Shown: positions 1-46,769 of the stretch, piece after piece
How the letters are laid out: each line of letters begins with the position of its first letter
Position numbering within the stretch: the first letter of the stretch is position 1
Source: Thermoleophilaceae bacterium
GTDB taxonomy: Bacteria > Actinomycetota > Thermoleophilia > Solirubrobacterales > Thermoleophilaceae
Length of the DNA: 46,769 nt
Assembly (NCBI GenBank): GCA_040901445.1
Contig: JBBDYQ010000006.1
Span: 1-46,769 of the forward strand
Direction of reading: 5' to 3'
Made by a program: the position numbers and the translations under genes
Notes under the pieces: model-generated
Told to the model about the DNA's origin: nothing
Seen by the model: the letters and a program-made list of their open reading frames with translations, nothing else
Database searches by the model: none

Positions 1-47
1 TCCATTCCAGTCATCTCAACAGCACCACTGTTGCGATGACCAATGGA
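1..47. repeat. Long hairpin upstream of the first gene
   Basis: An imperfect inverted repeat. Outer arms TCCATT (1-6) and AATGGA (42-47) pair, and inner arms CATCTCAACAG (12-22) and CTGTTGCGATG (28-38) pair with one mismatch around the loop CACCA. It is less GC-rich than its surroundings. It could be the terminator of a gene beyond the window edge or part of a palindromic repeat that continues into the family B element at 58-84. No second copy was seen here. Confidence 0.6.
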
Positions 48-57
48 GACCGCCCTG

Positions 58-84
58 TGTATGGCGGCCCAAAGCAGGACAGCG
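58..84 (+). repeat. Family B palindromic repeat, right half (copy B1)
   Basis: The segment ATGGCGGCCCAAAGCAGGAC matches the right half of the complete palindrome at 974-1012 (ATGGCAGCCCAGAGCAGGAC) and of the copy at 38264-38302 read on the minus strand (ATGGGTACCCAGAGCAGGAC). The left arm is not recognisable. The ATG at 61 is the likely start of the downstream gene, so the repeat encodes its first residues, MAAQSRT. Confidence 0.7.
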
Positions 85-951
85 GACGCGATTCTCGCGC
101 GGCTGGCGACCGCGTCGCACGGCGTGGTCACGCGGCGCGGCCTGCTGGCCGCCGGCATCGCGCGGCATGACATCGCGCGCCGGCTGCGCACCGGGACGCT
201 GATCCTCGAGTACCCCGGTGTCTACAGGGTGGGCCATCGCGCGCCGAGCACCGAGGCCGCCTACCTCGCGGCGGTGGTGGCCTGCGGCGACCGCTCCCTG
301 CTGAGCGGGCTGGCCGCCGGGCACCTTGTCCGCATCGTCAGGGCAGCTCCCCCGCTACCCGAGGTCACGGTTCCCACCGAGCGGCGGGTCGAGGGGATCC
401 GAACCGTGCGCTCACGCCTCATCCACCGGCGCGACGCGATGGTGTTCAGGGGCGTCCCGGTGACGACGGTCGCCCGCGCGCTGGTGGACATCGCTGCCCG
501 GCTGCCGGAGGACGACCTGGCCCGCGCGTACCACGAAGGGCAGGTCAAGCACGGCATCCGCCCGCGCCACGTCGAGGCCGTCCTGGAGCGGCGGCCGGCC
601 AGCTCCGGGGCCGGCAACCTGCGCCGCGTGATGCGAGGCGACGTGAGGCTCACCCTCAGCGCCCTCGAGCGCCGCTTCCTCCGCCTCCTTCGTGAGGCGG
701 ACCTCCCGCTCCCGTGGACCAACAGGCGCGTGGACGAGCACTACGTGGACTGCCGCTGGCCCGATCACAAGCTGACCGTCGAGCTGGACTCCTACCGGTT
801 CCACCAGAGCCGCTATGCGTGGGAGCAGGACCGCCGCCGCGAACGCGAGGCCCGCGCGCGCGGGGACGACTTCCGCCGCTACACCTGGGGCGACGTCTTC
901 GAGCGCCCCCGGCCGATGCTGGCCGAGCTCCACGCCTTCTTCGGGGCGTGA
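61..951 (+). CDS. AbiEi-type winged-helix / DUF559 endonuclease-like protein
   Basis: A protein of 296 residues. The N-terminal third (LARLATASHGVVTRRGLLAA...) resembles the winged-helix domain of type IV toxin-antitoxin AbiEi antitoxins. The C-terminal third carries an acidic motif, VDCRWPDHKLTVELDSYRFH, like the DUF559/Vsr-type PD-(D/E)xK fold, followed by an arginine-rich helix. Such fusions are common paralogues in actinobacteria and are usually found without an AbiEii toxin, as here. A paralogue lies at 23294-24247. The ATG at 61 is preferred although ATG 43 is also in frame; 61 lies inside a palindromic repeat, which gives the protein the same MAAQSRT start as the next gene. The molecular role is unknown; DNA binding or nuclease activity is inferred. 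Confidence 0.75.
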   Translation: MAAQSRTADAILARLATASHGVVTRRGLLAAGIARHDIARRLRTGTLILEYPGVYRVGHRAPSTEAAYLAAVVACGDRSLLSGLAAGHLVRIVRAAPPLPEVTVPTERRVEGIRTVRSRLIHRRDAMVFRGVPVTTVARALVDIAARLPEDDLARAYHEGQVKHGIRPRHVEAVLERRPASSGAGNLRRVMRGDVRLTLSALERRFLRLLREADLPLPWTNRRVDEHYVDCRWPDHKLTVELDSYRFHQSRYAWEQDRRREREARARGDDFRRYTWGDVFERPRPMLAELHAFFGA

Positions 952-973
952 ATGCCCATCGAGCTCGCCTGTC

Positions 974-1012
974 GTCCTGCCCTGGGCGGTGCATGGCAGC
1001 CCAGAGCAGGAC
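974..1012. repeat. Family B palindromic repeat, complete (copy B2)
   Basis: Left arm GTCCTGCCCTGGGC (974-987) and right arm GCCCAGAGCAGGAC (999-1012) pair over 14 bp with one mismatch around an 11-nt loop. The loop holds an ATG (993) that opens the next gene as MAAQSRT, the same heptapeptide as at 61. Confidence 0.8.
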
Positions 1013-1718
1013 GCCGCCCCAAGCTCTGCTCGTGCGGCTGAACGGGAACAATCCCCTCGTGGACGAGATCCCCGACTTCGCGACGGTGGCGGCGCGGCGC
1101 TCGCCGGGGCTCGACGACCTCGCCCTGGCCATGGCCGCCGAGCTGCGGCCCGTGGACGCCGCGACCGCGCTCATGGAGCTCGACCGCCTCGGGGCGGAGC
1201 TGGCGCAGGTGGCCGGGGGCGGCCCCGAGGAGCAGGCCGAGGCGTGCCGCGAGGTGCTCGGGGCCCAGAACGGGTTCGCCGGCGACCGCGAGCGCTACGA
1301 CGCGCCCGAGAACTCGATGCTCGACGTCGTGCTGGAGCGGCGCACGGGCCTGCCGATCCTGCTCTCGATCGTCTATGTCGAGAGCGCCCGCCGGGCGGGC
1401 GTGGCGCTCGCCGGCGTGGGGCTGCCCGGCCACTACGTGGTGGGACAGTTCGAGGCGGACCCGCCGTTGCTGCTGGACCCGTTCGCCGGCGGGGCGCGCC
1501 TGGAGCAGCCGATGGAGAGCTCGCCGCACGTGCGCCCCTGGGGCCCGCACGAGACCGCCCTGCGGATGCTGAACAACGTCCTGGCGAGCTACACGCGCCG
1601 CGGCGACCTCGGCCGCGCAATCCGCGCGGCGGAGCTGCGGTTGGCGCTGCCACTGGCCGATAGCGGGCGCAGTGCCCTCACCGCCGAGCTCACCGCCCTG
1701 CGGGCGCGACTGAACTGA
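993..1718 (+). CDS. SirB1-type transglutaminase-like protein
   Basis: A protein of 241 residues. The central block (NSMLDVVLERRTGLPILLSI... then GVGLPGHYVVGQF) is the hallmark of the SirB1/transglutaminase-like family. The C-terminal part (ETALRMLNNVLASYTRRGDL) looks like the TPR-like tail typical of these proteins. Family members resemble cysteine-protease-fold transglutaminases, but the usual catalytic Cys is not evident and their biochemical role is not settled. The ATG at 993 lies in the loop of a palindromic repeat; the first conserved residues (VDEIPDFATVAARR) begin at a GTG at 1059, so the true start may be later and the repeat-encoded N-terminus may be an extension. The gene starts 41 nt after the preceding stop on the same strand. 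Confidence 0.75.
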   Translation: MAAQSRTPPQALLVRLNGNNPLVDEIPDFATVAARRSPGLDDLALAMAAELRPVDAATALMELDRLGAELAQVAGGGPEEQAEACREVLGAQNGFAGDRERYDAPENSMLDVVLERRTGLPILLSIVYVESARRAGVALAGVGLPGHYVVGQFEADPPLLLDPFAGGARLEQPMESSPHVRPWGPHETALRMLNNVLASYTRRGDLGRAIRAAELRLALPLADSGRSALTAELTALRARLN

Positions 1719-1729
1719 CCCGCGACTAC

Positions 1730-1735
1730 TAGCCT
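1730..1735 (+). promoter_or_regulatory. Candidate -10 box TAGCCT
   Basis: TAGCCT lies 9 nt before ATG 1745 and fits the actinobacterial -10 pattern TANNNT. It implies a leader of at most a few nucleotides. It is one of twelve similar boxes in the window. Confidence 0.45.
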
Positions 1736-1744
1736 GCGTTGACG

Positions 1745-2446
1745 ATGGACCGCGACCGCCACCAGCCGGAGACCTACGACGAGGAGCTGCTCGAGCCGGA
1801 GGCCATCGAGCACGAGGGCGACTCGGCGCGGCTCGGGCGGATGGAGGCCGAGCTCACCTTCGGCTTCCGTGCCCTGGCCGGCGTGGAGTGCGGGGTATCG
1901 GTGTTCGGCTCGGCCCGCACGCCGGCCGGCCACCCGGAGTACGAGCTGGCCCGGCACACGGCCGGGCTGCTGGGCGAGGCCGGGTTCACCGTGATCACCG
2001 GCGGCGGGCCGGGCATCATGGAAGCCGCCAACCGCGGCGCGCGGGAGGCAGGCGCCACGTCGGTGGGGCTGAGCATCGACCTGCCGTTCGAGGCGGGGCT
2101 CAACCGCTACGTCGACATCCCGCTCGAGTTCCACTACTTCTTCACCCGCAAGGTCATGTTCGTGCGCTACGCGGGCGCCTTCGTGGTCTTCCCGGGCGGC
2201 TACGGCACCTTCGACGAGGTGTTCGAGGCGCTCACGCTCATCCAGACCCGCAAGATCCGCCACTTCCCGGTGATCCTGGTGGGCTCGGACTACTGGGGCG
2301 GGCTGGTGGACTGGCTGCGAGAGCGCGCGCTCGGCGAGGGCAAGATCCTGCCGGAGGACTTCTCGCTGCTGAGCGTGACGGACGATCCCGACGAGGTCGT
2401 CCGCCTGGCGCTGCCGGCGCTGGAGCACCGGCGGCGCGCAGCGTAG
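1745..2446 (+). CDS. LOG-family Rossmann-fold protein (TIGR00730 type)
   Basis: A protein of 233 residues with both family signatures: GGGPGIMEAANRGA and PGGYGTFDEVFEAL (the PGGxGTxxE motif). LOG proteins cleave nucleoside 5'-monophosphates to release the base and ribose 5-phosphate, and some release active cytokinins; those two motifs form the phosphate-binding and catalytic site. Bacterial members outside plant-associated species probably act as general nucleotide nucleosidases. An acidic N-terminal stretch of about 40 residues precedes the fold. A TTG at 1739 is also in frame, but ATG 1745 fits better. The gene converges on arfB with an 18-nt gap. Confidence 0.88.
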   Translation: MDRDRHQPETYDEELLEPEAIEHEGDSARLGRMEAELTFGFRALAGVECGVSVFGSARTPAGHPEYELARHTAGLLGEAGFTVITGGGPGIMEAANRGAREAGATSVGLSIDLPFEAGLNRYVDIPLEFHYFFTRKVMFVRYAGAFVVFPGGYGTFDEVFEALTLIQTRKIRHFPVILVGSDYWGGLVDWLRERALGEGKILPEDFSLLSVTDDPDEVVRLALPALEHRRRAA

Positions 2447-2464
2447 CGGCGCAGCGGCGTCGCT

Positions 2465-2875
2465 CTACTCCGGGTCGACTCGCCGCCGCCTGCGCTTCTT
2501 CTCCCCGGAGCGGCGCTTCTGCTCCAGCCGGCGCTCGCGCGACGCCCGGCTGGGCCGGGTGGCCCGGCGGCGCCTGCGCACCTCCAGCGCCCCGGCTATC
2601 CGCTCGCGCAGCCGCTCGAGCGCCAGCTCCCGGTTGCGCGCCTGGCTGCGGGTGTCCTGCGCGAACGCCGCCGGGCGCGGGCCCAGGCGGGCGGCAACGC
2701 GCCGCTTCTGCTCCTCGGACAGCGCCCGGGAGGCGAACACGTCGAAGCGCGCCTCCACACGGGAGGCGGTGACGTTCGCGTGCTGGCCTCCGGGGCCGGA
2801 GGAGCGCGAGGCGCGCAGCTCCACCTCGGCGAGGGGGATCGCCACGCCGCGGGCCACGGGCATCGGGTCATCCAT
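2465..2875 (-). CDS. arfB: ArfB-type ribosome-rescue peptidyl-tRNA hydrolase
   Basis: A protein of 136 residues. RASRSSGPGGQHANVTASRV near the N-terminus contains the GGQ motif that hydrolyses peptidyl-tRNA in class I release factors. The C-terminus is a very basic tail rich in Arg and Lys, as in ArfB (YaeJ), where it enters the empty mRNA channel of stalled ribosomes. Length and layout match ArfB rather than RF1 or RF2, since no codon-recognition domain is present. It acts on non-stop ribosomes in the cytoplasm. It is a single-gene unit, convergent with the LOG gene and divergent from the GH2 gene. Confidence 0.9.
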   Translation of the reverse strand: MDDPMPVARGVAIPLAEVELRASRSSGPGGQHANVTASRVEARFDVFASRALSEEQKRRVAARLGPRPAAFAQDTRSQARNRELALERLRERIAGALEVRRRRRATRPSRASRERRLEQKRRSGEKKRRRRRVDPE

Positions 2876-2921
2876 CGGGGGGATTCTTGCGGGATCGTCG
2901 CGCTGAGGCCGGGGCTCGGGC

Positions 2922-2927
2922 TACCCT
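2922..2927 (+). promoter_or_regulatory. Candidate -10 box TACCCT
   Basis: TACCCT lies 6 nt before the GTG at 2934. This is the spacing expected for leaderless transcription in actinobacteria. No ribosome-binding site is visible. Confidence 0.45.
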
Positions 2928-2933
2928 GTCGGC

Positions 2934-5075
2934 GTGAGGGACACCGGCAGGGGAACCCTGCGGGTTCTCGGGGGGAAGGGAATCGCCGCGAGGGTCGCGG
3001 CGCTCGCCTTGGCGCTCGTGCCCGCGCTCGCGTCACCGGCGGCTGCCGCCGTCGAGCATGTGCGCGTGGCCCAGTCGCAGCCGCTGATCTGCCAGATCTT
3101 CCCGTTCCTCTGCCCGCCCGAGGAGCCGCCGCCCGGGCAGCCGCCGCCCGAAGAGCCTCCGCCGTCGCAGCCGCCGCCCGTCCCACCGCCCGCGCCGGCG
3201 CCGCCCGGCCAGCCGGCTCCCGCTCCGCCGCCGGAACAGCCTCCGCCGCCACCGCCCCCGCCGCCGGCACAGCCCGCGGCGCTCGGGCCGCCGCCCGTCA
3301 CCTTCCGCGGGCCCGAGGGGCGCGGCGTGCTCGACAAGGGCTGGGGCTACCGCGCCGACTCGCGCAACCGCGGGCTGCGCGGGCGCTGGTATCGCCGCAT
3401 GCCTCGCACCAAGCGGGTCACGCTGCCGTACTCGCCCAACGCCTGGCCGGTCAGCGGCCGCCGCGGCGCGCGCAACTTCGACGGCAGCGTGGGCTGGTAC
3501 GAGCGCGAGCTCGACATCCCTTCGGACGGCCGCTACGCCATCCGCTTCGAGTCGGTGCATCACAAGGCCATGGTCTGGATCGACGGCCGGCGCGTGGCGC
3601 GCCACAACGGCGCCTACATGCCGTGGGAGGTGCGCCGGCGGCTGACGGCCGGCAAGCACACGCTCGTGGTGCGCGCCGACTGGCGCAACCCGACGCAGAT
3701 GAAGCGCGACGGCTACCACCGCGCCCACTTCAACTACGGCGGCATCAACCGCGAGGTCACTCTCCGCAAGCTCGCCGACAGCGAGCTCGAGGCGCCCACC
3801 GTCACCACGAACCTCACCACCTCCAATGGCGTGCCGGTGGCGCTCGTCGACGTCACCGTGCGCGTGCGCAACCACGCGGGCGTGGCTCGCTCGATCCCGG
3901 TCGCGGGCGTGTTCGAGCGCGACGGCCAGCGGGTGGAGTTCGAGCTTCCGGCCATCCAGCTCGACCCCGGCCGCTCCGGCATCGCGAAGGCCACGGTCAC
4001 CGTGTTCGAGCCGGCGCTGTGGTCTCCCGGGCACGGCAACCTCTACGACATGCGCCTGCGCGTGCCCGGCGAGTCGGGCTACCGGGCGCGGATCGGGCTG
4101 CGCCAGCTCGAGAACCGCGACGGCCAGCCGCACGTGAACGGGCAGCGGATCTTCCTGCGGGGCGCCTCCATCCACGAGCTCGCCCCCCGCCGCGGCGACG
4201 CCCTGCGCGCCCGCGACATGAACCGCATCGTGGACCAGCTCCAGTCCATCGGCGCCAACGCCACGCGCGCGCAGCACCCGCTCAACCCGGCGCTGCTCGA
4301 GCGGCTCGACCGTGCGGGGATCTTCGTCTGGATGGGCGTGGGCCCGTTCGACTCGCCGGGCAGCTGGACGTCCACCACCCGCCGGGAGCGCCAGCGCGCG
4401 TTCGATCGGGTGATGACCACGATGCGTCACGAGCAGACGCACCCGTCGATCTTCGCCTGGAACCTCGGCAACGAGGTGGCCTACAACGGAAAGCGGGGGC
4501 AGGCGGGCTACGTCGATCGCGCCGCCCGCACGCTGCACCGCAGGGACCCGGGCCGCTTCACCGCACTCGACATCTGGAGCAAGCGCTATCCGGCGAGGCC
4601 GGGCCGGATGTATCGCAGCATCGACGCCGTCGGGGCCACGAACTACATCGGCTGGTACGAGGCCACGCACGCGGACGAGCAGCGCACCGCCGATATCCTC
4701 CGCGGCCGCCTCGAGGACATGCGCCGGCTGTTCCCCGGCAAGATGCTGATGGCCACGGAGTTCGGGGCCGACGGCAACAGCCGCAACCCCACCTACCGCC
4801 ACGGCGGCTACCAGTACCAGGCCAGGCTGCTGGCCACGCACCTGCGCACGTACCGCTCGATGCCGGACGTGAGCGGCGCGCTCATCTGGAACCTCACCGA
4901 CTTCCCGCTGGCGCCCAACTACCGCGGTGGCTCGATCGCATCGAAGGTGCCGAGCCTGCGCGTGCGTGCCGGGCTCAACACCAAGGGGCTGTTCGACCGC
5001 CGCGGCCGCGCCAAGCCGTCGGTGGACGTGGTGCGCGAGGAGTTCACCGCCAGCGCCCGCGTCCGCGGGTACTAG
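2934..5075 (+). CDS. Secreted glycoside hydrolase family 2 enzyme
   Basis: A protein of 713 residues. An N-terminal signal peptide (hydrophobic stretch ending near ASPAAAA) is followed by a proline-rich spacer at about residues 60-120 built of PPEEPPP/PPPPP runs. Then come a jelly-roll sugar-binding domain, an immunoglobulin-like domain and a TIM barrel typical of GH2 (beta-galactosidase, glucuronidase, mannosidase). NLGNE places the acid/base Glu at residue 514 and ATEFGADG the nucleophile Glu at about 609. Substrate is not predictable from sequence alone; beta-glucuronidase-like is a reasonable guess. The GTG start is supported by the signal peptide. The proline spacer may carry the enzyme through or along the envelope. 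The gene stands alone, divergent from arfB. Confidence 0.85.
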   Translation: MRDTGRGTLRVLGGKGIAARVAALALALVPALASPAAAAVEHVRVAQSQPLICQIFPFLCPPEEPPPGQPPPEEPPPSQPPPVPPPAPAPPGQPAPAPPPEQPPPPPPPPPAQPAALGPPPVTFRGPEGRGVLDKGWGYRADSRNRGLRGRWYRRMPRTKRVTLPYSPNAWPVSGRRGARNFDGSVGWYERELDIPSDGRYAIRFESVHHKAMVWIDGRRVARHNGAYMPWEVRRRLTAGKHTLVVRADWRNPTQMKRDGYHRAHFNYGGINREVTLRKLADSELEAPTVTTNLTTSNGVPVALVDVTVRVRNHAGVARSIPVAGVFERDGQRVEFELPAIQLDPGRSGIAKATVTVFEPALWSPGHGNLYDMRLRVPGESGYRARIGLRQLENRDGQPHVNGQRIFLRGASIHELAPRRGDALRARDMNRIVDQLQSIGANATRAQHPLNPALLERLDRAGIFVWMGVGPFDSPGSWTSTTRRERQRAFDRVMTTMRHEQTHPSIFAWNLGNEVAYNGKRGQAGYVDRAARTLHRRDPGRFTALDIWSKRYPARPGRMYRSIDAVGATNYIGWYEATHADEQRTADILRGRLEDMRRLFPGKMLMATEFGADGNSRNPTYRHGGYQYQARLLATHLRTYRSMPDVSGALIWNLTDFPLAPNYRGGSIASKVPSLRVRAGLNTKGLFDRRGRAKPSVDVVREEFTASARVRGY

Positions 5076-5098
5076 CCCGCCCGCCCGCCCGGGACAGC

Positions 5099-5104
5099 TA
5101 GCCT
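5099..5104 (+). promoter_or_regulatory. Candidate -10 box TAGCCT
   Basis: TAGCCT lies 9 nt before ATG 5114 and fits the recurrent TANNNT pattern of this window. Confidence 0.4.
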
Positions 5105-5113
5105 GCGGCCGCG

Positions 5114-5941
5114 ATGCGGGTCGCCGTCGTGGGGCACATCGAATGGGTGGAGTTCGCGCGCGTGCCGCGTGTGCCGCTCGCAGGGGAGATCACCCACGCC
5201 TCTGACGGCTGGGAGGTGCCCGCGGGCGGGGGCGCTGTGTCTGCCGTGCAGCTGGCCCGGCTGGCGGGGGAGTCGCTGCTCATCACCGCGGTGGGTGACG
5301 ACGAGCGGGGCCGCGCCTCGGTGGCGCGGCTGGAGGAGCTGGGCGTGCGGGTGGCGGCCACCGTGCGGGCCGACGAGCCCACCCGGCGGGCGTTCACGTT
5401 CACCGACGACGACGGCGAGCGCACGATCACCGTGATCGGCGACAAGCTGCGCCCGCGCCGGGACGAGGCCCTGCCCTGGGACGAGCTCGCGTCGATGGAC
5501 GCGGTCTTCTTCATCGCGGGCGACCCGGACGCCGTGCGCGCGGCGCGCGCGGCGCGCGTGCTCACCGCCACGCCCCGTGAGCTGCCCACGCTCGCCGCCG
5601 CCGGCGTGGCGCTGGACGCGCTGGTGGGCAGCGCCCGCGACGAGGGCGAGCGCTACCAGGACGGGGACCTCACGCCGCCGCCGCGGCTGATCGTGCGCAC
5701 CGCCGGCGCGCAGGGCGGCAGCTGGGAGAGCGGAGACGCCAGAGGCACGTTCGGCGCGGTGGACCCGCCGGGGTCGATCGTCGACACCTATGGCGCGGGG
5801 GACAGCTTCGCCGGCGGCCTCACCTACGGGCTCGGCGCCGGCATGCCGCTGGACGAGGCGCTCAGCCTGGGCGCGGCCTGCGGCGCCACCTCGCTCACCG
5901 GGCGCGGGCCGTACGAGCGGCAGCTGCGGCTTCGCGACTGA
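5114..5941 (+). CDS. PfkB-family carbohydrate kinase
   Basis: A protein of 275 residues. The C-terminal PfkB signature DTYGAGDSFAGGLTYGL contains the catalytic Asp of the GAGD anion hole. The N-terminal part has the Gly-rich substrate-side motif AGGGAVSAVQLARL and GDDERG. Ribokinase-like enzymes phosphorylate sugars or nucleosides with ATP; the substrate is not determined by these motifs. It is slightly short compared with ribokinase (about 300 residues). Its last 47 nt overlap the 3' end of the convergent decarboxylase gene. It appears to be monocistronic. Confidence 0.85.
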   Translation: MRVAVVGHIEWVEFARVPRVPLAGEITHASDGWEVPAGGGAVSAVQLARLAGESLLITAVGDDERGRASVARLEELGVRVAATVRADEPTRRAFTFTDDDGERTITVIGDKLRPRRDEALPWDELASMDAVFFIAGDPDAVRAARAARVLTATPRELPTLAAAGVALDALVGSARDEGERYQDGDLTPPPRLIVRTAGAQGGSWESGDARGTFGAVDPPGSIVDTYGAGDSFAGGLTYGLGAGMPLDEALSLGAACGATSLTGRGPYERQLRLRD

Positions 5942-7268
5942 CGATCTCCACCGCCTCCTCGATCCGGTCGCGGTGGGTGCGGTGGCTCAGCACGCTGATG
6001 CGCAGCCAGTAGCTGCGGTCGATCACCGTGCTGGAGATGAAGACGCGCCGCGACGCGTTGATGCGCTCGAGCAGCGCGCGGTTGTCGTCGTCGCTGCTGT
6101 CGCGCAGGCGGAATGCGACGGTGGACAGCGGCGGCTCCCAGGGCAGCTCGAGCTGCTCGTGCTCGCTCAGGCGGTCGTGGGCGAGCCGCGCCAGGTCGAG
6201 CTTCTCGTCGAGCGCGCGGCGGAACGCGCCCACGCCGTGCAGCTGCAGCGGCAGCCACACGCGCAGGCCGCGGTTGGCGCGCGACAGCTCGGGCGAGTGG
6301 TCCGCGAAGTCCGGCAGCTCGCCGCTCGCGATGTCCTGGAGGTAGCCCGCGCCCAGCGTGTGGGCGCGCCTCAGCGCCCGGGCGTCGCGCACGATCAGGC
6401 AGCCGGTGCCGTACGGGATGAACATGCCCTTGTGGGGGTCGAGCGTGATCGAGTCGGCGCGCTCGATCCCGGCGAGGCGCTCGCGGCCGCGCTCGGTGAG
6501 GCGGAAGAAGCCGCCGTAGGCGGCGTCGGCGTGGAGCCACACGCCCTCGCGCTCGGCTAGGTCGGCAAGCTCGGGGATGGGGTCGATTGCGCCGGTGTTC
6601 GTGGTGCCCGCGCTGGCCACGATCAGGCACGGGCGGCGGCCGGCGGCGCGGTCCTCCGCGATCGCGTGCTCCAGTGCGGCGGGATCCATGCGCAGCTCTG
6701 AGTCGCAGGCCACTTCGCTCACGGCATCGGCGGGGAAGCCGGCGATGAGCGCTGCCTTCGCCAACGAGTGGTGCGCCTGCTCCGACACGTAGATGGTGCC
6801 GCCGGAGAAGTCCTCTCCCAGCGTGGCCCGGGCGCTCACGACCGCCGACAGGTTGGCCATCGAGCCGCCGCTGGTGAGCACGCCGAACGCGCCCTCGGGA
6901 TAGCCGAACAGCTCGCACAGCCAGTCCACCACGCCGGCCTCGATGGCGGCCATGGCGGGCGCCACCCGGCCCATGGTCACGTAGCGGTTCACGCCGCCGG
7001 CGAGCAGGTCGCCGAGCGCAGACGTGAACAACCCGCCTCCGGGGATGTATGCCAGGTAGCCGGGGCCCGCCGTGTCGATGGCCTTGGCCGCCGCGTGCTC
7101 CACCGTGGCCAGGGTGTCCGCGAGCGGCTCGCCGTCCTCGGGCGGGCGGGCTGCGCGCAGCTCGCGGGCGAGCTCGTCCGCACCTTCCAGGTCCGCGCTC
7201 GGAGCGTCCGGCAGGCGCTCGACGAAGCGCGCAAGCAGCTCGGCGACGGCCGCCGCCATCTCCCTCAT
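5895..7268 (-). CDS. PLP-dependent group II amino acid decarboxylase
   Basis: A protein of 457 residues of the aromatic-L-amino-acid/glutamate decarboxylase family. The Schiff-base lysine is K280 in SITLDPHKGMFIPYG. The PLP-ring-stacking His lies in SEQAHHSLAKAA (166/167), and the PLP-nitrogen Asp is D248 in HADAAYGG. Members turn L-Tyr, Phe, Trp or DOPA into amines, or act as related synthases; the substrate cannot be read from the sequence. The gene follows rhodanese on the same strand, separated by a family A palindrome. The 3' end overlaps the convergent PfkB gene by 47 nt. Confidence 0.88.
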   Translation of the reverse strand: MREMAAAVAELLARFVERLPDAPSADLEGADELARELRAARPPEDGEPLADTLATVEHAAAKAIDTAGPGYLAYIPGGGLFTSALGDLLAGGVNRYVTMGRVAPAMAAIEAGVVDWLCELFGYPEGAFGVLTSGGSMANLSAVVSARATLGEDFSGGTIYVSEQAHHSLAKAALIAGFPADAVSEVACDSELRMDPAALEHAIAEDRAAGRRPCLIVASAGTTNTGAIDPIPELADLAEREGVWLHADAAYGGFFRLTERGRERLAGIERADSITLDPHKGMFIPYGTGCLIVRDARALRRAHTLGAGYLQDIASGELPDFADHSPELSRANRGLRVWLPLQLHGVGAFRRALDEKLDLARLAHDRLSEHEQLELPWEPPLSTVAFRLRDSSDDDNRALLERINASRRVFISSTVIDRSYWLRISVLSHRTHRDRIEEAVEIVSREAAAAARTARAR

Positions 7269-7296
7269 CTCCGCCGGGCCGGGCTCGAGCGGATAG

Positions 7297-7340
7297 GGGG
7301 TCAGGTCTGACCCCTACGCAATGCAAGACCTGACCCCCTA
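7297..7340. repeat. Family A palindromic repeat (copy A1)
   Basis: Left arm TAGGGGGTCAGGTC and right arm GACCTGACCCCCTA are perfect 14-bp complements ending at 7340. The left half also folds on itself (GGGGTCA-GGTC-TGACCCC). The outer edge supplies the TAG stop of the rhodanese gene on the minus strand (7340-7338). It sits between the codirectional rhodanese and decarboxylase genes. Confidence 0.85.
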
Positions 7341-7658
7341 GGCGACATTGCCGCCCTCGGGCTCGAGCGGCAGCCCGCTGCGCTCCCAGGCCAGCAGCCC
7401 GCCGGCCATGTTCTGCGCCGGCAGCCCCGCCGCCCGGAAGGCCTCGGCCGCCATGGCCGAGCGCGCGCCCACGCGGCAGTAGAAGACCACGGGTCCCTCG
7501 AGCTCCGCGGCCGCCTCGTTCAGGCGCTCGAGCGGCACATGACGATCGCCCTCGATGTGGCCGGCCTCGTGCTCGTAGGGCTCGCGCACGTCAACGAGCG
7601 TCACCTCGTCGCGCCGGGCGAGCTCGGCCACCTGCTGCGGGCTGAGGTCGTGCTCCAT
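7338..7658 (-). CDS. Single-domain rhodanese-like sulfurtransferase
   Basis: A protein of 106 residues. The rhodanese fold is complete: LVDVREPYEHEAGHIEG, then the active-site loop CRVGARS with the persulfide-carrying Cys61, then an LxAW-type end (GGLLAWERSGLPLEPEGG). Such proteins move sulfane sulfur or act as thiol-redox modules. The ATG at 7658 is chosen because it gives a standard family N-terminus and has TAGCCT 7 nt upstream; in-frame sequence further upstream is not rhodanese-like. The stop codon belongs to palindrome A1. The original C-terminus may therefore have been altered slightly by the repeat, but the domain is intact. Confidence 0.88.
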   Translation of the reverse strand: MEHDLSPQQVAELARRDEVTLVDVREPYEHEAGHIEGDRHVPLERLNEAAAELEGPVVFYCRVGARSAMAAEAFRAAGLPAQNMAGGLLAWERSGLPLEPEGGNVA

Positions 7659-7665
7659 GTGGCCG

Positions 7666-7671
7666 AGGCTA
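7666..7671 (-). promoter_or_regulatory. Candidate -10 box TAGCCT for rhodanese
   Basis: Read on the minus strand, TAGCCT is followed by 7 nt and the ATG at 7658. This matches the leaderless pattern. Confidence 0.5.
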
Positions 7672-7780
7672 GTGCACGCATCCGCAAGTTCCGGCGGAAC
7701 CTTCCGGACACGCGTACTGGCCGGTGGATGCGGCTGTCTGCCCCCGAACGTCCCGCGGGCCCACCGCAGCAGCGCTGGGG

Positions 7781-7786
7781 TAGGCT
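7781..7786 (+). promoter_or_regulatory. Candidate -10 box TAGGCT
   Basis: TAGGCT lies 7 nt before the GTG at 7794. Together with the rhodanese box it makes a divergent leaderless promoter pair in the 135-nt intergenic region. Confidence 0.5.
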
Positions 7787-7793
7787 CGCGAAC

Positions 7794-8102
7794 GTGAAGG
7801 GAGCCCGCTGCCTGCTCGCCGCCGCGCTCGCGGCGGTCGTGTTCGCCGCGCTGCCGGCTGCCGCCGAGGCTGCCCATGCGCGCAGCTGCGGGAGCATCTA
7901 CAACGTGGTGGGCAAGCGCGACTACAAGGTGTTCTCCACCGGGGTGGCGTGCCGCTCGGCCAAGCGCTGGTCGCGCACCTACCTACGCAGGCGGCGTTCC
8001 CCGCGCGGCTATCGCTGCTCCCGGATCAGGCAGCGCGGCGTGAAGGCGGTGTTCTTCTGCAGAGGCACTCGAAGCCGGTCGTTCTACGCCGAGCGACGCT
8101 AG
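7794..8102 (+). CDS. Small secreted Cys/Arg-rich protein
   Basis: A protein of 102 residues with a clear signal peptide (a Lys/Arg start, then a hydrophobic stretch of Ala, Leu and Val to AEAAHA). The mature part is short and basic and has four cysteines (RSCGSIYN, VACRSAK, YRCSRIR, FFCRGT), so two disulfides are possible. I do not recognise a named family; small secreted proteins of this style are frequent in Solirubrobacterales. The GTG start is supported by the signal peptide and by TAGGCT 7 nt upstream. The next gene starts inside or just after its 3' end, so the two are probably cotranscribed. Confidence 0.65.
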   Translation: MKGARCLLAAALAAVVFAALPAAAEAAHARSCGSIYNVVGKRDYKVFSTGVACRSAKRWSRTYLRRRRSPRGYRCSRIRQRGVKAVFFCRGTRSRSFYAERR

Positions 8103-8764
8103 CCCTCGCGGCCTGCGCGGCGGTGGCGCCGGCGGGCGCGCCCGCGCACCCCGGGCACGGCCCGACGCAGGTCACGATCGGCAGCCACGCCTTCCAGCCC
8201 CAGCGGGTGGAGGTGGTAACCGGGGACACCGTCCTGTGGTTCTGGGACGGGCCGGACACGAATCACTCCGTGACGGCCGCGCCCGGGCAGGCCGAGAGCT
8301 TCGACTCCGATCCCGGCCGCACGCCCTCCCACCCCGTGAACGACGGCTTCGCACATCGCTTCACGGAGCCGGGCACCTTCAGCTACGTCTGCAAGGTGCA
8401 CTCGTTCATGCGCGGGACGGTGGTGGCCACCGGCGAGCCGGTGTCCGACGACGTGGAGGCGCCCGTCATCTCCTCGCTGCGCGCGCGGCCGTCGCGGGTA
8501 TGCCGGCGGCGCTCCCGCCGCTGCCGCGCCACGAGCACTCGGATCAGCTTCCGGCTGAGCGAGGCCGCGAGCGTGCGCGGGCGAGTGGTGGGCCGCGGGG
8601 CGCGCACGGTGCGGCGGCTGCGGGTCGAGGGCCGCAGCGGCTCGAACTCGGTCCGGATCCGCGGCCGCGGCCTGCGCCGCGGCCTCTACACGGTCGTGCT
8701 CGTGGCCTCCGACGAGGCCGGCAACGCATCCTCGGAGGCACGCGTCCGCCTGCGGGTGCTGTGA
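8057..8764 (+). CDS. Secreted cupredoxin-like copper-binding protein
   Basis: The plastocyanin-like domain covers VTIGSHAFQPQRVEVVTGDT, then WDGPDTNHSVTA (first His ligand), then FSYVCKVHSFMRGTV (Cys, His and Met ligands of a type 1 copper site). A C-terminal beta-sandwich of about 90 residues follows. The N-terminus has a signal-peptide-like stretch (LRRATLALAACAAVAPAG). The start is unclear: no ATG, GTG or TTG lies between GTG 7949, deep in the preceding gene, and GTG 8123, which would cut off the signal peptide. The CTG at 8057 is a guess consistent with the signal peptide and a 46-nt overlap with the upstream gene. Role: periplasmic or surface electron transfer or copper binding (inferred). 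Confidence 0.7.
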   Translation: MQRHSKPVVLRRATLALAACAAVAPAGAPAHPGHGPTQVTIGSHAFQPQRVEVVTGDTVLWFWDGPDTNHSVTAAPGQAESFDSDPGRTPSHPVNDGFAHRFTEPGTFSYVCKVHSFMRGTVVATGEPVSDDVEAPVISSLRARPSRVCRRRSRRCRATSTRISFRLSEAASVRGRVVGRGARTVRRLRVEGRSGSNSVRIRGRGLRRGLYTVVLVASDEAGNASSEARVRLRVL

Positions 8765-9534
8765 GGCGCGCTGCGCTCATCGGCGCGCTCGCCGCGGCGC
8801 TGCTCGCCTCGGCCGCCCCGCCGGCTGCCGCGGACAGCTGGCGCGAGCGCGTGGCCTCCGCGCGCGACTTCGCGGAAGACCGCCGCGGCCGCGTGGCGTT
8901 CGCGTTCGTGGACGAGCGCGGCCGGCTGCGCGGCGGGCTGGACACGCGCGAGCGCTTCCACTCGGCCAGCCTGGTGAAGGCCATGCTGCTCGTGGCCTAC
9001 CTGGACCGCGGCTCGGTACGCGGCCGGGCGCTGTCGGAGGGGGAGGAGGAACTGCTCGGCGAGATGACCCGCCGCTCGGGCAACCGCGCCGCCACGCGCG
9101 TGCGCAGCGTGGTGACCAACGCCGGGCTGCGCCGTGTCGCGCGCCGCGCCCGCATGCGCGACTTCGCCACGGCGGGCAGCTGGGGCAGCTCGATCGTCAC
9201 CGCGGCGGACCAGGCGCGCTTCTTCTTCCGCGTGGACCGCCTGGCGCCGCGCCGCCACCGCGTGTTCGCCCGCGCGCAGCTGGCGGGGATCGCCCGCTCC
9301 CAGCGCTGGGGCGTCGGGCAGGCGGTGCCCGACGGCTGGACCGCCTACTTCAAGGGCGCCTGGCGGCCGGAGGGCGACGCGCGGCTCGTGCACCAGGGCG
9401 CCCTGCTGCGCCGGCGCGGCACCCGCGTGGCGCTGGCCGTGCTCACCGACGGCCAGCCGTGGCACGGCTACGGCACGCTCACCGTGCGCGGCATCGCCCG
9501 CCGGCTGCTGCGTGACGGCCCGCCGGAGCCATGA
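8761..9534 (+). CDS. Secreted class A beta-lactamase-like serine hydrolase
   Basis: A protein of 257 residues with a signal peptide (ALIGALAAALLASAAPPAAA). FHSASLVKAMLL contains the SxxK active-site motif of penicillin-recognising enzymes. TRRSGNRAATR is in the place of the second-motif region, and RSQRWGVGQAVPDGWTAYFKG leads to a KG-type third motif. The class A Glu166 motif is not obvious, so a penicillin-binding or lipoprotein-like hydrolase role is as likely as beta-lactamase. The GTG start overlaps the cupredoxin stop (GTGA), giving a three-gene secreted unit. The stop codon overlaps palindrome C1. Confidence 0.75.
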   Translation: MRRAALIGALAAALLASAAPPAAADSWRERVASARDFAEDRRGRVAFAFVDERGRLRGGLDTRERFHSASLVKAMLLVAYLDRGSVRGRALSEGEEELLGEMTRRSGNRAATRVRSVVTNAGLRRVARRARMRDFATAGSWGSSIVTAADQARFFFRVDRLAPRRHRVFARAQLAGIARSQRWGVGQAVPDGWTAYFKGAWRPEGDARLVHQGALLRRRGTRVALAVLTDGQPWHGYGTLTVRGIARRLLRDGPPEP

Positions 9535-9577
9535 ACGTCCCGCGCGCCCCCGTCCAACGGGGGTGCGCGGGACGTTC
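9533..9577. repeat. Family C palindrome (copy C1), terminator-like
   Basis: Arms 9533-9552 (GAACGTCCCGCGCGCCCCCG) and 9558-9577 pair over 20 bp with one G/T difference, around the loop TCCAA. It begins at the stop codon of the serine hydrolase and ends 5 nt before the stop of the convergent dipeptidase, so it may act as a bidirectional terminator. There is no T-tract. Confidence 0.8.
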
Positions 9578-9582
9578 GTGCG

Positions 9583-10233
9583 TCAGCGCCGGCAGCCGAT
9601 TCCGATGTCCCGGAACGGCTCCCCCCGCCCGGCGCGCCAGTCGAAGTGCCACCACTCGCCGGAGTAGTTGCGAAAGCCCACCGCCTCGAGCGCGCGCACG
9701 AGCCGCATCCGGTTGCGCAGCGCGCGTCCGCGTACCGCGCGGGTGCGTGAGCGCCGCGAAAACGAGTCGTATGCGGTGCCCATCCCGAGCGGGCGGCCAT
9801 CCCGCTCGCGCACGAGCGTCACGTCCACCGCGGCGCCGCGGTTGTGGTTGCTGCGCCGGGCGATCCACCCGTCCAGCAGGTGGTCGTTGCCGGTGCGCCG
9901 CGCCCAGCGCACCATCGAGCGGGTGGCGCGGGCGGGGCGGTAGGCGTCGTACACCCTGAGCGCGAGCCCGCGGCGGCGCAGCCGGCGGTCGGCGAGGTCC
10001 AGCGCCCGCGCGGGCCGGCCCAGGAGGTAGGCGCGCGCCTCGCAGTAGCCCGGCAGCCGGCGGCCGGTGAAGTTGCGCCGGGTGGCGTAACGGAGGTCGA
10101 GGGAGATGCGCTCGTCGAGCTCCACGAGCCCCGCGCGGCGCAGGTCGCGCTCGGAGCCCTCGGACACCGCCGCGCCCGCGAGCAAGGCCGAGGCGACGGC
10201 GAGGGCGATGACGAGGACGCCGGTTCGTCGCAC
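9583..10233 (-). CDS. Secreted D-alanyl-D-alanine dipeptidase (VanX/M15D family)
   Basis: A protein of 216 residues with a signal peptide (GVLVIALAVASALLAGAA). The zinc site is SNHNRGAAVDVTL (SxHxxGxAxD: His and Asp ligands) and EWWHFDW (catalytic Glu and third ligand His), as in VanX, DdpX and PcgL. DLRYATRRNFTGR and VYDAYRPARA are further M15D landmarks. The enzyme cleaves D-Ala-D-Ala dipeptide or trims peptidoglycan-derived peptides outside the membrane. There are no vanH or vanA neighbours, so turnover of cell-wall peptides is likelier than glycopeptide resistance. GTG 10233 is supported by the signal peptide and TAGGCT 7 nt upstream. It is flanked on both sides by family C palindromes. 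Confidence 0.88.
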   Translation of the reverse strand: MRRTGVLVIALAVASALLAGAAVSEGSERDLRRAGLVELDERISLDLRYATRRNFTGRRLPGYCEARAYLLGRPARALDLADRRLRRRGLALRVYDAYRPARATRSMVRWARRTGNDHLLDGWIARRSNHNRGAAVDVTLVRERDGRPLGMGTAYDSFSRRSRTRAVRGRALRNRMRLVRALEAVGFRNYSGEWWHFDWRAGRGEPFRDIGIGCRR

Positions 10234-10240
10234 GCCGCCC

Positions 10241-10246
10241 AGCCTA
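10241..10246 (-). promoter_or_regulatory. Candidate -10 box TAGGCT for the dipeptidase
   Basis: On the minus strand TAGGCT is followed by 7 nt and the GTG at 10233, the leaderless spacing seen repeatedly here. Confidence 0.5.
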
Positions 10247-10263
10247 CGCCCCCCGCACACCGT

Positions 10264-10310
10264 CGAACGTCCCGGACTACCCCCCTGGACGGGGGGTTCC
10301 GGGACGTTCG
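10264..10310. repeat. Family C palindrome (copy C2)
   Basis: Arms 10264-10285 and 10291-10310 pair (CGAACGTCCCGG with CCGGGACGTTCG, then C6 with G6) with a 2-nt bulge, around the loop TGGAC. It is the reverse-orientation relative of copy C1: both read CCCCCGTCCA on one strand. It lies between the divergent dipeptidase and arsR promoters. Confidence 0.8.
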
Positions 10311-10332
10311 ATGTGTTTGCCAGGCCTCGTGG

Positions 10333-10338
10333 TACAGT
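10333..10338 (+). promoter_or_regulatory. arsR -10 box TACAGT with overlapping imperfect operator
   Basis: TACAGT lies 7 nt before ATG 10346, giving a leaderless start. The following ACATCGATGAATGT (10340-10353) is an imperfect inverted repeat that spans the start codon. It could be the ArsR operator, which would put repression directly over the transcription start. Confidence 0.5.
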
Positions 10339-10345
10339 TACATCG

Positions 10346-10699
10346 ATGAATGTCGATCTAACCTTGACCCCCAAGCAGAAGCGCCCGCCGGGCGAGCCCT
10401 GCTGCGTGCCGATCGCCCTCCCCGAGATCGACCGGCAGCGAGCGGAGCGGCTGACGGCGCTGGCCAAGGCGCTCGCCGACCCCGTCCGGCTCCAGCTCGT
10501 GGACGTGCTGCGGCGCCACGCGGGGCAGGTCTGCGTCTGCGAGCTGCAGCCGCTGTTCGACATCTCCCAGCCCACCCTCTCCCATCACCTCAAGAAGCTG
10601 CGCGAGGCCGGCATCGTCGGCGTCGAGCGGCGTGGCCTGTGGGCCTACTACTACGTCAACCCCGAAGCACTGGAGGATCTCTCGTCATGGCTGTCCTGA
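10346..10699 (+). CDS. arsR: ArsR-family arsenic-responsive repressor
   Basis: A protein of 117 residues. The winged helix is LAKALADPVRLQLVDVLRRH, then the recognition helix ISQPTLSHHLKKLREAG, then the wing VERRGLWAYYYV. Candidate As(III)-binding thiols are C19-C20 (EPCCVP) and C63/C65 (VCVCEL, the CxC motif of the alpha-3 site). It should repress the operon until arsenite or a trivalent organoarsenical binds. The ATG is supported by the leaderless promoter. It overlaps arsI by 13 nt and opens arsR-arsI-aqp-arsC. Confidence 0.92.
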   Translation: MNVDLTLTPKQKRPPGEPCCVPIALPEIDRQRAERLTALAKALADPVRLQLVDVLRRHAGQVCVCELQPLFDISQPTLSHHLKKLREAGIVGVERRGLWAYYYVNPEALEDLSSWLS

Positions 10700-11163
10700 G
10701 ACCACACCTCGCGCTCACCGTCACCGACGTGGAGCGCTCCGTTCCCTTCTACAGCGCCCTCTTCGGCGCCGAGCCGGTGAAGACCAAGCCCGGCTACGCG
10801 AAGTTCGACGTCGCCGAGCCCGCCATGAACTTCACGCTCAACGCGGGCGATCGCGGGGACACCCTCGGCGCGTTCAACCACGCCGGCATCCAGGTCGCCT
10901 CCACGGACGACGTGCTCGCGGCCAAGGAGCGTCTGGTCGAGGCAGGCCTCGCGGCGTTCGACGAGATGGACACCACCTGCTGCTACGCGCGCCAGGACAA
11001 GATCTGGGTGCACGACCCCGACGGCACGCCGTGGGAGGTCTTCGCGACCCACGAGGACACCGAGGAGGCGGGCGACTCCCGGCTCCAGGGCAACACCGAC
11101 GGCTGCTGCGAGCACGACACCGCGGACAACTCCCCGGCCACCTGTGCCTGCGCAACCGGCTGA
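10687..11163 (+). CDS. arsI: ArsI/CadI-family C-As lyase (VOC fold)
   Basis: A protein of 158 residues. The expected Fe(II) ligands are H7 (RPHLAL), H65 (FNHAGI) and E117 (PWEVF). The vicinal pair C98-C99 in DTTCCYARQDK matches the organoarsenical-binding cysteines described for ArsI. ArsI cleaves the carbon-arsenic bond of methylarsenite and reduced aromatic arsenicals, releasing As(III). The closely related CadI proteins share these motifs; the ars operon favours ArsI. A C-terminal tail rich in Cys and acidic residues (GCCEHDTADNSPATCACATG) could hold extra thiolate. It overlaps arsR and the aquaporin gene. Confidence 0.88.
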   Translation: MAVLRPHLALTVTDVERSVPFYSALFGAEPVKTKPGYAKFDVAEPAMNFTLNAGDRGDTLGAFNHAGIQVASTDDVLAAKERLVEAGLAAFDEMDTTCCYARQDKIWVHDPDGTPWEVFATHEDTEEAGDSRLQGNTDGCCEHDTADNSPATCACATG

Positions 11164-11827
11164 GCGTCCCGACCTGCCCCGCCGCGCCGGCGCGGAGGCC
11201 ATCGCGGCCTTCGCGCTGGTGTTCGCGGGCGGCGGGGCCATCGTGGCGGACGCCGAGGCCGGCGGCGAGCTGGGCACGGTGGGGATCGCGCTCGTCTTCG
11301 GGCTCGTGATCATGGTGATGGTCTACGCCACGGGCCACCTCTCGGGGGCGCACATCAACCCCGCCGTCACGATCGCCTTCACGCTCACCCGCCACTTCCC
11401 GCCGCGCGACGCCGCGGCGTATGTGGCCGCCCAGCTCGGCGGCGCCGCGGCGGCGGCGGGCCTCCTGCTGGCCGTGTGGCCGGACGCTCCAGCCGACCTG
11501 GGCGCCACGGTGCCGAGCGTGGGCTCCGGGAGCGCGTTCGTCTACGAGCTCGTGCTCACCGCCTTCCTGATGTTTGTGATCATGGCCGTGGCCACCGACA
11601 CCCGCGCCGTGGGCTCAGGGGCCGCCATCGCGATCGGCGGCACGGTGGGCCTGGATGCGCTCTTCGGCGGCCCGGTCACCGGCGCGTCCATGAACCCGGC
11701 GCGCTCCTTCGGCCCCGCGCTGGCGGCGGGGGAGTGGAGCGACTTCTGGGTGTACGTGGCCGGCCCGCTCACCGGCGCGGCCATCGGGGCGTTCGCGTAT
11801 CAGCTCGTGCGAGGGGAGCACCAGTGA
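11144..11827 (+). CDS. Aquaporin/MIP channel of the ars operon (AqpS-like)
   Basis: A protein of 227 residues with six membrane helices and both half-helix NPA motifs: SGAHINPAVT and TGASMNPARS, the Arg after the second being the selectivity-filter arginine. In Sinorhizobium meliloti an aquaglyceroporin (AqpS) replaces the arsenite pump in an arsR-aqpS-arsC operon, letting arsenite made by ArsC leave down its gradient. The same logic fits here because no ArsB or Acr3 is present. The start GTG 11144 overlaps the arsI end by 20 nt. Water or glycerol transport alone is the alternative, but operon position argues for As(III). Confidence 0.85.
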   Translation: MPAQPAERPDLPRRAGAEAIAAFALVFAGGGAIVADAEAGGELGTVGIALVFGLVIMVMVYATGHLSGAHINPAVTIAFTLTRHFPPRDAAAYVAAQLGGAAAAAGLLLAVWPDAPADLGATVPSVGSGSAFVYELVLTAFLMFVIMAVATDTRAVGSGAAIAIGGTVGLDALFGGPVTGASMNPARSFGPALAAGEWSDFWVYVAGPLTGAAIGAFAYQLVRGEHQ

Positions 11828-12213
11828 GCCGCGTGCTCTTCGTCTGCCTGCACAACGCCGGCCGTTCGCAGATGAGCCGGGCGCTCTTCGAGCGAGCCGC
11901 CGGCAGCCGGCACGACGCCGACTCCGCAGGCACCACGCCCGGCGAGCGCGTGCACCCCGAGGTGGTGACCGCGATGGAGGAGCTCGGCATCGACGTGTCG
12001 GGCAACACCCCGAAGCGGCTCACCGACGAGCTGGCGCATTGGGCCGACGTGGTCGTGACGATGGGCTGCGGCGACGAGTGCCCCTACATCCCCGGCAAGC
12101 GCTACATCGACTGGGACCTGCCCGACCCCAAGGGCCGCCCGCTCGAGGAGGTGCGCGCCACGCGCGACGAGATCGACCGGCGGGTGGAGCGCCTGCTCGC
12201 AGAGCTGGAGTAG
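11824..12213 (+). CDS. arsC: Arsenate reductase, thioredoxin-coupled (LMW-phosphatase type)
   Basis: A protein of 129 residues. The phosphatase-like P-loop is CLHNAGRS (C8 to R14). The relay cysteines are C82 and C86 in MGCGDECPYIPG, followed by DWDLPDPKG with the general-acid Asp. The layout is that of the Staphylococcus pI258/Bacillus ArsC class, which reduces As(V) to As(III) using thioredoxin. The GTG start overlaps the aquaporin stop (GTGA). Its TAG stop forms the first three bases of the TAGGGT -10 box of the next gene. Confidence 0.92.
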   Translation: MSRVLFVCLHNAGRSQMSRALFERAAGSRHDADSAGTTPGERVHPEVVTAMEELGIDVSGNTPKRLTDELAHWADVVVTMGCGDECPYIPGKRYIDWDLPDPKGRPLEEVRATRDEIDRRVERLLAELE

Positions 12214-12216
12214 GGT
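12211..12216 (+). promoter_or_regulatory. Candidate -10 box TAGGGT overlapping the arsC stop
   Basis: TAGGGT starts at the arsC stop codon and lies 7 nt before GTG 12224. It would give the phosphodiesterase its own leaderless promoter despite the 10-nt gap. Confidence 0.45.
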
Positions 12217-12223
12217 CCGGAGA

Positions 12224-13168
12224 GTGGGAGGCCGGGCAGCAACGCTCGCCGTGCTGGCGATCGCCACTACCGCGACGGTGGCCGCGCCCGCGCACGCCCA
12301 GCTCCTCGGCGACAACCCGTGGCTCGACCGTCGCCCGCTGAACATCGCCCACCAGGGCGGGGAGATCGAGAATCCCAGCAACACGCTCTACGCGTTCCAG
12401 ACCGCGCTCGCCGACGGCGCGGACATGCTGGAGACCGACGTGCACCTCACGGCGGACGGCCACGTGGTGGCCATCCACGACGAGACGGTGGATCGCACCA
12501 CCAACGGGAGCGGGTCGGTGGAGGACCTCACCCTCGCCCAGATCAAGGCGCTCGACGCCGCGTACTGGTTCGCGCCCGGCGTGGGCACCACCCATTCCGC
12601 GGCCGAGGGCGACTACGTCTTCCGCGGTGTGGCCACGGGCGAGCAGGCCGCCCCTCCAGGCTTCACCCCCAACGACTTCACCGTGGCCACCCTCGACGAG
12701 ATCCTCACCCGCTTCCCCGGCATCCCCCTCAACGTGGAGCTCAAGCCCACCACGCGCATGACCGGCCGCCTCGAGCTGGCCGTCGCCCAGCTCCTGCGGC
12801 AGCACGGCCGCACCCACGACGTGATCGTGGTCTCCTTCCTCGACCACTCCACCGGGCTGTTCAAGCTGCTGGCGCCAAACGTGCACACGGCGGTCGGCAC
12901 CATCCAGGCGGGCCTGTTCAAGCTCTCCGCGGAGGGAGCCCTGCCGGGACTGCCCAACCCGCGCTACCAGGCGCTGCAGGTGCCCACCGAGTTCAACGGC
13001 ATACCAGTGGTGAACGAGGACTTCGTGGCCGACGCCCACGCCAACGGCCTGGCCGTGCACGTGTGGACGATCAACGACCCGGCCGAGATGGCGCACCTGC
13101 TGGCCATCGGCGCCGACGGGGTGATGACAGACCGCCCGTCCGTGCTCGAGGCCGTGCTGGCCGGCTAG
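12224..13168 (+). CDS. Secreted glycerophosphodiester phosphodiesterase
   Basis: A protein of 314 residues with a signal peptide ([19 protein letters not shown]). The GDPD core is visible: [15 protein letters not shown] (catalytic His and metal-binding Glu), [20 protein letters not shown] (metal-binding Glu and Asp, second catalytic His), then [15 protein letters not shown] and VHVWTIND. It hydrolyses glycerophosphodiesters to glycerol 3-phosphate and an alcohol outside the membrane. An insertion of about 40 residues after [20 protein letters not shown] is usual for the secreted subgroup. It ends in a 4-nt convergent overlap with the next gene. The GTG start is set by the signal peptide. Confidence 0.9.
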
Positions 13169-14307
13169 CGCGGCAGCAGGTTCGGAAGCTCGGTCAGCCG
13201 GCAGTCCGGCGGGTGGGTCTCCTCCCTCGTGGACGCCCCGCTGCAGGTGGGCACGGGGTCGTCGCCGAAACGGCCGCCCGCCGACGCCGGCGTCGTCACC
13301 GCGAAGCCGGTGCGGCGTGAGCGCGTGACGGAGACGATGTCGCCCGGGCTGGCGCTCGAGCGGGCTCGCGCGCGGGGGTGGTAGTTGGCCTGGAGCAGGT
13401 GCACCGTCTCGGCGGGCGGGACGTCGAAGATCGAGCGGCGGCGCCCGTACACCACGTCGCCGCGGTCGATGGTCGCCGAGACGAGGGTCTGGCCCTCGCC
13501 GGTCTCGCCGCACTCAGCGGCCCGGTCGAAGCGAGACTGCCGCACGGGCCGCAGCCCGCGCAGGAGCTCCACCAGCACCGCAGAGCGCTGGCAGGGGCTC
13601 CCGCGGTTCTCGTCGCGCCACTCCCAGAGCACCGCCGCACGCCGCCCGCGGAGGTCGAGCGCACTCGGTCCCGCGCCGGCCGATCCGGACTCGATGCGCC
13701 CGCGGCGGTCACGCTCGTACACACCGCGCGGACCCGAGTGCATGCGCCGTGAGCCGCCGCGCTCGAGAAAGGCGAGGAAGAGCCCGGGCACATGTGCCGC
13801 CGTGCCGCGCCGGCGCTCGAACACGCGCGCGAAGGCGATCCGGTCGCCGTCCACGGAGGGCATGAACTCGGATGCGTCGCGGGCGCTGACGCTGCGGATC
13901 CGCCGCTCCCGGCCGCTCTCGAGGTCGTAGAGGTAGAGGTCGCAGCCGCGGCCCGTGGACCAGTTGGGCAGCATCGCCTCGGCCGCGCCGAAGCGATAGG
14001 CCGGCTCGCGCCTGCAGCGCGAGTACGCCAGCACCGTGCCGCCGCCCTCGCGGCGCCCGGCGTCGACGTCGAAGGGCACCCGCCGCGGCCCGACCGCCAC
14101 GCGGCGAGGCTGCTCACCGCCTTCCCGGACCATCAGGTGAAACTCCCGCGAGGCCGGCTCGTACTCGCTCCACGCGATCACGCTGCCGTAGGCGGTGACC
14201 TTCGCGGGCGCGCGCAGCTCGGCGATCGTGGACTGTGCACCGGCCGCGGGCGCGGCGGTGAGCACGGCGATTGTGGCGGCGCCCAGCGCCGGGACTGCGA
14301 GTCGCAT
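13165..14307 (-). CDS. Secreted hypothetical protein, beta-propeller-like
   Basis: A protein of 380 residues with a signal peptide (MRLAVPALGAATIAVLTAAPAAGA). The body has repeated short stretches such as SVIAWSEY, TVLAYSRC, DRIAFARVF, RAAVLWEW and DVVYGRRR, spaced 40-60 residues apart, like the blades of a TolB/WD40-like propeller. Six cysteines are scattered in the mature part. No catalytic motif is seen and I do not assign a family. ATG 14307 is preferred because it begins the signal peptide and has a GGAGG element upstream. It is read from its own promoter after the hmgA terminator. Confidence 0.6.
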   Translation of the reverse strand: MRLAVPALGAATIAVLTAAPAAGAQSTIAELRAPAKVTAYGSVIAWSEYEPASREFHLMVREGGEQPRRVAVGPRRVPFDVDAGRREGGGTVLAYSRCRREPAYRFGAAEAMLPNWSTGRGCDLYLYDLESGRERRIRSVSARDASEFMPSVDGDRIAFARVFERRRGTAAHVPGLFLAFLERGGSRRMHSGPRGVYERDRRGRIESGSAGAGPSALDLRGRRAAVLWEWRDENRGSPCQRSAVLVELLRGLRPVRQSRFDRAAECGETGEGQTLVSATIDRGDVVYGRRRSIFDVPPAETVHLLQANYHPRARARSSASPGDIVSVTRSRRTGFAVTTPASAGGRFGDDPVPTCSGASTREETHPPDCRLTELPNLLPR

Positions 14308-14350
14308 GACGGGCCTCCCTCCGTCAGCCGCACCAACCCCCTGCCACATC

Positions 14351-14373
14351 AAAAGGTGCGGACGGACGCACCT
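14351..14373 (-). terminator. Rho-independent terminator of hpd-hmgA
   Basis: On the minus strand AGGTGCG-TCCGTC-CGCACCT is a perfect 7-bp stem followed by TTTT (14354-14351). The upstream arm overlaps the hmgA stop codon. Confidence 0.75.
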
Positions 14374-15574
14374 AACCCGTGGTGGAGGACCCCACCGGCG
14401 ACGGCTCCTCCGTGTACCACGAGTAGGCGTAGGACGGCTCGTCCAGCTCGCGCGCCAACGACGTGAGCTTCATCGGCTTGAAGGTGTCCCACATCACAGC
14501 CAGCTCCTCGGTGCGGCGGGCGCCCAGCGCCTTCTCCACCAGGCCCGGCTGCGGGCCGTGGGGCAGGCCGGACGGATGCACCGTGATGGAGCCGATCTCG
14601 ATGCCCTTGCGCGAGCCGAAGTCGCCCGAGACGTAATAGATCATCTCCTCCGACTGCACGTTGGAGTGGTGGTAGGGGAGAGGGACCGCCTGCGGGTCGT
14701 AGTCCAGCTCGCGCGGGCAGAACGAGCAGATCACGAAGCTCTGGCCCTGGAAGGTCTGGTGCACCGGCGGCGGCAGGTGAAGGCGCCCGGTGCGCGGCTC
14801 GAAGTCGTGGACGTTGAACGTGTACGGATAGACGTAGCCGTCCCAGCCCACCACGTCGAAGGGGTGGTAGTCGAGCAGGTAGCGTTGGAGGCCGCCGCGC
14901 ACGCGCAGGACGAGCTCGAACTCGCCGCGCTCGCGGTGGGTCTCCAGCTCCTGGGGTGGGTGGAAGTCGCGCTGCGAGTAGGGCGCATGCTCGAGCAGCT
15001 GGCCGTAGCGATTGCGGTAGCGGTTGGGCGTCTCGATCTCGCCCGGGGTGTGGAAGTAGAGCCAGGTCTGCGGGCCGTCGAAGCTGAAGCGGTAGGTGGT
15101 GCCGCGGGGAATGACGAGGTAGTCGTGCCGGCGGAAGGGCACCCGCCCGAACACGGTCTCGAGCACGCCGCCGCCCTCGTGCACGAAATAGACCTCGTCG
15201 CCCTCGCCGTTGCGGTAGAACGCCTCGCCTGCCGTGACCGGCTTGACCACCGCCAGCTCGAGGTCGGAGTTCCATTGCAGGACCTGGCGCCCGGAGATGG
15301 GATCGCCTCCGGGCGCCAGGCCTGCGGTGCGCGTGTGACGGTGCACGTGGGCGTCAGGCACCCATTCCTCGTGCACGATCGGGGTGAAGTCGAGGGCCTT
15401 GCGGATCCGGCAGGGCGACTCCAGGTGGTAGAGGATCGACTCGTTGCCGGAGAAGCCCTCGAAGCCGAGCACCTCCTCCACGAGCAGGCGCCCGCCGCCG
15501 TTGCCGCCGGCTCCGTTGTCCCGGAACTGCACGTGCCGCTTGGCCGGGATGTCGCCGAGCTGGGCGTAGCGCAT
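14372..15574 (-). CDS. hmgA: Homogentisate 1,2-dioxygenase
   Basis: A protein of 400 residues of the HmgA cupin family. FVICSFCPRELDYDP is a family landmark. The Fe(II) ligands are expected in YHHSNVQSEEMIYYVSG (His and Glu) and in HPSGLPHGPQPG (His). It opens the aromatic ring of homogentisate to maleylacetoacetate. It is somewhat shorter than proteobacterial or human HGD (about 430-445 residues), as is common in actinobacterial forms. It starts 2 nt after the hpd stop, so the two are one transcript: hpd makes homogentisate and hmgA cleaves it. The terminator hairpin begins at its stop codon. Confidence 0.9.
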   Translation of the reverse strand: MRYAQLGDIPAKRHVQFRDNGAGGNGGGRLLVEEVLGFEGFSGNESILYHLESPCRIRKALDFTPIVHEEWVPDAHVHRHTRTAGLAPGGDPISGRQVLQWNSDLELAVVKPVTAGEAFYRNGEGDEVYFVHEGGGVLETVFGRVPFRRHDYLVIPRGTTYRFSFDGPQTWLYFHTPGEIETPNRYRNRYGQLLEHAPYSQRDFHPPQELETHRERGEFELVLRVRGGLQRYLLDYHPFDVVGWDGYVYPYTFNVHDFEPRTGRLHLPPPVHQTFQGQSFVICSFCPRELDYDPQAVPLPYHHSNVQSEEMIYYVSGDFGSRKGIEIGSITVHPSGLPHGPQPGLVEKALGARRTEELAVMWDTFKPMKLTSLARELDEPSYAYSWYTEEPSPVGSSTTG

Positions 15575-15576
15575 GG

Positions 15577-16674
15577 CTAGAGGTTCCCCCGCAGCTCCTG
15601 CTCCCGCTCGATCGCCTCGAACAGCGCCTTGAAGTTGCCCTCGCCGAAGCCGCGCGCGCCGTGGCGCTCGATCAGCTCGAAGAAGACGGTGGGGCGGTCG
15701 CCGATCGGCTTGGTGAAGATCTGCAGCAGGTAGCCCTCGTCGTCGCGGTCGGCGAGGATGCCGAGCTCGCGGAGGTCCGCCACGTTCTCGTCGATCTCGC
15801 CGATCCGCCCGGGCAGCTCCTCGTAGTAGGACTCGGGGGTGGTGAGGAACTCCACCCCGCGCTCCCGGAGCCGGCGCACCGTGCCGACGATGTCGGTCGT
15901 GGACATCGCCACGTGCTGCACGCCGGCTCCCCCGTAGAACTCCAGGTACTCCTCGATCTGGGACTTGCGCTGGCCCTCGGCGGGCTCGTTGATCGGGAAC
16001 TTGATGCGGCCGTTGCCGTTGGCCACGACCTTCGACATCAGCGCCGAGTACTCGGTGGAGATGTCCTCGTCGGAGAAGTGGATCATCTCGGTCATCCCGA
16101 AGACGCGCTCGTAGTAGGAGACCCACTCCTCCATCCGCCCGAGCTCGACGTTGCCCACGACGTGGTCGATGCCGGCGAGCAGCCCCTCGTCCGGACCGGC
16201 GTTCTCGACCGGCCGAAACCCGGGCATGAAGCCGGTGCCCCCTGAGCGCTCGACGAAGGTGTGGAGGGTCTCGCCGTAGGTGGCCACCTGGGCGAGGCGC
16301 ACGCCGGCGTCCTCCCACGTCTCGCGGATGCCGCGGGCGCCGCGGCGGACGGCCTCGCGATAGGCGTAGTCGGCGTCGGGCACCGACAGCGCGATGACCT
16401 TCACGCCGTCGCCGTGCTCGGCCACGTGCCGGGCGATCTCGGAGCCGGGATGCAGCGCGGCCGTGACCACCAGGCGGATGCGGCCCTGCTCCAGCACGTG
16501 CGAGGCGCGGTCGCGCACCCCGGTTTCGAGCCCGGCGCGCGCGGTCTCCGTGAATCCGAAAGCGTGCGTGAGGTGGTACACCGCCTGCTTGGCGTTGCCC
16601 ACGTAGAGCTCGAGGTGGTCGATGCCGTGCAGCGGCATCGTGTCCTGGGTGGGGGCGATTGTCTGTGTGGCCAT
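15577..16674 (-). CDS. hpd: 4-hydroxyphenylpyruvate dioxygenase
   Basis: A protein of 365 residues made of two VOC-fold halves. The Fe(II) ligands are the His of GIDHVVGNVE, the His of AGVQHVAMSTTDI and the Glu of VFFELIERHG. The C-terminal gating helix GARGFGEGNFKALFEAIE is typical of HPPD. It converts 4-hydroxyphenylpyruvate to homogentisate in tyrosine catabolism. It opens an operon with hmgA and is divergent from an Lrp-type regulator across a 51-nt promoter region. Confidence 0.94.
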   Translation of the reverse strand: MATQTIAPTQDTMPLHGIDHLELYVGNAKQAVYHLTHAFGFTETARAGLETGVRDRASHVLEQGRIRLVVTAALHPGSEIARHVAEHGDGVKVIALSVPDADYAYREAVRRGARGIRETWEDAGVRLAQVATYGETLHTFVERSGGTGFMPGFRPVENAGPDEGLLAGIDHVVGNVELGRMEEWVSYYERVFGMTEMIHFSDEDISTEYSALMSKVVANGNGRIKFPINEPAEGQRKSQIEEYLEFYGGAGVQHVAMSTTDIVGTVRRLRERGVEFLTTPESYYEELPGRIGEIDENVADLRELGILADRDDEGYLLQIFTKPIGDRPTVFFELIERHGARGFGEGNFKALFEAIEREQELRGNL

Positions 16675-16725
16675 GTGCTTTATGATTCACGGGTATGGTA
16701 TCAGTCTCAACCAGGATTCATTGCG
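16675..16725. promoter_or_regulatory. Divergent hpd / lrp regulatory region with direct repeats
   Basis: This short region is AT-richer than its surroundings. GATTCA occurs twice in the same direction at 16684-16689 and 16715-16720, 31 bp apart, close to three helical turns, as expected for cooperative binding by an Lrp-type octamer or dimers. TATGGT (16693-16698) is a possible -10 for the + strand gene. On the minus strand TTGAGA and ATCATA, 18 bp apart, are a candidate -35/-10 pair for hpd. Confidence 0.5.
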
Positions 16726-17154
16726 TTGGATGACGTTGACCGCAAGATCATTGCGCTGATGAGAGAGGATGCGCGGCGTTCGTTCCAGGACATCGGCGAG
16801 CGCGTCTCGCTGTCCGCGCCGGCGGTCAAGCGGCGCGTGGACCGCCTGGAGGAGCGCGGCGTGATCAAGGGCTACACCGCGACCGTCGACCCCGAGGTGC
16901 TCGGCTTCCACACGCATGCGTTCGTGTCCATGTACTGCGAGGGCCGGATGGCCGCGGGCGAGATCCGAGCGGCCGTGCGCGACCACCCCGAGGTCGTGGG
17001 CGCCTACACCGTGGCCGGCGAGTCCAGTGCCATCCTCCACGTGGTGGCGGCCGACACCCAGCACCTCGAGGAGTCGCTCGAACGGCTGCGCGACACTCCG
17101 GGGATCCTGCGCACCCAGACGCAGGTCGTGCTCTCCACCCTGCTCGAGCGATGA
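16726..17154 (+). CDS. Lrp/AsnC-family regulator
   Basis: A protein of 142 residues. The N-terminal helix-turn-helix is DDVDRKIIALMREDARRSFQ, then IGERVSLSAPAVKRRVDRLEERG. The C-terminal RAM/ligand domain ends in LRTQTQVVLSTLLER. TTG 16726 is taken as the start because it gives the canonical DxxDxxIL Lrp N-terminus; no ATG or GTG is in frame nearby. Position implies control of divergent hpd-hmgA, perhaps with an aromatic amino or keto acid as ligand. The gene also leads the ATP-grasp/ferritin-like operon (ATGA overlap), so it likely controls both directions. Confidence 0.85.
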   Translation: MDDVDRKIIALMREDARRSFQDIGERVSLSAPAVKRRVDRLEERGVIKGYTATVDPEVLGFHTHAFVSMYCEGRMAAGEIRAAVRDHPEVVGAYTVAGESSAILHVVAADTQHLEESLERLRDTPGILRTQTQVVLSTLLER

Positions 17155-18500
17155 TCGACGGCGTCGCGGACCTCAAGCTCCAGCATCTGGTCGAGCTGTC
17201 CAAGCTGGGCGACGGCGCCTGCGATCTCGAGCGCGAGATCGAGGGCTGGCTGGCCGAGCACGACGTGGTCTTCGACGGCCACACGATCCCGTTCGTGCTC
17301 ATGCCGCACTTCATCTCGGGCGCCCAGCTGAAGGAGGTGCGCCGCGCGGTGGGCTGCCTGTCGGCCGTGCTCGACCGCCTCTGCGACGCCTATCCCGAGG
17401 ACGCCCGCCTGCGCGAGGAGCTGGCCGTGCCCGAGCGCGAGGACGAGCTCATCCGCATGGACGCTGGCTACCCGCGCCCGCTGCGCATCTGCCGGCTCGA
17501 CGCGTTCCTGTCGGGCGGCGACGTGAAGTTCCTCGAGTTCAACGCCGACTCGCCCGCCGGCATCGGCTACACCGACATCCTGTTCGACGGATTGGCGCGG
17601 GCCATCGACCTGCCGCGCGTGCGCGGCGAGTTCGAGACCTCCTACACGCCGATGCTGCCGGTGCTCATCGCCACGCTGCTCGACGCCTACAAGCACTTCC
17701 GCGGCGGCACGGACCTTCCGGAGCGGCCGCGGCTGGCTCTGGTGGACGTGGCCGGCTCGCCCAGCGTGCCGGAGTTCCGCATCATCTGCGCCGCCGCCGG
17801 CGACGCCGGTGTCGAGGCCCTGCACTGCACGCTCGACGACCTCTCCTACGACGGGTCGGTGCTGCGTGCCGGCGGCGAGCCGGTGCAGCTCGTGTACCGC
17901 CGCGCCCTGCTCGAGGACGTGGGGGACGGCCCGCTGCTGGACGCCGCCCGCGACCGCCGCGCCTGCCTGGTCAACCCGTTCCGCGCGCGGGTGGCCAACA
18001 ACAAGAAGCTCTTCGCCCTGCTCGAGGATCCCCGTTATGCCGATCGCGACGAGCTGGAGGTCATCCGCCGCACGATCCCCTGGACGCGCGTGCTGCGGGA
18101 CGGCCGCGCCACCTGGGGCGACTGGGTGGTGGACCTGCTCGCCTTTGCCTCCGACAACCGCGAGCGGCTGGTGCTCAAGCCGGCGTCCGACTACGGCGGG
18201 CACGGCGTGGCGCTGGGTGTGGAGACCGGGCAGGGCGAGTGGGACGCTCTCATCGAGGAGCACGCGCCGCGCGCGGACTTCGTGGTGCAGGAGTACGTCC
18301 CGGTCCCGCAGGAGATGTTCCCGACAGTCGAGGACGGTCACATCCAGATGCAGCTCAAGCACTTCAACATCAACCCGTTCGGGATCGGAGGCCGCTACGC
18401 CGGCATGATCACCCGCATCTCCGACCGCGCGGTGATCAACGTGTCGGCGGGCGGCGGCCTGCTGCCGAGCGTGCTGGGAAAGGGGCGCAGCCATGCTTAG
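17151..18500 (+). CDS. Circularly permuted ATP-grasp ligase-like protein
   Basis: A protein of 449 residues. Motifs match the glutathionylspermidine-synthase-like/circularly permuted ATP-grasp group: VKFLEFNADSPAGIGYTD, the nucleotide-binding lysine strand RLVLKPASDYGGHGVALG, FVVQEYVPVPQEMFP, and the metal-binding end LKHFNINPFGIGGRYAG. Such enzymes join a carboxylate to an amine or thiol through an acyl-phosphate. No amidase domain is fused and the substrate is unknown. It sits between the Lrp regulator (4-nt overlap) and a ferritin-like protein (8-nt overlap), next to tyrosine catabolism genes. A small-molecule or peptide ligation pathway using an aromatic compound is a possibility only. 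Confidence 0.8.
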   Translation: MIDGVADLKLQHLVELSKLGDGACDLEREIEGWLAEHDVVFDGHTIPFVLMPHFISGAQLKEVRRAVGCLSAVLDRLCDAYPEDARLREELAVPEREDELIRMDAGYPRPLRICRLDAFLSGGDVKFLEFNADSPAGIGYTDILFDGLARAIDLPRVRGEFETSYTPMLPVLIATLLDAYKHFRGGTDLPERPRLALVDVAGSPSVPEFRIICAAAGDAGVEALHCTLDDLSYDGSVLRAGGEPVQLVYRRALLEDVGDGPLLDAARDRRACLVNPFRARVANNKKLFALLEDPRYADRDELEVIRRTIPWTRVLRDGRATWGDWVVDLLAFASDNRERLVLKPASDYGGHGVALGVETGQGEWDALIEEHAPRADFVVQEYVPVPQEMFPTVEDGHIQMQLKHFNINPFGIGGRYAGMITRISDRAVINVSAGGGLLPSVLGKGRSHA

Positions 18501-19668
18501 GCGCGGCTACGACGTCGACGAGAACGCCATCCGCTTCTCGAACTACTTCCATGTGCTGCGCGAGCTCGTCCACCTGTCGTCCGGCTGGCTGGCGCTGGAG
18601 CCGTCGTTCGAGCGCAAGTATGCGCTGGGCGACCATCTCCACGACGACGCGCGCGCGGTCACGAAGGTCAAGCGGCGGCTGTACGAGCTGCGCCACCCGA
18701 GCGACTACCCGGGCGCGCCGGGTCCCGAGCTCGCGCAGCTGCTCGACGAGCTCGCGGCGGCGGACTCGCCGGAGGCCTACCGCGAGCTGGCCTACGGCGT
18801 GGTCAAGCCCACACTGGCCGCCGCGATGCGCGTGCACCTGGCCGAGCTCGACCCGGTGACTGACGAGCCGTCGCTGCGCCTGCTCGAGCAGGTGGCCGCG
18901 CGGCAGGAGCGCCACAGCCAACAGCGGGGTCAGGTCTTGCATTCACACACCGGAGGTGTCGGAATGCAAGACCTGACCCTGGATCTGGGCGCGCTCCCGA
19001 TCAAGCTCCGCGGCGAGCCGCGGCCGCTGCGCATCCTGCCGCCGCTCCACGACCCCGCTCGCGACGAGTTCGTGGAGGTGAACGAGCACGGCGACCCGTA
19101 CCTCACCGACGACCTGTACGTGAACGGCGACGAGAACCACGTGCCCACCGACCCCGACGAGCAGCGCCACTTCTTCCACGGGCTGATGGACGCGGAGCTG
19201 TGCGCGGCCGAGCTGATGGCGCGCAACTCGCACGAGCATCCGGAGATGCCGTGGGACTTCCACGTGGACATGGCCCGCCAGACCTGGGACGAGCTGCGCC
19301 ACGCGCGCGTGCACGAGATCCTCATGCGAACCGAGCTGGGCTGCCGCTGGGGCGACTACCCGGTGGGCTTCTCCTACTTCCGCTCCATCTACGCCCATGA
19401 CCTGCTTGGCCGGCTGGTGCTCTTCAACGGAACCAGCGAGCAGAAGGCCATGTGGCGCCACTCGCACCGCCGCAAGGTGCTGGTGGAGCTGGGGCAGGAG
19501 AGCGTGGCGAAGGTCTTCGACTACCTGCTGGCGGACGAGGTGCCGCACGTGCACAACGGCGTGCGCTGGGGCACCCACCTGCTCGGCGGCGACGAGAGCG
19601 CCTACCGAGAGAAGGTGCGCGAGCTGCGCCAGGGGCTCGACCACACGGGCGCGCCGGCCTCCGCCTAA
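18493..19668 (+). CDS. Ferritin-like di-iron protein with in-frame palindromic insert
   Basis: A protein of 391 residues. The C-terminal half has a ferritin-like metal set: ELCAAELMARNSHEH, then TWDELRHARVHEI (E..H), then YLLADEVPHVHNG (DExxH), which resembles DUF455-like proteins. The N-terminal 145 residues are helical (HVLRELVHLSSGWLALEP, GDHLHDDARAVTKVKRRL). Between the halves lies palindrome A2, read as RGQVLHSHTGGVGMQDLT; its length of 54 nt (18 codons) preserves the frame. The ATG at 18964 inside the repeat could also start the C-terminal domain separately. It likely acts with the upstream ATP-grasp protein, for example as an oxidase or oxygenase, but no reaction is known. Confidence 0.75.
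   Translation: MLRRGYDVDENAIRFSNYFHVLRELVHLSSGWLALEPSFERKYALGDHLHDDARAVTKVKRRLYELRHPSDYPGAPGPELAQLLDELAAADSPEAYRELAYGVVKPTLAAAMRVHLAELDPVTDEPSLRLLEQVAARQERHSQQRGQVLHSHTGGVGMQDLTLDLGALPIKLRGEPRPLRILPPLHDPARDEFVEVNEHGDPYLTDDLYVNGDENHVPTDPDEQRHFFHGLMDAELCAAELMARNSHEHPEMPWDFHVDMARQTWDELRHARVHEILMRTELGCRWGDYPVGFSYFRSIYAHDLLGRLVLFNGTSEQKAMWRHSHRRKVLVELGQESVAKVFDYLLADEVPHVHNGVRWGTHLLGGDESAYREKVRELRQGLDHTGAPASA
18926..18980. repeat. Family A palindromic repeat inside a coding sequence (copy A2)
   Basis: Left arm GGGGTCAGGTCTTGCATTC (18926-18944) and right arm GAATGCAAGACCTGACCCT (18962-18980) are complementary except for the last base. An inner ACACC/GGTGT stem extends the hairpin. It is open in the reading frame of the ferritin-like gene. 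Confidence 0.9.
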
Positions 19669-19676
19669 TCCTCGAG

Positions 19677-19742
19677 GCGCTGCCCCTCTCCTCGTGGTCG
19701 TCGCCGCCTGCATCGCCGGGGCCACGAGGAGATGGGCTGCGC
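19677..19742. terminator. Long hairpin between convergent genes
   Basis: Arms 19677-19697 and 19722-19742 pair over 21 bp with two mismatches (core CCTCGTGG/CCACGAGG) around a 24-nt loop. It lies between the ends of the ferritin-like gene and the convergent methyltransferase gene. It may be a bidirectional terminator or another palindromic repeat. No T-tract follows on either strand. Confidence 0.6.
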
Positions 19743-19771
19743 GGCGCACCCTTCAATGGTGGCGGCGCTGT

Positions 19772-20515
19772 CTACGCCAGCCGGCCGGCCACGATCTGCG
19801 CGAACCCGGCCAGGCGCTGGGTGACGTCCGTGAATCCGCGCCCTTCGAGCAGGCCCACGACCTCGCGCCGGTCGAACATGCGCTGGCCGCTCAGGCGGCC
19901 GGTGATGGAGTCGAGCGTGCGCAGCGGCTGCGGGTCGCGGCGGCGGCTGGTGAGCAGCGCCACGCGGCCGCCCGGCCTGAGCACGCGCGCCATGTGGTCG
20001 AGCGCCTTCTCGGCGTCCGGGAACATGTGCAGCGCGGCGAAGCAGCAGACGGCGTCGAAGGTCTCGTTGCGGAAGGGCAGCAGCACGGCGTCGCCGCGCA
20101 CGTAGGCGGCCTCTCCGCCGGGCGTGTCGCGCACCGCGCGCTCCAGCATCGTCGTCGAGGCGTCGATGCCCACGGCCAGCCCGTCCGGCGCCACGGCGCG
20201 TGCGAAGTCGCGCGTGAAGTTACCCGGCCCGCATGCCACGTCGAGCACCGTCACGCCCGGTTCGAGCCCGAGCAGCTCGCGCGCCAGCCGGTGCTCCGCT
20301 GATCGGGTGAGTCCGGTGAGCAGCAGCCCCCACCCGGGCCGCCACCAGCGCTCGTAGACCATGGGGAGGACCCCGGTGTTCATGAGGCGGGGCGCGAACC
20401 CGGTGGCCTCGGGAGCGGCCCCGCCGAGCAGGTCGATGTAGCCGCGGGACGCGTCCGGACCGGCCGGCGGCGTGGCGAGGAGCTCGAGCGTGCGGTCGAC
20501 CGCGGTGGCGCTCAC
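19772..20515 (-). CDS. Class I SAM-dependent methyltransferase
   Basis: A protein of 247 residues. Rossmann methyltransferase motifs: VTVLDVACGPGNFTRDFARA (motif I), VGIDASTTML (acidic motif II), GDAVLLPFRNETFDAVCCFA, and HMARVLRPGGRVALLTSRR. It resembles UbiE/Methyltransf_11 proteins acting on small molecules; the acceptor is unknown. The GTG at 20515 overlaps the stop of the upstream FAH-family gene (GTGA), so the two are cotranscribed. The association suggests a role with aromatic or keto-acid metabolites. Confidence 0.85.
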   Translation of the reverse strand: MSATAVDRTLELLATPPAGPDASRGYIDLLGGAAPEATGFAPRLMNTGVLPMVYERWWRPGWGLLLTGLTRSAEHRLARELLGLEPGVTVLDVACGPGNFTRDFARAVAPDGLAVGIDASTTMLERAVRDTPGGEAAYVRGDAVLLPFRNETFDAVCCFAALHMFPDAEKALDHMARVLRPGGRVALLTSRRRDPQPLRTLDSITGRLSGQRMFDRREVVGLLEGRGFTDVTQRLAGFAQIVAGRLA

Positions 20516-21324
20516 GAGACGGGAGTCTCCAGCATGCCGAGCCCGTCCGCCTCGAGGGCCACCACGTCGCCCGGCTCGATCCATCCTCCGCCGAGCTCGA
20601 GCAGGCAGCCGCCGTTGAGCGTGCCCGAGCCGAGCACGTCGCCGGGGCGCAGGCGGGTGTCGCGGGCGGCGTGCGCCAGCAGCTCGTCCCAGCCGAAGTG
20701 CTGCTCGCCCGCATTCGCCCGCGCGCGCTGCTTGCCGTTCACCGTCACGGTGGCCTCGAGCTGCAGCCGTCCGTTGCGGAGCGGCAGCTCGTCCGGGGTC
20801 ACCAACCAGGGGCCGAGGCTGATGGCGAAGTCCTTGCCCTTGTGCGGCCCGAGCCCGACGGTCATCTCGGCCCGCTGCACGTCGCGGGCGCTCCAGTCGT
20901 TCATCAGCGTGAAGCCGGCGATCTCGCCTTCGCCGCCGATGACCGCCGCGATCTCCAGCTCGAAGTCGAGCTCGCTGCTCGCCGCCGGGCGCTCGATCGG
21001 CTCGCCCGGGCCGCGGATCGAGGCCGGGTTGGAGAAGTAGAAGACGGGCGCGTCGTACCAGGCGGCCGGGATCTCGCCGCCGCGCCGGCGCCAGCCCGCG
21101 GCCACGTGGCCCTCGTAGGCGTAGAAGTCGCGCACGGACGGCGGCTCCGGGAGAGGGGCGAGGAGCTGAACGTCCGCGAGCCGGTGCTTGGCGCCCGCCG
21201 CCTCCCTCCCCTCACCTGCGAGCCAGTGGAGCATGGTGGGCGCGGCGAGCGTTCGCACGTCCTCGCCGTCGAGCTTTCCGACGCGCACCGCGCCGGCTGG
21301 TTCGCGGAAGGTCACAAGACGCAC
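20512..21324 (-). CDS. Fumarylacetoacetate hydrolase family protein
   Basis: A protein of 270 residues. FAH-fold features: RDFYAYEGHV, the metal triad SELDFELEIAAVIG (E-x-E) with NDWSARDVQ (Asp), GPHKGKDFAISLGPW (Lys), and GSGTLNGG near the C-terminus. Family members are fumarylacetoacetases, hydratases, isomerases or oxaloacetate decarboxylases that use Mg2+ on acylpyruvate-like substrates. With hpd and hmgA 4-5 kb away it is a candidate for the last step of the homogentisate route, though it is shorter than eukaryotic FAH (about 420 residues). GTG 21324 is chosen over upstream in-frame starts because the family begins at RLVTF. Confidence 0.8.
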   Translation of the reverse strand: MRLVTFREPAGAVRVGKLDGEDVRTLAAPTMLHWLAGEGREAAGAKHRLADVQLLAPLPEPPSVRDFYAYEGHVAAGWRRRGGEIPAAWYDAPVFYFSNPASIRGPGEPIERPAASSELDFELEIAAVIGGEGEIAGFTLMNDWSARDVQRAEMTVGLGPHKGKDFAISLGPWLVTPDELPLRNGRLQLEATVTVNGKQRARANAGEQHFGWDELLAHAARDTRLRPGDVLGSGTLNGGCLLELGGGWIEPGDVVALEADGLGMLETPVS

Positions 21325-21393
21325 GCGAGCAGCTTGCCAAAAGCCGCTGAGGCGCATCGCCGTCGCACAGCGACCACAAGGGGCCACAGCGGT

Positions 21394-21399
21394 TAGCCT
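21394..21399 (+). promoter_or_regulatory. Candidate -10 box TAGCCT
   Basis: TAGCCT lies 8 nt before ATG 21408, consistent with a near-leaderless transcript. Confidence 0.45.
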
Positions 21400-21407
21400 T
21401 GTGCCCG

Positions 21408-22562
21408 ATGCGGGGGAGGCGCCGGCAGGTGGCCGCAGCCAGGCTCGCGGCGATCGCCGCGACGGCGCTCGTCGCCGCCACGGCCGCTGTGCCGGCCGGC
21501 GCCCAGACGGGCGAGTCCGCGCTGTTCTGCCTGGGCGACCTCCAGGCCGACGCCGTGCCGCAGCGGCCCGGCGCGCCGCCGCTGCGCTTCGGCATCACGC
21601 CCGGCGTGCAGACGGGCCAGCTCCTTCTCGGGCCGGCAGACGTCATCCCGGAGGACCCGGCGCGGCACGAGGCGGCGCTCGACGAGCTGCGCCCGCCCGG
21701 CGATCCGTTCGTGCTCCGCCTCCACCGCTTCTTCTGGTCCGACGGCGAGCAGGGCATCCAGCGCTTCGAGGCCCTCGCCGAGCGCTACACCAGCAAGGGC
21801 TACCTCGTGGAGCTCCAGCTGCGCTACCACCCCGACGAGAGCCAGGAGGGCGACATCCGGGCGTGGACAGACCACGTTCGCGAGGTGGTGCGCCGCTTCG
21901 GCCCGAACCCGAACGTGGTGGCCATCCAGGTGACCAACGAGGTCAACCTCACGTTCTCGCCCGACTCCAGCGACGGCGCCTACGAGCGCGCACGGGACGC
22001 GCTGGTGCAGGGCGTGATCGCCGCAAGCGACGAGGCCGAGAAGAACGGCTTCGCGCAGCTCGAGATCGGCTTCAACTGGGCCTACCGGATGGACCCCGTG
22101 AGCGAGAACGCGTTCTGGACCCATCTGCGCGACGCCGGACCGGCCTTCCGCGCGGCGGTGGACTGGGTGGGCCTCGACGCCTACCCGGGCACGTTCGTGC
22201 TGCCGGTGCACACGCCCGGCGGCGAGCGCGACGGGATGGTGAACGCGATGAGCGTCCTGCGCTGCTTCCTGGATTACGCGCGGATCCCGTTCGAGACGCC
22301 GATCCACGTGGAGGAGAACGGCTGGCCCACCAGCCCGCCCCTGCGCAGCTACGAGTACCAGGCGCGCACGGTGGACACGCTCGTGCGCGCGGTGCACGAC
22401 TTCCGCGGCACCTACAACGTGACCGACTACCGCTGGTTCAACCTGCGCGACGGCGACTCGCAGAACCCCAATCCTCAGGTGCAGTACGGCCTCGTGCGCT
22501 CCGACTACCGGCCCAAGCCGGCCTTCGCCGTCTACCGGCGGCTCGTGCGCGAACTGCGCTAG
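21408..22562 (+). CDS. Secreted clan GH-A-like glycoside hydrolase
   Basis: A protein of 384 residues with a signal peptide (RLAAIAATALVAATAAVPAGA). The mature part looks like a TIM barrel. AIQVTNEVNLTFS gives the NE acid/base motif (Glu178), and IHVEENGWPT at about residue 302 gives the probable nucleophile. WVGLDAYPGTF and YRWFNLRDGDS are typical barrel-end strands of clan GH-A enzymes. I cannot assign a GH family or a substrate. The ATG is confirmed by the signal peptide; a TTG three codons upstream is also in frame. Divergent from the FAH gene. Confidence 0.75.
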   Translation: MRGRRRQVAAARLAAIAATALVAATAAVPAGAQTGESALFCLGDLQADAVPQRPGAPPLRFGITPGVQTGQLLLGPADVIPEDPARHEAALDELRPPGDPFVLRLHRFFWSDGEQGIQRFEALAERYTSKGYLVELQLRYHPDESQEGDIRAWTDHVREVVRRFGPNPNVVAIQVTNEVNLTFSPDSSDGAYERARDALVQGVIAASDEAEKNGFAQLEIGFNWAYRMDPVSENAFWTHLRDAGPAFRAAVDWVGLDAYPGTFVLPVHTPGGERDGMVNAMSVLRCFLDYARIPFETPIHVEENGWPTSPPLRSYEYQARTVDTLVRAVHDFRGTYNVTDYRWFNLRDGDSQNPNPQVQYGLVRSDYRPKPAFAVYRRLVRELR

Positions 22563-22573
22563 CGTCGCCCGCC

Positions 22574-23284
22574 ATGCCACGGCCGCTGATCGGGCTCTGC
22601 GCCTCGCTCGAGATTGCGCGCTACGGCGCGTGGGAGGAGCTCTGCGACCTGCTGCCCCGGATGTACTCCACGGCAGTGCAGGAGGCCGGCGGCCTGGCCG
22701 TGATCCTCCCGCCCGACGACGACGTGGCCCGCGACCCCGGCGAGCTGCTCGGCCGCCTCGATGCCCTCGTGCTCGCCGGCGGGGGTGACATCGATCCCGC
22801 CTCCTACGGGGCCCGGCCGCACGCCGAGACCAAGAACACGCGCGAGGACCGCGACCGCTTCGAGCTCGCACTCGCGCACCGGGCGCTCGAGCGCGACGTC
22901 CCCCTGCTCGGTGTCTGCCGCGGCATGCAGATGCTCAACGTGGCCAGCGGCGGGACCCTCATCCAGCACGTGCCTGACGCGCTGGGCAGCGACAGCCACC
23001 TCCACACCCCGGGCGCCTTCGGCGACCACGAGGTCGAGCTCGAGCCCGGCTCCCTGGCCGCGCGCGCGGTGGGGTCGGGCACCACCACCGTGAAGTCACA
23101 CCACCACCAGGGCGTGGACGAGCTCGGCGAGGGGCTGCGCGCCACCGGCCACGCCGCAGGCGACGGCCTCGTGGAGGCCATCGAGCTCCCCGATCGCGCG
23201 TTTGCCCTCGGCGTCCTCTGGCACCCCGAGGCCGACGAGGCCAGCCGGGTGATCGCGGCTCTGGTGGAGCAGGCGGGCGGCTAG
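22574..23284 (+). CDS. Class I glutamine amidotransferase-like hydrolase (PuuD/peptidase C26)
   Basis: A protein of 236 residues. The nucleophile elbow is VPLLGVCRGMQMLNVASGG and the catalytic His-Glu pair is LGVLWHPEADE. LVLAGGGDIDPASYGA and TTTVKSHHHQGVDELG are signature blocks of gamma-glutamyl-gamma-aminobutyrate hydrolases. In the Puu pathway this enzyme releases GABA from gamma-glutamyl-GABA made during putrescine degradation, but no puuA, puuB or puuC is adjacent. Other gamma-glutamyl amides are possible. It starts 11 nt after the GH-A gene. Confidence 0.85.
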   Translation: MPRPLIGLCASLEIARYGAWEELCDLLPRMYSTAVQEAGGLAVILPPDDDVARDPGELLGRLDALVLAGGGDIDPASYGARPHAETKNTREDRDRFELALAHRALERDVPLLGVCRGMQMLNVASGGTLIQHVPDALGSDSHLHTPGAFGDHEVELEPGSLAARAVGSGTTTVKSHHHQGVDELGEGLRATGHAAGDGLVEAIELPDRAFALGVLWHPEADEASRVIAALVEQAGG

Positions 23285-23293
23285 CCGTAGCTC

Positions 23294-24247
23294 CTAGCCT
23301 CCCAGGGCGAGCAGCGCGCGCAGGTCGCGCTCCAGCGCGGCGGGCGCACCGGTGAGCTGCCGCCAGGTCACGCGCGCGGTGCGCAGGCCGGCCACCTGCA
23401 GGATGCGATCCCTCTCGCGGTCGCTCTCGAACTTCCCTCGCGTGCCGTGCACGCCGTAGGAGTCGAGCTCCACAGCCAGTCTTTCGGCGCGCCAGAGGGC
23501 ATCGATCTCGAATGTGCGGCCGGCCACGGTGATGATCGCGTTCATCTCCGGTTGTGTCAGAGCCGTTTCTGCGACGAAGAGGACGAAGCGCTCCTCGAAC
23601 TCGTTGCGAGTGACGGGCACGTCTGCCAGCCGTGTGTCGAGGACGGCCCGGACGGTGGCCGAGCCGCGGCGCCGGGGATAGCGGGCGAGCAGGTCCGGCA
23701 GCGAGAGCGCGTCCCAGAGCCTGGCCACATCCGCCTCGTGCCACGCGCGCTCCACCTGCCGCCGGGTCACCACCGCCGCCAGGTCGAACAGCGTGCGCGG
23801 CACGGTGGTCACCGGGATGCCGTCCACCACCGTCCGCTCGTCCGGAGGCACGACTGAGACGTGGACCTGGATCCGTGCTCGTGGCCGGCGATCGCGCGAG
23901 ACGGTGACCTCTATCGTGCGCCGCCCGTCCGCGAGGATGCCCCACAGCGCCGCCGCGGAGCGGTGCGACAGCACGGCGCCCCGGCCGCCCGCCAGGACGG
24001 CCGCCATCCAGCGTGAGCGCTGGGTGAGCATCCGGTGGCCGACCGCGTAGACGCCCTGATGCACCCGATGCAGGTGGCCGCTGTCGAGCCGTCGCTCGAT
24101 TGCCCGGGCGCTCACGCCTCGCTCCAGCAGCTGCCATCGGGCCACCACGCCGTGCTGGCGCAGCGCGAGGTCTGCCAGCAGCAGGTCGACGTGACGAGGC
24201 CGACATTCTCCACCGATGCGGTGGTAGATGTCGGTTTCGTTGCGCAC
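23294..24247 (-). CDS. AbiEi-type winged-helix / DUF559 endonuclease-like protein (paralogue)
   Basis: A protein of 317 residues with the same plan as the protein at 61-951. The N-terminal winged helix is LALRQHGVVARWQLLERGVS, then LHRVHQGVYAVGH; a middle domain has IPVTTVPRTLFDLAAVV; the C-terminal PD-(D/E)xK-like end is RTFEIDALWRAERLAVELDS, then FESDRERDRILQVAGLRT. It has no toxin partner. The shared blocks (GVPVTTV/GIPVTTV, VELDSY) show the two genes are homologous. Function is unknown; nuclease or DNA-binding activity is inferred from the folds. It may use the GTG near 24247 or a later start. Confidence 0.75.
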   Translation of the reverse strand: MRNETDIYHRIGGECRPRHVDLLLADLALRQHGVVARWQLLERGVSARAIERRLDSGHLHRVHQGVYAVGHRMLTQRSRWMAAVLAGGRGAVLSHRSAAALWGILADGRRTIEVTVSRDRRPRARIQVHVSVVPPDERTVVDGIPVTTVPRTLFDLAAVVTRRQVERAWHEADVARLWDALSLPDLLARYPRRRGSATVRAVLDTRLADVPVTRNEFEERFVLFVAETALTQPEMNAIITVAGRTFEIDALWRAERLAVELDSYGVHGTRGKFESDRERDRILQVAGLRTARVTWRQLTGAPAALERDLRALLALGG

Positions 24248-24295
24248 ACGGCCCAGCTTGGGCCGGCGCGCGTCACGGCACTGTCACGTGTGTGA

Positions 24296-25054
24296 CTAGT
24301 CGTCCACCTCTCCGTCAGAAACCGCGAACACGGCGCCCTGCGGGTCCCGCATGGCGGCGATGCGGCCGCCGTTGGGCACGTCCATGGGACCGAACAGCGG
24401 CTCGCCCACCCGCGCGATCGTGTCGTCCGTGGACTCCACCGTGAAGTAGGGCATCCAGTTGGCCGGCTCGCCCTCCTGCGTGGGCCGCATGCCGGCCTGG
24501 TTGATCCCGCCGGCGCCGGCGATGAGCGTGTACGGCGGGCCGCCGCCCGTGTCCACGGGCTCGAAGCTCCAGCCCAGCAGCTGCTCGTAGAAGGCGCGCG
24601 CCGCATCCGGGTCTGGCGACGCGAGGTCGCACCAGGTGAGGCAGCCGGGGTCGTTCACCCGCTCGGCGCCGATGCTCCCGCGCGCCTGCCACGCGCCGAA
24701 TACGGCGCCGGTGGGATCGGCCACCACCGCCATCCGGCCCGCCTCCATGACGTCGAACGGCCCGGCCAGGACGGCGCCGCCCAGCTCGCCGGCGCGCGAG
24801 GCGGTGGCGTCCACGTCCGCCACCGTCACGTACACCAGCCACGCCGGCGGCTGCTGCTCGCCCGGCTGGTGCAGGCCGGCCACGGTGTCGCCGTCCAGGC
24901 GGAACATCGTGTAGCTGCCTCCGCCCGGGAGCGGCTGGTCGTCGGCGTGCCAGCCGAACACCCCGCCGTAGAAGGCCTTGGATCCCTCGGCGTCCGGGCT
25001 CACCAGCTCCGCGTAGCTGAACGTGCCCCGCGTGTACTCGCTGCGCTTCCCCAT
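24296..25054 (-). CDS. VOC-family protein with two glyoxalase-like domains
   Basis: A protein of 252 residues. Two homologous halves begin SYAELVSPDAEGSKAFYGGVFGW and CDLASPDPDAARAFYEQLLGW and end ADPTGAVFGAWQ and RDPQGAVFAVSD. This is the tandem VOC arrangement of small actinobacterial proteins often annotated as hydroxylase or glyoxalase-like. The usual metal ligands of VOC enzymes are not conserved in an obvious way, so a binding role is possible. The ATG at 25054 is preferred to the TTG one codon upstream. It follows the carboxyltransferase gene by 12 nt on the same strand. Confidence 0.82.
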   Translation of the reverse strand: MGKRSEYTRGTFSYAELVSPDAEGSKAFYGGVFGWHADDQPLPGGGSYTMFRLDGDTVAGLHQPGEQQPPAWLVYVTVADVDATASRAGELGGAVLAGPFDVMEAGRMAVVADPTGAVFGAWQARGSIGAERVNDPGCLTWCDLASPDPDAARAFYEQLLGWSFEPVDTGGGPPYTLIAGAGGINQAGMRPTQEGEPANWMPYFTVESTDDTIARVGEPLFGPMDVPNGGRIAAMRDPQGAVFAVSDGEVDD

Positions 25055-25066
25055 CAAGTGCCTCCT

Positions 25067-26626
25067 CTACGGTCGCGGGCCGCGCGACTTCGGCCCCTCG
25101 TGCACGTCATACCCGATCAGCTCGTGCGCCCTCTCGGCCCAGTCGCACAGCAGCGGACGGGTGTCGCGCGGGTCGATGATCTCCTCGATGCCGAAGCGCT
25201 CGGCCGTGCGGAATGGCGAGCGCACCGCGTTCAGGCGCGAGGCGATCTCGGCGCGCAGCGCCACCGGGTCGGAAGAGGCCTCCAGCTCGCGCCGGTACGC
25301 GGCCTCCAGCCCGCCCTCGATCGGCAGCGAGCCCCAGTCGCCCGACGGCCAGGCGTAGCGCAGGTTCAGCGCCGCGTGGTTGCCGTGCCCCGCGCCCGCC
25401 ACGCCGTAGACCTTGCGCACGAGCACCGACACGGTGGGCACCGAGGCCTGGTAGACGGAATACAGAGCCCTGGTCCCGCGGCGGATCGTGCCGCGCCGCT
25501 CCGCCTCGGTGCCGATCACGAAGCCCGGCTGGTCCACGAAGTTGGCCAGCGGCAGCCGGAACTGGTCGCACAGGTCCACGAAGCGCACGAGCTTCTCCGA
25601 GGCGTCCGCGGTCAGCCCGCCGCCCGCGCGCGCCGGGTCGGACGCCATGACGCCGACGGGCCGGCCGCCCAACCGCGCGAGCGCCACGATCAGCGACCCG
25701 CCGAAGCGGCGGCCCAGCTCGAACACCGAGCCGCGGTCGAAGACGAGCTCCAGGGCGCGGCGCATGTCGTAGGGCTTGCGCGACTCGCGCGGCACGAGCG
25801 AGATCAGCTCCTGCTCACGGCGGTCAGAGGGGTCGGACGAGGACACCTCCGGCGGCGCCTCCCACACGTTCGGGGGCAGGTAGGAGAGGAAGCGGCGCAT
25901 CTGGTCGAGCGCGTCGTCCTCGTCGGCGGCCTCGTTGTCCACCGCGCCCGCGCGGGTCTGGGCGCGGGCGCCGCCCAGCTCCTCCTTGTCCGGCGCCTCG
26001 CCCATCGCCGCGGCCACCACCGGCGGGCCGGCCACGAACAGCTGCGCGCTGCCACGGACGATCACCGAGAAGTGCGAGGCCACCACCCGCGCGGCGCCGA
26101 GCCCCGCCACCGGGCCGAGCGCCGCCGCCACGACCGGCACGCGCGCGAGGTTCTCGACCACCAGCTCCCAGCCGGGGACGAATGGCACGTAGGTGAAGCC
26201 CATCGACTCCAGCGTCTTCACGCTTCCGCCGCCACCCGTGCCGTCCACCAGTCGCAGGAGGGGGAGCCGCAGGTCGTGCGCCATGCGCTCGGCGTAGACC
26301 ATCTTCTGCCAGATGGCGGCGTCGGCGGCGCCGCCGCGCACCGTGAAGTCGTCGCCCTGCACCACGGCGCGGCGTCCCTCGATCCGGCCCTGGCCCACGA
26401 GCATGTTGGCGGGAGTGAAGCCGGTCAGCGACGCGCCCTCGTAGTGCCCCACCCCGGCGATGGCGCCCGTCTCGTGGAACGACCCGGGGTCGAACAGGCG
26501 CTCCAGCCGCTCGCGCACGGTGAGCCGGCCGCCGGCGTGCTGGCGCTCCACGCGCTCGGAGCCGCCCATCTGGCGCGCCAGCTCCTCGCGGCGGCGCAGC
26601 TCCTCGAGCTCGGGCTCCCAGGTCAT
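25067..26626 (-). CDS. Acyl-CoA carboxylase carboxyltransferase subunit
   Basis: A protein of 519 residues with two crotonase-fold halves, like propionyl/methylcrotonyl-CoA carboxylase beta chains. The N-terminal landmark is GGRLTVRERLERLFDPGSF, then VVQGDDFTVRGGA. The first oxyanion region reads LVDGTGGGGSVKTLES and the second part has NFVDQPGFVIGTEAE and VRKVYGVAGAGHG. It transfers CO2 from carboxybiotin to an acyl-CoA. No biotin carboxylase or BCCP gene is adjacent. The SVKTLES variation and the unusual C-terminus suggest a non-standard acyl-CoA substrate. The ATG overlaps the ANTAR gene stop by 4 nt. Confidence 0.85.
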   Translation of the reverse strand: MTWEPELEELRRREELARQMGGSERVERQHAGGRLTVRERLERLFDPGSFHETGAIAGVGHYEGASLTGFTPANMLVGQGRIEGRRAVVQGDDFTVRGGAADAAIWQKMVYAERMAHDLRLPLLRLVDGTGGGGSVKTLESMGFTYVPFVPGWELVVENLARVPVVAAALGPVAGLGAARVVASHFSVIVRGSAQLFVAGPPVVAAAMGEAPDKEELGGARAQTRAGAVDNEAADEDDALDQMRRFLSYLPPNVWEAPPEVSSSDPSDRREQELISLVPRESRKPYDMRRALELVFDRGSVFELGRRFGGSLIVALARLGGRPVGVMASDPARAGGGLTADASEKLVRFVDLCDQFRLPLANFVDQPGFVIGTEAERRGTIRRGTRALYSVYQASVPTVSVLVRKVYGVAGAGHGNHAALNLRYAWPSGDWGSLPIEGGLEAAYRRELEASSDPVALRAEIASRLNAVRSPFRTAERFGIEEIIDPRDTRPLLCDWAERAHELIGYDVHEGPKSRGPRP

Positions 26627-27207
26627 CGCCGCGGCAGCAGCGCCTGGCCCTCGGTCACGGAGCGCGCGAGGTCCGCCACGGCGATGCGGCGGCTGCGCGC
26701 GTGCTCGCGCAGCAGGTCGAACGCCGAGCGGTCGTCCAGGCGGTGGCGCTCCATGAGGATGCCCTTGGCCCGCTCGATCACGGCCCGGCGCTCGAGCGCG
26801 CTCTCGAGCTGGTCCACCCGCTCCTCGAGCTGCTCGGCTTCCCCCCGTCGCCGCACCGCCACCTCGATGGCGTTCTGCACGGTGGTGGGGTTGAGCGGCT
26901 GCGCGTAGGCGTAGATCCCGCCGTCGGCGGCGCGGCGCACGAACTCGGGGTCCTCGCGGTCGATCACCGCGATAACAGGTCCTGAGGCGTACTCGGCGAT
27001 CTGCTCGATCAGCGCCAGCGCATGCTCGGCGTCCTGGTGCAGCGCCACGAGCGCCACGGCCGGGTCCTCGGCCGCGATCCGCTCCGCCGCCTCGCTGAGA
27101 CTGACCGCGTGGGCGCTGACCTCGTGGCCGAGATGGCGCACCACCTCGGCCAGCGACTCCAGGTGCTGGGAGTCCTCGTCGGCGATCAGCACACGCAGCG
27201 CGTTCAC
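26623..27207 (-). CDS. ANTAR-domain RNA-binding regulator with degenerate receiver
   Basis: A protein of 194 residues. The C-terminal ANTAR domain RAVIERAKGILMERHRLDDR, then AFDLLREHARSRRIAVADLA, is complete; such domains bind paired hexaloop RNA hairpins to prevent termination. The N-terminal receiver-like domain keeps the acidic pair (LIADED), but the strand that should end in the phosphorylated Asp reads AVALVALHQDAE and the conserved Lys is replaced (YAQPLNP). It is therefore probably a pseudo-receiver not controlled by phosphorylation. A coiled-coil linker (EQLEERVDQLESALERR) joins the two. It is cotranscribed with the carboxyltransferase and divergent from the sigma factor. Confidence 0.85.
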   Translation of the reverse strand: MNALRVLIADEDSQHLESLAEVVRHLGHEVSAHAVSLSEAAERIAAEDPAVALVALHQDAEHALALIEQIAEYASGPVIAVIDREDPEFVRRAADGGIYAYAQPLNPTTVQNAIEVAVRRRGEAEQLEERVDQLESALERRAVIERAKGILMERHRLDDRSAFDLLREHARSRRIAVADLARSVTEGQALLPRR

Positions 27208-27318
27208 CCGGGCCCCGCGCTATCTTCCGCCCGAGGCAGGCCGACACACCCGCCGCGCCCACCTTCGCGCCCCAGCCACCTGGCGCTCTGCTCTGCGAGT
27301 CGTTCGGACAGGGGGGCC

Positions 27319-28044
27319 ATGCCGCTGGGAGGCGCACCTTATCGCCGTAACGGGACCTCCGTGTCTCGCGACGAGCTGGTGGCCCGGCACCTGCCGCTGG
27401 CCATCGGCCTCGCCCGCCGCTACCGCTCCGCCACCGAGAGCCAGGACGACCTCGTGCAGGTGGCCGCGCTCGCGCTCGTGAAGGCGGTGGACCGCTTCGA
27501 CCCCGATCGCCACGCCAGCCTGTCCAGCTACGCGGTGCCCACCATCCTCGGCGAGCTCAAGCGCCACTTCCGCGACCGCTCCTGGGCGGTGCGGCCGCCG
27601 CGCGACCTCCAGGAGCTGGCGCTGCGCACGGTGAAGGCCGACGCGGCCCTGTCGCGCAGGCTCGGCCGCTCGCCCACCGTGGCCGAGCTGAGCGCGGAGC
27701 TCGGCGTCTCCTCGGAGCAGGTGATCGAGGCCCGCGACGCCGCGAGGGCCTACAGCGCCGTCCCCCTCGACACCCCATTCGAGGATGGGGAGGAGGGGCG
27801 CGAGGGCTCGCTCGGTGCCGAGGATCCCGGCTACCGCCAGGTGGAGCAGCGCGCCGTGCTCGGCAGCCTGATGGCGCAGCTCGAGCCGCGCGAGCGCGAG
27901 ATACTCCGCCTGCGCTTCATGGACGATCTCACCCAGTCCGAGATAGCCGAGCGCATGGGCCTCTCCCAGATGCACGTCTCGCGACTCATCCGCCGCTCGC
28001 TGGCCGCGCTGCAGGAGGCCGCTCAGAGCGACGGCAGCTCCTGA
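27319..28044 (+). CDS. SigB/SigF/SigG-type sigma factor
   Basis: A protein of 241 residues with regions 2, 3 and 4. Region 2 is ARRYRSATESQDDLVQVAAL, then RHASLSSYAVPTILGELKRH. Region 3 is LGRSPTVAELSAELGVSSEQ. Region 4 is REREILRLRFMDDLTQSEIAE, then GLSQMHVSRLIRRSLAAL. It belongs to the general stress/sporulation-type sigma group of actinobacteria, usually held by an anti-sigma factor; no RsbW or anti-anti-sigma gene is adjacent. ATG 27319 has a G-rich stretch just upstream as a ribosome-binding site; GTG 27361 is an alternative. Its 3' end overlaps the convergent ligD by 22 nt. Confidence 0.9.
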   Translation: MPLGGAPYRRNGTSVSRDELVARHLPLAIGLARRYRSATESQDDLVQVAALALVKAVDRFDPDRHASLSSYAVPTILGELKRHFRDRSWAVRPPRDLQELALRTVKADAALSRRLGRSPTVAELSAELGVSSEQVIEARDAARAYSAVPLDTPFEDGEEGREGSLGAEDPGYRQVEQRAVLGSLMAQLEPREREILRLRFMDDLTQSEIAERMGLSQMHVSRLIRRSLAALQEAAQSDGSS

Positions 28045-30215
28045 CGGAGGTCGAGCACCGGCGCGAAGGTGTCGCCGTGGCGCTGCACGCGCTCGAGCAC
28101 GCCGGCCGCCTCGTGCACGAGGTCGCCGCTCTCCACCTCCTCCCAGGTCACGGGGGTCGAGACGGTCGGCCGCTCACGCGCACGGAGTGAATAGACCGCG
28201 ACGGTGGTCTTGTGGGCGTCGTTCTGGCTCCAGTCCACCAGCACCTTGCCCTCGCGCAGCTCCTTCTTCTGGCGCGACACCACGAGGTCGGGCGTCTCGT
28301 CCTCGAGCAGCCGCGCCACGGCCTGGGCAAACGGCTTGGTCTGGTCATACGACGCGCCGGAGTTGAGCGGCACGTACACCTGGATCCCCTTCGATCCCGA
28401 CGTCTTGGGGAAGCACCGCATGCCCAGGCGCTCGAACAGGTCGCGCAGGCGCAACGCCACGGCGGCGCACTCGGGCAGGCCCGCCGGCGCGCCCGGGTCG
28501 AGGTCGAAGGCGATCACCGTGGGCTCTTCGCCCACCGCCAGCGACGGGTGCAGCTCGAGGCTCGCGAGGTTGGCCACCCACAGCAGCGTGGGGAGGTCGT
28601 CCACGATGCAGAAGCCCGCCTCGTCGGTGCGCACCCACTCGGGCCGGTGCGACGGGCAGCGCTTCTCGAAGAAGAACTCCTCGTCCACCCCGTCGGGGTA
28701 GCGCTTGAGCGTGAGCTGGCGGCCGGCCAGATGCGGGACCAGAACCGGGCCCACGCGCTCGTAGTAGTCGATCACCTGCCCCTTGGTGAAGCCGGTGGCC
28801 GGGTAGAGGACCTTGTCGAGGTTGGAGAGCTTGGGGCGCCGCTGCTCGCGCAGCCCCTTGAATGACGGCGCGCGCAGCGTGCGGGTGCGCGTCCACTCGC
28901 GGAACTCGACGCGAGCCGCCAGCTCCGGCTCCACGAACACGGAGCCCTTCGGCGGCTGGCGCCCGTTGAAGGGGCTCGTGTCGCGCCGCAGCGGCTCGAG
29001 CTTGGCCGCCAGGTCGCGCAGCGTGGCCTCGGTGAAGCCCGTGCCCACCTTGCCGGCATAGACGAGCTTCCCCTCCTCGCGGAAGCCCATGAGCAGCGCG
29101 CCGATGCGCCCGCGGCGCCCGCCCTCGCCGGACGTCCAGCCGCCGATCACCACGTCCTCGCTCAGCACGTTCTTGACCTTGACCCACGCGGAGCTGCGGC
29201 GGCCGGCCTCGTAGCGGCTGTCGCGGCGCTTGGCCACGATGCCCTCGAGCCCCTGCGCCTCGGTGAGCGCCAGCAGCTCGCTCCCCCGCCCGACCTGGTT
29301 CTGCGGCGTCCGCCAGGCCGGCCCCTCGAGCCCCATCCCCTCCAGCAGCTCGCGGCGCTCGTCATAGGTGAGGCCCGCGGTGGAGCGCCCGTCGAGGTGG
29401 AGGACGTCGAAGATCGCGTAGGTCACGGGCACGTCCTTCGCCGCCCGCCTGACCGCGGACTCCGACGCCAGGTGCATGCGTCCCTGGAGCCGCTCGAAGC
29501 TCGGCTTGCCCTCGGCGTCCAGCGCCACGATCTCGCCGTCCAGCAGCGCCTCGGTGCTGCCGCCCGCCAGGCCGCGCAGCTCCGGATAGCGCGCCGTGAT
29601 GTCGGCGCCGTTGCGGCTCTCCAGCCGGATGTGGGCGGGCTCGAGCCGGCAGAGCGCGCGCACGCCGTCCCACTTCAGCTCGTAGGCCCAGGCGTCGTCG
29701 TCGGGCGGCAGCTTGCCGAGCGTGGCCAGCATCGGCCGGACGCCCTCGGGCAGCGGCTCCCGGTCGGCGGGGTCCATGCGGTGGATCAGCCACTGGTCGC
29801 CGTCGGTCTGGAACAGCACGTACTTGCCCTGCACGCGCTCGCCGTGGAAGGTGATCATCACCTCGTCGTCGCGGAACTTGTGCTCCTCGTAGGTGCCGCG
29901 GTCCCAGATCGACATCGTCCCGGCGCCGTACTCCCCCTCGGGGATCTCGCCGTGGAACTCGAGGTACTCGAGCGGATGGTCCTCGGTGTGCACGGCGAGG
30001 TTGTTGCGCTTGGGGTCCATCGGCACGCCCTTGGGCAGCGCCCACGACGCCAGCGCGCCGTCGTGCTCCAGCCGCAGGTCCCAGTGCAGGCGGCGGGCAT
30101 GGTGCTCCTGGATCACGAAGCGGTTGTGCGCGGCGGCGTCCGCGGCTTCGCCCGCGGGCTCGCGGGTCGTGCCGAAGTCGCGCTTCTCGCGATAGCGGCG
30201 CAGCTTGTCGGCCAT
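28023..30215 (-). CDS. ligD: Multidomain DNA ligase D for non-homologous end joining
   Basis: A protein of 730 residues. Order: 3'-phosphoesterase at about 1-150 (FVIQEHHARRLHWDLRLEHD), ATP-dependent ligase at about 157-440 with the adenylated lysine K181 in YELKWDGVRA and motif LLDGEIVAL, then primase-like polymerase at about 460-730 (NLDKVLYPATGFTKGQVIDYY, FEKRCPSHRPEW, IAFDLDPG). This PE-LIG-POL order is that of Pseudomonas LigD, not the POL-PE-LIG order of Mycobacterium. It trims, fills and seals double-strand breaks together with Ku; no ku gene is in the window. Its neighbours are a Usp-like gene upstream on the same strand (7-nt gap) and topoisomerase IB divergently. Confidence 0.95.
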   Translation of the reverse strand: MADKLRRYREKRDFGTTREPAGEAADAAAHNRFVIQEHHARRLHWDLRLEHDGALASWALPKGVPMDPKRNNLAVHTEDHPLEYLEFHGEIPEGEYGAGTMSIWDRGTYEEHKFRDDEVMITFHGERVQGKYVLFQTDGDQWLIHRMDPADREPLPEGVRPMLATLGKLPPDDDAWAYELKWDGVRALCRLEPAHIRLESRNGADITARYPELRGLAGGSTEALLDGEIVALDAEGKPSFERLQGRMHLASESAVRRAAKDVPVTYAIFDVLHLDGRSTAGLTYDERRELLEGMGLEGPAWRTPQNQVGRGSELLALTEAQGLEGIVAKRRDSRYEAGRRSSAWVKVKNVLSEDVVIGGWTSGEGGRRGRIGALLMGFREEGKLVYAGKVGTGFTEATLRDLAAKLEPLRRDTSPFNGRQPPKGSVFVEPELAARVEFREWTRTRTLRAPSFKGLREQRRPKLSNLDKVLYPATGFTKGQVIDYYERVGPVLVPHLAGRQLTLKRYPDGVDEEFFFEKRCPSHRPEWVRTDEAGFCIVDDLPTLLWVANLASLELHPSLAVGEEPTVIAFDLDPGAPAGLPECAAVALRLRDLFERLGMRCFPKTSGSKGIQVYVPLNSGASYDQTKPFAQAVARLLEDETPDLVVSRQKKELREGKVLVDWSQNDAHKTTVAVYSLRARERPTVSTPVTWEEVESGDLVHEAAGVLERVQRHGDTFAPVLDLRQELPSL

Positions 30216-30222
30216 GAGGCCG

Positions 30223-30630
30223 TCAGCTTGTCACGAGCCGGTGCTCCACCGGCAGCGCGAAGCGCCGCTTCACCTCCGCGACGAAGTCGTCCTCGCGGTA
30301 GCCGCTCTCGTCGCGGGGATGCGTGAATATCACGATCCGGTCCGCGTCGAAGGTCTGCAGCGCGTCCCGCACGGCCAGCAGCGGGTCGCTCTCGCCGGTG
30401 TCGCCGGCCGCGTCGATGCCCTCGTCGTCGAGCCGGTCCACGGTCTCCTCCTGGACGGACTCCGCCCGCTCGATCGCGGCGTCGACGTCCGAGGCCCAGA
30501 AGCGCAGGCGAGAGCCGGTGAGAGCGGGGGATACGACGAGCACCTCGGCGTCGTCGGCCTCGGAGGAGCCGACGGCCTCGCGGAGCGCCTCCGCGTTGAC
30601 AGCCTCTGATGTGAGGACCAGAAGTCGCAC
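30223..30630 (-). CDS. Universal-stress-like small protein
   Basis: A protein of 135 residues. The opening strand RLLVLTSEAVNAEALREAV and the later ADRIVIFTHPRDESGYRED fit a UspA-like/HUP Rossmann half. The final ATP-loop GxxGxx(S/T) of classical UspA is missing. The middle (DLLAVRDAL-like) is acidic. It directly precedes ligD on the same strand, so it may be part of the same stress or DNA-repair unit. Function unknown. Confidence 0.65.
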   Translation of the reverse strand: MRLLVLTSEAVNAEALREAVGSSEADDAEVLVVSPALTGSRLRFWASDVDAAIERAESVQEETVDRLDDEGIDAAGDTGESDPLLAVRDALQTFDADRIVIFTHPRDESGYREDDFVAEVKRRFALPVEHRLVTS

Positions 30631-30672
30631 GGCATGCGGATACCCCGAGCCCGCGCAGGGTAATCCCGGTGC

Positions 30673-31731
30673 GTGGCCCGCTTACGTCGTGCTGACTGCT
30701 CCGGCCCCGGCATCTCCCGCCGCGGCCGCGGCAGGGGATTCGAGTATCTCGATGAGGACGGGGAACGGATCGCCGACGACGAGGTGCTCGACCGCATACG
30801 CGAGCTGGCCATCCCGCCGGCCTGGCGCGACGTGTGGATCTGCCCCTATCCGATGGGCCACCTGCAGGCCACCGGCACCGACGACGCGGGCCGCAAGCAG
30901 TACCTCTACCACCAGCGCTGGCGCGAGCGCCGCGACCAGGAGAAGTTCGACGACATGATCGACTTCGCCCGCGCGCTCCCGCGCGTGCGCGCCCGCGTGG
31001 CCAAGCACCTCCGCCGGCGCTCCATGAGCCGCGAGCGCGTGCTGGCCTGCGCCGTGCGGCTGCTGGACCGCGGCTTCTTCCGCATCGGCAGCGAGGGCTA
31101 CGCCGAGGACAACGGCACCTACGGGCTCGCCACCATGCGCAAGGACCACGTGACGCTGGAGCCCGACGGCCGGCTGACGTTCGACTACCCGGCCAAGGGC
31201 GGCGCCCGGCGCATCCAGGCGGTGGTGGACCCCGACGTGCGCAAGGTGGTGGAGGAGCTCAAGCGCCGCCGCGGAGGGGGAGAGGAGCTGCTGGCCTACA
31301 AGGACGGGCGCCGCTGGCGCGACGTCCGCTCCGACGACATCAACGCCTACCTGCGCGACGTCGCCGGCCACGACTGCTCGGCCAAGGACTTCCGCACCTG
31401 GAGCGCAACGCTGCTGGCGGCGGTCGGCGTCGCGGTCTCGGCCGAGGCGGCGAGCGGCTCCAAGACCGGCCGCAGGCGGGCGATCAAGCGGGCGATCGAC
31501 GAGGTGGCGCGCTACCTGGGCAATACGCCGGCCGTCTGCCGCGCCTCCTACATCGACCCGCGCGTGTTCGACCGCTTCAACTCGGGCTGGACGATCGCCC
31601 CTGTGCTGGGAGAGGTGGGCGACCTCAGCGACCCATCCGTGCGCGAGACCGTGGAGGAGGCCGTGCTCGACCTCCTCGAGGACGAGCGCGGCTCCGACGC
31701 CATCGACAAGGGGCTGGATGTGGCAGCCTGA
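30673..31731 (+). CDS. Eukaryotic-like DNA topoisomerase IB
   Basis: A protein of 352 residues of the bacterial/poxviral topoisomerase IB group. The N-terminal substrate-binding part contains IPPAWRDVWICPYPMGHLQA and ATGTDDAGRKQYLYHQRW. The catalytic part has RIGSEGYAEDNGTYGLATMR (catalytic Arg), the Lys-bearing hairpin, KDFRTWSATLLAAV and the nucleophile Y293 in CRASYIDPRV. It nicks one strand through a 3'-phosphotyrosine to relax supercoils. The location next to ligD is recurrent in actinobacteria and suggests DNA damage management. The start GTG 30673 gives MARLRRAD. Confidence 0.92.
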   Translation: MARLRRADCSGPGISRRGRGRGFEYLDEDGERIADDEVLDRIRELAIPPAWRDVWICPYPMGHLQATGTDDAGRKQYLYHQRWRERRDQEKFDDMIDFARALPRVRARVAKHLRRRSMSRERVLACAVRLLDRGFFRIGSEGYAEDNGTYGLATMRKDHVTLEPDGRLTFDYPAKGGARRIQAVVDPDVRKVVEELKRRRGGGEELLAYKDGRRWRDVRSDDINAYLRDVAGHDCSAKDFRTWSATLLAAVGVAVSAEAASGSKTGRRRAIKRAIDEVARYLGNTPAVCRASYIDPRVFDRFNSGWTIAPVLGEVGDLSDPSVRETVEEAVLDLLEDERGSDAIDKGLDVAA

Positions 31732-31737
31732 GCGGCC

Positions 31738-32421
31738 GTGCGCCCGCTCGCCAAGGCCTGGATCACGTCCGCGCGCCTGCGCCGCAAGCTGCGGCGCGAC
31801 CAGCTCGTGCGCGAGGAGCTGGTGCGAAGGCACGCGCCCGGGCGGTCGTTCGCCGACGTGGGCTGCATGTACGGCGCGAATGGGTCGATCGCCTTCTGCG
31901 CCGAGGAGTCGGGCGCCGGCTCGGTGACGGCCTTCGACGCCATGGAGGAGACGGCCGAGTACCTGGCCGAGCACGAGCGCCGCGGGTCGTCGGTGCGCTT
32001 CGTGCGCGGCGACCTCCACGAGCCCGGCGCGATCGGCGAGCACGACGTGGTGTGGTGCTCCGGCGTGCTCTATCACTCGCCCTACCCGCTGCTCACCCTC
32101 GAGCGCCTGGCCACCGCTGCCCGGGAGCTGCTGATCGTGGGCTCCCACACCATCCCCGAGGTGCCGGGGCTCGAGCAGGCCTGCGTCTTCTACCCGAAGC
32201 TCGGCGACGCCGGCCGCGGCGTGTACTCGCCCGTGTGGCCGTGCAACTCGGTGGGCATCGCCACCCCCTACGACGAGCGCCCCGAGATGGCCTACGCCAA
32301 CTACTGGTGGGGGATCACGCCCTCGGCCCTGCGGGCGATGGTCGAGGTGCAGCCGGGCTTCAGCGTGGCAGAGGAGCTGTCGGAGCCGTTCGAGTCGTAC
32401 GTGGTGGCCCGCCGCTCCTAG
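31738..32421 (+). CDS. SAM-dependent methyltransferase (class I)
   Basis: A protein of 227 residues. Motif I is ADVGCMYGANGSIAF, the acidic residue after strand 2 is in TAFDAMEETAEYL, then VRFVRGDLHEPGAIGEHDVV and WCSGVLYHSPYPLL. It belongs to the general methyltransferase superfamily; the long C-terminal part contains aromatic residues (YANYWWGITPSALRAMV) that may form a substrate cap. The acceptor is unknown. It begins 6 nt after the topoisomerase stop, so the two are cotranscribed. It ends in a 4-nt overlap with the convergent pntB. Confidence 0.82.
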   Translation: MRPLAKAWITSARLRRKLRRDQLVREELVRRHAPGRSFADVGCMYGANGSIAFCAEESGAGSVTAFDAMEETAEYLAEHERRGSSVRFVRGDLHEPGAIGEHDVVWCSGVLYHSPYPLLTLERLATAARELLIVGSHTIPEVPGLEQACVFYPKLGDAGRGVYSPVWPCNSVGIATPYDERPEMAYANYWWGITPSALRAMVEVQPGFSVAEELSEPFESYVVARRS

Positions 32422-33830
32422 AGCGACTTGAGCTCGCCGATGACGTCGTCGACCGACGACTTGGCGTCGCCGAACAGCATCGCGGTGCCGTCGGAGTAGA
32501 ACAGCGGGTTGTCGATGCCCGCGAAGCCGGAGGCCATCGAGCGCTTGAGCACGATGACCGACGAGGACTTGTCCACGTCGAGGATCGGCATTCCGTAGAT
32601 GGGTGAGCCCTGGTCTTCGCGCGCGGCGGGGTTGGTGACGTCGTTGGCGCCGATCACGAGCGAGACGTCGGTGCGCGGGAACTCGGGGTTGATCTCCTCC
32701 ATCTCCTTGAGCTCGTCGTAGGGCACGTCGGCCTCGGCGAGGAGCACGTTCATGTGCCCCGGCATGCGCCCGGCGACGGGGTGGATGGCGTAGGAGACCT
32801 CGATCCCCTTCTGCTCGAGGATCCCGGTGAGCTCGCGCACCGCGTGCTGGGCCTGCGCGACGGCCAGGCCGTAGCCGGGCACCACGACGACCTTCTGCGC
32901 GTAGGCGAGCTGGATGGCCACGTCGGCCGCGCTGGTGGACACCACGGTGCGCTCGGTGCCGTCGTCGCCCATGCCGCCGCCGGTGGTGGTCACACCGCCG
33001 AAGCCGCCCGCGATGATGTGGCCGATCGAGCGGTTCATGGCGTCGGCCATGAGGTTGGTGAGGATCGTTCCCGAGGCGCCCACGATCATGCCGCCCACGA
33101 TCAGGGCGGTGTTGTCGAGCGCCAGGCCGGCGGCGGCGGCCGACAGGCCGGTGAAGGCGTTGAGCAGACTGATGACCACCGGCATGTCCGCGCCGCCGAT
33201 CGGCAGCACCATCATGTTGCCCAGCAGCGCGGCGGCCACCAGAATCGCGATGAAGAGGCCCTCGGACTCCGAGCCGGCCGCGATCGCGACGGCCGAGCCG
33301 ACTGCGACGGCGGCCACGGCGATGTTGAGGAACTGCTGGCCGGGGACCTGGATGGGCCGCCCGGGCAGGATCTCCTGGAGCTTGCCGAAGGCGATGTTCG
33401 AGCCCCAGAACGAGACCGAGCCGACGATGGCCGCGAAGAGGATGGGGATGAGCGTCTCGAGCGCCGGGTTGCCGCCGTGGGAGAGCGCCTCGCGGTACTC
33501 CGCCCACGAGATCAGCGCCACGGCGCCGCCGCCGACGCCGTTGAACAGCGCCACCATCTGCGGCATCGCGGTCATCTTCACCGAGCGCGCCGCGGGCACC
33601 CCGACGACCGTGCCGATGGCGATGCCCAGGGCGATCAGCCAGTAGTCGCCCACCTCCTCCTTGACCAGCGTGGCCACCACCGCGATCGCCATGCCCACCG
33701 CGGCGATCATGTTGCCGCGCCGCGCCGTGCGCGGGTGGTTGAGGTAGTGCAGCCCGACGATGAAGAGGCCGAACGCGACGATGTAGGCCGCGCTGATGGC
33801 GTCCGGGTCCACGGCCGCGAGCGGGGTCAC
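32418..33830 (-). CDS. pntB: NAD(P) transhydrogenase subunit beta
   Basis: A protein of 470 residues. The N-terminal half is polytopic with about nine hydrophobic helices. The C-terminal NADP-binding domain dIII has VVVPGYGLAVAQAQHAVREL (GYGxAxAQAQ motif), AIHPVAGRMPGHMNVLLAEA, VIGANDVTNPAARED and the final FYSDGTAMLFGDAK. With PntA it couples proton entry to hydride transfer from NADH to NADP+. The start overlaps the pntA2 stop by 4 nt. Confidence 0.95.
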   Translation of the reverse strand: MTPLAAVDPDAISAAYIVAFGLFIVGLHYLNHPRTARRGNMIAAVGMAIAVVATLVKEEVGDYWLIALGIAIGTVVGVPAARSVKMTAMPQMVALFNGVGGGAVALISWAEYREALSHGGNPALETLIPILFAAIVGSVSFWGSNIAFGKLQEILPGRPIQVPGQQFLNIAVAAVAVGSAVAIAAGSESEGLFIAILVAAALLGNMMVLPIGGADMPVVISLLNAFTGLSAAAAGLALDNTALIVGGMIVGASGTILTNLMADAMNRSIGHIIAGGFGGVTTTGGGMGDDGTERTVVSTSAADVAIQLAYAQKVVVVPGYGLAVAQAQHAVRELTGILEQKGIEVSYAIHPVAGRMPGHMNVLLAEADVPYDELKEMEEINPEFPRTDVSLVIGANDVTNPAAREDQGSPIYGMPILDVDKSSSVIVLKRSMASGFAGIDNPLFYSDGTAMLFGDAKSSVDDVIGELKSL

Positions 33831-34132
33831 CCGGAGGGGTCCTTCTTGGCGGGCGCGGGCTTGCGCTTGAACATCTCGAGCATGCGGTCGGTGACGAGGA
33901 AGCCGCCGACCACGTTGATCGTGCCGAACGCGATCGCGATCACGAGGATCAGCTCGTTGAGGAAGCCGGCGGCCTCGCCGATCACGATCAGGCCGCCGAG
34001 CAGCACGATGCCGTGGATGGCGTTGGTGGCCGACATCAGCGGCGTGTGCAGAGTGTTGGGCACCTTCGAGATCACCTCGAAGCCCACGAACGCGGCGAGC
34101 ACGAGGATGGCGAGCTCAGTCAGCAGATCCAT
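33827..34132 (-). CDS. pntA2: NAD(P) transhydrogenase alpha subunit, membrane part
   Basis: A protein of 101 residues with three to four membrane helices (LAILVLAAFVGFEVISKVP, then HTPLMSATNAIHGIVLLGG). This is the dIIA piece that is fused to PntA in E. coli but separate in Rhodospirillum and actinobacteria. It overlaps pntA1 by 17 nt and pntB by 4 nt, which is consistent with coupled translation and a fixed subunit ratio. Confidence 0.93.
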   Translation of the reverse strand: MDLLTELAILVLAAFVGFEVISKVPNTLHTPLMSATNAIHGIVLLGGLIVIGEAAGFLNELILVIAIAFGTINVVGGFLVTDRMLEMFKRKPAPAKKDPSG

Positions 34133-35216
34133 GTGGGCCTCCCGTCAGGACCGCACCCTTCACGATCTCGTCCTCCCAGTCGATGGCCAGCGCGCCGTCC
34201 TCGCCCGCCACCAGCTCGACGAACGACAGGATGTTGCGCGCGTACAGCGCGGAGGCGTGGTCGGCCATCTCGGCCGCCAGGTTGAGCGGCGCGGCGATGG
34301 TCACGTCCTCCGCCACCAGGGTCTGGCCGGCCTCCGACAGCTCGCAGTTGCCGCCGGACCCGCCCGCGAGGTCCACCACCACCGAGCCGGGCTTCATCTT
34401 GCGCACGGCGTCGGCGGTCACGAGCAGCGGGGCCGGCTTGCCGGGCACGAGCGCGGTGGTGATGACCGCGTCCATGTCGGCCATCTCCTCGGCCAGCAGC
34501 TCTCGCTGGCGCTGCTGCTCCTCGTCCGTGAGCTGGCGCGCGTAGCCGCCGGCCGCCTCGGCGTCGATGCCCAGGTCGAGCTCGACGAAGGACGCGCCCA
34601 GCGACTCGATCTGCTCCTTCACCGCCGCGCGCACGTCGAACGCGCTCACGATCGCGCCGAGCCGCTTGGCCGTGGCGATGGCCTGCAGGCCCGCCACGCC
34701 CGCGCCCAGCACCATCACCTTGGCGGGCCGCACGGTGCCGGCGGCGGTGGTCAACATCGGCAGGAAGCGGGGGAGGCTCCCGGCGGCCAGCAGCGCGGCG
34801 CGGTAGCCGGCCACGGTGGCCTGGGACGAGAGCGCGTCCATCGACTGCGCGCGCGTGGTGCGCGGCACCGACTCCATCGCGAAGCTCGTGATGCCGCGCC
34901 CCGCCAGCGCCTGCGCGAGATCGGGCTGGGTGAGCGGCGCGAGGAAGCCGACCACCGTGGAGCGCTCCGGCAGCCGCCCGGCCTCCTCGGCGGTGGGAGC
35001 GCCGACGAGCGCGATCAGGTCGGCGTCCGCCAGCGCGCCGGGATCGATCGTGGCGCCCGCCTCCTCGAACGCGGCGTCGGGAACGTGGGCGCCGTCGCCG
35101 GCCCCGGGCTCGACCACGACGGTGTGGTCCTTTGCGCCAAGGCGGCGCACGACGTCCGGCACGAGGGCCACGCGTCGCTCCCCCCGGCCCGACTCGTTCG
35201 GCACGGCGACTCGCAT
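34116..35216 (-). CDS. pntA1: NAD(P) transhydrogenase alpha subunit, NAD-binding part
   Basis: A protein of 366 residues homologous to the dI domain of PntA and to alanine dehydrogenase: RVALVPDVVRRLGAKDH, then MLTTAAGTVRPAKVMVLGAG, with the NAD loop GAGVAG, the acidic end of strand 2 in AFDVRAA, and the flexible-loop region. It binds NADH and exchanges hydride with the dIII domain of PntB. ATG 35216 gives the conserved MRVAVPNE start. TATGCT lies 9 nt upstream. It is the first gene of pntA1-pntA2-pntB and divergent from korA-korB. Confidence 0.94.
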   Translation of the reverse strand: MRVAVPNESGRGERRVALVPDVVRRLGAKDHTVVVEPGAGDGAHVPDAAFEEAGATIDPGALADADLIALVGAPTAEEAGRLPERSTVVGFLAPLTQPDLAQALAGRGITSFAMESVPRTTRAQSMDALSSQATVAGYRAALLAAGSLPRFLPMLTTAAGTVRPAKVMVLGAGVAGLQAIATAKRLGAIVSAFDVRAAVKEQIESLGASFVELDLGIDAEAAGGYARQLTDEEQQRQRELLAEEMADMDAVITTALVPGKPAPLLVTADAVRKMKPGSVVVDLAGGSGGNCELSEAGQTLVAEDVTIAAPLNLAAEMADHASALYARNILSFVELVAGEDGALAIDWEDEIVKGAVLTGGPHGSAD

Positions 35217-35225
35217 CGGCGCGGC

Positions 35226-35231
35226 AGCATA
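35226..35231 (-). promoter_or_regulatory. Candidate -10 box TATGCT for pntA1
   Basis: On the minus strand TATGCT is followed by 9 nt and ATG 35216. Confidence 0.4.
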
Positions 35232-35241
35232 ACGGGCCTTT

Positions 35242-35253
35242 GACTGGCCAGTC
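35242..35253. promoter_or_regulatory. Perfect palindrome in the divergent pnt / kor region
   Basis: GACTGGCCAGTC is a 12-bp perfect inverted repeat resembling TetR-family operators. A related half, CGACTG, follows at 35261-35266, and TTGACT at 35240-35245 could be a -35 on the + strand. It sits midway between the pntA1 and korA starts, so it could regulate both. Confidence 0.5.
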
Positions 35254-35280
35254 GGCCAAACGACTGACGCCGTCCCTATC

Positions 35281-37140
35281 ATGGCTTTGGAGAAGGAATT
35301 CGTGGCCAAGGCGGTCGAGGAAAAGGAACGGGTCGTCGTCCGGTTCGCCGGGGATTCGGGCGATGGCATGCAGCTGGCGGGAAGCCGCTTCACCGCTGCC
35401 ACGGCGCTCGTCGGCAACGACCTCGCCACGCTCCCCGACTTCCCCGCCGAGATCCGCGCCCCGGCGGGCACGCTGCACGGCGTCTCGGCCTTCCAGATCC
35501 ACTTCGCCTCGCGCGACATCCTCACGCCGGGCGACCACCCCAACGTGCTGGTGGCCATGAACCCGGCGGCGCTCAAGACCAACCTCGCCACGCTCGAGAC
35601 GGGCGGCGTCGTGATCGTCAACGAGGACGCCTTCAACGCCAACAACCTCCGCAAGGCCGGCTATGAGGCCAGCCCGCTCGAGGACGACAGCCTCGACCGC
35701 TACCAGGTCATCCGGGTGCCGATGACGTCGCTCACGGTGGCCTCCACCGACGGCATCGACGGCGTCACCGCCGCGCAGGCCGCGCGCGCCAAGAACCTGT
35801 TCGCCCTCGGGCTCGTCTCCTGGATGTACGGCCGGCCCACCGATGGCACGCTCGCCTGGCTGGAGGAGAAGTTCGCGGCCAAGCCCGCCATCCGCGACGC
35901 CAACGTCGCGGCCTTCAAGGCCGGCTGGAACTTCGGCGAGACGGCCGAGCTGCTGGCCATGCCGGTGGAGGTCAAGCCGGCTGCTCTCGAGCCCGGCGCG
36001 TACCGCAACGTCGACGGCACGCAGGCCATGGCGCTCGGCCTCATCGCCGCCAGCGTGCGCAGCGGCCTGCCGCTGTTCTACTCCAGCTACCCGATCACGC
36101 CCGCGTCCGAGATGCTCCACACGCTCTCGCGCCACGGGCGCTTCGGCGTGCGCACCGTGCAGGCGGAGGACGAGATCGCCGCGGCCAGCATCGCGCTCGG
36201 CGCGGCCTTCGGCGGGCATCTCGGCGTCACGGGCACCAGCGGTCCCGGCCTCGACCTCAAGGCCGAGACCATCGGGCTCGCGGTGGCGTGCGAGCTCCCC
36301 ATGGTCATCGTCGACGTGCAGCGCGCCGGGCCCTCCACCGGCATGCCCACCAAGACCGAGCAGGGCGACCTGCTCGCCGCCATCCACGGTCGCCACGGCG
36401 AGTCGCCGCTGCCCGTCATCGCGGCCGCCACGCCTGCCGACTGCTTCGACGCCGCGGTGGAGGCCACCCGCGTGGCCATCCGCTACCGCACGCCGGTGAT
36501 CCTGCTCTCCGACACCTTCCTGTCCAACTCGTCCGAGCCCTGGCGCATCCCCTCCACGGACGACCTGCCGGAGATCGACCCGGCCTTCGCCACAGGGCCG
36601 AACGCCGGCGACGAGTTCCTCCCGTACCTGCGTGACGACAAGGGGGCGCGCCCCTGGGCCCGGCCGGGCACGCCGGGCCTTCAGCACCGCATCGGCGGGC
36701 TCGAGAAGGACGAGGCGTCGGGCAACATCTCCTACGAGCCCGACAACCACTCGCGCATGACCCATCTGCGCGCGCAGAAGGTGGCCAACGTGGCTCGCGA
36801 GATCCCCGACCTCGAGGTGGACCACGAGGACGGCGCCGAGCTGCTCGTGCTGGGCTGGGGCTCCACCTACGGCCTCTGCCGGGCGGCGGTGCGGCGGGTG
36901 CGAAAGCGCGGGCGCAAGGTGGCGTTCGCGCATCTGCGCTGGGTCAACCCGCTGCCGCCCAACACCGGCGACGTCGTGCGCGCCTACCCCAAGCTGCTCA
37001 TCCCCGAGCTCAACATGGGCCAGATGCGCTCGATCATCCGCGCGGAGTTCCTCGTGGACGCCGTCGGCCACTCCAACGTCACGGGCCTGCCCATCGGGGC
37101 GCAGGAGCTGGAGGAAGCGATCATGGAGCAGCTCGGATGA
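35281..37140 (+). CDS. korA: 2-oxoacid:ferredoxin oxidoreductase, fused gamma-alpha subunit
   Basis: A protein of 619 residues. The gamma domain is N-terminal (VRFAGDSGDGMQLAGSRFTA). The alpha domain follows with YPITPASEMLHTL at residue 270, then GPGLDLKAETIGLAVACELP and RAGPSTGMPTKTEQGDL. This is the two-subunit Kor/Oor form that oxidises 2-oxoglutarate, or other 2-oxoacids, to the acyl-CoA with reduction of ferredoxin; substrate is inferred from family. No delta ferredoxin subunit is adjacent. It overlaps korB by 4 nt. Confidence 0.92.
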   Translation: MALEKEFVAKAVEEKERVVVRFAGDSGDGMQLAGSRFTAATALVGNDLATLPDFPAEIRAPAGTLHGVSAFQIHFASRDILTPGDHPNVLVAMNPAALKTNLATLETGGVVIVNEDAFNANNLRKAGYEASPLEDDSLDRYQVIRVPMTSLTVASTDGIDGVTAAQAARAKNLFALGLVSWMYGRPTDGTLAWLEEKFAAKPAIRDANVAAFKAGWNFGETAELLAMPVEVKPAALEPGAYRNVDGTQAMALGLIAASVRSGLPLFYSSYPITPASEMLHTLSRHGRFGVRTVQAEDEIAAASIALGAAFGGHLGVTGTSGPGLDLKAETIGLAVACELPMVIVDVQRAGPSTGMPTKTEQGDLLAAIHGRHGESPLPVIAAATPADCFDAAVEATRVAIRYRTPVILLSDTFLSNSSEPWRIPSTDDLPEIDPAFATGPNAGDEFLPYLRDDKGARPWARPGTPGLQHRIGGLEKDEASGNISYEPDNHSRMTHLRAQKVANVAREIPDLEVDHEDGAELLVLGWGSTYGLCRAAVRRVRKRGRKVAFAHLRWVNPLPPNTGDVVRAYPKLLIPELNMGQMRSIIRAEFLVDAVGHSNVTGLPIGAQELEEAIMEQLG

Positions 37141-38198
37141 GCACCCTGAAGGGCACAGACGGCAACGGCCATTCCCCCAACGGCGGCACGCCGCTCCCCA
37201 CGCTCACCAAGAAGGACTTCCAGTCCGACCAGGAGACGCGCTGGTGCCCCGGCTGCGGGGACTACGCCATCCTCGCCGGCGTCCAGGCGTTCATGCCGGA
37301 GCTGGGCATCTCTCCCGAGAAGGTGGTCTTCGTCACCGGCATCGGCTGCGCCGGGCGCTTCGTCTACTACATGGACACCTACGGGATGCACGGCATCCAC
37401 GGCCGCGCGCCCGCGCTGGCCACCGGCCTGGCCACCGCCAGGCGGGACCTGTCGGTGTGGGTCGTGGCGGGCGACGGCGACGCGCTCTCGATCGGCGGCA
37501 ACCACCTCATCCACGCCCTGCGGCGCAACGTGCCGATCAAGATCCTGCTCTTCAACAACCAGATCTACGGGCTCACGAAGGGGCAGTACTCGCCCACGTC
37601 GGAGGTCGGCAAGGTCACCAAGTCCACGCCGTTCGGCTCCGAGGACCATCCGTTCAACGCCGCGGCTCTGGCCATCGGCGCCGAGGCCACCTTCGTCGCC
37701 CGCACCGTGGACGTGGACAAGAAGCACCTCACGGGCGTGCTGCGCGAGGCCGCGGCGCACGAGGGCTCGGCCTTCGTCGAGATCTACCAGAACTGCAACG
37801 TCTTCAACGACGGCGCGTTCGAGGCGCTGCGCGGCAAGGCCGGCACCTCGCACCAGATCCGCCTCGAGCACGGCGAGCCCATCCGCTTCGGCGACGACGG
37901 CCGGCGCGGAGTGGTGCGCTCCGAGGACGGATCGCTGCGGCTGGCCGAGGTGGCCGACGTGGGCGAGGACGCTTTCGTGGTGCACGACGCCCACCGCGAG
38001 GACCCCAGCCTGGCCTTCGCGCTCGCCCACCTCTCGGAGCGCCCCACCGCCCCCACGCCGATCGGCGTGCTGCGCTCCATCCGCCGCCCCGCCTACGGCA
38101 GCGGCCGCGCGGCCGATCTGGAGCAGGCAGCCGAGCGCGCCACGCTCGCCGACGTGGACGAGCTGCTGCACTCAGGCGACGTCTGGACGGTGTCGTGA
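37137..38198 (+). CDS. korB: 2-oxoacid:ferredoxin oxidoreductase, beta subunit
   Basis: A protein of 353 residues. RWCPGCGDYAILAGVQ carries the cluster-binding cysteines C37 and C40, and C-terminal to them GIGCAGRF. The thiamine diphosphate/Mg motif is VVAGDGDALSIGGNH at about residue 112, then NNQIYGLTKGQYSPTS. It binds TPP and the Fe-S cluster that passes electrons to ferredoxin. It has the extra C-terminal tail of actinobacterial KorB. The downstream region (38199-38315) has no gene but contains palindrome B3. Confidence 0.93.
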   Translation: MSTLKGTDGNGHSPNGGTPLPTLTKKDFQSDQETRWCPGCGDYAILAGVQAFMPELGISPEKVVFVTGIGCAGRFVYYMDTYGMHGIHGRAPALATGLATARRDLSVWVVAGDGDALSIGGNHLIHALRRNVPIKILLFNNQIYGLTKGQYSPTSEVGKVTKSTPFGSEDHPFNAAALAIGAEATFVARTVDVDKKHLTGVLREAAAHEGSAFVEIYQNCNVFNDGAFEALRGKAGTSHQIRLEHGEPIRFGDDGRRGVVRSEDGSLRLAEVADVGEDAFVVHDAHREDPSLAFALAHLSERPTAPTPIGVLRSIRRPAYGSGRAADLEQAAERATLADVDELLHSGDVWTVS

Positions 38199-38263
38199 GC
38201 GACTACGACATGGAGCCCCACCACGGCTACGACGGTCTGGCACCGGAAGGCAGTTGGCTGCCT

Positions 38264-38302
38264 GTCCTGCTCTGGGTACCCATACGGTGCCCAAAGCAGC
38301 AC
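38264..38302. repeat. Family B palindromic repeat, intergenic (copy B3)
   Basis: Left arm GTCCTGCTCTGGGTAC (38264-38279) and right arm GTGCCCAAAGCAGCAC (38287-38302) pair with few mismatches. On the minus strand it reads ATGGGTACCCAGAGCAGGAC, keeping the ATG seen in the other copies; here the ORF closes after about 18 codons. It lies between korB and the convergent GNAT gene. Confidence 0.75.
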
Positions 38303-38315
38303 GGTGGCTCGATTC

Positions 38316-38828
38316 CTAGGCCGCGGCGGGCAGCTCGGCCGAGAGCTCGACCGCGGCGCCGGCGGGCGCGCCGGAGTCCAGGCGCTGCGCCATCGTGCCC
38401 ATGAGGCGGCGAGCGGGCTCGTTCTCGCCGAGGATCGTGGCCTCGAAGCGGCGGATGTCGCGCTCGCGGGCCTCGTCGGCCAGGCGCAGCGCCATCAGCC
38501 TGCCGAGGCCGCGGCCCTGGAAGTCGTCGCCCACGACGATGGCGACCTCCGCCGCCTGCCGATCGCCGGCCAGGCGCACGAGGCGCGCGACGGCCACGAG
38601 GTGGTCCGGGTCATCCGGGGGCAGGGCCACGAGAGCCACGTGGTCGTTCCCGTCGAGCTCGGTGAGGTAGCGCAGCTCGCCGTTGGAGAAGCGCTGCTTG
38701 GGCGCGAGGAAGCGCCGGTAGACCGATTGCGGGGAGAGGCGGGCGAGACCGTCCACGAGCAGCGCCTTGTCGTCCGGCCGGATGTGGCGGACGAGCAGTT
38801 CGGTGCCGTCGGGGATCGAGACGATCAC
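38316..38828 (-). CDS. GNAT-family N-acetyltransferase
   Basis: A protein of 170 residues. The fold runs from GTELLVRHIRPDDKALLVDG to the acetyl-CoA pyrophosphate loop VGDDFQGRGLGRLMALRLAD (Q/RxxGxG/A) and then ARERDIRRFEATILGENEPA. It resembles the GNAT modules fused to Pat-type protein lysine acetyltransferases, so the target may be a protein, but small molecules cannot be excluded. A GTG start with TAGCTT 6 nt upstream marks a leaderless promoter. Confidence 0.88.
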   Translation of the reverse strand: MIVSIPDGTELLVRHIRPDDKALLVDGLARLSPQSVYRRFLAPKQRFSNGELRYLTELDGNDHVALVALPPDDPDHLVAVARLVRLAGDRQAAEVAIVVGDDFQGRGLGRLMALRLADEARERDIRRFEATILGENEPARRLMGTMAQRLDSGAPAGAAVELSAELPAAA

Positions 38829-38834
38829 GATGAC

Positions 38835-38840
38835 AAGCTA
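38835..38840 (-). promoter_or_regulatory. Candidate -10 box TAGCTT for GNAT
   Basis: On the minus strand TAGCTT precedes GTG 38828 by 6 nt. Confidence 0.45.
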
Positions 38841-38884
38841 TGAACATCGCGGCGGATCGAGTGTGTTCGCCGTCACATCGCATG

Positions 38885-38890
38885 TAGGGT
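38885..38890 (+). promoter_or_regulatory. Candidate -10 box TAGGGT for the RDD gene
   Basis: TAGGGT lies 7 nt before ATG 38898. It is the same box and spacing as at 12211. Confidence 0.5.
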
Positions 38891-38897
38891 GGCCGCC

Positions 38898-39620
38898 ATG
38901 GAGAAGCCCACCAAGGTCGTCGGCCAGCGCGTCGGCGCCATCCTCATCGACTCGCTGATCGTGTTCGCCTTCAACACCGCGCTCTTCTTCGCGATGGCGC
39001 AGACGAACGAGGACATCCTCCGCGGCCTGGGCGAGGGCGACATCCAGCTCGACACCAGCACCTACTTCAACCTCGACCTCGGCGACGACACCTACTCGCT
39101 CGTGGGCGGGGACTTCCTGCTCTGGCTGCTCATCACGAGCGTGGTGGGGATCCTCTACTGGATGATCCTGCCGGGGCTCAAGGGCTGGACGGTGGGCAAG
39201 CTCATCACGGGCATCCGGGTCGTGAAGGACGATGGCACCTGCCCCGCCGGCATCGGCAAGAACGTGGTGCGGCAGCTGCTCTGGATCGCCGACTACTTCC
39301 CCTACATCATCCCCTACCTCACCGGGTTCGTCGTGGCCCTCACGAACGACCGCAACAAGCGGGTCGGGGACATCGTGGCGGGCACGCTCGTGGTGCGCGC
39401 GAGCGCGGCCGGCCGGCCACTCCCGGCCGGCGCGGGCGCCCAGCCGGGCGCGGCGCCCTTCGCCGCGCAGCCGGCGGCCGGTGGGCCGGGGGCGGCGCCG
39501 GTGGCCGCGCAGCCGGCGGCCGGTGGGCCGGCGGCGCCGGACTGGTATCCCGACCCCCAGGGCGAGAAGCGCCTGCGCTACTGGGACGGCGCCGCCTGGA
39601 CCTCGCACACGGCCGACTGA
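38898..39620 (+). CDS. RDD membrane protein with C-terminal DUF2510 module
   Basis: A protein of 240 residues. The RDD domain spans three to four helices (AILIDSLIVFAFNTALFFAM; FLLWLLITSVVGILYW), with GWTVGKLITGIRVVKDDG and the Asp-rich RVGDIVAGTLVV typical of the family. A low-complexity linker of about 45 residues contains two 14-residue repeats (AAPFAAQPAAGGPG / AAPVAAQPAAGGP) encoded by a 42-bp tandem repeat at 39450-39533. The end, DWYPDPQGEKRLRYWDGAAW, is a DUF2510 module. RDD proteins may transport ions or other solutes; DUF2510 is a small binding domain of actinobacterial membrane proteins. Confidence 0.88.
   Translation: MEKPTKVVGQRVGAILIDSLIVFAFNTALFFAMAQTNEDILRGLGEGDIQLDTSTYFNLDLGDDTYSLVGGDFLLWLLITSVVGILYWMILPGLKGWTVGKLITGIRVVKDDGTCPAGIGKNVVRQLLWIADYFPYIIPYLTGFVVALTNDRNKRVGDIVAGTLVVRASAAGRPLPAGAGAQPGAAPFAAQPAAGGPGAAPVAAQPAAGGPAAPDWYPDPQGEKRLRYWDGAAWTSHTAD
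39450..39533 (+). repeat. 42-bp tandem repeat in the RDD-DUF2510 linker
   Basis: Two nearly identical 42-nt units starting GCGGCGCC and ending GGTGGGCCG encode the Ala/Pro/Gly linker repeats. Confidence 0.8.
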
Positions 39621-39625
39621 CCGGT

Positions 39626-41086
39626 TTGGCCAGGGGCCGCGTGCCGCGGGCCGCCGCGGCCGTCGCCGGCCTGGCGGTCGCAGCATGGGTGTCCACCCGC
39701 TGGGTCTCCCTGTCCCCGGACGCCCGCTACTCGCTCGCCTGGGGCGCCGAGCTCATCCGCGGCGACGCCCCGCAGGTGGACGCGCCGGAGGTGTCCACGC
39801 CGCACCCGCTCCCGATAGTGGCCGGCGGGCTGGTGTCGCTGCTCGGCGCGCGGGCGGCCGCCGACGTGTACGCCTTCGGTGCGGTGCTCGCGTTCGCCCT
39901 GCTCGTGTACGCCGGCTTCCGGCTCGGCCGGGCGCTCGGGGGCACGGTGGCGGGCGTGGTGGCGGCCGCACTTGTGGCCACCCGCGAGCGCGTCGACTTC
40001 TTCGCCTCGCGCGCGTTCATCGACATCCCGTTCGCCGCGCTGGTGCTGCTGGCGGCGGCGCTGGCGGCGGAGGGCCCCCGCCGCAACGCCACACCCGCGC
40101 TGGGGCTGCTCGCGCTCGCCGGCCTGCTGCGCCCGGAGGCGTGGGGGCTCGCCGCGCTGTACGGCGGCTGGGTGATCGTCGACCAGGCCCGCCCCAGCCG
40201 GGGTCAGGTCTTGCAGAACGGCAGAACTCGGGCCGAAGGCCCCTGCTGGTCTGCAAGACCTGACCCCGGCCCCTGCGGCATTGCAAGACCTGACCCCGGC
40301 CCGGCACCTGCGGCCACGCTCGCCCTCGTTGCCGCCGCGCCCGCCATCTGGATCCTCTTCGACCTCGCGCTCACAGGCGACCCCTTCCACTCCCTCCACG
40401 GCACCCAGGAGAACGCGCTGCTGCTCGAGCGCGACACCGGCCTCGACGACCTGGGGCCCAGCCTGCGCGCGGGAATCGAGGACCTCGCCGGCCTGGCGCC
40501 CGCCGCGGCGGGCGCGGCGTTCGGGGCCTGGGGGCTGGTGCGCTTCCGGCGCGAGCGCCCGGCGTTCGCGGTCGTCATGGGGCTGGTGGGTGCGGGGATC
40601 GCCGCCTTCGCCCTGCTGGCCGTGGCGGACCTGCCGCTCAACGACCGCTACCTCGTGGTGCCCGCGCTGGCGCTGCTCGCGCTCGCCGCGGCCGCGGTGC
40701 CACGGGCCACGCGCAGCGTCGTGGCGGCGGCCGCCGCCACGCTGGCGCTCGTGCCGGCCGCGCTGGCGCTGCCTGACGACCTCGACGCGGCGGGCGACGG
40801 GCTCGAGGGCGCACACTCCAAGGCGCGCGCGGACGAGGACCTCGAGCGGCTGCTCTCGCGCGACGGCGTCCGCGCCGCGATCGATCGCTGCCAGAGCCTG
40901 TCGGCCGCGGCGTCCGGGCGTCCGGCGGTGGCGGCCCTGCTGGGGCGCGACCCCGCCACGGTGGCCATCTCGCTCAGCCCGGTGCCGCCGCCGGGCAGCG
41001 CCACCCTGAGCACGAGCGAGACCGTGCCGCCCGGCACCCCGCGGAGCGTGCGCGTGCGTGCCTGGACCTTCGTCAACCGCTGTTGA
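39626..41086 (+). CDS. Polytopic membrane protein, GT39-like, with in-frame palindromic insert
   Basis: A protein of 486 residues. There are about ten hydrophobic helices. The first extracytoplasmic loop (SPDARYSLAWGAELIRGDAP, then VSTPHPLPIV) resembles the catalytic-loop end of mannosyltransferase-like (GT39/GT83/ArnT) proteins, though the diagnostic DE pair is not clear. The C-terminal part is soluble. Between helices, residues near 190-225 are encoded by palindrome A3 and read RGQVLQNGRTRAEG... and ARPDP twice, interrupting an otherwise hydrophobic region. The start is uncertain: TTG 39626, or GTG 39641. It probably transfers a lipid-linked sugar at the membrane, but this is a family-level guess. 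Confidence 0.65.
   Translation: MARGRVPRAAAAVAGLAVAAWVSTRWVSLSPDARYSLAWGAELIRGDAPQVDAPEVSTPHPLPIVAGGLVSLLGARAAADVYAFGAVLAFALLVYAGFRLGRALGGTVAGVVAAALVATRERVDFFASRAFIDIPFAALVLLAAALAAEGPRRNATPALGLLALAGLLRPEAWGLAALYGGWVIVDQARPSRGQVLQNGRTRAEGPCWSARPDPGPCGIARPDPGPAPAATLALVAAAPAIWILFDLALTGDPFHSLHGTQENALLLERDTGLDDLGPSLRAGIEDLAGLAPAAAGAAFGAWGLVRFRRERPAFAVVMGLVGAGIAAFALLAVADLPLNDRYLVVPALALLALAAAAVPRATRSVVAAAAATLALVPAALALPDDLDAAGDGLEGAHSKARADEDLERLLSRDGVRAAIDRCQSLSAAASGRPAVAALLGRDPATVAISLSPVPPPGSATLSTSETVPPGTPRSVRVRAWTFVNRC
40197..40300. repeat. Family A palindromic repeat inside a coding sequence (copy A3 plus half copy)
   Basis: The complete part has 20-bp arms at 40197-40216 and 40251-40270 (GGGGTCAGGTCTTGCAG and its complement plus GCC/GGC edges). 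A further right half (GCATTGCAAGACCTGACCCC) is at 40278-40297. All of it is open in the frame of the membrane-protein gene. Confidence 0.9.
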
Positions 41087-41211
41087 GGCGGCCAGGCCGG
41101 CCGGCTACGCGGCGCCGCGGATCGCGGCCGCCTCGAGCGCCATGCCGAGCGCGTGCTGCCGCCCGCGGCCGAGGCGTTCGCGGGCTTCGTGCGCGAGGCG
41201 GTCGGCAAAAC

Positions 41212-41234
41212 GGGGTCAGGTCGTGCCTGACCCC
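41212..41234. repeat. Family A palindromic repeat, short form (copy A4)
   Basis: GGGGTCAGG-TCGTG-CCTGACCCC has a perfect 9-bp stem. On the minus strand it supplies the TGA stop (41218-41216) of the class II aldolase. Between it and the preceding gene (41087-41211) I see no convincing gene. Confidence 0.85.
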
Positions 41235-41765
41235 CTCAGGAGCCAAGCCACCTGCGCCTGCTGCTCCACCACCGCGCACGTGTCCAGTGCCGCGCGCAGG
41301 GTCGCCCCGCAGCCCACCACCCCGTGCCGCGCCATGAGCACGGCGCGGCGGTCGCCCAGGGCGGCGAGCGCCGCCGCGGCCAGCTCGCCCCCGCCGGTGG
41401 GGGCGAACGGGGCCGTGCGCACCGGGCCGCCGGCGTAGTGCTCGATCTCCTCCGTGCCGGTGTCCAGGACGTCGCCGAGGAAGCTCCATGCCACCGCGTG
41501 CGGGCTGTGGGTGTGCACGATCGCGCCGACCTCGGGGCGGGCGCGGTAGATCGCGCAGTGCACGCGCCACTCGCTCGACGCCTCCCGGTCGCCGCCGGCC
41601 ACGCGGCCGTCGAGGTCGATCCGCACGACGTCGGCCGGCTCCATCTCCTCGTATGGGAGCGAGGTGGGGGAGATCAGCACGGCGTCCCCGTCCCGCACGC
41701 TGGCGTTGCCGGTGGTGGCCACCGCCAGGCCGGAGCGCAGCATGGCGAGGCAGGTCTGGACGAGC

Positions 41766-41782
<17 letters not shown>
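41216..41782 (-). CDS. Class II aldolase/adducin-family enzyme
   Basis: A protein of 188 residues. [12 protein letters not shown] is the class II N-terminal motif, the catalytic Glu is in [13 protein letters not shown], and zinc ligands are in [14 protein letters not shown] (HxH) and [12 protein letters not shown]. It matches L-fuculose-phosphate aldolase-like enzymes. It lies immediately after mtnA (17-nt overlap). Together they fit the DHAP shunt, where MtnA makes 5-methylthioribulose 1-phosphate and an Ald2-type aldolase yields DHAP and 2-methylthioacetaldehyde. MtnB dehydratase is the alternative. The last residues RGSGTT and the stop codon come from palindrome A4, so the C-terminus may have been replaced or truncated. 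Confidence 0.85.
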
Positions 41783-42725
<943 letters not shown>

Positions 42726-42749
42726 AGCGCCCGCGCCACTGCGCGGCGA

Positions 42750-42790
42750 GCCGCCCGGCTGTGTACCCGCCCTTGGCGGAGCCGGGCGGC
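42750..42790. terminator. Hairpin downstream of the opu operon
   Basis: GCCGCCCGGCT (42750-42760) pairs perfectly with AGCCGGGCGGC (42780-42790) over 11 bp. A smaller CCGCC-CTT-GGCGG stem lies in the loop. It is 35 nt past the stop of the substrate-binding gene. A T-tract is lacking. Confidence 0.6.
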
Positions 42791-42824
42791 CCGTGAAACC
42801 GCGCAGGTATCGAGAAGCCGGCCG

Positions 42825-43808
42825 TCAGCCGATCAGCCCGCTCTCGGAGAGGTACGCCTGGGCCACCGCCTCCGGCGTCTCCTTGTCGAGGTCCACGCGG
42901 GCGTTGAGCTCCTGCATGACCTCGTCGGTGAGCCCCTCCTGGATCTGCTGCACCAGCGCGGTGAGCTCCTCCTGGCCGGCCTCCTCCACGATCTGGTCGC
43001 GCATCACCAGCGTGGAGTTGTAGGGCGGGAACATGCCCTGGTCGTCCTCGAGCAGCACCTCGTTGTTGCGCTGGATCTGCGGGTCCGTGGTGAACACGAT
43101 CGACACGTCGGCGCGCCCGTTCTCGAGCACCTCGTGGCGGAGGTCGATGGCCACCGGCACGAACTCCTCGAACTCGAGGCCGTAGACCTGCTGCAGCCCC
43201 AGCAGGCAGTCCAGCCGCTGGCGGCACTCCGGCGAGCCGTACAGGCTGAGGTTGCCCGCCTCGCCCTCGAGGTCGGAGATCGTCTCCAGCTCCAGCCGCT
43301 CCGCCGTCTCCTGCGTGACCGCCACCTCGTTCGAGCTGGTGAACGGCGTGGGCGGGAACGCGGTGAGGTCCATCTCCTCGAAGCCCTGGCGCGCCTGCTC
43401 GAAGGCGGCGGCGGGCTCGGTGGGAATGTCCTCCGACGCGACGTCGAAGAACGACAGCAGCGCCGTGCCGGTGTACTCGGGGTAGGCGTCGATGGAGCCG
43501 CCCTCCAGCGCGCGCAGCGCCGTGGCCTCGTCGCCGAGGTTCAGCTCCTTCTCCACGGTGAAGCCCGCGGCCTCGAAGCCCTGGGCGAAGACTTCGCCGA
43601 GGATCTTCTGCTCGGTGAAGTTCTTCGAGCCGATCGTGATCGACTGGCCCTCGAACGCCGGGTTGGCCTCGATCTGAGTTGCCGCGGCGGTGTCCGTGCC
43701 GCCGCCGTTGTCGGCCTGGCCGCCCTCGTCGTCGTCATCGCCGCAGGCCGCGAGGCCCGTTGCGAGTGCGAGCGCCAGAACGGCGAGGATGATGCGTAGC
43801 TGCTTCAT
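42825..43808 (-). CDS. opuCC: Osmoprotectant ABC transporter substrate-binding lipoprotein
   Basis: A protein of 327 residues. A lipoprotein signal ends LATGLAACGDDDD (acylated Cys22), followed by an acidic linker. The OpuAC-like ligand domain has ITIGSKNFTEQKILGEVFAQ and GGSIDAYPEYTGTALLSFF, the signature of glycine betaine/choline/carnitine-binding proteins (OpuCC, OsmF, ProX-like). It captures osmolytes at the membrane for the permease pair upstream. The start overlaps the permease stop by 4 nt. Ligand specificity is not certain. Confidence 0.9.
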   Translation of the reverse strand: MKQLRIILAVLALALATGLAACGDDDDEGGQADNGGGTDTAAATQIEANPAFEGQSITIGSKNFTEQKILGEVFAQGFEAAGFTVEKELNLGDEATALRALEGGSIDAYPEYTGTALLSFFDVASEDIPTEPAAAFEQARQGFEEMDLTAFPPTPFTSSNEVAVTQETAERLELETISDLEGEAGNLSLYGSPECRQRLDCLLGLQQVYGLEFEEFVPVAIDLRHEVLENGRADVSIVFTTDPQIQRNNEVLLEDDQGMFPPYNSTLVMRDQIVEEAGQEELTALVQQIQEGLTDEVMQELNARVDLDKETPEAVAQAYLSESGLIG

Positions 43809-44557
43809 GACGTTGCCCTTGCCCTCCTCGTGAGTGAAATGGGGAACCTATTGCGTCTGGCGGAGAGCTTCAGCCCGCGCGGCGTCACCGCCCGCTGGAG
43901 CGCGCCCAGCGAGACCTCGGTGAAGACGGCCAGCGCCGCCACCGCGATGGCCGCTCCGAGGCGCCCCGCATCCCCGTAGGTGGAGACGTTGATGATCGGG
44001 TCGCCGAGTGTCACGACGCCGGCGAGCGGGGCGATCGTGGCGGTGGCGATCACGTTCACCATCGAGGTCTTCACCCCGCCGAAGATCAGCGGGAGCGCCA
44101 GCGGCAGCTCCACCCGGCGCACGATCTCGCCGCCGGTCATGCCCATCCCCCGCGCCGCGTCCACCGTGTCGGGATCCACCTGCCGGACACCCACGTAGGT
44201 GTTCGTGAGGATGGGCGGGATCGCCAGCACCGCGAGCGCGACCATGACGTTCGCGAAGCCCACGCTGAGGTAGGCGATGAAGAAGGCGATGAGCGCCAGG
44301 CTGGGCACGGCCCGGCCCACGTTGGACACGCTGATCGCCAGGAAGCCGAAGCGCCCGGTGTGCCCGAGCACGAGCCCGAGCGGCACGGCGACCGCGGCCG
44401 CCAAGGCCAGTGCGGCGACGCTCAGCTGCACATGCGTCCACGTGAGCTCGGCGAACTGCGAGCCGCCCACCTCGCGGCCCTCGCGCGTCTCGCGGGTGTT
44501 GAAGATGAAGTCGACCGCGTCGCCGAACTCGCCCAGGAATGCCAGCGTGTCGATCAC
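43805..44557 (-). CDS. opuCD: Osmoprotectant ABC transporter permease
   Basis: A protein of 250 residues. Six membrane helices (FGFLAISVSNVGRAVPSLAL) and the ATPase-contact EAA loop, AARGMGMTGGEIVRRVELPL. It is the partner of the permease at 44554-45255 in a heterodimeric OpuC-type transporter. The start overlaps that gene by 4 nt. Confidence 0.92.
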   Translation of the reverse strand: MIDTLAFLGEFGDAVDFIFNTRETREGREVGGSQFAELTWTHVQLSVAALALAAAVAVPLGLVLGHTGRFGFLAISVSNVGRAVPSLALIAFFIAYLSVGFANVMVALAVLAIPPILTNTYVGVRQVDPDTVDAARGMGMTGGEIVRRVELPLALPLIFGGVKTSMVNVIATATIAPLAGVVTLGDPIINVSTYGDAGRLGAAIAVAALAVFTEVSLGALQRAVTPRGLKLSARRNRFPISLTRRARATS

Positions 44558-45255
44558 GTCGTCGCCCTAGCCCGGGCCCACGGCGTGGCGGCGCGCTGCG
44601 CCAGCAGGATCAGGCCGTCGAGCACGAAGGCCAGCAGCACCGCCGCCCCGCCGGCCACGGCCACGTTCGACTTGAAGTTGATGTCGGCGAAGATCTGCCC
44701 GCCGAGGCCGCCGGCCCCGGCGAAGAACGCGAGCGTGGCCAGACCGACCGTCGTGGTGGTGGCGATGCGCAGCCCGGCCATGATCTCCGGCAGCGCCAGC
44801 GGCAGCTCCACGCGCCACAGCAGCTGGCGGTCCGTGAGGCCCATCCCGCGCCCGGCGTCCTTCGTGTCGTCGGGGACGTTGTCGAGCCCCGCTATGACGT
44901 TGCGGAAGATGATCAGCAGCGAGTAGGCCACCAGCGCGACGATCGCCGTGGTCTTGCCACGACCGGTGAGCGGGAGCAGGAGGAAGAAGGCCGCGAGGCT
45001 GGGGACCGTGTAGAGGATCCCGGTGATCTGCGTGACCGGCGGGATGAGCCAGCGCCGCCGGTAGGAGAGCAGCGCGAGGGCGAAGGCGATGGCGAACCCG
45101 ATCACGACCGAGACCACGGTCAGATATACGTGCTCGAAGAACGGGTCCACGTAGCGGTCGAGGTTGTCTCCGATCCAGCCCGGGCAGAAGCCGTTGTCGG
45201 CGATGCAGCTCGCGTCCTCGCCCGACCGCTCCTGGATCTGTACCTGTGCGATCAC
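44554..45255 (-). CDS. opuCB: Osmoprotectant ABC transporter permease
   Basis: A protein of 233 residues. An extended N-terminal segment with two cysteines (EDASCIADNGFCPGWIGDN) precedes the first helix and could form a disulfide outside the membrane. The transmembrane part includes ITGILYTVPSLAAFFLLLPL and the EAA loop GRGMGLTDRQLLWRVELPLA. GTG 45255 is the start and overlaps the ATPase stop (GTGA). Confidence 0.92.
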   Translation of the reverse strand: MIAQVQIQERSGEDASCIADNGFCPGWIGDNLDRYVDPFFEHVYLTVVSVVIGFAIAFALALLSYRRRWLIPPVTQITGILYTVPSLAAFFLLLPLTGRGKTTAIVALVAYSLLIIFRNVIAGLDNVPDDTKDAGRGMGLTDRQLLWRVELPLALPEIMAGLRIATTTTVGLATLAFFAGAGGLGGQIFADINFKSNVAVAGGAAVLLAFVLDGLILLAQRAATPWARARATT

Positions 45256-46277
45256 GCCGTGGTCTGCTCGGGCACCTGCTGCAGGCTGGAGCTGATGAGC
45301 TCGAGCGACAGCACGCCCACGGCCACGCCGCGCTCGTCCACCACCGGGCCGTACTGCGCCTCGGCCTGCAGCAGGTCGGCGAGGGCGTCGCGCACCACGT
45401 CGTCGCGCTCGACCACAGGCTCGGCGGGCGAGCGGCGGCCGTCGGTGGAGCGCCACTCGCGCGGCCGGCCCTCCGCGTCCACGAGCAGGGCGTACGGCAC
45501 GTCGTAGCCGTCGCCGCTGGGCACCGGGTCGCCCTCGCGCACGATCGGAGCGCGCCAGAGGTCGATGTCGCGCACGCGCTGGAGCGCCAGGCGCTTGAGC
45601 GCGCGGTCGGCGCCCACGAAGTCCTCCACGAACTGGTCGGCCGGGAACATCAGGAGCTCGGCCGGCGTGGCGTACTGGGCGAGCACGCCGCCCTTCTTCA
45701 TCACGGCGATGCGATCGCCCATCTTGATGGCCTCGTCGATGTCATGGGTCACGAACACGACGGTCTTCTGGATCTCGCGCTGCAGGCGCAGGAACTCGTT
45801 CTGCAGCCGCTCGCGGTTGATCGGGTCGATGGCGCCGAAGGGCTCGTCCATCAGCATCAGCGTGGGGTCGGCTGCCAGCGAGCGCGCCACGCCCACGCGC
45901 TGACGCTGACCGCCCGACAGCTGCGACGGGAAGCGGTCACGCGTCTCGGCCGCGTCGAGGTTCACGAGCCCGAGCAGCTCGTCCACCCGCTCGCGGATGC
46001 GCGCCTTGTCCCAGCCGAGCAGCTTGGGCACGGTGGCGATGTTGTCGGCGATCGAGAGGTGTGGGAAGAGGCCGACCTGCTGGATCGCGTAGCCGATCTC
46101 TCGCCGCAGCGCGGCCGGCTTGCGGTCCCTCACGCTGCGGTCGTCGAGTAGGATGTCGCCCTCGGTGATGTCGATCATGCGGTTGACCATCCGCATGGCG
46201 GTGGTCTTGCCGCAGCCCGACGGGCCCACCAGCACGCAGATCTCGCCCGCCGGCACCTCGAGGGTGAGCTCGTTCAC
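45252..46277 (-). CDS. opuCA: Osmoprotectant ABC transporter ATPase with CBS-like tail
   Basis: Walker A is GPSGCGKTT, the signature LSGGQRQRVGVARSL, Walker B LMLMDEPFGAID. The C-terminal part has a CBS-type module (YGPVVDERGVAVGVLSLELI) that may sense ionic strength or nucleotides, as in OpuA/OpuC. From the first standard start (GTG 46277) the protein has 341 residues, but homologous sequence continues upstream (TLQFRGATKRYPGQAEPAV). No ATG, GTG or TTG is available in frame before a stop; an ATC at 46346 lies 7 nt after AGGA. So an unusual start codon, or a sequence error, is likely. Confidence 0.9.
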   Translation of the reverse strand: MNELTLEVPAGEICVLVGPSGCGKTTAMRMVNRMIDITEGDILLDDRSVRDRKPAALRREIGYAIQQVGLFPHLSIADNIATVPKLLGWDKARIRERVDELLGLVNLDAAETRDRFPSQLSGGQRQRVGVARSLAADPTLMLMDEPFGAIDPINRERLQNEFLRLQREIQKTVVFVTHDIDEAIKMGDRIAVMKKGGVLAQYATPAELLMFPADQFVEDFVGADRALKRLALQRVRDIDLWRAPIVREGDPVPSGDGYDVPYALLVDAEGRPREWRSTDGRRSPAEPVVERDDVVRDALADLLQAEAQYGPVVDERGVAVGVLSLELISSSLQQVPEQTTA

Positions 46278-46386
46278 CGCGGGCTCCGCCTGCCCCGGGT
46301 AGCGCTTGGTGGCGCCGCGAAACTGGAGGGTCGCTGCCGACCGGATCGGTCGATCCTACCCGCACAGCCCGGCGAGACCCGCGGCG

Positions 46387-46769
46387 CTAGAACACCGGCG
46401 TCTCGCGGTACGACCCCATCACGCGCTGGAGCGACTCGACGATCTCCCCCTCCGAGCAGTCGGCGCGGGCGCAGTGCAGCAGCGGGTCCATCAGGTTGGA
46501 GTTGCCCGCGGCGGCGTCGCGCAGCGCCTCCAGCGCCCGCTCCACCAGCTCGGGGTCCCGGCGCGCGCGCACCGCCGCCAGGCGCTGCATCTGCTTGTGC
46601 TCCAGCGCCGGCTCCACGAGGTGCAGCCTCGGCAGGGCGCCGTCGCCGTCCGCGAATCCGTTCACGCCCACCGTCACGCGTTCGCCCCGATCGATCTGGC
46701 GGGTCTGCTCGGCGGAGGCGTCGGCGATTTCGCGTTGGGGGTAGTTCTGTTTGATGGCTTCGACCATGC
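46387..46769 (-). CDS. Methylmalonyl-CoA mutase catalytic subunit, C-terminal fragment
   Basis: The fragment (about 126 residues) reads MVEAIKQNYPQREIADASAE, then QTRQIDRGERVTVGVNGFAD, and ends NSNLMDPLLHCARADCSEGE to YRETPVF. This is the end of the approximately 530-residue catalytic chain lacking the B12-binding domain, as in archaeal-type two-subunit mutases. It converts (R)-methylmalonyl-CoA to succinyl-CoA or a related acyl-CoA isomerisation. The 5' part is beyond the window edge. Confidence 0.88.
   Translation of the reverse strand, partial: MVEAIKQNYPQREIADASAEQTRQIDRGERVTVGVNGFADGDGALPRLHLVEPALEHKQMQRLAAVRARRDPELVERALEALRDAAAGNSNLMDPLLHCARADCSEGEIVESLQRVMGSYRETPVF

Follow-up and report, generated by a model that had tools for sequence, protein, structure and literature searches.

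Background

GspS, YgiC/YjfC and glutathione synthetase are ligases that join a carboxylate to an amine through an acyl phosphate, at the expense of Mg-ATP. At least 25 gene clusters, mangotoxin among them, pair ATP-grasp ligases with a di-iron oxidase of the HDO type (PMC13185094). A second arrangement is known from the biosynthesis of E-64, in which epoxidation of fumarate precedes its ligation by the ATP-grasp enzyme Cp1B (PMC12568646); this ligase accepts a dicarboxylic acid that has no amino group and acts together with an iron oxygenase. Among di-iron proteins, the PaaA/PaaC monooxygenase has two ferritin-like subunits, only one of which contains a metal site. Tyrosine catabolism is encoded in many Thermoleophilia by an hpd-hmgA-FAH locus with a divergent Lrp regulator.

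These systems are the nearest known counterparts of a locus of a Thermoleophilaceae bacterium (GCA_040901445.1), lying in a stretch of 46,769 nucleotides (JBBDYQ010000006.1:1-46769, hereafter the window). The initial annotation described there an operon of an Lrp regulator, a circularly permuted ATP-grasp ligase and a ferritin-like di-iron protein, and proposed that it ligates and oxidises a small molecule under the regulator of tyrosine degradation. We consider it about an even chance (probability roughly 0.5) that ligase and di-iron oxidase form a two-gene module which makes or alters a small-molecule conjugate, the Lrp belonging instead to hpd-hmgA. By analogy, the pair most likely resembles the known ATP-grasp/HDO clusters, such as mangotoxin mboABCDEF (PMC13185094), in that a small number of genes includes both an ATP-grasp amide ligase and a di-iron oxidase. 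The di-iron fold differs, however: here the protein is ferritin-like and of the DUF455 family, not HDO. The ligase, moreover, is of the GspS type, and neither a transporter nor other cluster genes are conserved.

Results

Organization of the locus

The three overlapping genes were correctly recognized (Table 1). The TGA ending lrp at 17154 overlaps the ATG of the ligase gene at 17151 (ATGA, 4 nt), and the TAG of the latter at 18500 overlaps the ATG of the ferritin-like gene at 18493 by 8 nt. The trio is also back-to-back with hpd-hmgA, as had been claimed: hpd starts at 16674 on the minus strand, and the Lrp start codon is most likely the TTG at 16726, leaving a divergent gap of 51 nt. HPPD was confirmed by NCBIfam and hmgA by Pfam; the latter is a divergent relative which scores 51 bits against an NCBIfam equivalog cut-off of 511, yet exceeds the Pfam cut-offs for HgmA_N and HgmA_C. 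The regulator matches the Pfam families AsnC_trans_reg and HTH_AsnC. The ORFs are not due to chance because they are conserved in nine further loci, with identities of 67-76% for the ferritin-like protein and 49-75% for the ligase; a genome-wide scan found a single copy of each of these two genes in the window's genome.

Table 1. Features of the locus, in window coordinates
Feature	Position	Strand	Basis
hmgA, homogentisate 1,2-dioxygenase (divergent type)	14372..15574	-	Pfam HgmA_N and HgmA_C over cut-off; neighbour of hpd in several genomes
hpd, 4-hydroxyphenylpyruvate dioxygenase	15577..16674	-	NCBIfam TIGR01263, 442 bits (cut-off 277)
hpd/lrp divergent intergenic region, 51 nt	16675..16725		Sequence
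Lrp/AsnC regulator, probably of hpd-hmgA	16726..17154	+	Pfam; ortholog divergent from hpd elsewhere
ATP-grasp C-N ligase, GspS/YgiC/eukaryotic glutathione synthetase superfamily	17151..18500	+	Pfam, fold, conserved residues
Two-domain ferritin-like protein (fusion)	18493..19668	+	Pfam, ortholog alignment
N-terminal ferritin-like half, residues 8-146	18514..18930	+	VIA-align; separate ORFs in other actinobacteria
REP-like palindrome, in-frame interdomain linker	18927..18979		Sequence; more copies across the genome
C-terminal DUF455 half, residues 221-380, di-iron ligand set	19153..19632	+	Pfam, ligand conservation
Fumarylacetoacetate hydrolase (FAH) family protein	20512..21315	-	Pfam FAA_hydrolase; start at 21387 or 21315

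Two other features of the window may be noted. What looks by eye like an arsenic operon (10364-12213) seems to comprise ArsR, a glyoxalase-fold ArsI/CadI-like protein, an aquaglyceroporin and an arsenate reductase. Some 3 kb separate the ferritin-like gene from a PuuD-like peptidase C26 ORF (22574-23284); a role as gamma-glutamyl hydrolase could bear on the substrate of the ligase, but no such neighbour was seen at the other loci of the pair.

Distribution and pairing of the two genes

The searches placed orthologs of both genes in Thermoleophilia alone, in the window's genome and at nine other loci belonging to four families, and searches of plasmids returned distant matches only. Ligase and ferritin-like genes are adjacent in all ten loci, although their order is reversed once (G229, locus L105). 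Since the adjacency holds despite this reversal, the ligase and the probable di-iron enzyme appear to work as a pair, so that the neighbourhood survey upholds the functional coupling that had been proposed for them. A different possibility is that the genes are neighbours by common descent only, without a joint function: all loci are in one class and the adjacency could simply be inherited. This is very improbable, considering that the neighbourhood has outlived not only the reversal but also a 2-kb insertion between the two genes (L109), and has been kept in four families with different flanking genes.

In fact, no third gene is constant beside the pair across the ten loci, and the module proper most likely consists of just two genes, those for the ligase and for the fused ferritin-like protein. 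The flanks carry hpd, hmgA, Lrp and FAH in three loci, a PNPOx-like gene and an inositol monophosphatase in two, a guaB-like gene and guaA in four, and a cation exchanger in one. The four loci with guaA (L107-L110) belong to one Thermoleophilia genus, and there the pair follows the IMPDH-like (guaB-like) gene and guaA with ends that overlap or nearly do so. In G041 and G229 an FAH family gene remains close to the pair. Unusually for a biosynthetic cluster, the two genes have no conserved transporter, tailoring enzyme or electron donor next to them. The mostly open-access literature on DUF455 and on ATP-grasp enzymes with ferritin-like partners does not describe this pair.

The ATP-grasp ligase

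The ligase (449 aa), scored as a whole protein, reaches 32.7 bits against the Pfam family GSP_synth (PF03738), whose gathering score is 29.3; this match is marginal, the genome-wide scan having given 25.1 bits, under 29.3. CP_ATPgrasp_1 and CP_ATPgrasp_2 both stay below their cut-offs (18.8 of 32 and 13.1 of 23.1 bits, respectively). These two families represent the type of circularly permuted ATP-grasp usually tied to alpha-E and transglutaminase partners, and neither an alpha-E nor a transglutaminase gene was present among the annotated neighbours of the ligase and its relatives; Pfam scores and neighbours together rule this type out.

An AlphaFold model built from nine sequences (mean pLDDT 78.5, pTM 0.79) was compared with solved structures. 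Its closest match is YgiC (Z 26.1, rmsd 3.6 over 357 residues), followed by YjfC (Z 25.3), GspS (24.4), plant and yeast glutathione synthetases (24.3) and Cp1B (23.5). Matches within this superfamily span 350-400 residues, with a sharp fall to Z of 10 or less for other proteins. By its circularly permuted ATP-grasp fold as a whole, the model thus belongs to the GspS/YgiC/eukaryotic glutathione synthetase superfamily. The circularly permuted fold assigned by the initial annotation was therefore right, whereas the alpha-E/transglutaminase type that it had mentioned gives way to the GspS type.

Conserved residues of the ligase are R115xD117, E129xN131, K285, K343 and Q380: orthologs as well as relatives near 30% identity have R115, D117, E129, K285 and K343 without exception, and N131 is kept in all orthologs. 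The RxD...ExNADxP motif aligns with RMD...EYNADTP of YjfC. Given the superfamily fold together with the conserved catalytic (metal/substrate) motif and ATP-binding lysines, an active C-N ligase is likely, as predicted from sequence and model. This narrows the substrates to an acid and an amine; which acid and which amine, fold and motif do not predict.

With E. coli YgiC/YjfC and GspS (PF03738; PDB 7uk8, 7uk6, 2ioa) the ligase shares the fold over about 360 residues (Z 24-26) and RxD/ExN, but it has only 14-16% identity, a di-iron partner and, according to Pfam, no fused amidase domain like that of GspS proper. Cp1B (PDB 9cjn; PMC12568646) has the same superfamily fold, but it is fungal, its oxygenase is Fe/alpha-ketoglutarate-dependent, and its sequence identity to the ligase is very low.

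Distant relatives of the ligase (27-36% identity) were rejected as carriers of the same module, their neighbours including no DUF455 partner. At some of these loci (L050-L052 and L073-L075, about 32% identity) the relative adjoins MFS transporters, an amine oxidase, or genes that read as a small ketosteroid-isomerase-like and a dehydrogenase-like one.

The two-domain ferritin-like protein

The C-terminal half belongs to DUF455 (PF04305; 63.1 bits against a Pfam cut-off of 34.3). A glutamate, an ExxH, a second glutamate and a second ExxH form the classic di-iron carboxylate ligand set of a four-helix bundle, and this half holds it in full: E235, E267xxH270, E316 and E349xxH352. These six ligands are invariant from the orthologs down to separate DUF455 genes at 25-27% identity. 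The bundle itself is weakly modelled, the ligand set being evident in the sequence. Because the model of the whole protein is poor (mean pLDDT 54), it is from the family and the ligand pattern that the C-terminal half is assigned its fold. Foldseek matches of the model were not significant; among them was TenA, whose fold is related to that of the HDO, or heme-oxygenase-like di-iron oxidase, proteins. A sequence search found no DUF455 structure in the PDB, and the titles and abstracts of 15 papers mentioning DUF455 describe no function for it. From its sequence, the DUF455 half is probably a di-iron enzyme, with the metal predicted.

The N-terminal half is a second, degenerate ferritin-like bundle without a complete set of metal ligands. 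Structural alignment, which tests mainly residues 5-153 of the protein, found Dps and bacterioferritin as its best matches; the VIA-align Z of 14.1 with Dps over 139 residues is only slightly above chance for helical bundles. In a distant homolog this half gives a weak PaaA_PaaC match. The ferritin-like di-iron protein of the initial annotation is thus borne out by the complete ligand set of one half and refined by the presence of two ferritin-like domains. The likeness to PaaA/PaaC would lie in pairing a ferritin-like half that has a metal site with one that has none, but here the halves are fused in one chain, the metal-binding half is DUF455 and not PaaA, and there are no PaaB/PaaE partners.

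In other actinobacteria (L129, L131-L136) the N-terminal half and DUF455 are two adjacent genes, which makes the Thermoleophilia protein a fusion. A profile search in ten loci of distant ferritin-like relatives found no ATP-grasp partner. The two-gene version lies near glnA- and nadE-like genes in L129 and L136. In one distant cluster (L135) the DUF455 and N-half genes come after a gene for a 4Fe-4S ferredoxin, as would be expected, by analogy, of an electron-requiring oxygenase. By eye, this cluster also has acyl-CoA dehydrogenase and thiolase genes and reads as catabolic.

These observations bear on the idea that the pair makes a protective thiol or polyamine conjugate, the ligase producing a glutathionylspermidine-like compound and the ferritin-like protein acting as a peroxidase or in iron handling, not as an oxygenase. 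GspS and YgiC/YjfC are indeed the closest folds to the ligase, ferritin-like folds include rubrerythrin and Dps, and the N-terminal half finds its best matches in Dps and bacterioferritin. We judge it quite improbable nonetheless: the ligase lacks the GspS amidase domain, the di-iron half is DUF455 and not rubrerythrin or ferritin, and a relative sits with a ferredoxin in the catabolic-looking cluster.

The Lrp regulator and the possible relationship with tyrosine catabolism

The core genes of the tyrosine locus are identical here to those of many other Thermoleophilia, but the pair is only an occasional guest beside hpd: it adjoins hpd in three of the ten loci, in one of which the order is rearranged with FAH in between. 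In G203, G326 and G705, hpd-hmgA and the divergent Lrp are on a different contig from the pair, and G157 has hpd and the divergent Lrp with the pair absent. Because its ortholog keeps the divergent position next to hpd even when the pair is missing or located elsewhere, the Lrp belongs to hpd, and its membership in the module was ruled out. It is probably the ortholog of the hpd regulator, with the pair a guest beside hpd-hmgA. Shared regulation is plausible only for the window's genome and the similarly arranged G041.

The initial annotation had staked its proposal on the genes being found mostly beside each other and beside hpd; the former is the case in all ten loci, while seven lie away from hpd, which is not a constant neighbour. 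With the Lrp belonging to hpd-hmgA, this argues against the pair as part of the tyrosine pathway. The expected co-occurrence fails at the level of adjacency and is found at that of genomes: hpd is present in nine of the ten pair-bearing genomes, the tenth being a metagenome-assembled genome that may be incomplete, and within the order in 5/5 pair-bearing genomes compared with 32 of 201 overall (hypergeometric P 8e-5, treating as independent genomes that share ancestry). Conversely, 27 of these 32 hpd-bearing genomes are without the pair. We read the association as real; it could possibly be due to shared ecology or to a pathway-derived substrate; from sequence, a tyrosine metabolism link of the pair is possible.

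The substrate explanation would have the pair act directly on a metabolite of tyrosine catabolism (4-hydroxyphenylpyruvate, homogentisate or the end product fumarate), the acid being conjugated to an amine or amino acid by the ligase and oxidised by the di-iron protein. Besides the co-occurrence, it can call on the three loci in which hpd, hmgA, Lrp and FAH accompany the pair in shuffled order, and on the structural match of the ligase to Cp1B, E-64 biosynthesis being a precedent for the logic (PMC12568646). We regard it as rather unlikely, given the seven non-adjacent loci, the many hpd-bearing genomes without the pair and the guaB-guaA context in one genus; hpd may moreover only mark aerobic heterotrophs with a richer catabolism.

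A palindromic element in the linker

The linker between the ferritin-like halves is formed by a REP-like palindrome of 53 nt (GGGGTCAGGTCTTGCATT...AATGCAAGACCTGACCC), in frame. It is absent from all ferritin-like orthologs, whose linkers are nearly as long. Further copies or arms are present in the window (7317-7337 and 40198-40299), at loci L003-L030 and in tens of matches in the genome. Of 18 places examined, 6 show an overlap between a predicted ORF and the element or a half of it, the window gene being one of them; this recalls the Rickettsia palindromic elements within genes. Half or whole, it lies inside a methyltransferase-like ORF (L019, about 1501-1532) and a DNA-ligase-like ORF (L015, about 1501-1535), and at the end or start of predicted ORFs in L008, L023 and L024.

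Discussion

The reading that we prefer, a ligase and DUF455 oxidase module acting on a small-molecule conjugate, derives from the fold matches at Z 24-26, the RxD/ExN motif, the invariant di-iron ligands and the adjacency in 10/10 loci. Counting against it are the co-occurrence with hpd, which in 9/10 genomes is stronger than an unrelated module predicts, the poor ferritin-like model, and the lack of a conserved transporter, tailoring enzyme or electron donor.

In this module, the ligase would use Mg-ATP to turn a carboxylate into an acyl phosphate and then join it to an amine. The DUF455 half would bind two metals, most likely iron, and activate O2 to oxidise the small molecule on which the ligase acts, either before it is ligated or afterwards. 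The N-terminal half may be a metal-less structural partner, like PaaC beside PaaA. In the window's genome the module would have come to lie downstream of the Lrp of hpd-hmgA, and its expression probably accompanies tyrosine catabolism, of which it would not be a necessary step.

A bolder version, which we hold to be unlikely, is that of an undescribed class of Thermoleophilia small-molecule pathway, in which an acid from tyrosine catabolism is converted to an oxidised conjugate by a GspS-type ligase together with a fused DUF455 di-iron oxygenase. If true, it would be a ferritin-fold counterpart of the ATP-grasp/HDO clusters and would provide a first function for DUF455. The pair is a small testable system, where DUF455 is coupled to a well-understood ligase fold, and it would extend the theme of ATP-grasp ligases with di-iron enzymes to another di-iron fold.

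Follow-up and report, generated by a model that had tools for sequence, protein, structure and literature searches.

An in-frame palindromic element in the linker of a DUF455 protein gene from a Thermoleophilaceae bacterium

How does a hairpin-forming repeat come to be read as part of a protein, and does the protein merely tolerate it or was the added peptide selected? These questions are raised by a 46,769-nt stretch of Thermoleophilaceae DNA (the window), which is one entire contig of a 3.54-Mb genome. A preliminary description placed a palindrome in frame at 18926-18980 and gave its peptide, and both were correct on re-reading of the sequence. We consider it very probable that this palindrome is a non-autonomous element of the TIRYT type, which was spread via a transposase and entered the linker of a DUF455 protein in frame, where it would most likely be translated and neutral.

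The element, its host gene and the linker

The features on which the analysis centres are the following:
17151-18500, plus strand: ATP-grasp-like gene with a glutathionylspermidine synthase preATP-grasp match, upstream of the host gene
18493-19668, plus strand: host gene, an open reading frame of 391 amino acids with a Pfam match to DUF455 (PF04305) at residues 220-380
18926-18980, no strand assigned: palindromic element, apparently two inverted transposon ends, with arms at 18927-18944 and 18962-18979 and codons at 18925-18978

Fifty-four nucleotides, or 18 codons, are read through in the host frame and encode the peptide RGQVLHSHTGGVGMQDLT. The element runs from GGGGTCAGGTCTTGCATTC to GAATGCAAGACCTGACCCT, and its RNA folds into one hairpin (-46 kcal/mol, z -9.4) that was matched by none of 200 shuffles. 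It had been described as a 55-nt hairpin with perfect arms; the hairpin stands, but perfection is confined to the 18-bp arms, G18926 and T18980 being mismatched, and a 2x2 mismatch lies between these arms and a short inner stem. In this copy the right arm differs from the GGGGTCAG end in its outermost base.

The end of the upstream ATP-grasp-like gene overlaps the start of the host gene by 8 nt. In the host protein the Pfam match covers the C-terminal half only, and the N-terminal half is conserved and without a Pfam match. A coding signal in one and the same frame was obtained for both flanks of the element, and each of five orthologues from the order (74-77% identity) is one continuous open reading frame; the alternative that the preliminary description had named, two genes with an intergenic palindrome, does not fit these results. 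In the orthologues, a hypervariable linker of 14-18 residues separates a conserved histidine (RH or HH) from a (D)LG motif. As had been predicted, the insert is absent from all five; the accompanying prediction, that the flanks would join exactly, held for none of them. For such an empty-site comparison the genus comprises one genome, and the available genomes include no close relative with the site empty. The linker of the present protein consists of S-Q-Q, 18 element residues and L, i.e. four native residues, and the protein is 4-8 amino acids longer than its orthologues at this point, not 18. With four native and 18 element-coded residues, insertion at the target was therefore not clean. 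From the alignment, about ten native linker residues appear to have been lost, and either the ancestral linker would have been unusually short or native codons would have been lost. The predicted structure of the host protein is poor (mean pLDDT 48.5), with residues 145-193 mostly coil in the model, and does not allow a firm placement of the insert; a PDB profile search found no relative.

Copies of the element and their link to transposases

The palindrome had been assigned to a REP-like repeat family, and the counts agree with this. The arm was found six times in the window at up to three mismatches, against 0.02 expected, and the genome-wide search and in-frame count that the preliminary description had proposed gave 13 exact full elements, or 17 including slight variants, three of them in frame in genes: the target, a copy in a membrane protein gene (40200-40297) and a copy in a gene for a GT4-like glycosyltransferase (C1:146495). 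The remaining full copies are extragenic or occupy stretches with a weak coding signal. Across the 17 copies the outer 15 arm pairs are nearly invariant, while the inner pairs vary together and stay paired; GGGGTCAG starts both arms in most copies, and the loop sequence differs among them. Besides the target, two copies in the window deserve a line each:
40200-40297, plus strand: second in-frame copy, a full element with an extra half-arm, in the membrane protein gene (frame 39629-41083)
7297-7337, minus strand: degenerate copy of the family with a stop codon adjoining the arm, found by the arm search of the window

When the 33 codons of the 40200-40297 copy are removed, ...RPS meets GPAP..., which compares with RRS-GPAP in an orthologue (L278), and the DNA GGCCCGGCACCT is identical to that of L278 on one side. 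By this comparison the flanks join exactly and the element did insert cleanly here, in a loop of the membrane protein.

The palindrome pattern was seen in none of the order's other 231 genomes, and a search of viral contigs gave no match. Among the matches listed, it occurs in Rokubacteria, Elusimicrobia, Nitrospirae, Proteobacteria, actinobacteria and others, and 25 of the 27 palindrome-carrying genomes of other phyla among these matches have Y1_Tnp genes, a frequency for which the sole control is an unmatched set of well-known genomes (5 of 14). Inverted single arms lie on both sides of a Y1 gene at L205, L206 and L209, among others, and diverged ones do so at L199 and L203. The tested transposases are Y1_Tnp proteins, mostly with a C-terminal HTH: matches to HTH_23, HTH_38 or HTH_28 are at or above the cut-off in L205, L203 and L210 and weaker in L206, and the L211 transposase has weak matches to other HTH families only. 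The NCBIfam match is to the REP-associated tyrosine transposase, with one of three proteins over the cut-off. Because the arm flanks Y1/HTH transposase genes, and because its GGGGTCAG end agrees with the published TIR motif GGGGWSAS, we read the hairpin as two transposon ends back to back; judged by their sequences, the flanked transposases are of the TIRYT type, TnpAREP subclass 2.1. At L206 (49-1089), the Y1 transposase frame is open upstream across two tandem arms, with GGQVLQNHIY repeated.

No Y1_Tnp transposase was found in the present genome, so that we infer mobility here. One half-arm (L003, C5:47547) lies near a contig end at 47687 and might border a missing copy of the transposon, which makes an assembly gap a possible reason for the absence of the transposase. 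A transposase in the same genome was not treated as defining, since REPtrons have been reported to be lost in some species. In the mechanism that we propose, the element is built from both terminal inverted repeats of a transposon of the TIRYT type (Y1/HUH with a C-terminal HTH), free of the transposase, and would have spread as single-stranded DNA by the action of a transposase that has since been lost from the genome or was supplied earlier in trans. One copy would have landed in the fast-evolving linker that joins the N- and C-terminal halves of the DUF455 protein, with the native linker partly lost or overwritten, and would have survived because its length preserved the frame, that frame holds no stop and the linker accepts varied peptides.

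TIRYT elements, or TIRtrons, combine palindromic TIR dimers with a Y1 transposase and GGGGWSAS ends (Di Nocera et al., 2013, PMC3733652); the element shares the GGGGWSAS end, the inverted copies around a Y1 transposase (in other genomes) and the genomic dimer repeats, but the present genome is without the transposase. Intragenic GTAG/CGTC REPs are read in frame in many species, dimers among them coding for 20-30 amino acids, and it has been suggested that linkers or loops tolerate them (PMC3733652); in-frame REPs have been described within tnpAREP genes (PMC6006769). The short palindrome and the in-frame reading are common to both, whereas the arms studied here start with GGGGTCAG and carry neither the GTAG nor the CGTC tag at their foot. 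Since in-frame REP insertions in linkers are already published, the target is another case of a known phenomenon. A REPIN is an inverted pair of transposase-linked repeats, each of them also a hairpin by itself, that forms one hairpin and is mostly extragenic (Bertels and Rainey, 2011, PMC3116915); the inverted pair, the RAYT link, the single hairpin and the mostly extragenic location were all found for our element, but a single arm, by inspection only, appears to have no hairpin of its own, and the transposase subclass differs. Rickettsia palindromic elements (RPE), the best-known case, are in-frame insertions of about 150 bp into unrelated protein genes (PMC10969869). The parallel with them drawn in the preliminary description holds only as an analogy, in that both are in-frame palindromes in unrelated genes; RPE are rickettsial and about 150 bp long, and the present arm is a Y1 transposon's terminal inverted repeat. 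The 16-nt arm sequence was not printed anywhere in the literature searched. The element connects a widespread family of hairpins, which none of the papers searched describes, with a class of transposases that has been little studied as to its ends and movement.

Tolerance, selection and other readings

In other genomes, 24 of 113 testable copies have an open frame of 60 codons to either side of them, against 83 at random positions, so that copies either steer clear of genes or are removed from them. As the element lies in a variable linker, tolerance is the simplest reading, and the host protein probably does no more than tolerate it; varied reading frames and the avoidance of genes likewise fit tolerance and not peptide selection. 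That the peptide was selected for a function added to the protein seems to us very improbable, even though the frame is kept and two further full copies also lie within genes of this genome: the host proteins are unrelated, the sites are variable loops, the element is read in differing frames in different hosts (GQVL.., GVRS..), the majority of copies are extragenic, and a single genome is concerned. The preliminary description had supposed that such inserts are tolerated, or even selected, in this lineage. Its first half agrees with the variable linker, no sign of selection was seen, and a special tolerance of this lineage does not agree with a family that the rest of the order lacks and distant phyla carry.

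The element also carries a possible start site:
18952-18966, plus strand: candidate internal start, GGAGGT (18952-18957) with an in-frame ATG 6 nt downstream (18964-18966)

The insert might thereby split expression and give rise to a separate, putative C-terminal DUF455 protein, since the whole of the Pfam match lies downstream of the ATG. The start site is, however, buried in the hairpin, its loop sequence is unconserved among copies, and all orthologues have one continuous frame, with the upstream half of the present gene still open and coding; we hold this reading to be improbable. We give hardly any credence to the view that the element is an immobile transcription or RNA signal, such as a terminator or regulatory hairpin, that lies in the gene by chance. 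The hairpin is strong and most copies are intergenic, but no terminator-like site was found in the region, nearly identical arms are present in distant phyla and surround transposase genes, and the family is missing from the rest of the order. Read as a tolerated insert of transposon origin, the palindrome offers a clear case of a mobile hairpin turned into part of a protein linker.

Solo arms and other repeats

Two exact 16-nt solo arms lie in conserved genes, namely hemL and a methyltransferase gene, with gene length unaltered. In hemL (L013, C1:180860, minus strand), the arm peptide AGSGLATQ is native or near-native in relatives and PDB relatives align at the arm ungapped; the codons GGG TCA GGT CTT GCA are rare synonymous ones, and the probability of the arm codons given the peptide is 2.5e-7. 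In the class I methyltransferase gene (L048, C25:556957), where about 27 nt match the full element, the arm reads RGQVLQSDI and the length equals that of most relatives. In the coding DNA of the genome 0.0008 such arms were expected and two were observed (Poisson estimate about 3e-7); matches with one mismatch are at chance level. One-mismatch arms in an oxidoreductase-like (L051) and a ligase-like gene (L052) were rejected as remnants, as their codons are common ones and such matches would be expected from chance alone. Among 843 kb from other genomes, the solo arms included no clear in-place case.

It is conceivable, although we think it unlikely, that an arm can be written over host codons in place, the length remaining unchanged, when a single strand anneals to a partial match and is copied in. 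The traces of such copying would be the hemL and methyltransferase arms and possibly the shortened linker of the target; the two solo arms may also stem from an assembly fault. If real, in-place copying would constitute a new route by which a tiny mobile element alters genes without insertion.

Another family of palindromic repeats, whose arms are GAACGTCCCG, is present in the window at 9533-9578 and 10265-10310, as are two related imperfect palindromes of the GTCCTG...CAGGAC type at 973-1012 and 38264-38303.

Follow-up and report, generated by a model that had tools for sequence, protein, structure and literature searches.

A probable TIRYT-type palindromic element lying in frame within a membrane-protein gene of a Thermoleophilaceae bacterium

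A 99-nt segment in a polytopic membrane-protein gene of a Thermoleophilaceae bacterium belongs to a repeat family of the same genome, is absent from homologues, leaves the reading frame intact, and has arms identical to those around Y1_Tnp transposase genes in other carriers of the family. We consider it very probable that the segment originated as a non-autonomous palindromic element of the TIRYT type, linked to Y1/HUH transposases, which inserted into the gene, survived there, and had its right half tandemly duplicated afterwards. The gene lies in a window of 46,769 nucleotides (the whole stretch of DNA analysed); copies across the genome were examined as individually retrieved loci.

Neither Pfam nor NCBIfam gives a match to the host ORF, but 36 of the 61 genomes searched (own genome counted) contain homologues. 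Alignment of homologues, together with hydropathy, was used to place the insert. The extra segment, RGQVLQNGRTRAEGPCWSARPDPGPCGIARPDP, comprises residues 192–224 (numbered from 39626) and is encoded by the region of three in-frame arms. It is absent in all 25 aligned homologues, whose flanks align on either side. Compared with the closest homologue (G013, 53% identical), which reads RRS directly followed by GPAP, the present protein has 33 residues between RPS and GPAP, and both DNA and protein comparison give a net gain of 99 nt, or 33 residues. The hydrophilic insert occupies a linker that varies in length across the family and is flanked by hydrophobic segments. An earlier note on this DNA had described an insert of different composition between hydrophobic helices and proposed looking for a lack of residues ~190–225 in orthologues; both the description and the comparison hold. 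The frame remains open up to the conserved C-terminus, thus nothing suggests a pseudogene, and nothing indicates that the insert benefits the protein.

The exact 16-mer TGCAAGACCTGACCCC occurs at 40200-40215 (minus strand) and at 40252-40267 and 40282-40297 (plus strand). Arm matches with ≤3 mismatches number 9 in the window, compared to 0.57 expected from shuffles (shuffle maximum, 4). The first two arms pair as a 28-nt inverted repeat (93% identity, 18-nt gap), and the element strand folds into an uninterrupted 21-bp stem (z = −9.3 as DNA; z = −7.6 for the hairpin as RNA). All three arms share the reading frame of the single ORF, confirming the earlier description of a palindrome plus a lone third right arm in frame. 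The features of the locus are as follows.

39626-41086, plus strand: host gene, intact ORF for a polytopic membrane protein, 486 aa (481 aa from GTG at 39641)
40199-40297, plus strand: net insert relative to homologues, 99 nt (33 residues); placement at 40200-40298 is equally possible
40200-40215, minus strand: left arm GGGGTCAGGTCTTGCA, read (R)GQVLQ
40216-40251, plus strand: inner stem and loop, from sequence and fold; the inner sequence CAGAACTCGnGCCGAAGGCnCCTG is common with long-form copies at L050, L065 and L071
40252-40267, plus strand: right arm TGCAAGACCTGACCCC, read ARPDP
40238-40267, plus strand: first 30-nt unit of a tandem pair, from repeat comparison
40268-40297, plus strand: second 30-nt unit, 87% identical to the first, holding the lone third arm (40282-40297)

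The own genome (3.54 Mb) contains 55 arm sites at ≤2 mismatches, mostly arranged as palindromic pairs; its copies comprise paired hairpins of 41–74 bp, the 98-bp copy in the membrane-protein gene, and some lone arms. The exact 15-nt arm was found in none of 60 relatives, and, counting the own genome, 4 of the class's 199 genomes have the exact arm pair. Among the matches listed, exact pairs come, by record name, from Rokuibacteriota, Elusimicrobia, Omnitrophota, Nitrospirae, Nitrospinota, Chlorobiaceae, several proteobacterial groups, and Actinobacteria. A text search of the literature with the arm sequence returned unrelated papers only. Other copies in the window include the following.

18926-18980, plus strand: copy A2, in frame in a DUF455 gene (18493-19668), at a linker position where relatives have a shorter unrelated stretch
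7297-7337, no strand assigned: intergenic copy with one altered arm, from the arm scan and gene positions

The association with transposases comes from the other carriers, where the exact 16-nt arm forms the terminal inverted repeats of 10 of the 70 Y1_Tnp loci retrieved and GGGGTCAGGTC borders 14 of the 70. ORFs enclosed by arms at these loci encode ~280–320 aa, and the one arm-bordered protein analysed for domains contains Y1_Tnp and an HTH. Y1_Tnp is present in 36 of 41 arm carriers versus 64 of the 199 class members; this excess is suggestive only, as the taxonomic make-up of the two sets is not the same. The own genome yielded no PF01797 (Y1_Tnp) match at E ≤ 0.01, in a 25-contig assembly from which a gene could be missing.

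These features resemble those of the TIRYT/TIRtron repeats, whose terminal motif is GGGGWSAS (Di Nocera et al. 2013, PMC3733652). The arm GGGGTCAGGTCTTGCA contains this motif, its start, GGGGTCAG, being the part that fits; in other carriers these arms flank Y1_Tnp genes that encode a C-terminal HTH, and the copy number is moderate, with pairs and clusters. In contrast to TIRtrons, the own genome has no detected Y1_Tnp gene, and the published families are from other species; the likeness drawn here is one of motif and description. REPtrons can vanish from genomes that still bear the repeats (PMC3733652). The TnpA_Y1 subclass 2.1 of PMC6006769 is probably the group of TIRYT-like transposases matched here.

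On this reading the element would be a miniature one, made up of a pair of terminal inverted repeats of the kind linked to TIRYT-type Y1/HUH tyrosine transposases, and one copy would have entered the membrane-protein gene, presumably as a single-stranded hairpin. Such single-strand movement is suggested by analogy with IS200/IS605 and TnpA_REP, and the mobiliser was presumably once present in the own genome and has since been lost. The insert would have been tolerated because it is 99 nt net, stop-free, and located in a variable-length linker between hydrophobic segments. The insertion itself is reconstructed from sequence comparison, and the duplication of the right half that would have produced the third arm probably came later.

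An improved gene call was used to place the pairs, giving 22 evaluable pairs in the own genome and 117 elsewhere. Credible interior insertions account for 2 of the 22, both within the window, and none of the 117 was confirmed inside a gene. As the own-genome DNA is ~91% coding, the family avoids gene interiors, like REPs. The copies in L117, L141 and L056 were rejected as interior cases, as the ORFs surrounding them have no Pfam match and look antisense, and near-matches without a partner arm in L070 and L073 were discarded as likely native coincidences. At copy A2, the shorter linker of relatives contains a conserved (I/V)AEL, and the native stretch was seemingly replaced, not simply interrupted; part of the native linker appears to have been lost.

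Could the palindromes be adapted to in-frame entry, giving a harmless or useful peptide in the manner of Rickettsia palindromic elements? The earlier note had argued for frame selection from two observations that stand: translation of both genes gives the same left-arm RGQVL in copy A2 and in the membrane protein, and one of the right-arm frames holds a TGA that both genes avoid. The left arm is also read (R/W)GQVL in the gene-end copies at L060 and L066, as in both interior copies. However, the open frame in which the right arm is read differs between the interior cases (MQDLTL in A2, ARPDP in the membrane protein), other gene-overlapping copies are read in other frames (e.g. GVRSCN, GSGLA), and interior copies are as rare as described above. 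The chance of missing the TGA frame twice is ~4/9, and avoiding it is a requirement for gene survival. With these small numbers frame selection has no support, and we regard an adapted coding frame as very improbable.

If the palindrome were instead a signal encoded by the host (a terminator, say, or a site for protein binding) that overlaps the gene by chance, this would account for the strong RNA hairpin and for copies that are mostly intergenic, many of them close to stop codons. Against it, inspection of copy flanks by eye revealed no T-run 3′ of the hairpins, relatives lack copies that are nonetheless scattered across phyla, and identical arms border transposase genes. We therefore consider such a signal, as opposed to a mobile element, an extremely improbable explanation. 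As to the third arm, the two 30-nt units (40238-40267 and 40268-40297) are abutting, equal in length and 87% identical, and a 30-bp tandem duplication that copied the right half is the best explanation for it. The earlier note had suggested repeated insertion or a nested or recombined event; its added half copy is confirmed, and duplication fits the origin better. A separate second insertion of a half element adjoining the first would agree with the lone half-copies elsewhere in the own genome, and the inner bases of the third arm (GCAT before TGCAAG) are nearer to those of other copies than to those of the middle arm. However, the abutting units share GGCCCCTGC outside the arm, as slippage would yield, and since all 33 residues are extra relative to G013, no native sequence gave way to the third arm. 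A second insertion is thus rather unlikely. Ten groups from other carriers likewise have extra arms next to a pair.

Survival of a palindromic mobile repeat in frame inside a gene is an already known kind of event, represented by the Rickettsia palindromic elements (RPEs) and by intragenic REPs. RPEs (Ogata et al., reviewed in PMC10969869) are palindromes lying in frame within protein-coding genes; like the insert described here, they add a few dozen residues. RPEs are ~150 bp long and nearly half of the members of three families lie inside genes, whereas the present family measures 41–98 bp, avoids gene interiors, and has no conserved peptide frame. The frequent in-frame insertion and conserved peptide of RPEs are not seen, given 2 credible cases among 22 pairs and differing right-arm frames. 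In-frame intragenic cases are also on record for REPs (PMC3116915, PMC3733652). GTAG REPs and REPINs with RAYT transposases are similarly short hairpins, mainly extragenic and linked to Y1 tyrosine transposases (PMC3116915, PMC3733652), but here the arms, which are long and almost perfect terminal repeats, are found at the borders of the transposase gene as well, and the sequences of all copies have no shared GTAG or GTGG foot. Nor do the copy flanks, inspected by eye, show the T-run of an intrinsic terminator. The membrane-protein gene thus adds one well-supported case of a mobile palindrome lengthening a protein, in a genome without a recognisable transposase for it, and arms that recur unchanged in many phyla and next to Y1 transposase genes provide a direct test system for repeat movement.

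The least expected result, and the one most deserving of follow-up, is a set of half-copies in other genes that leave gene length unchanged.

L051:2221-3465 (G000:C1:180083-181324), minus strand: hemL of the own genome, with a lone half-element (24/25 nt)
L068:2772-3518 (G000:C25, near 556955): methyltransferase gene of the own genome, with a half-copy
L335:996-2123: FAD oxidoreductase gene of another carrier (G088, the same genome as G258), with a lone arm
L333:506-2926: glycosyltransferase gene of G088, with a length-neutral lone arm

The hemL codons GGG TCA GGT CTT GCA ACC CAG CAG match the element arm and part of the inner stem at 24 of 25 nt. The encoded residues are GSGLATQQ, against mostly GSGLATQG in GC-rich codons in relatives; the alignment has no gap, and one residue differs from the commonest sequence of relatives. 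In the methyltransferase gene, 27 nt are identical to one half of the copy at L063, and the oxidoreductase gene contains a half-copy-like tract of ~38 nt; the former aligns without gaps to relatives and the latter to its closest relatives. Based on codon usage, ≤0.0003 exact arms in frame are expected per genome, and with amino acids held fixed, 0 and 1 per million draws match the observed identities of the half-copies. The glycosyltransferase case may be a chance match, its homologues natively having LLQD(L/F)T.

Nearly all residues are kept in hemL, and several are changed in the methyltransferase and the oxidoreductase. Judged from these alignments, the half-copies are best fitted by overwriting of existing sequence rather than insertion; for the methyltransferase and oxidoreductase, an insertion together with a deletion that exactly offset it may instead have occurred. 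Spread by equal-length overwriting (as a patch left by short conversion or by single-strand annealing), in addition to insertion, is a tentative proposal to which we give somewhat less than an even chance. Gene conversion of REP-like repeats is an old proposal (Higgins et al. 1988, as cited in PMC8266576). Since it appears only as an old hypothesis in the searchable papers, we treat length-neutral overwriting by half-copies as possibly unreported, not as new. If general, it would supply sequence evidence for that proposal, and half-copies of this kind in conserved genes would make transposition versus conversion of REP-like repeats directly testable.

Several minor observations concern the wider family. 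A separate subfamily of 66 bp in the same genome (L057:622-687, L075:3001-3066 and L076:3001-3066) has the arm GGGGTCAGGTCATGC(C/G) and a common inner sequence. Copies at L066:3001-3052 and L060:3001-3073 lie at the 3′ ends of a CofGH-like gene and an MFS transporter gene, respectively, whose proteins gain (W)GQVLQ... tails. The right arm may also provide a start codon to downstream genes at L055:3001-3017 and L071:3052-3068 (ATGCAAGACC... and GTGCAAGACC...).
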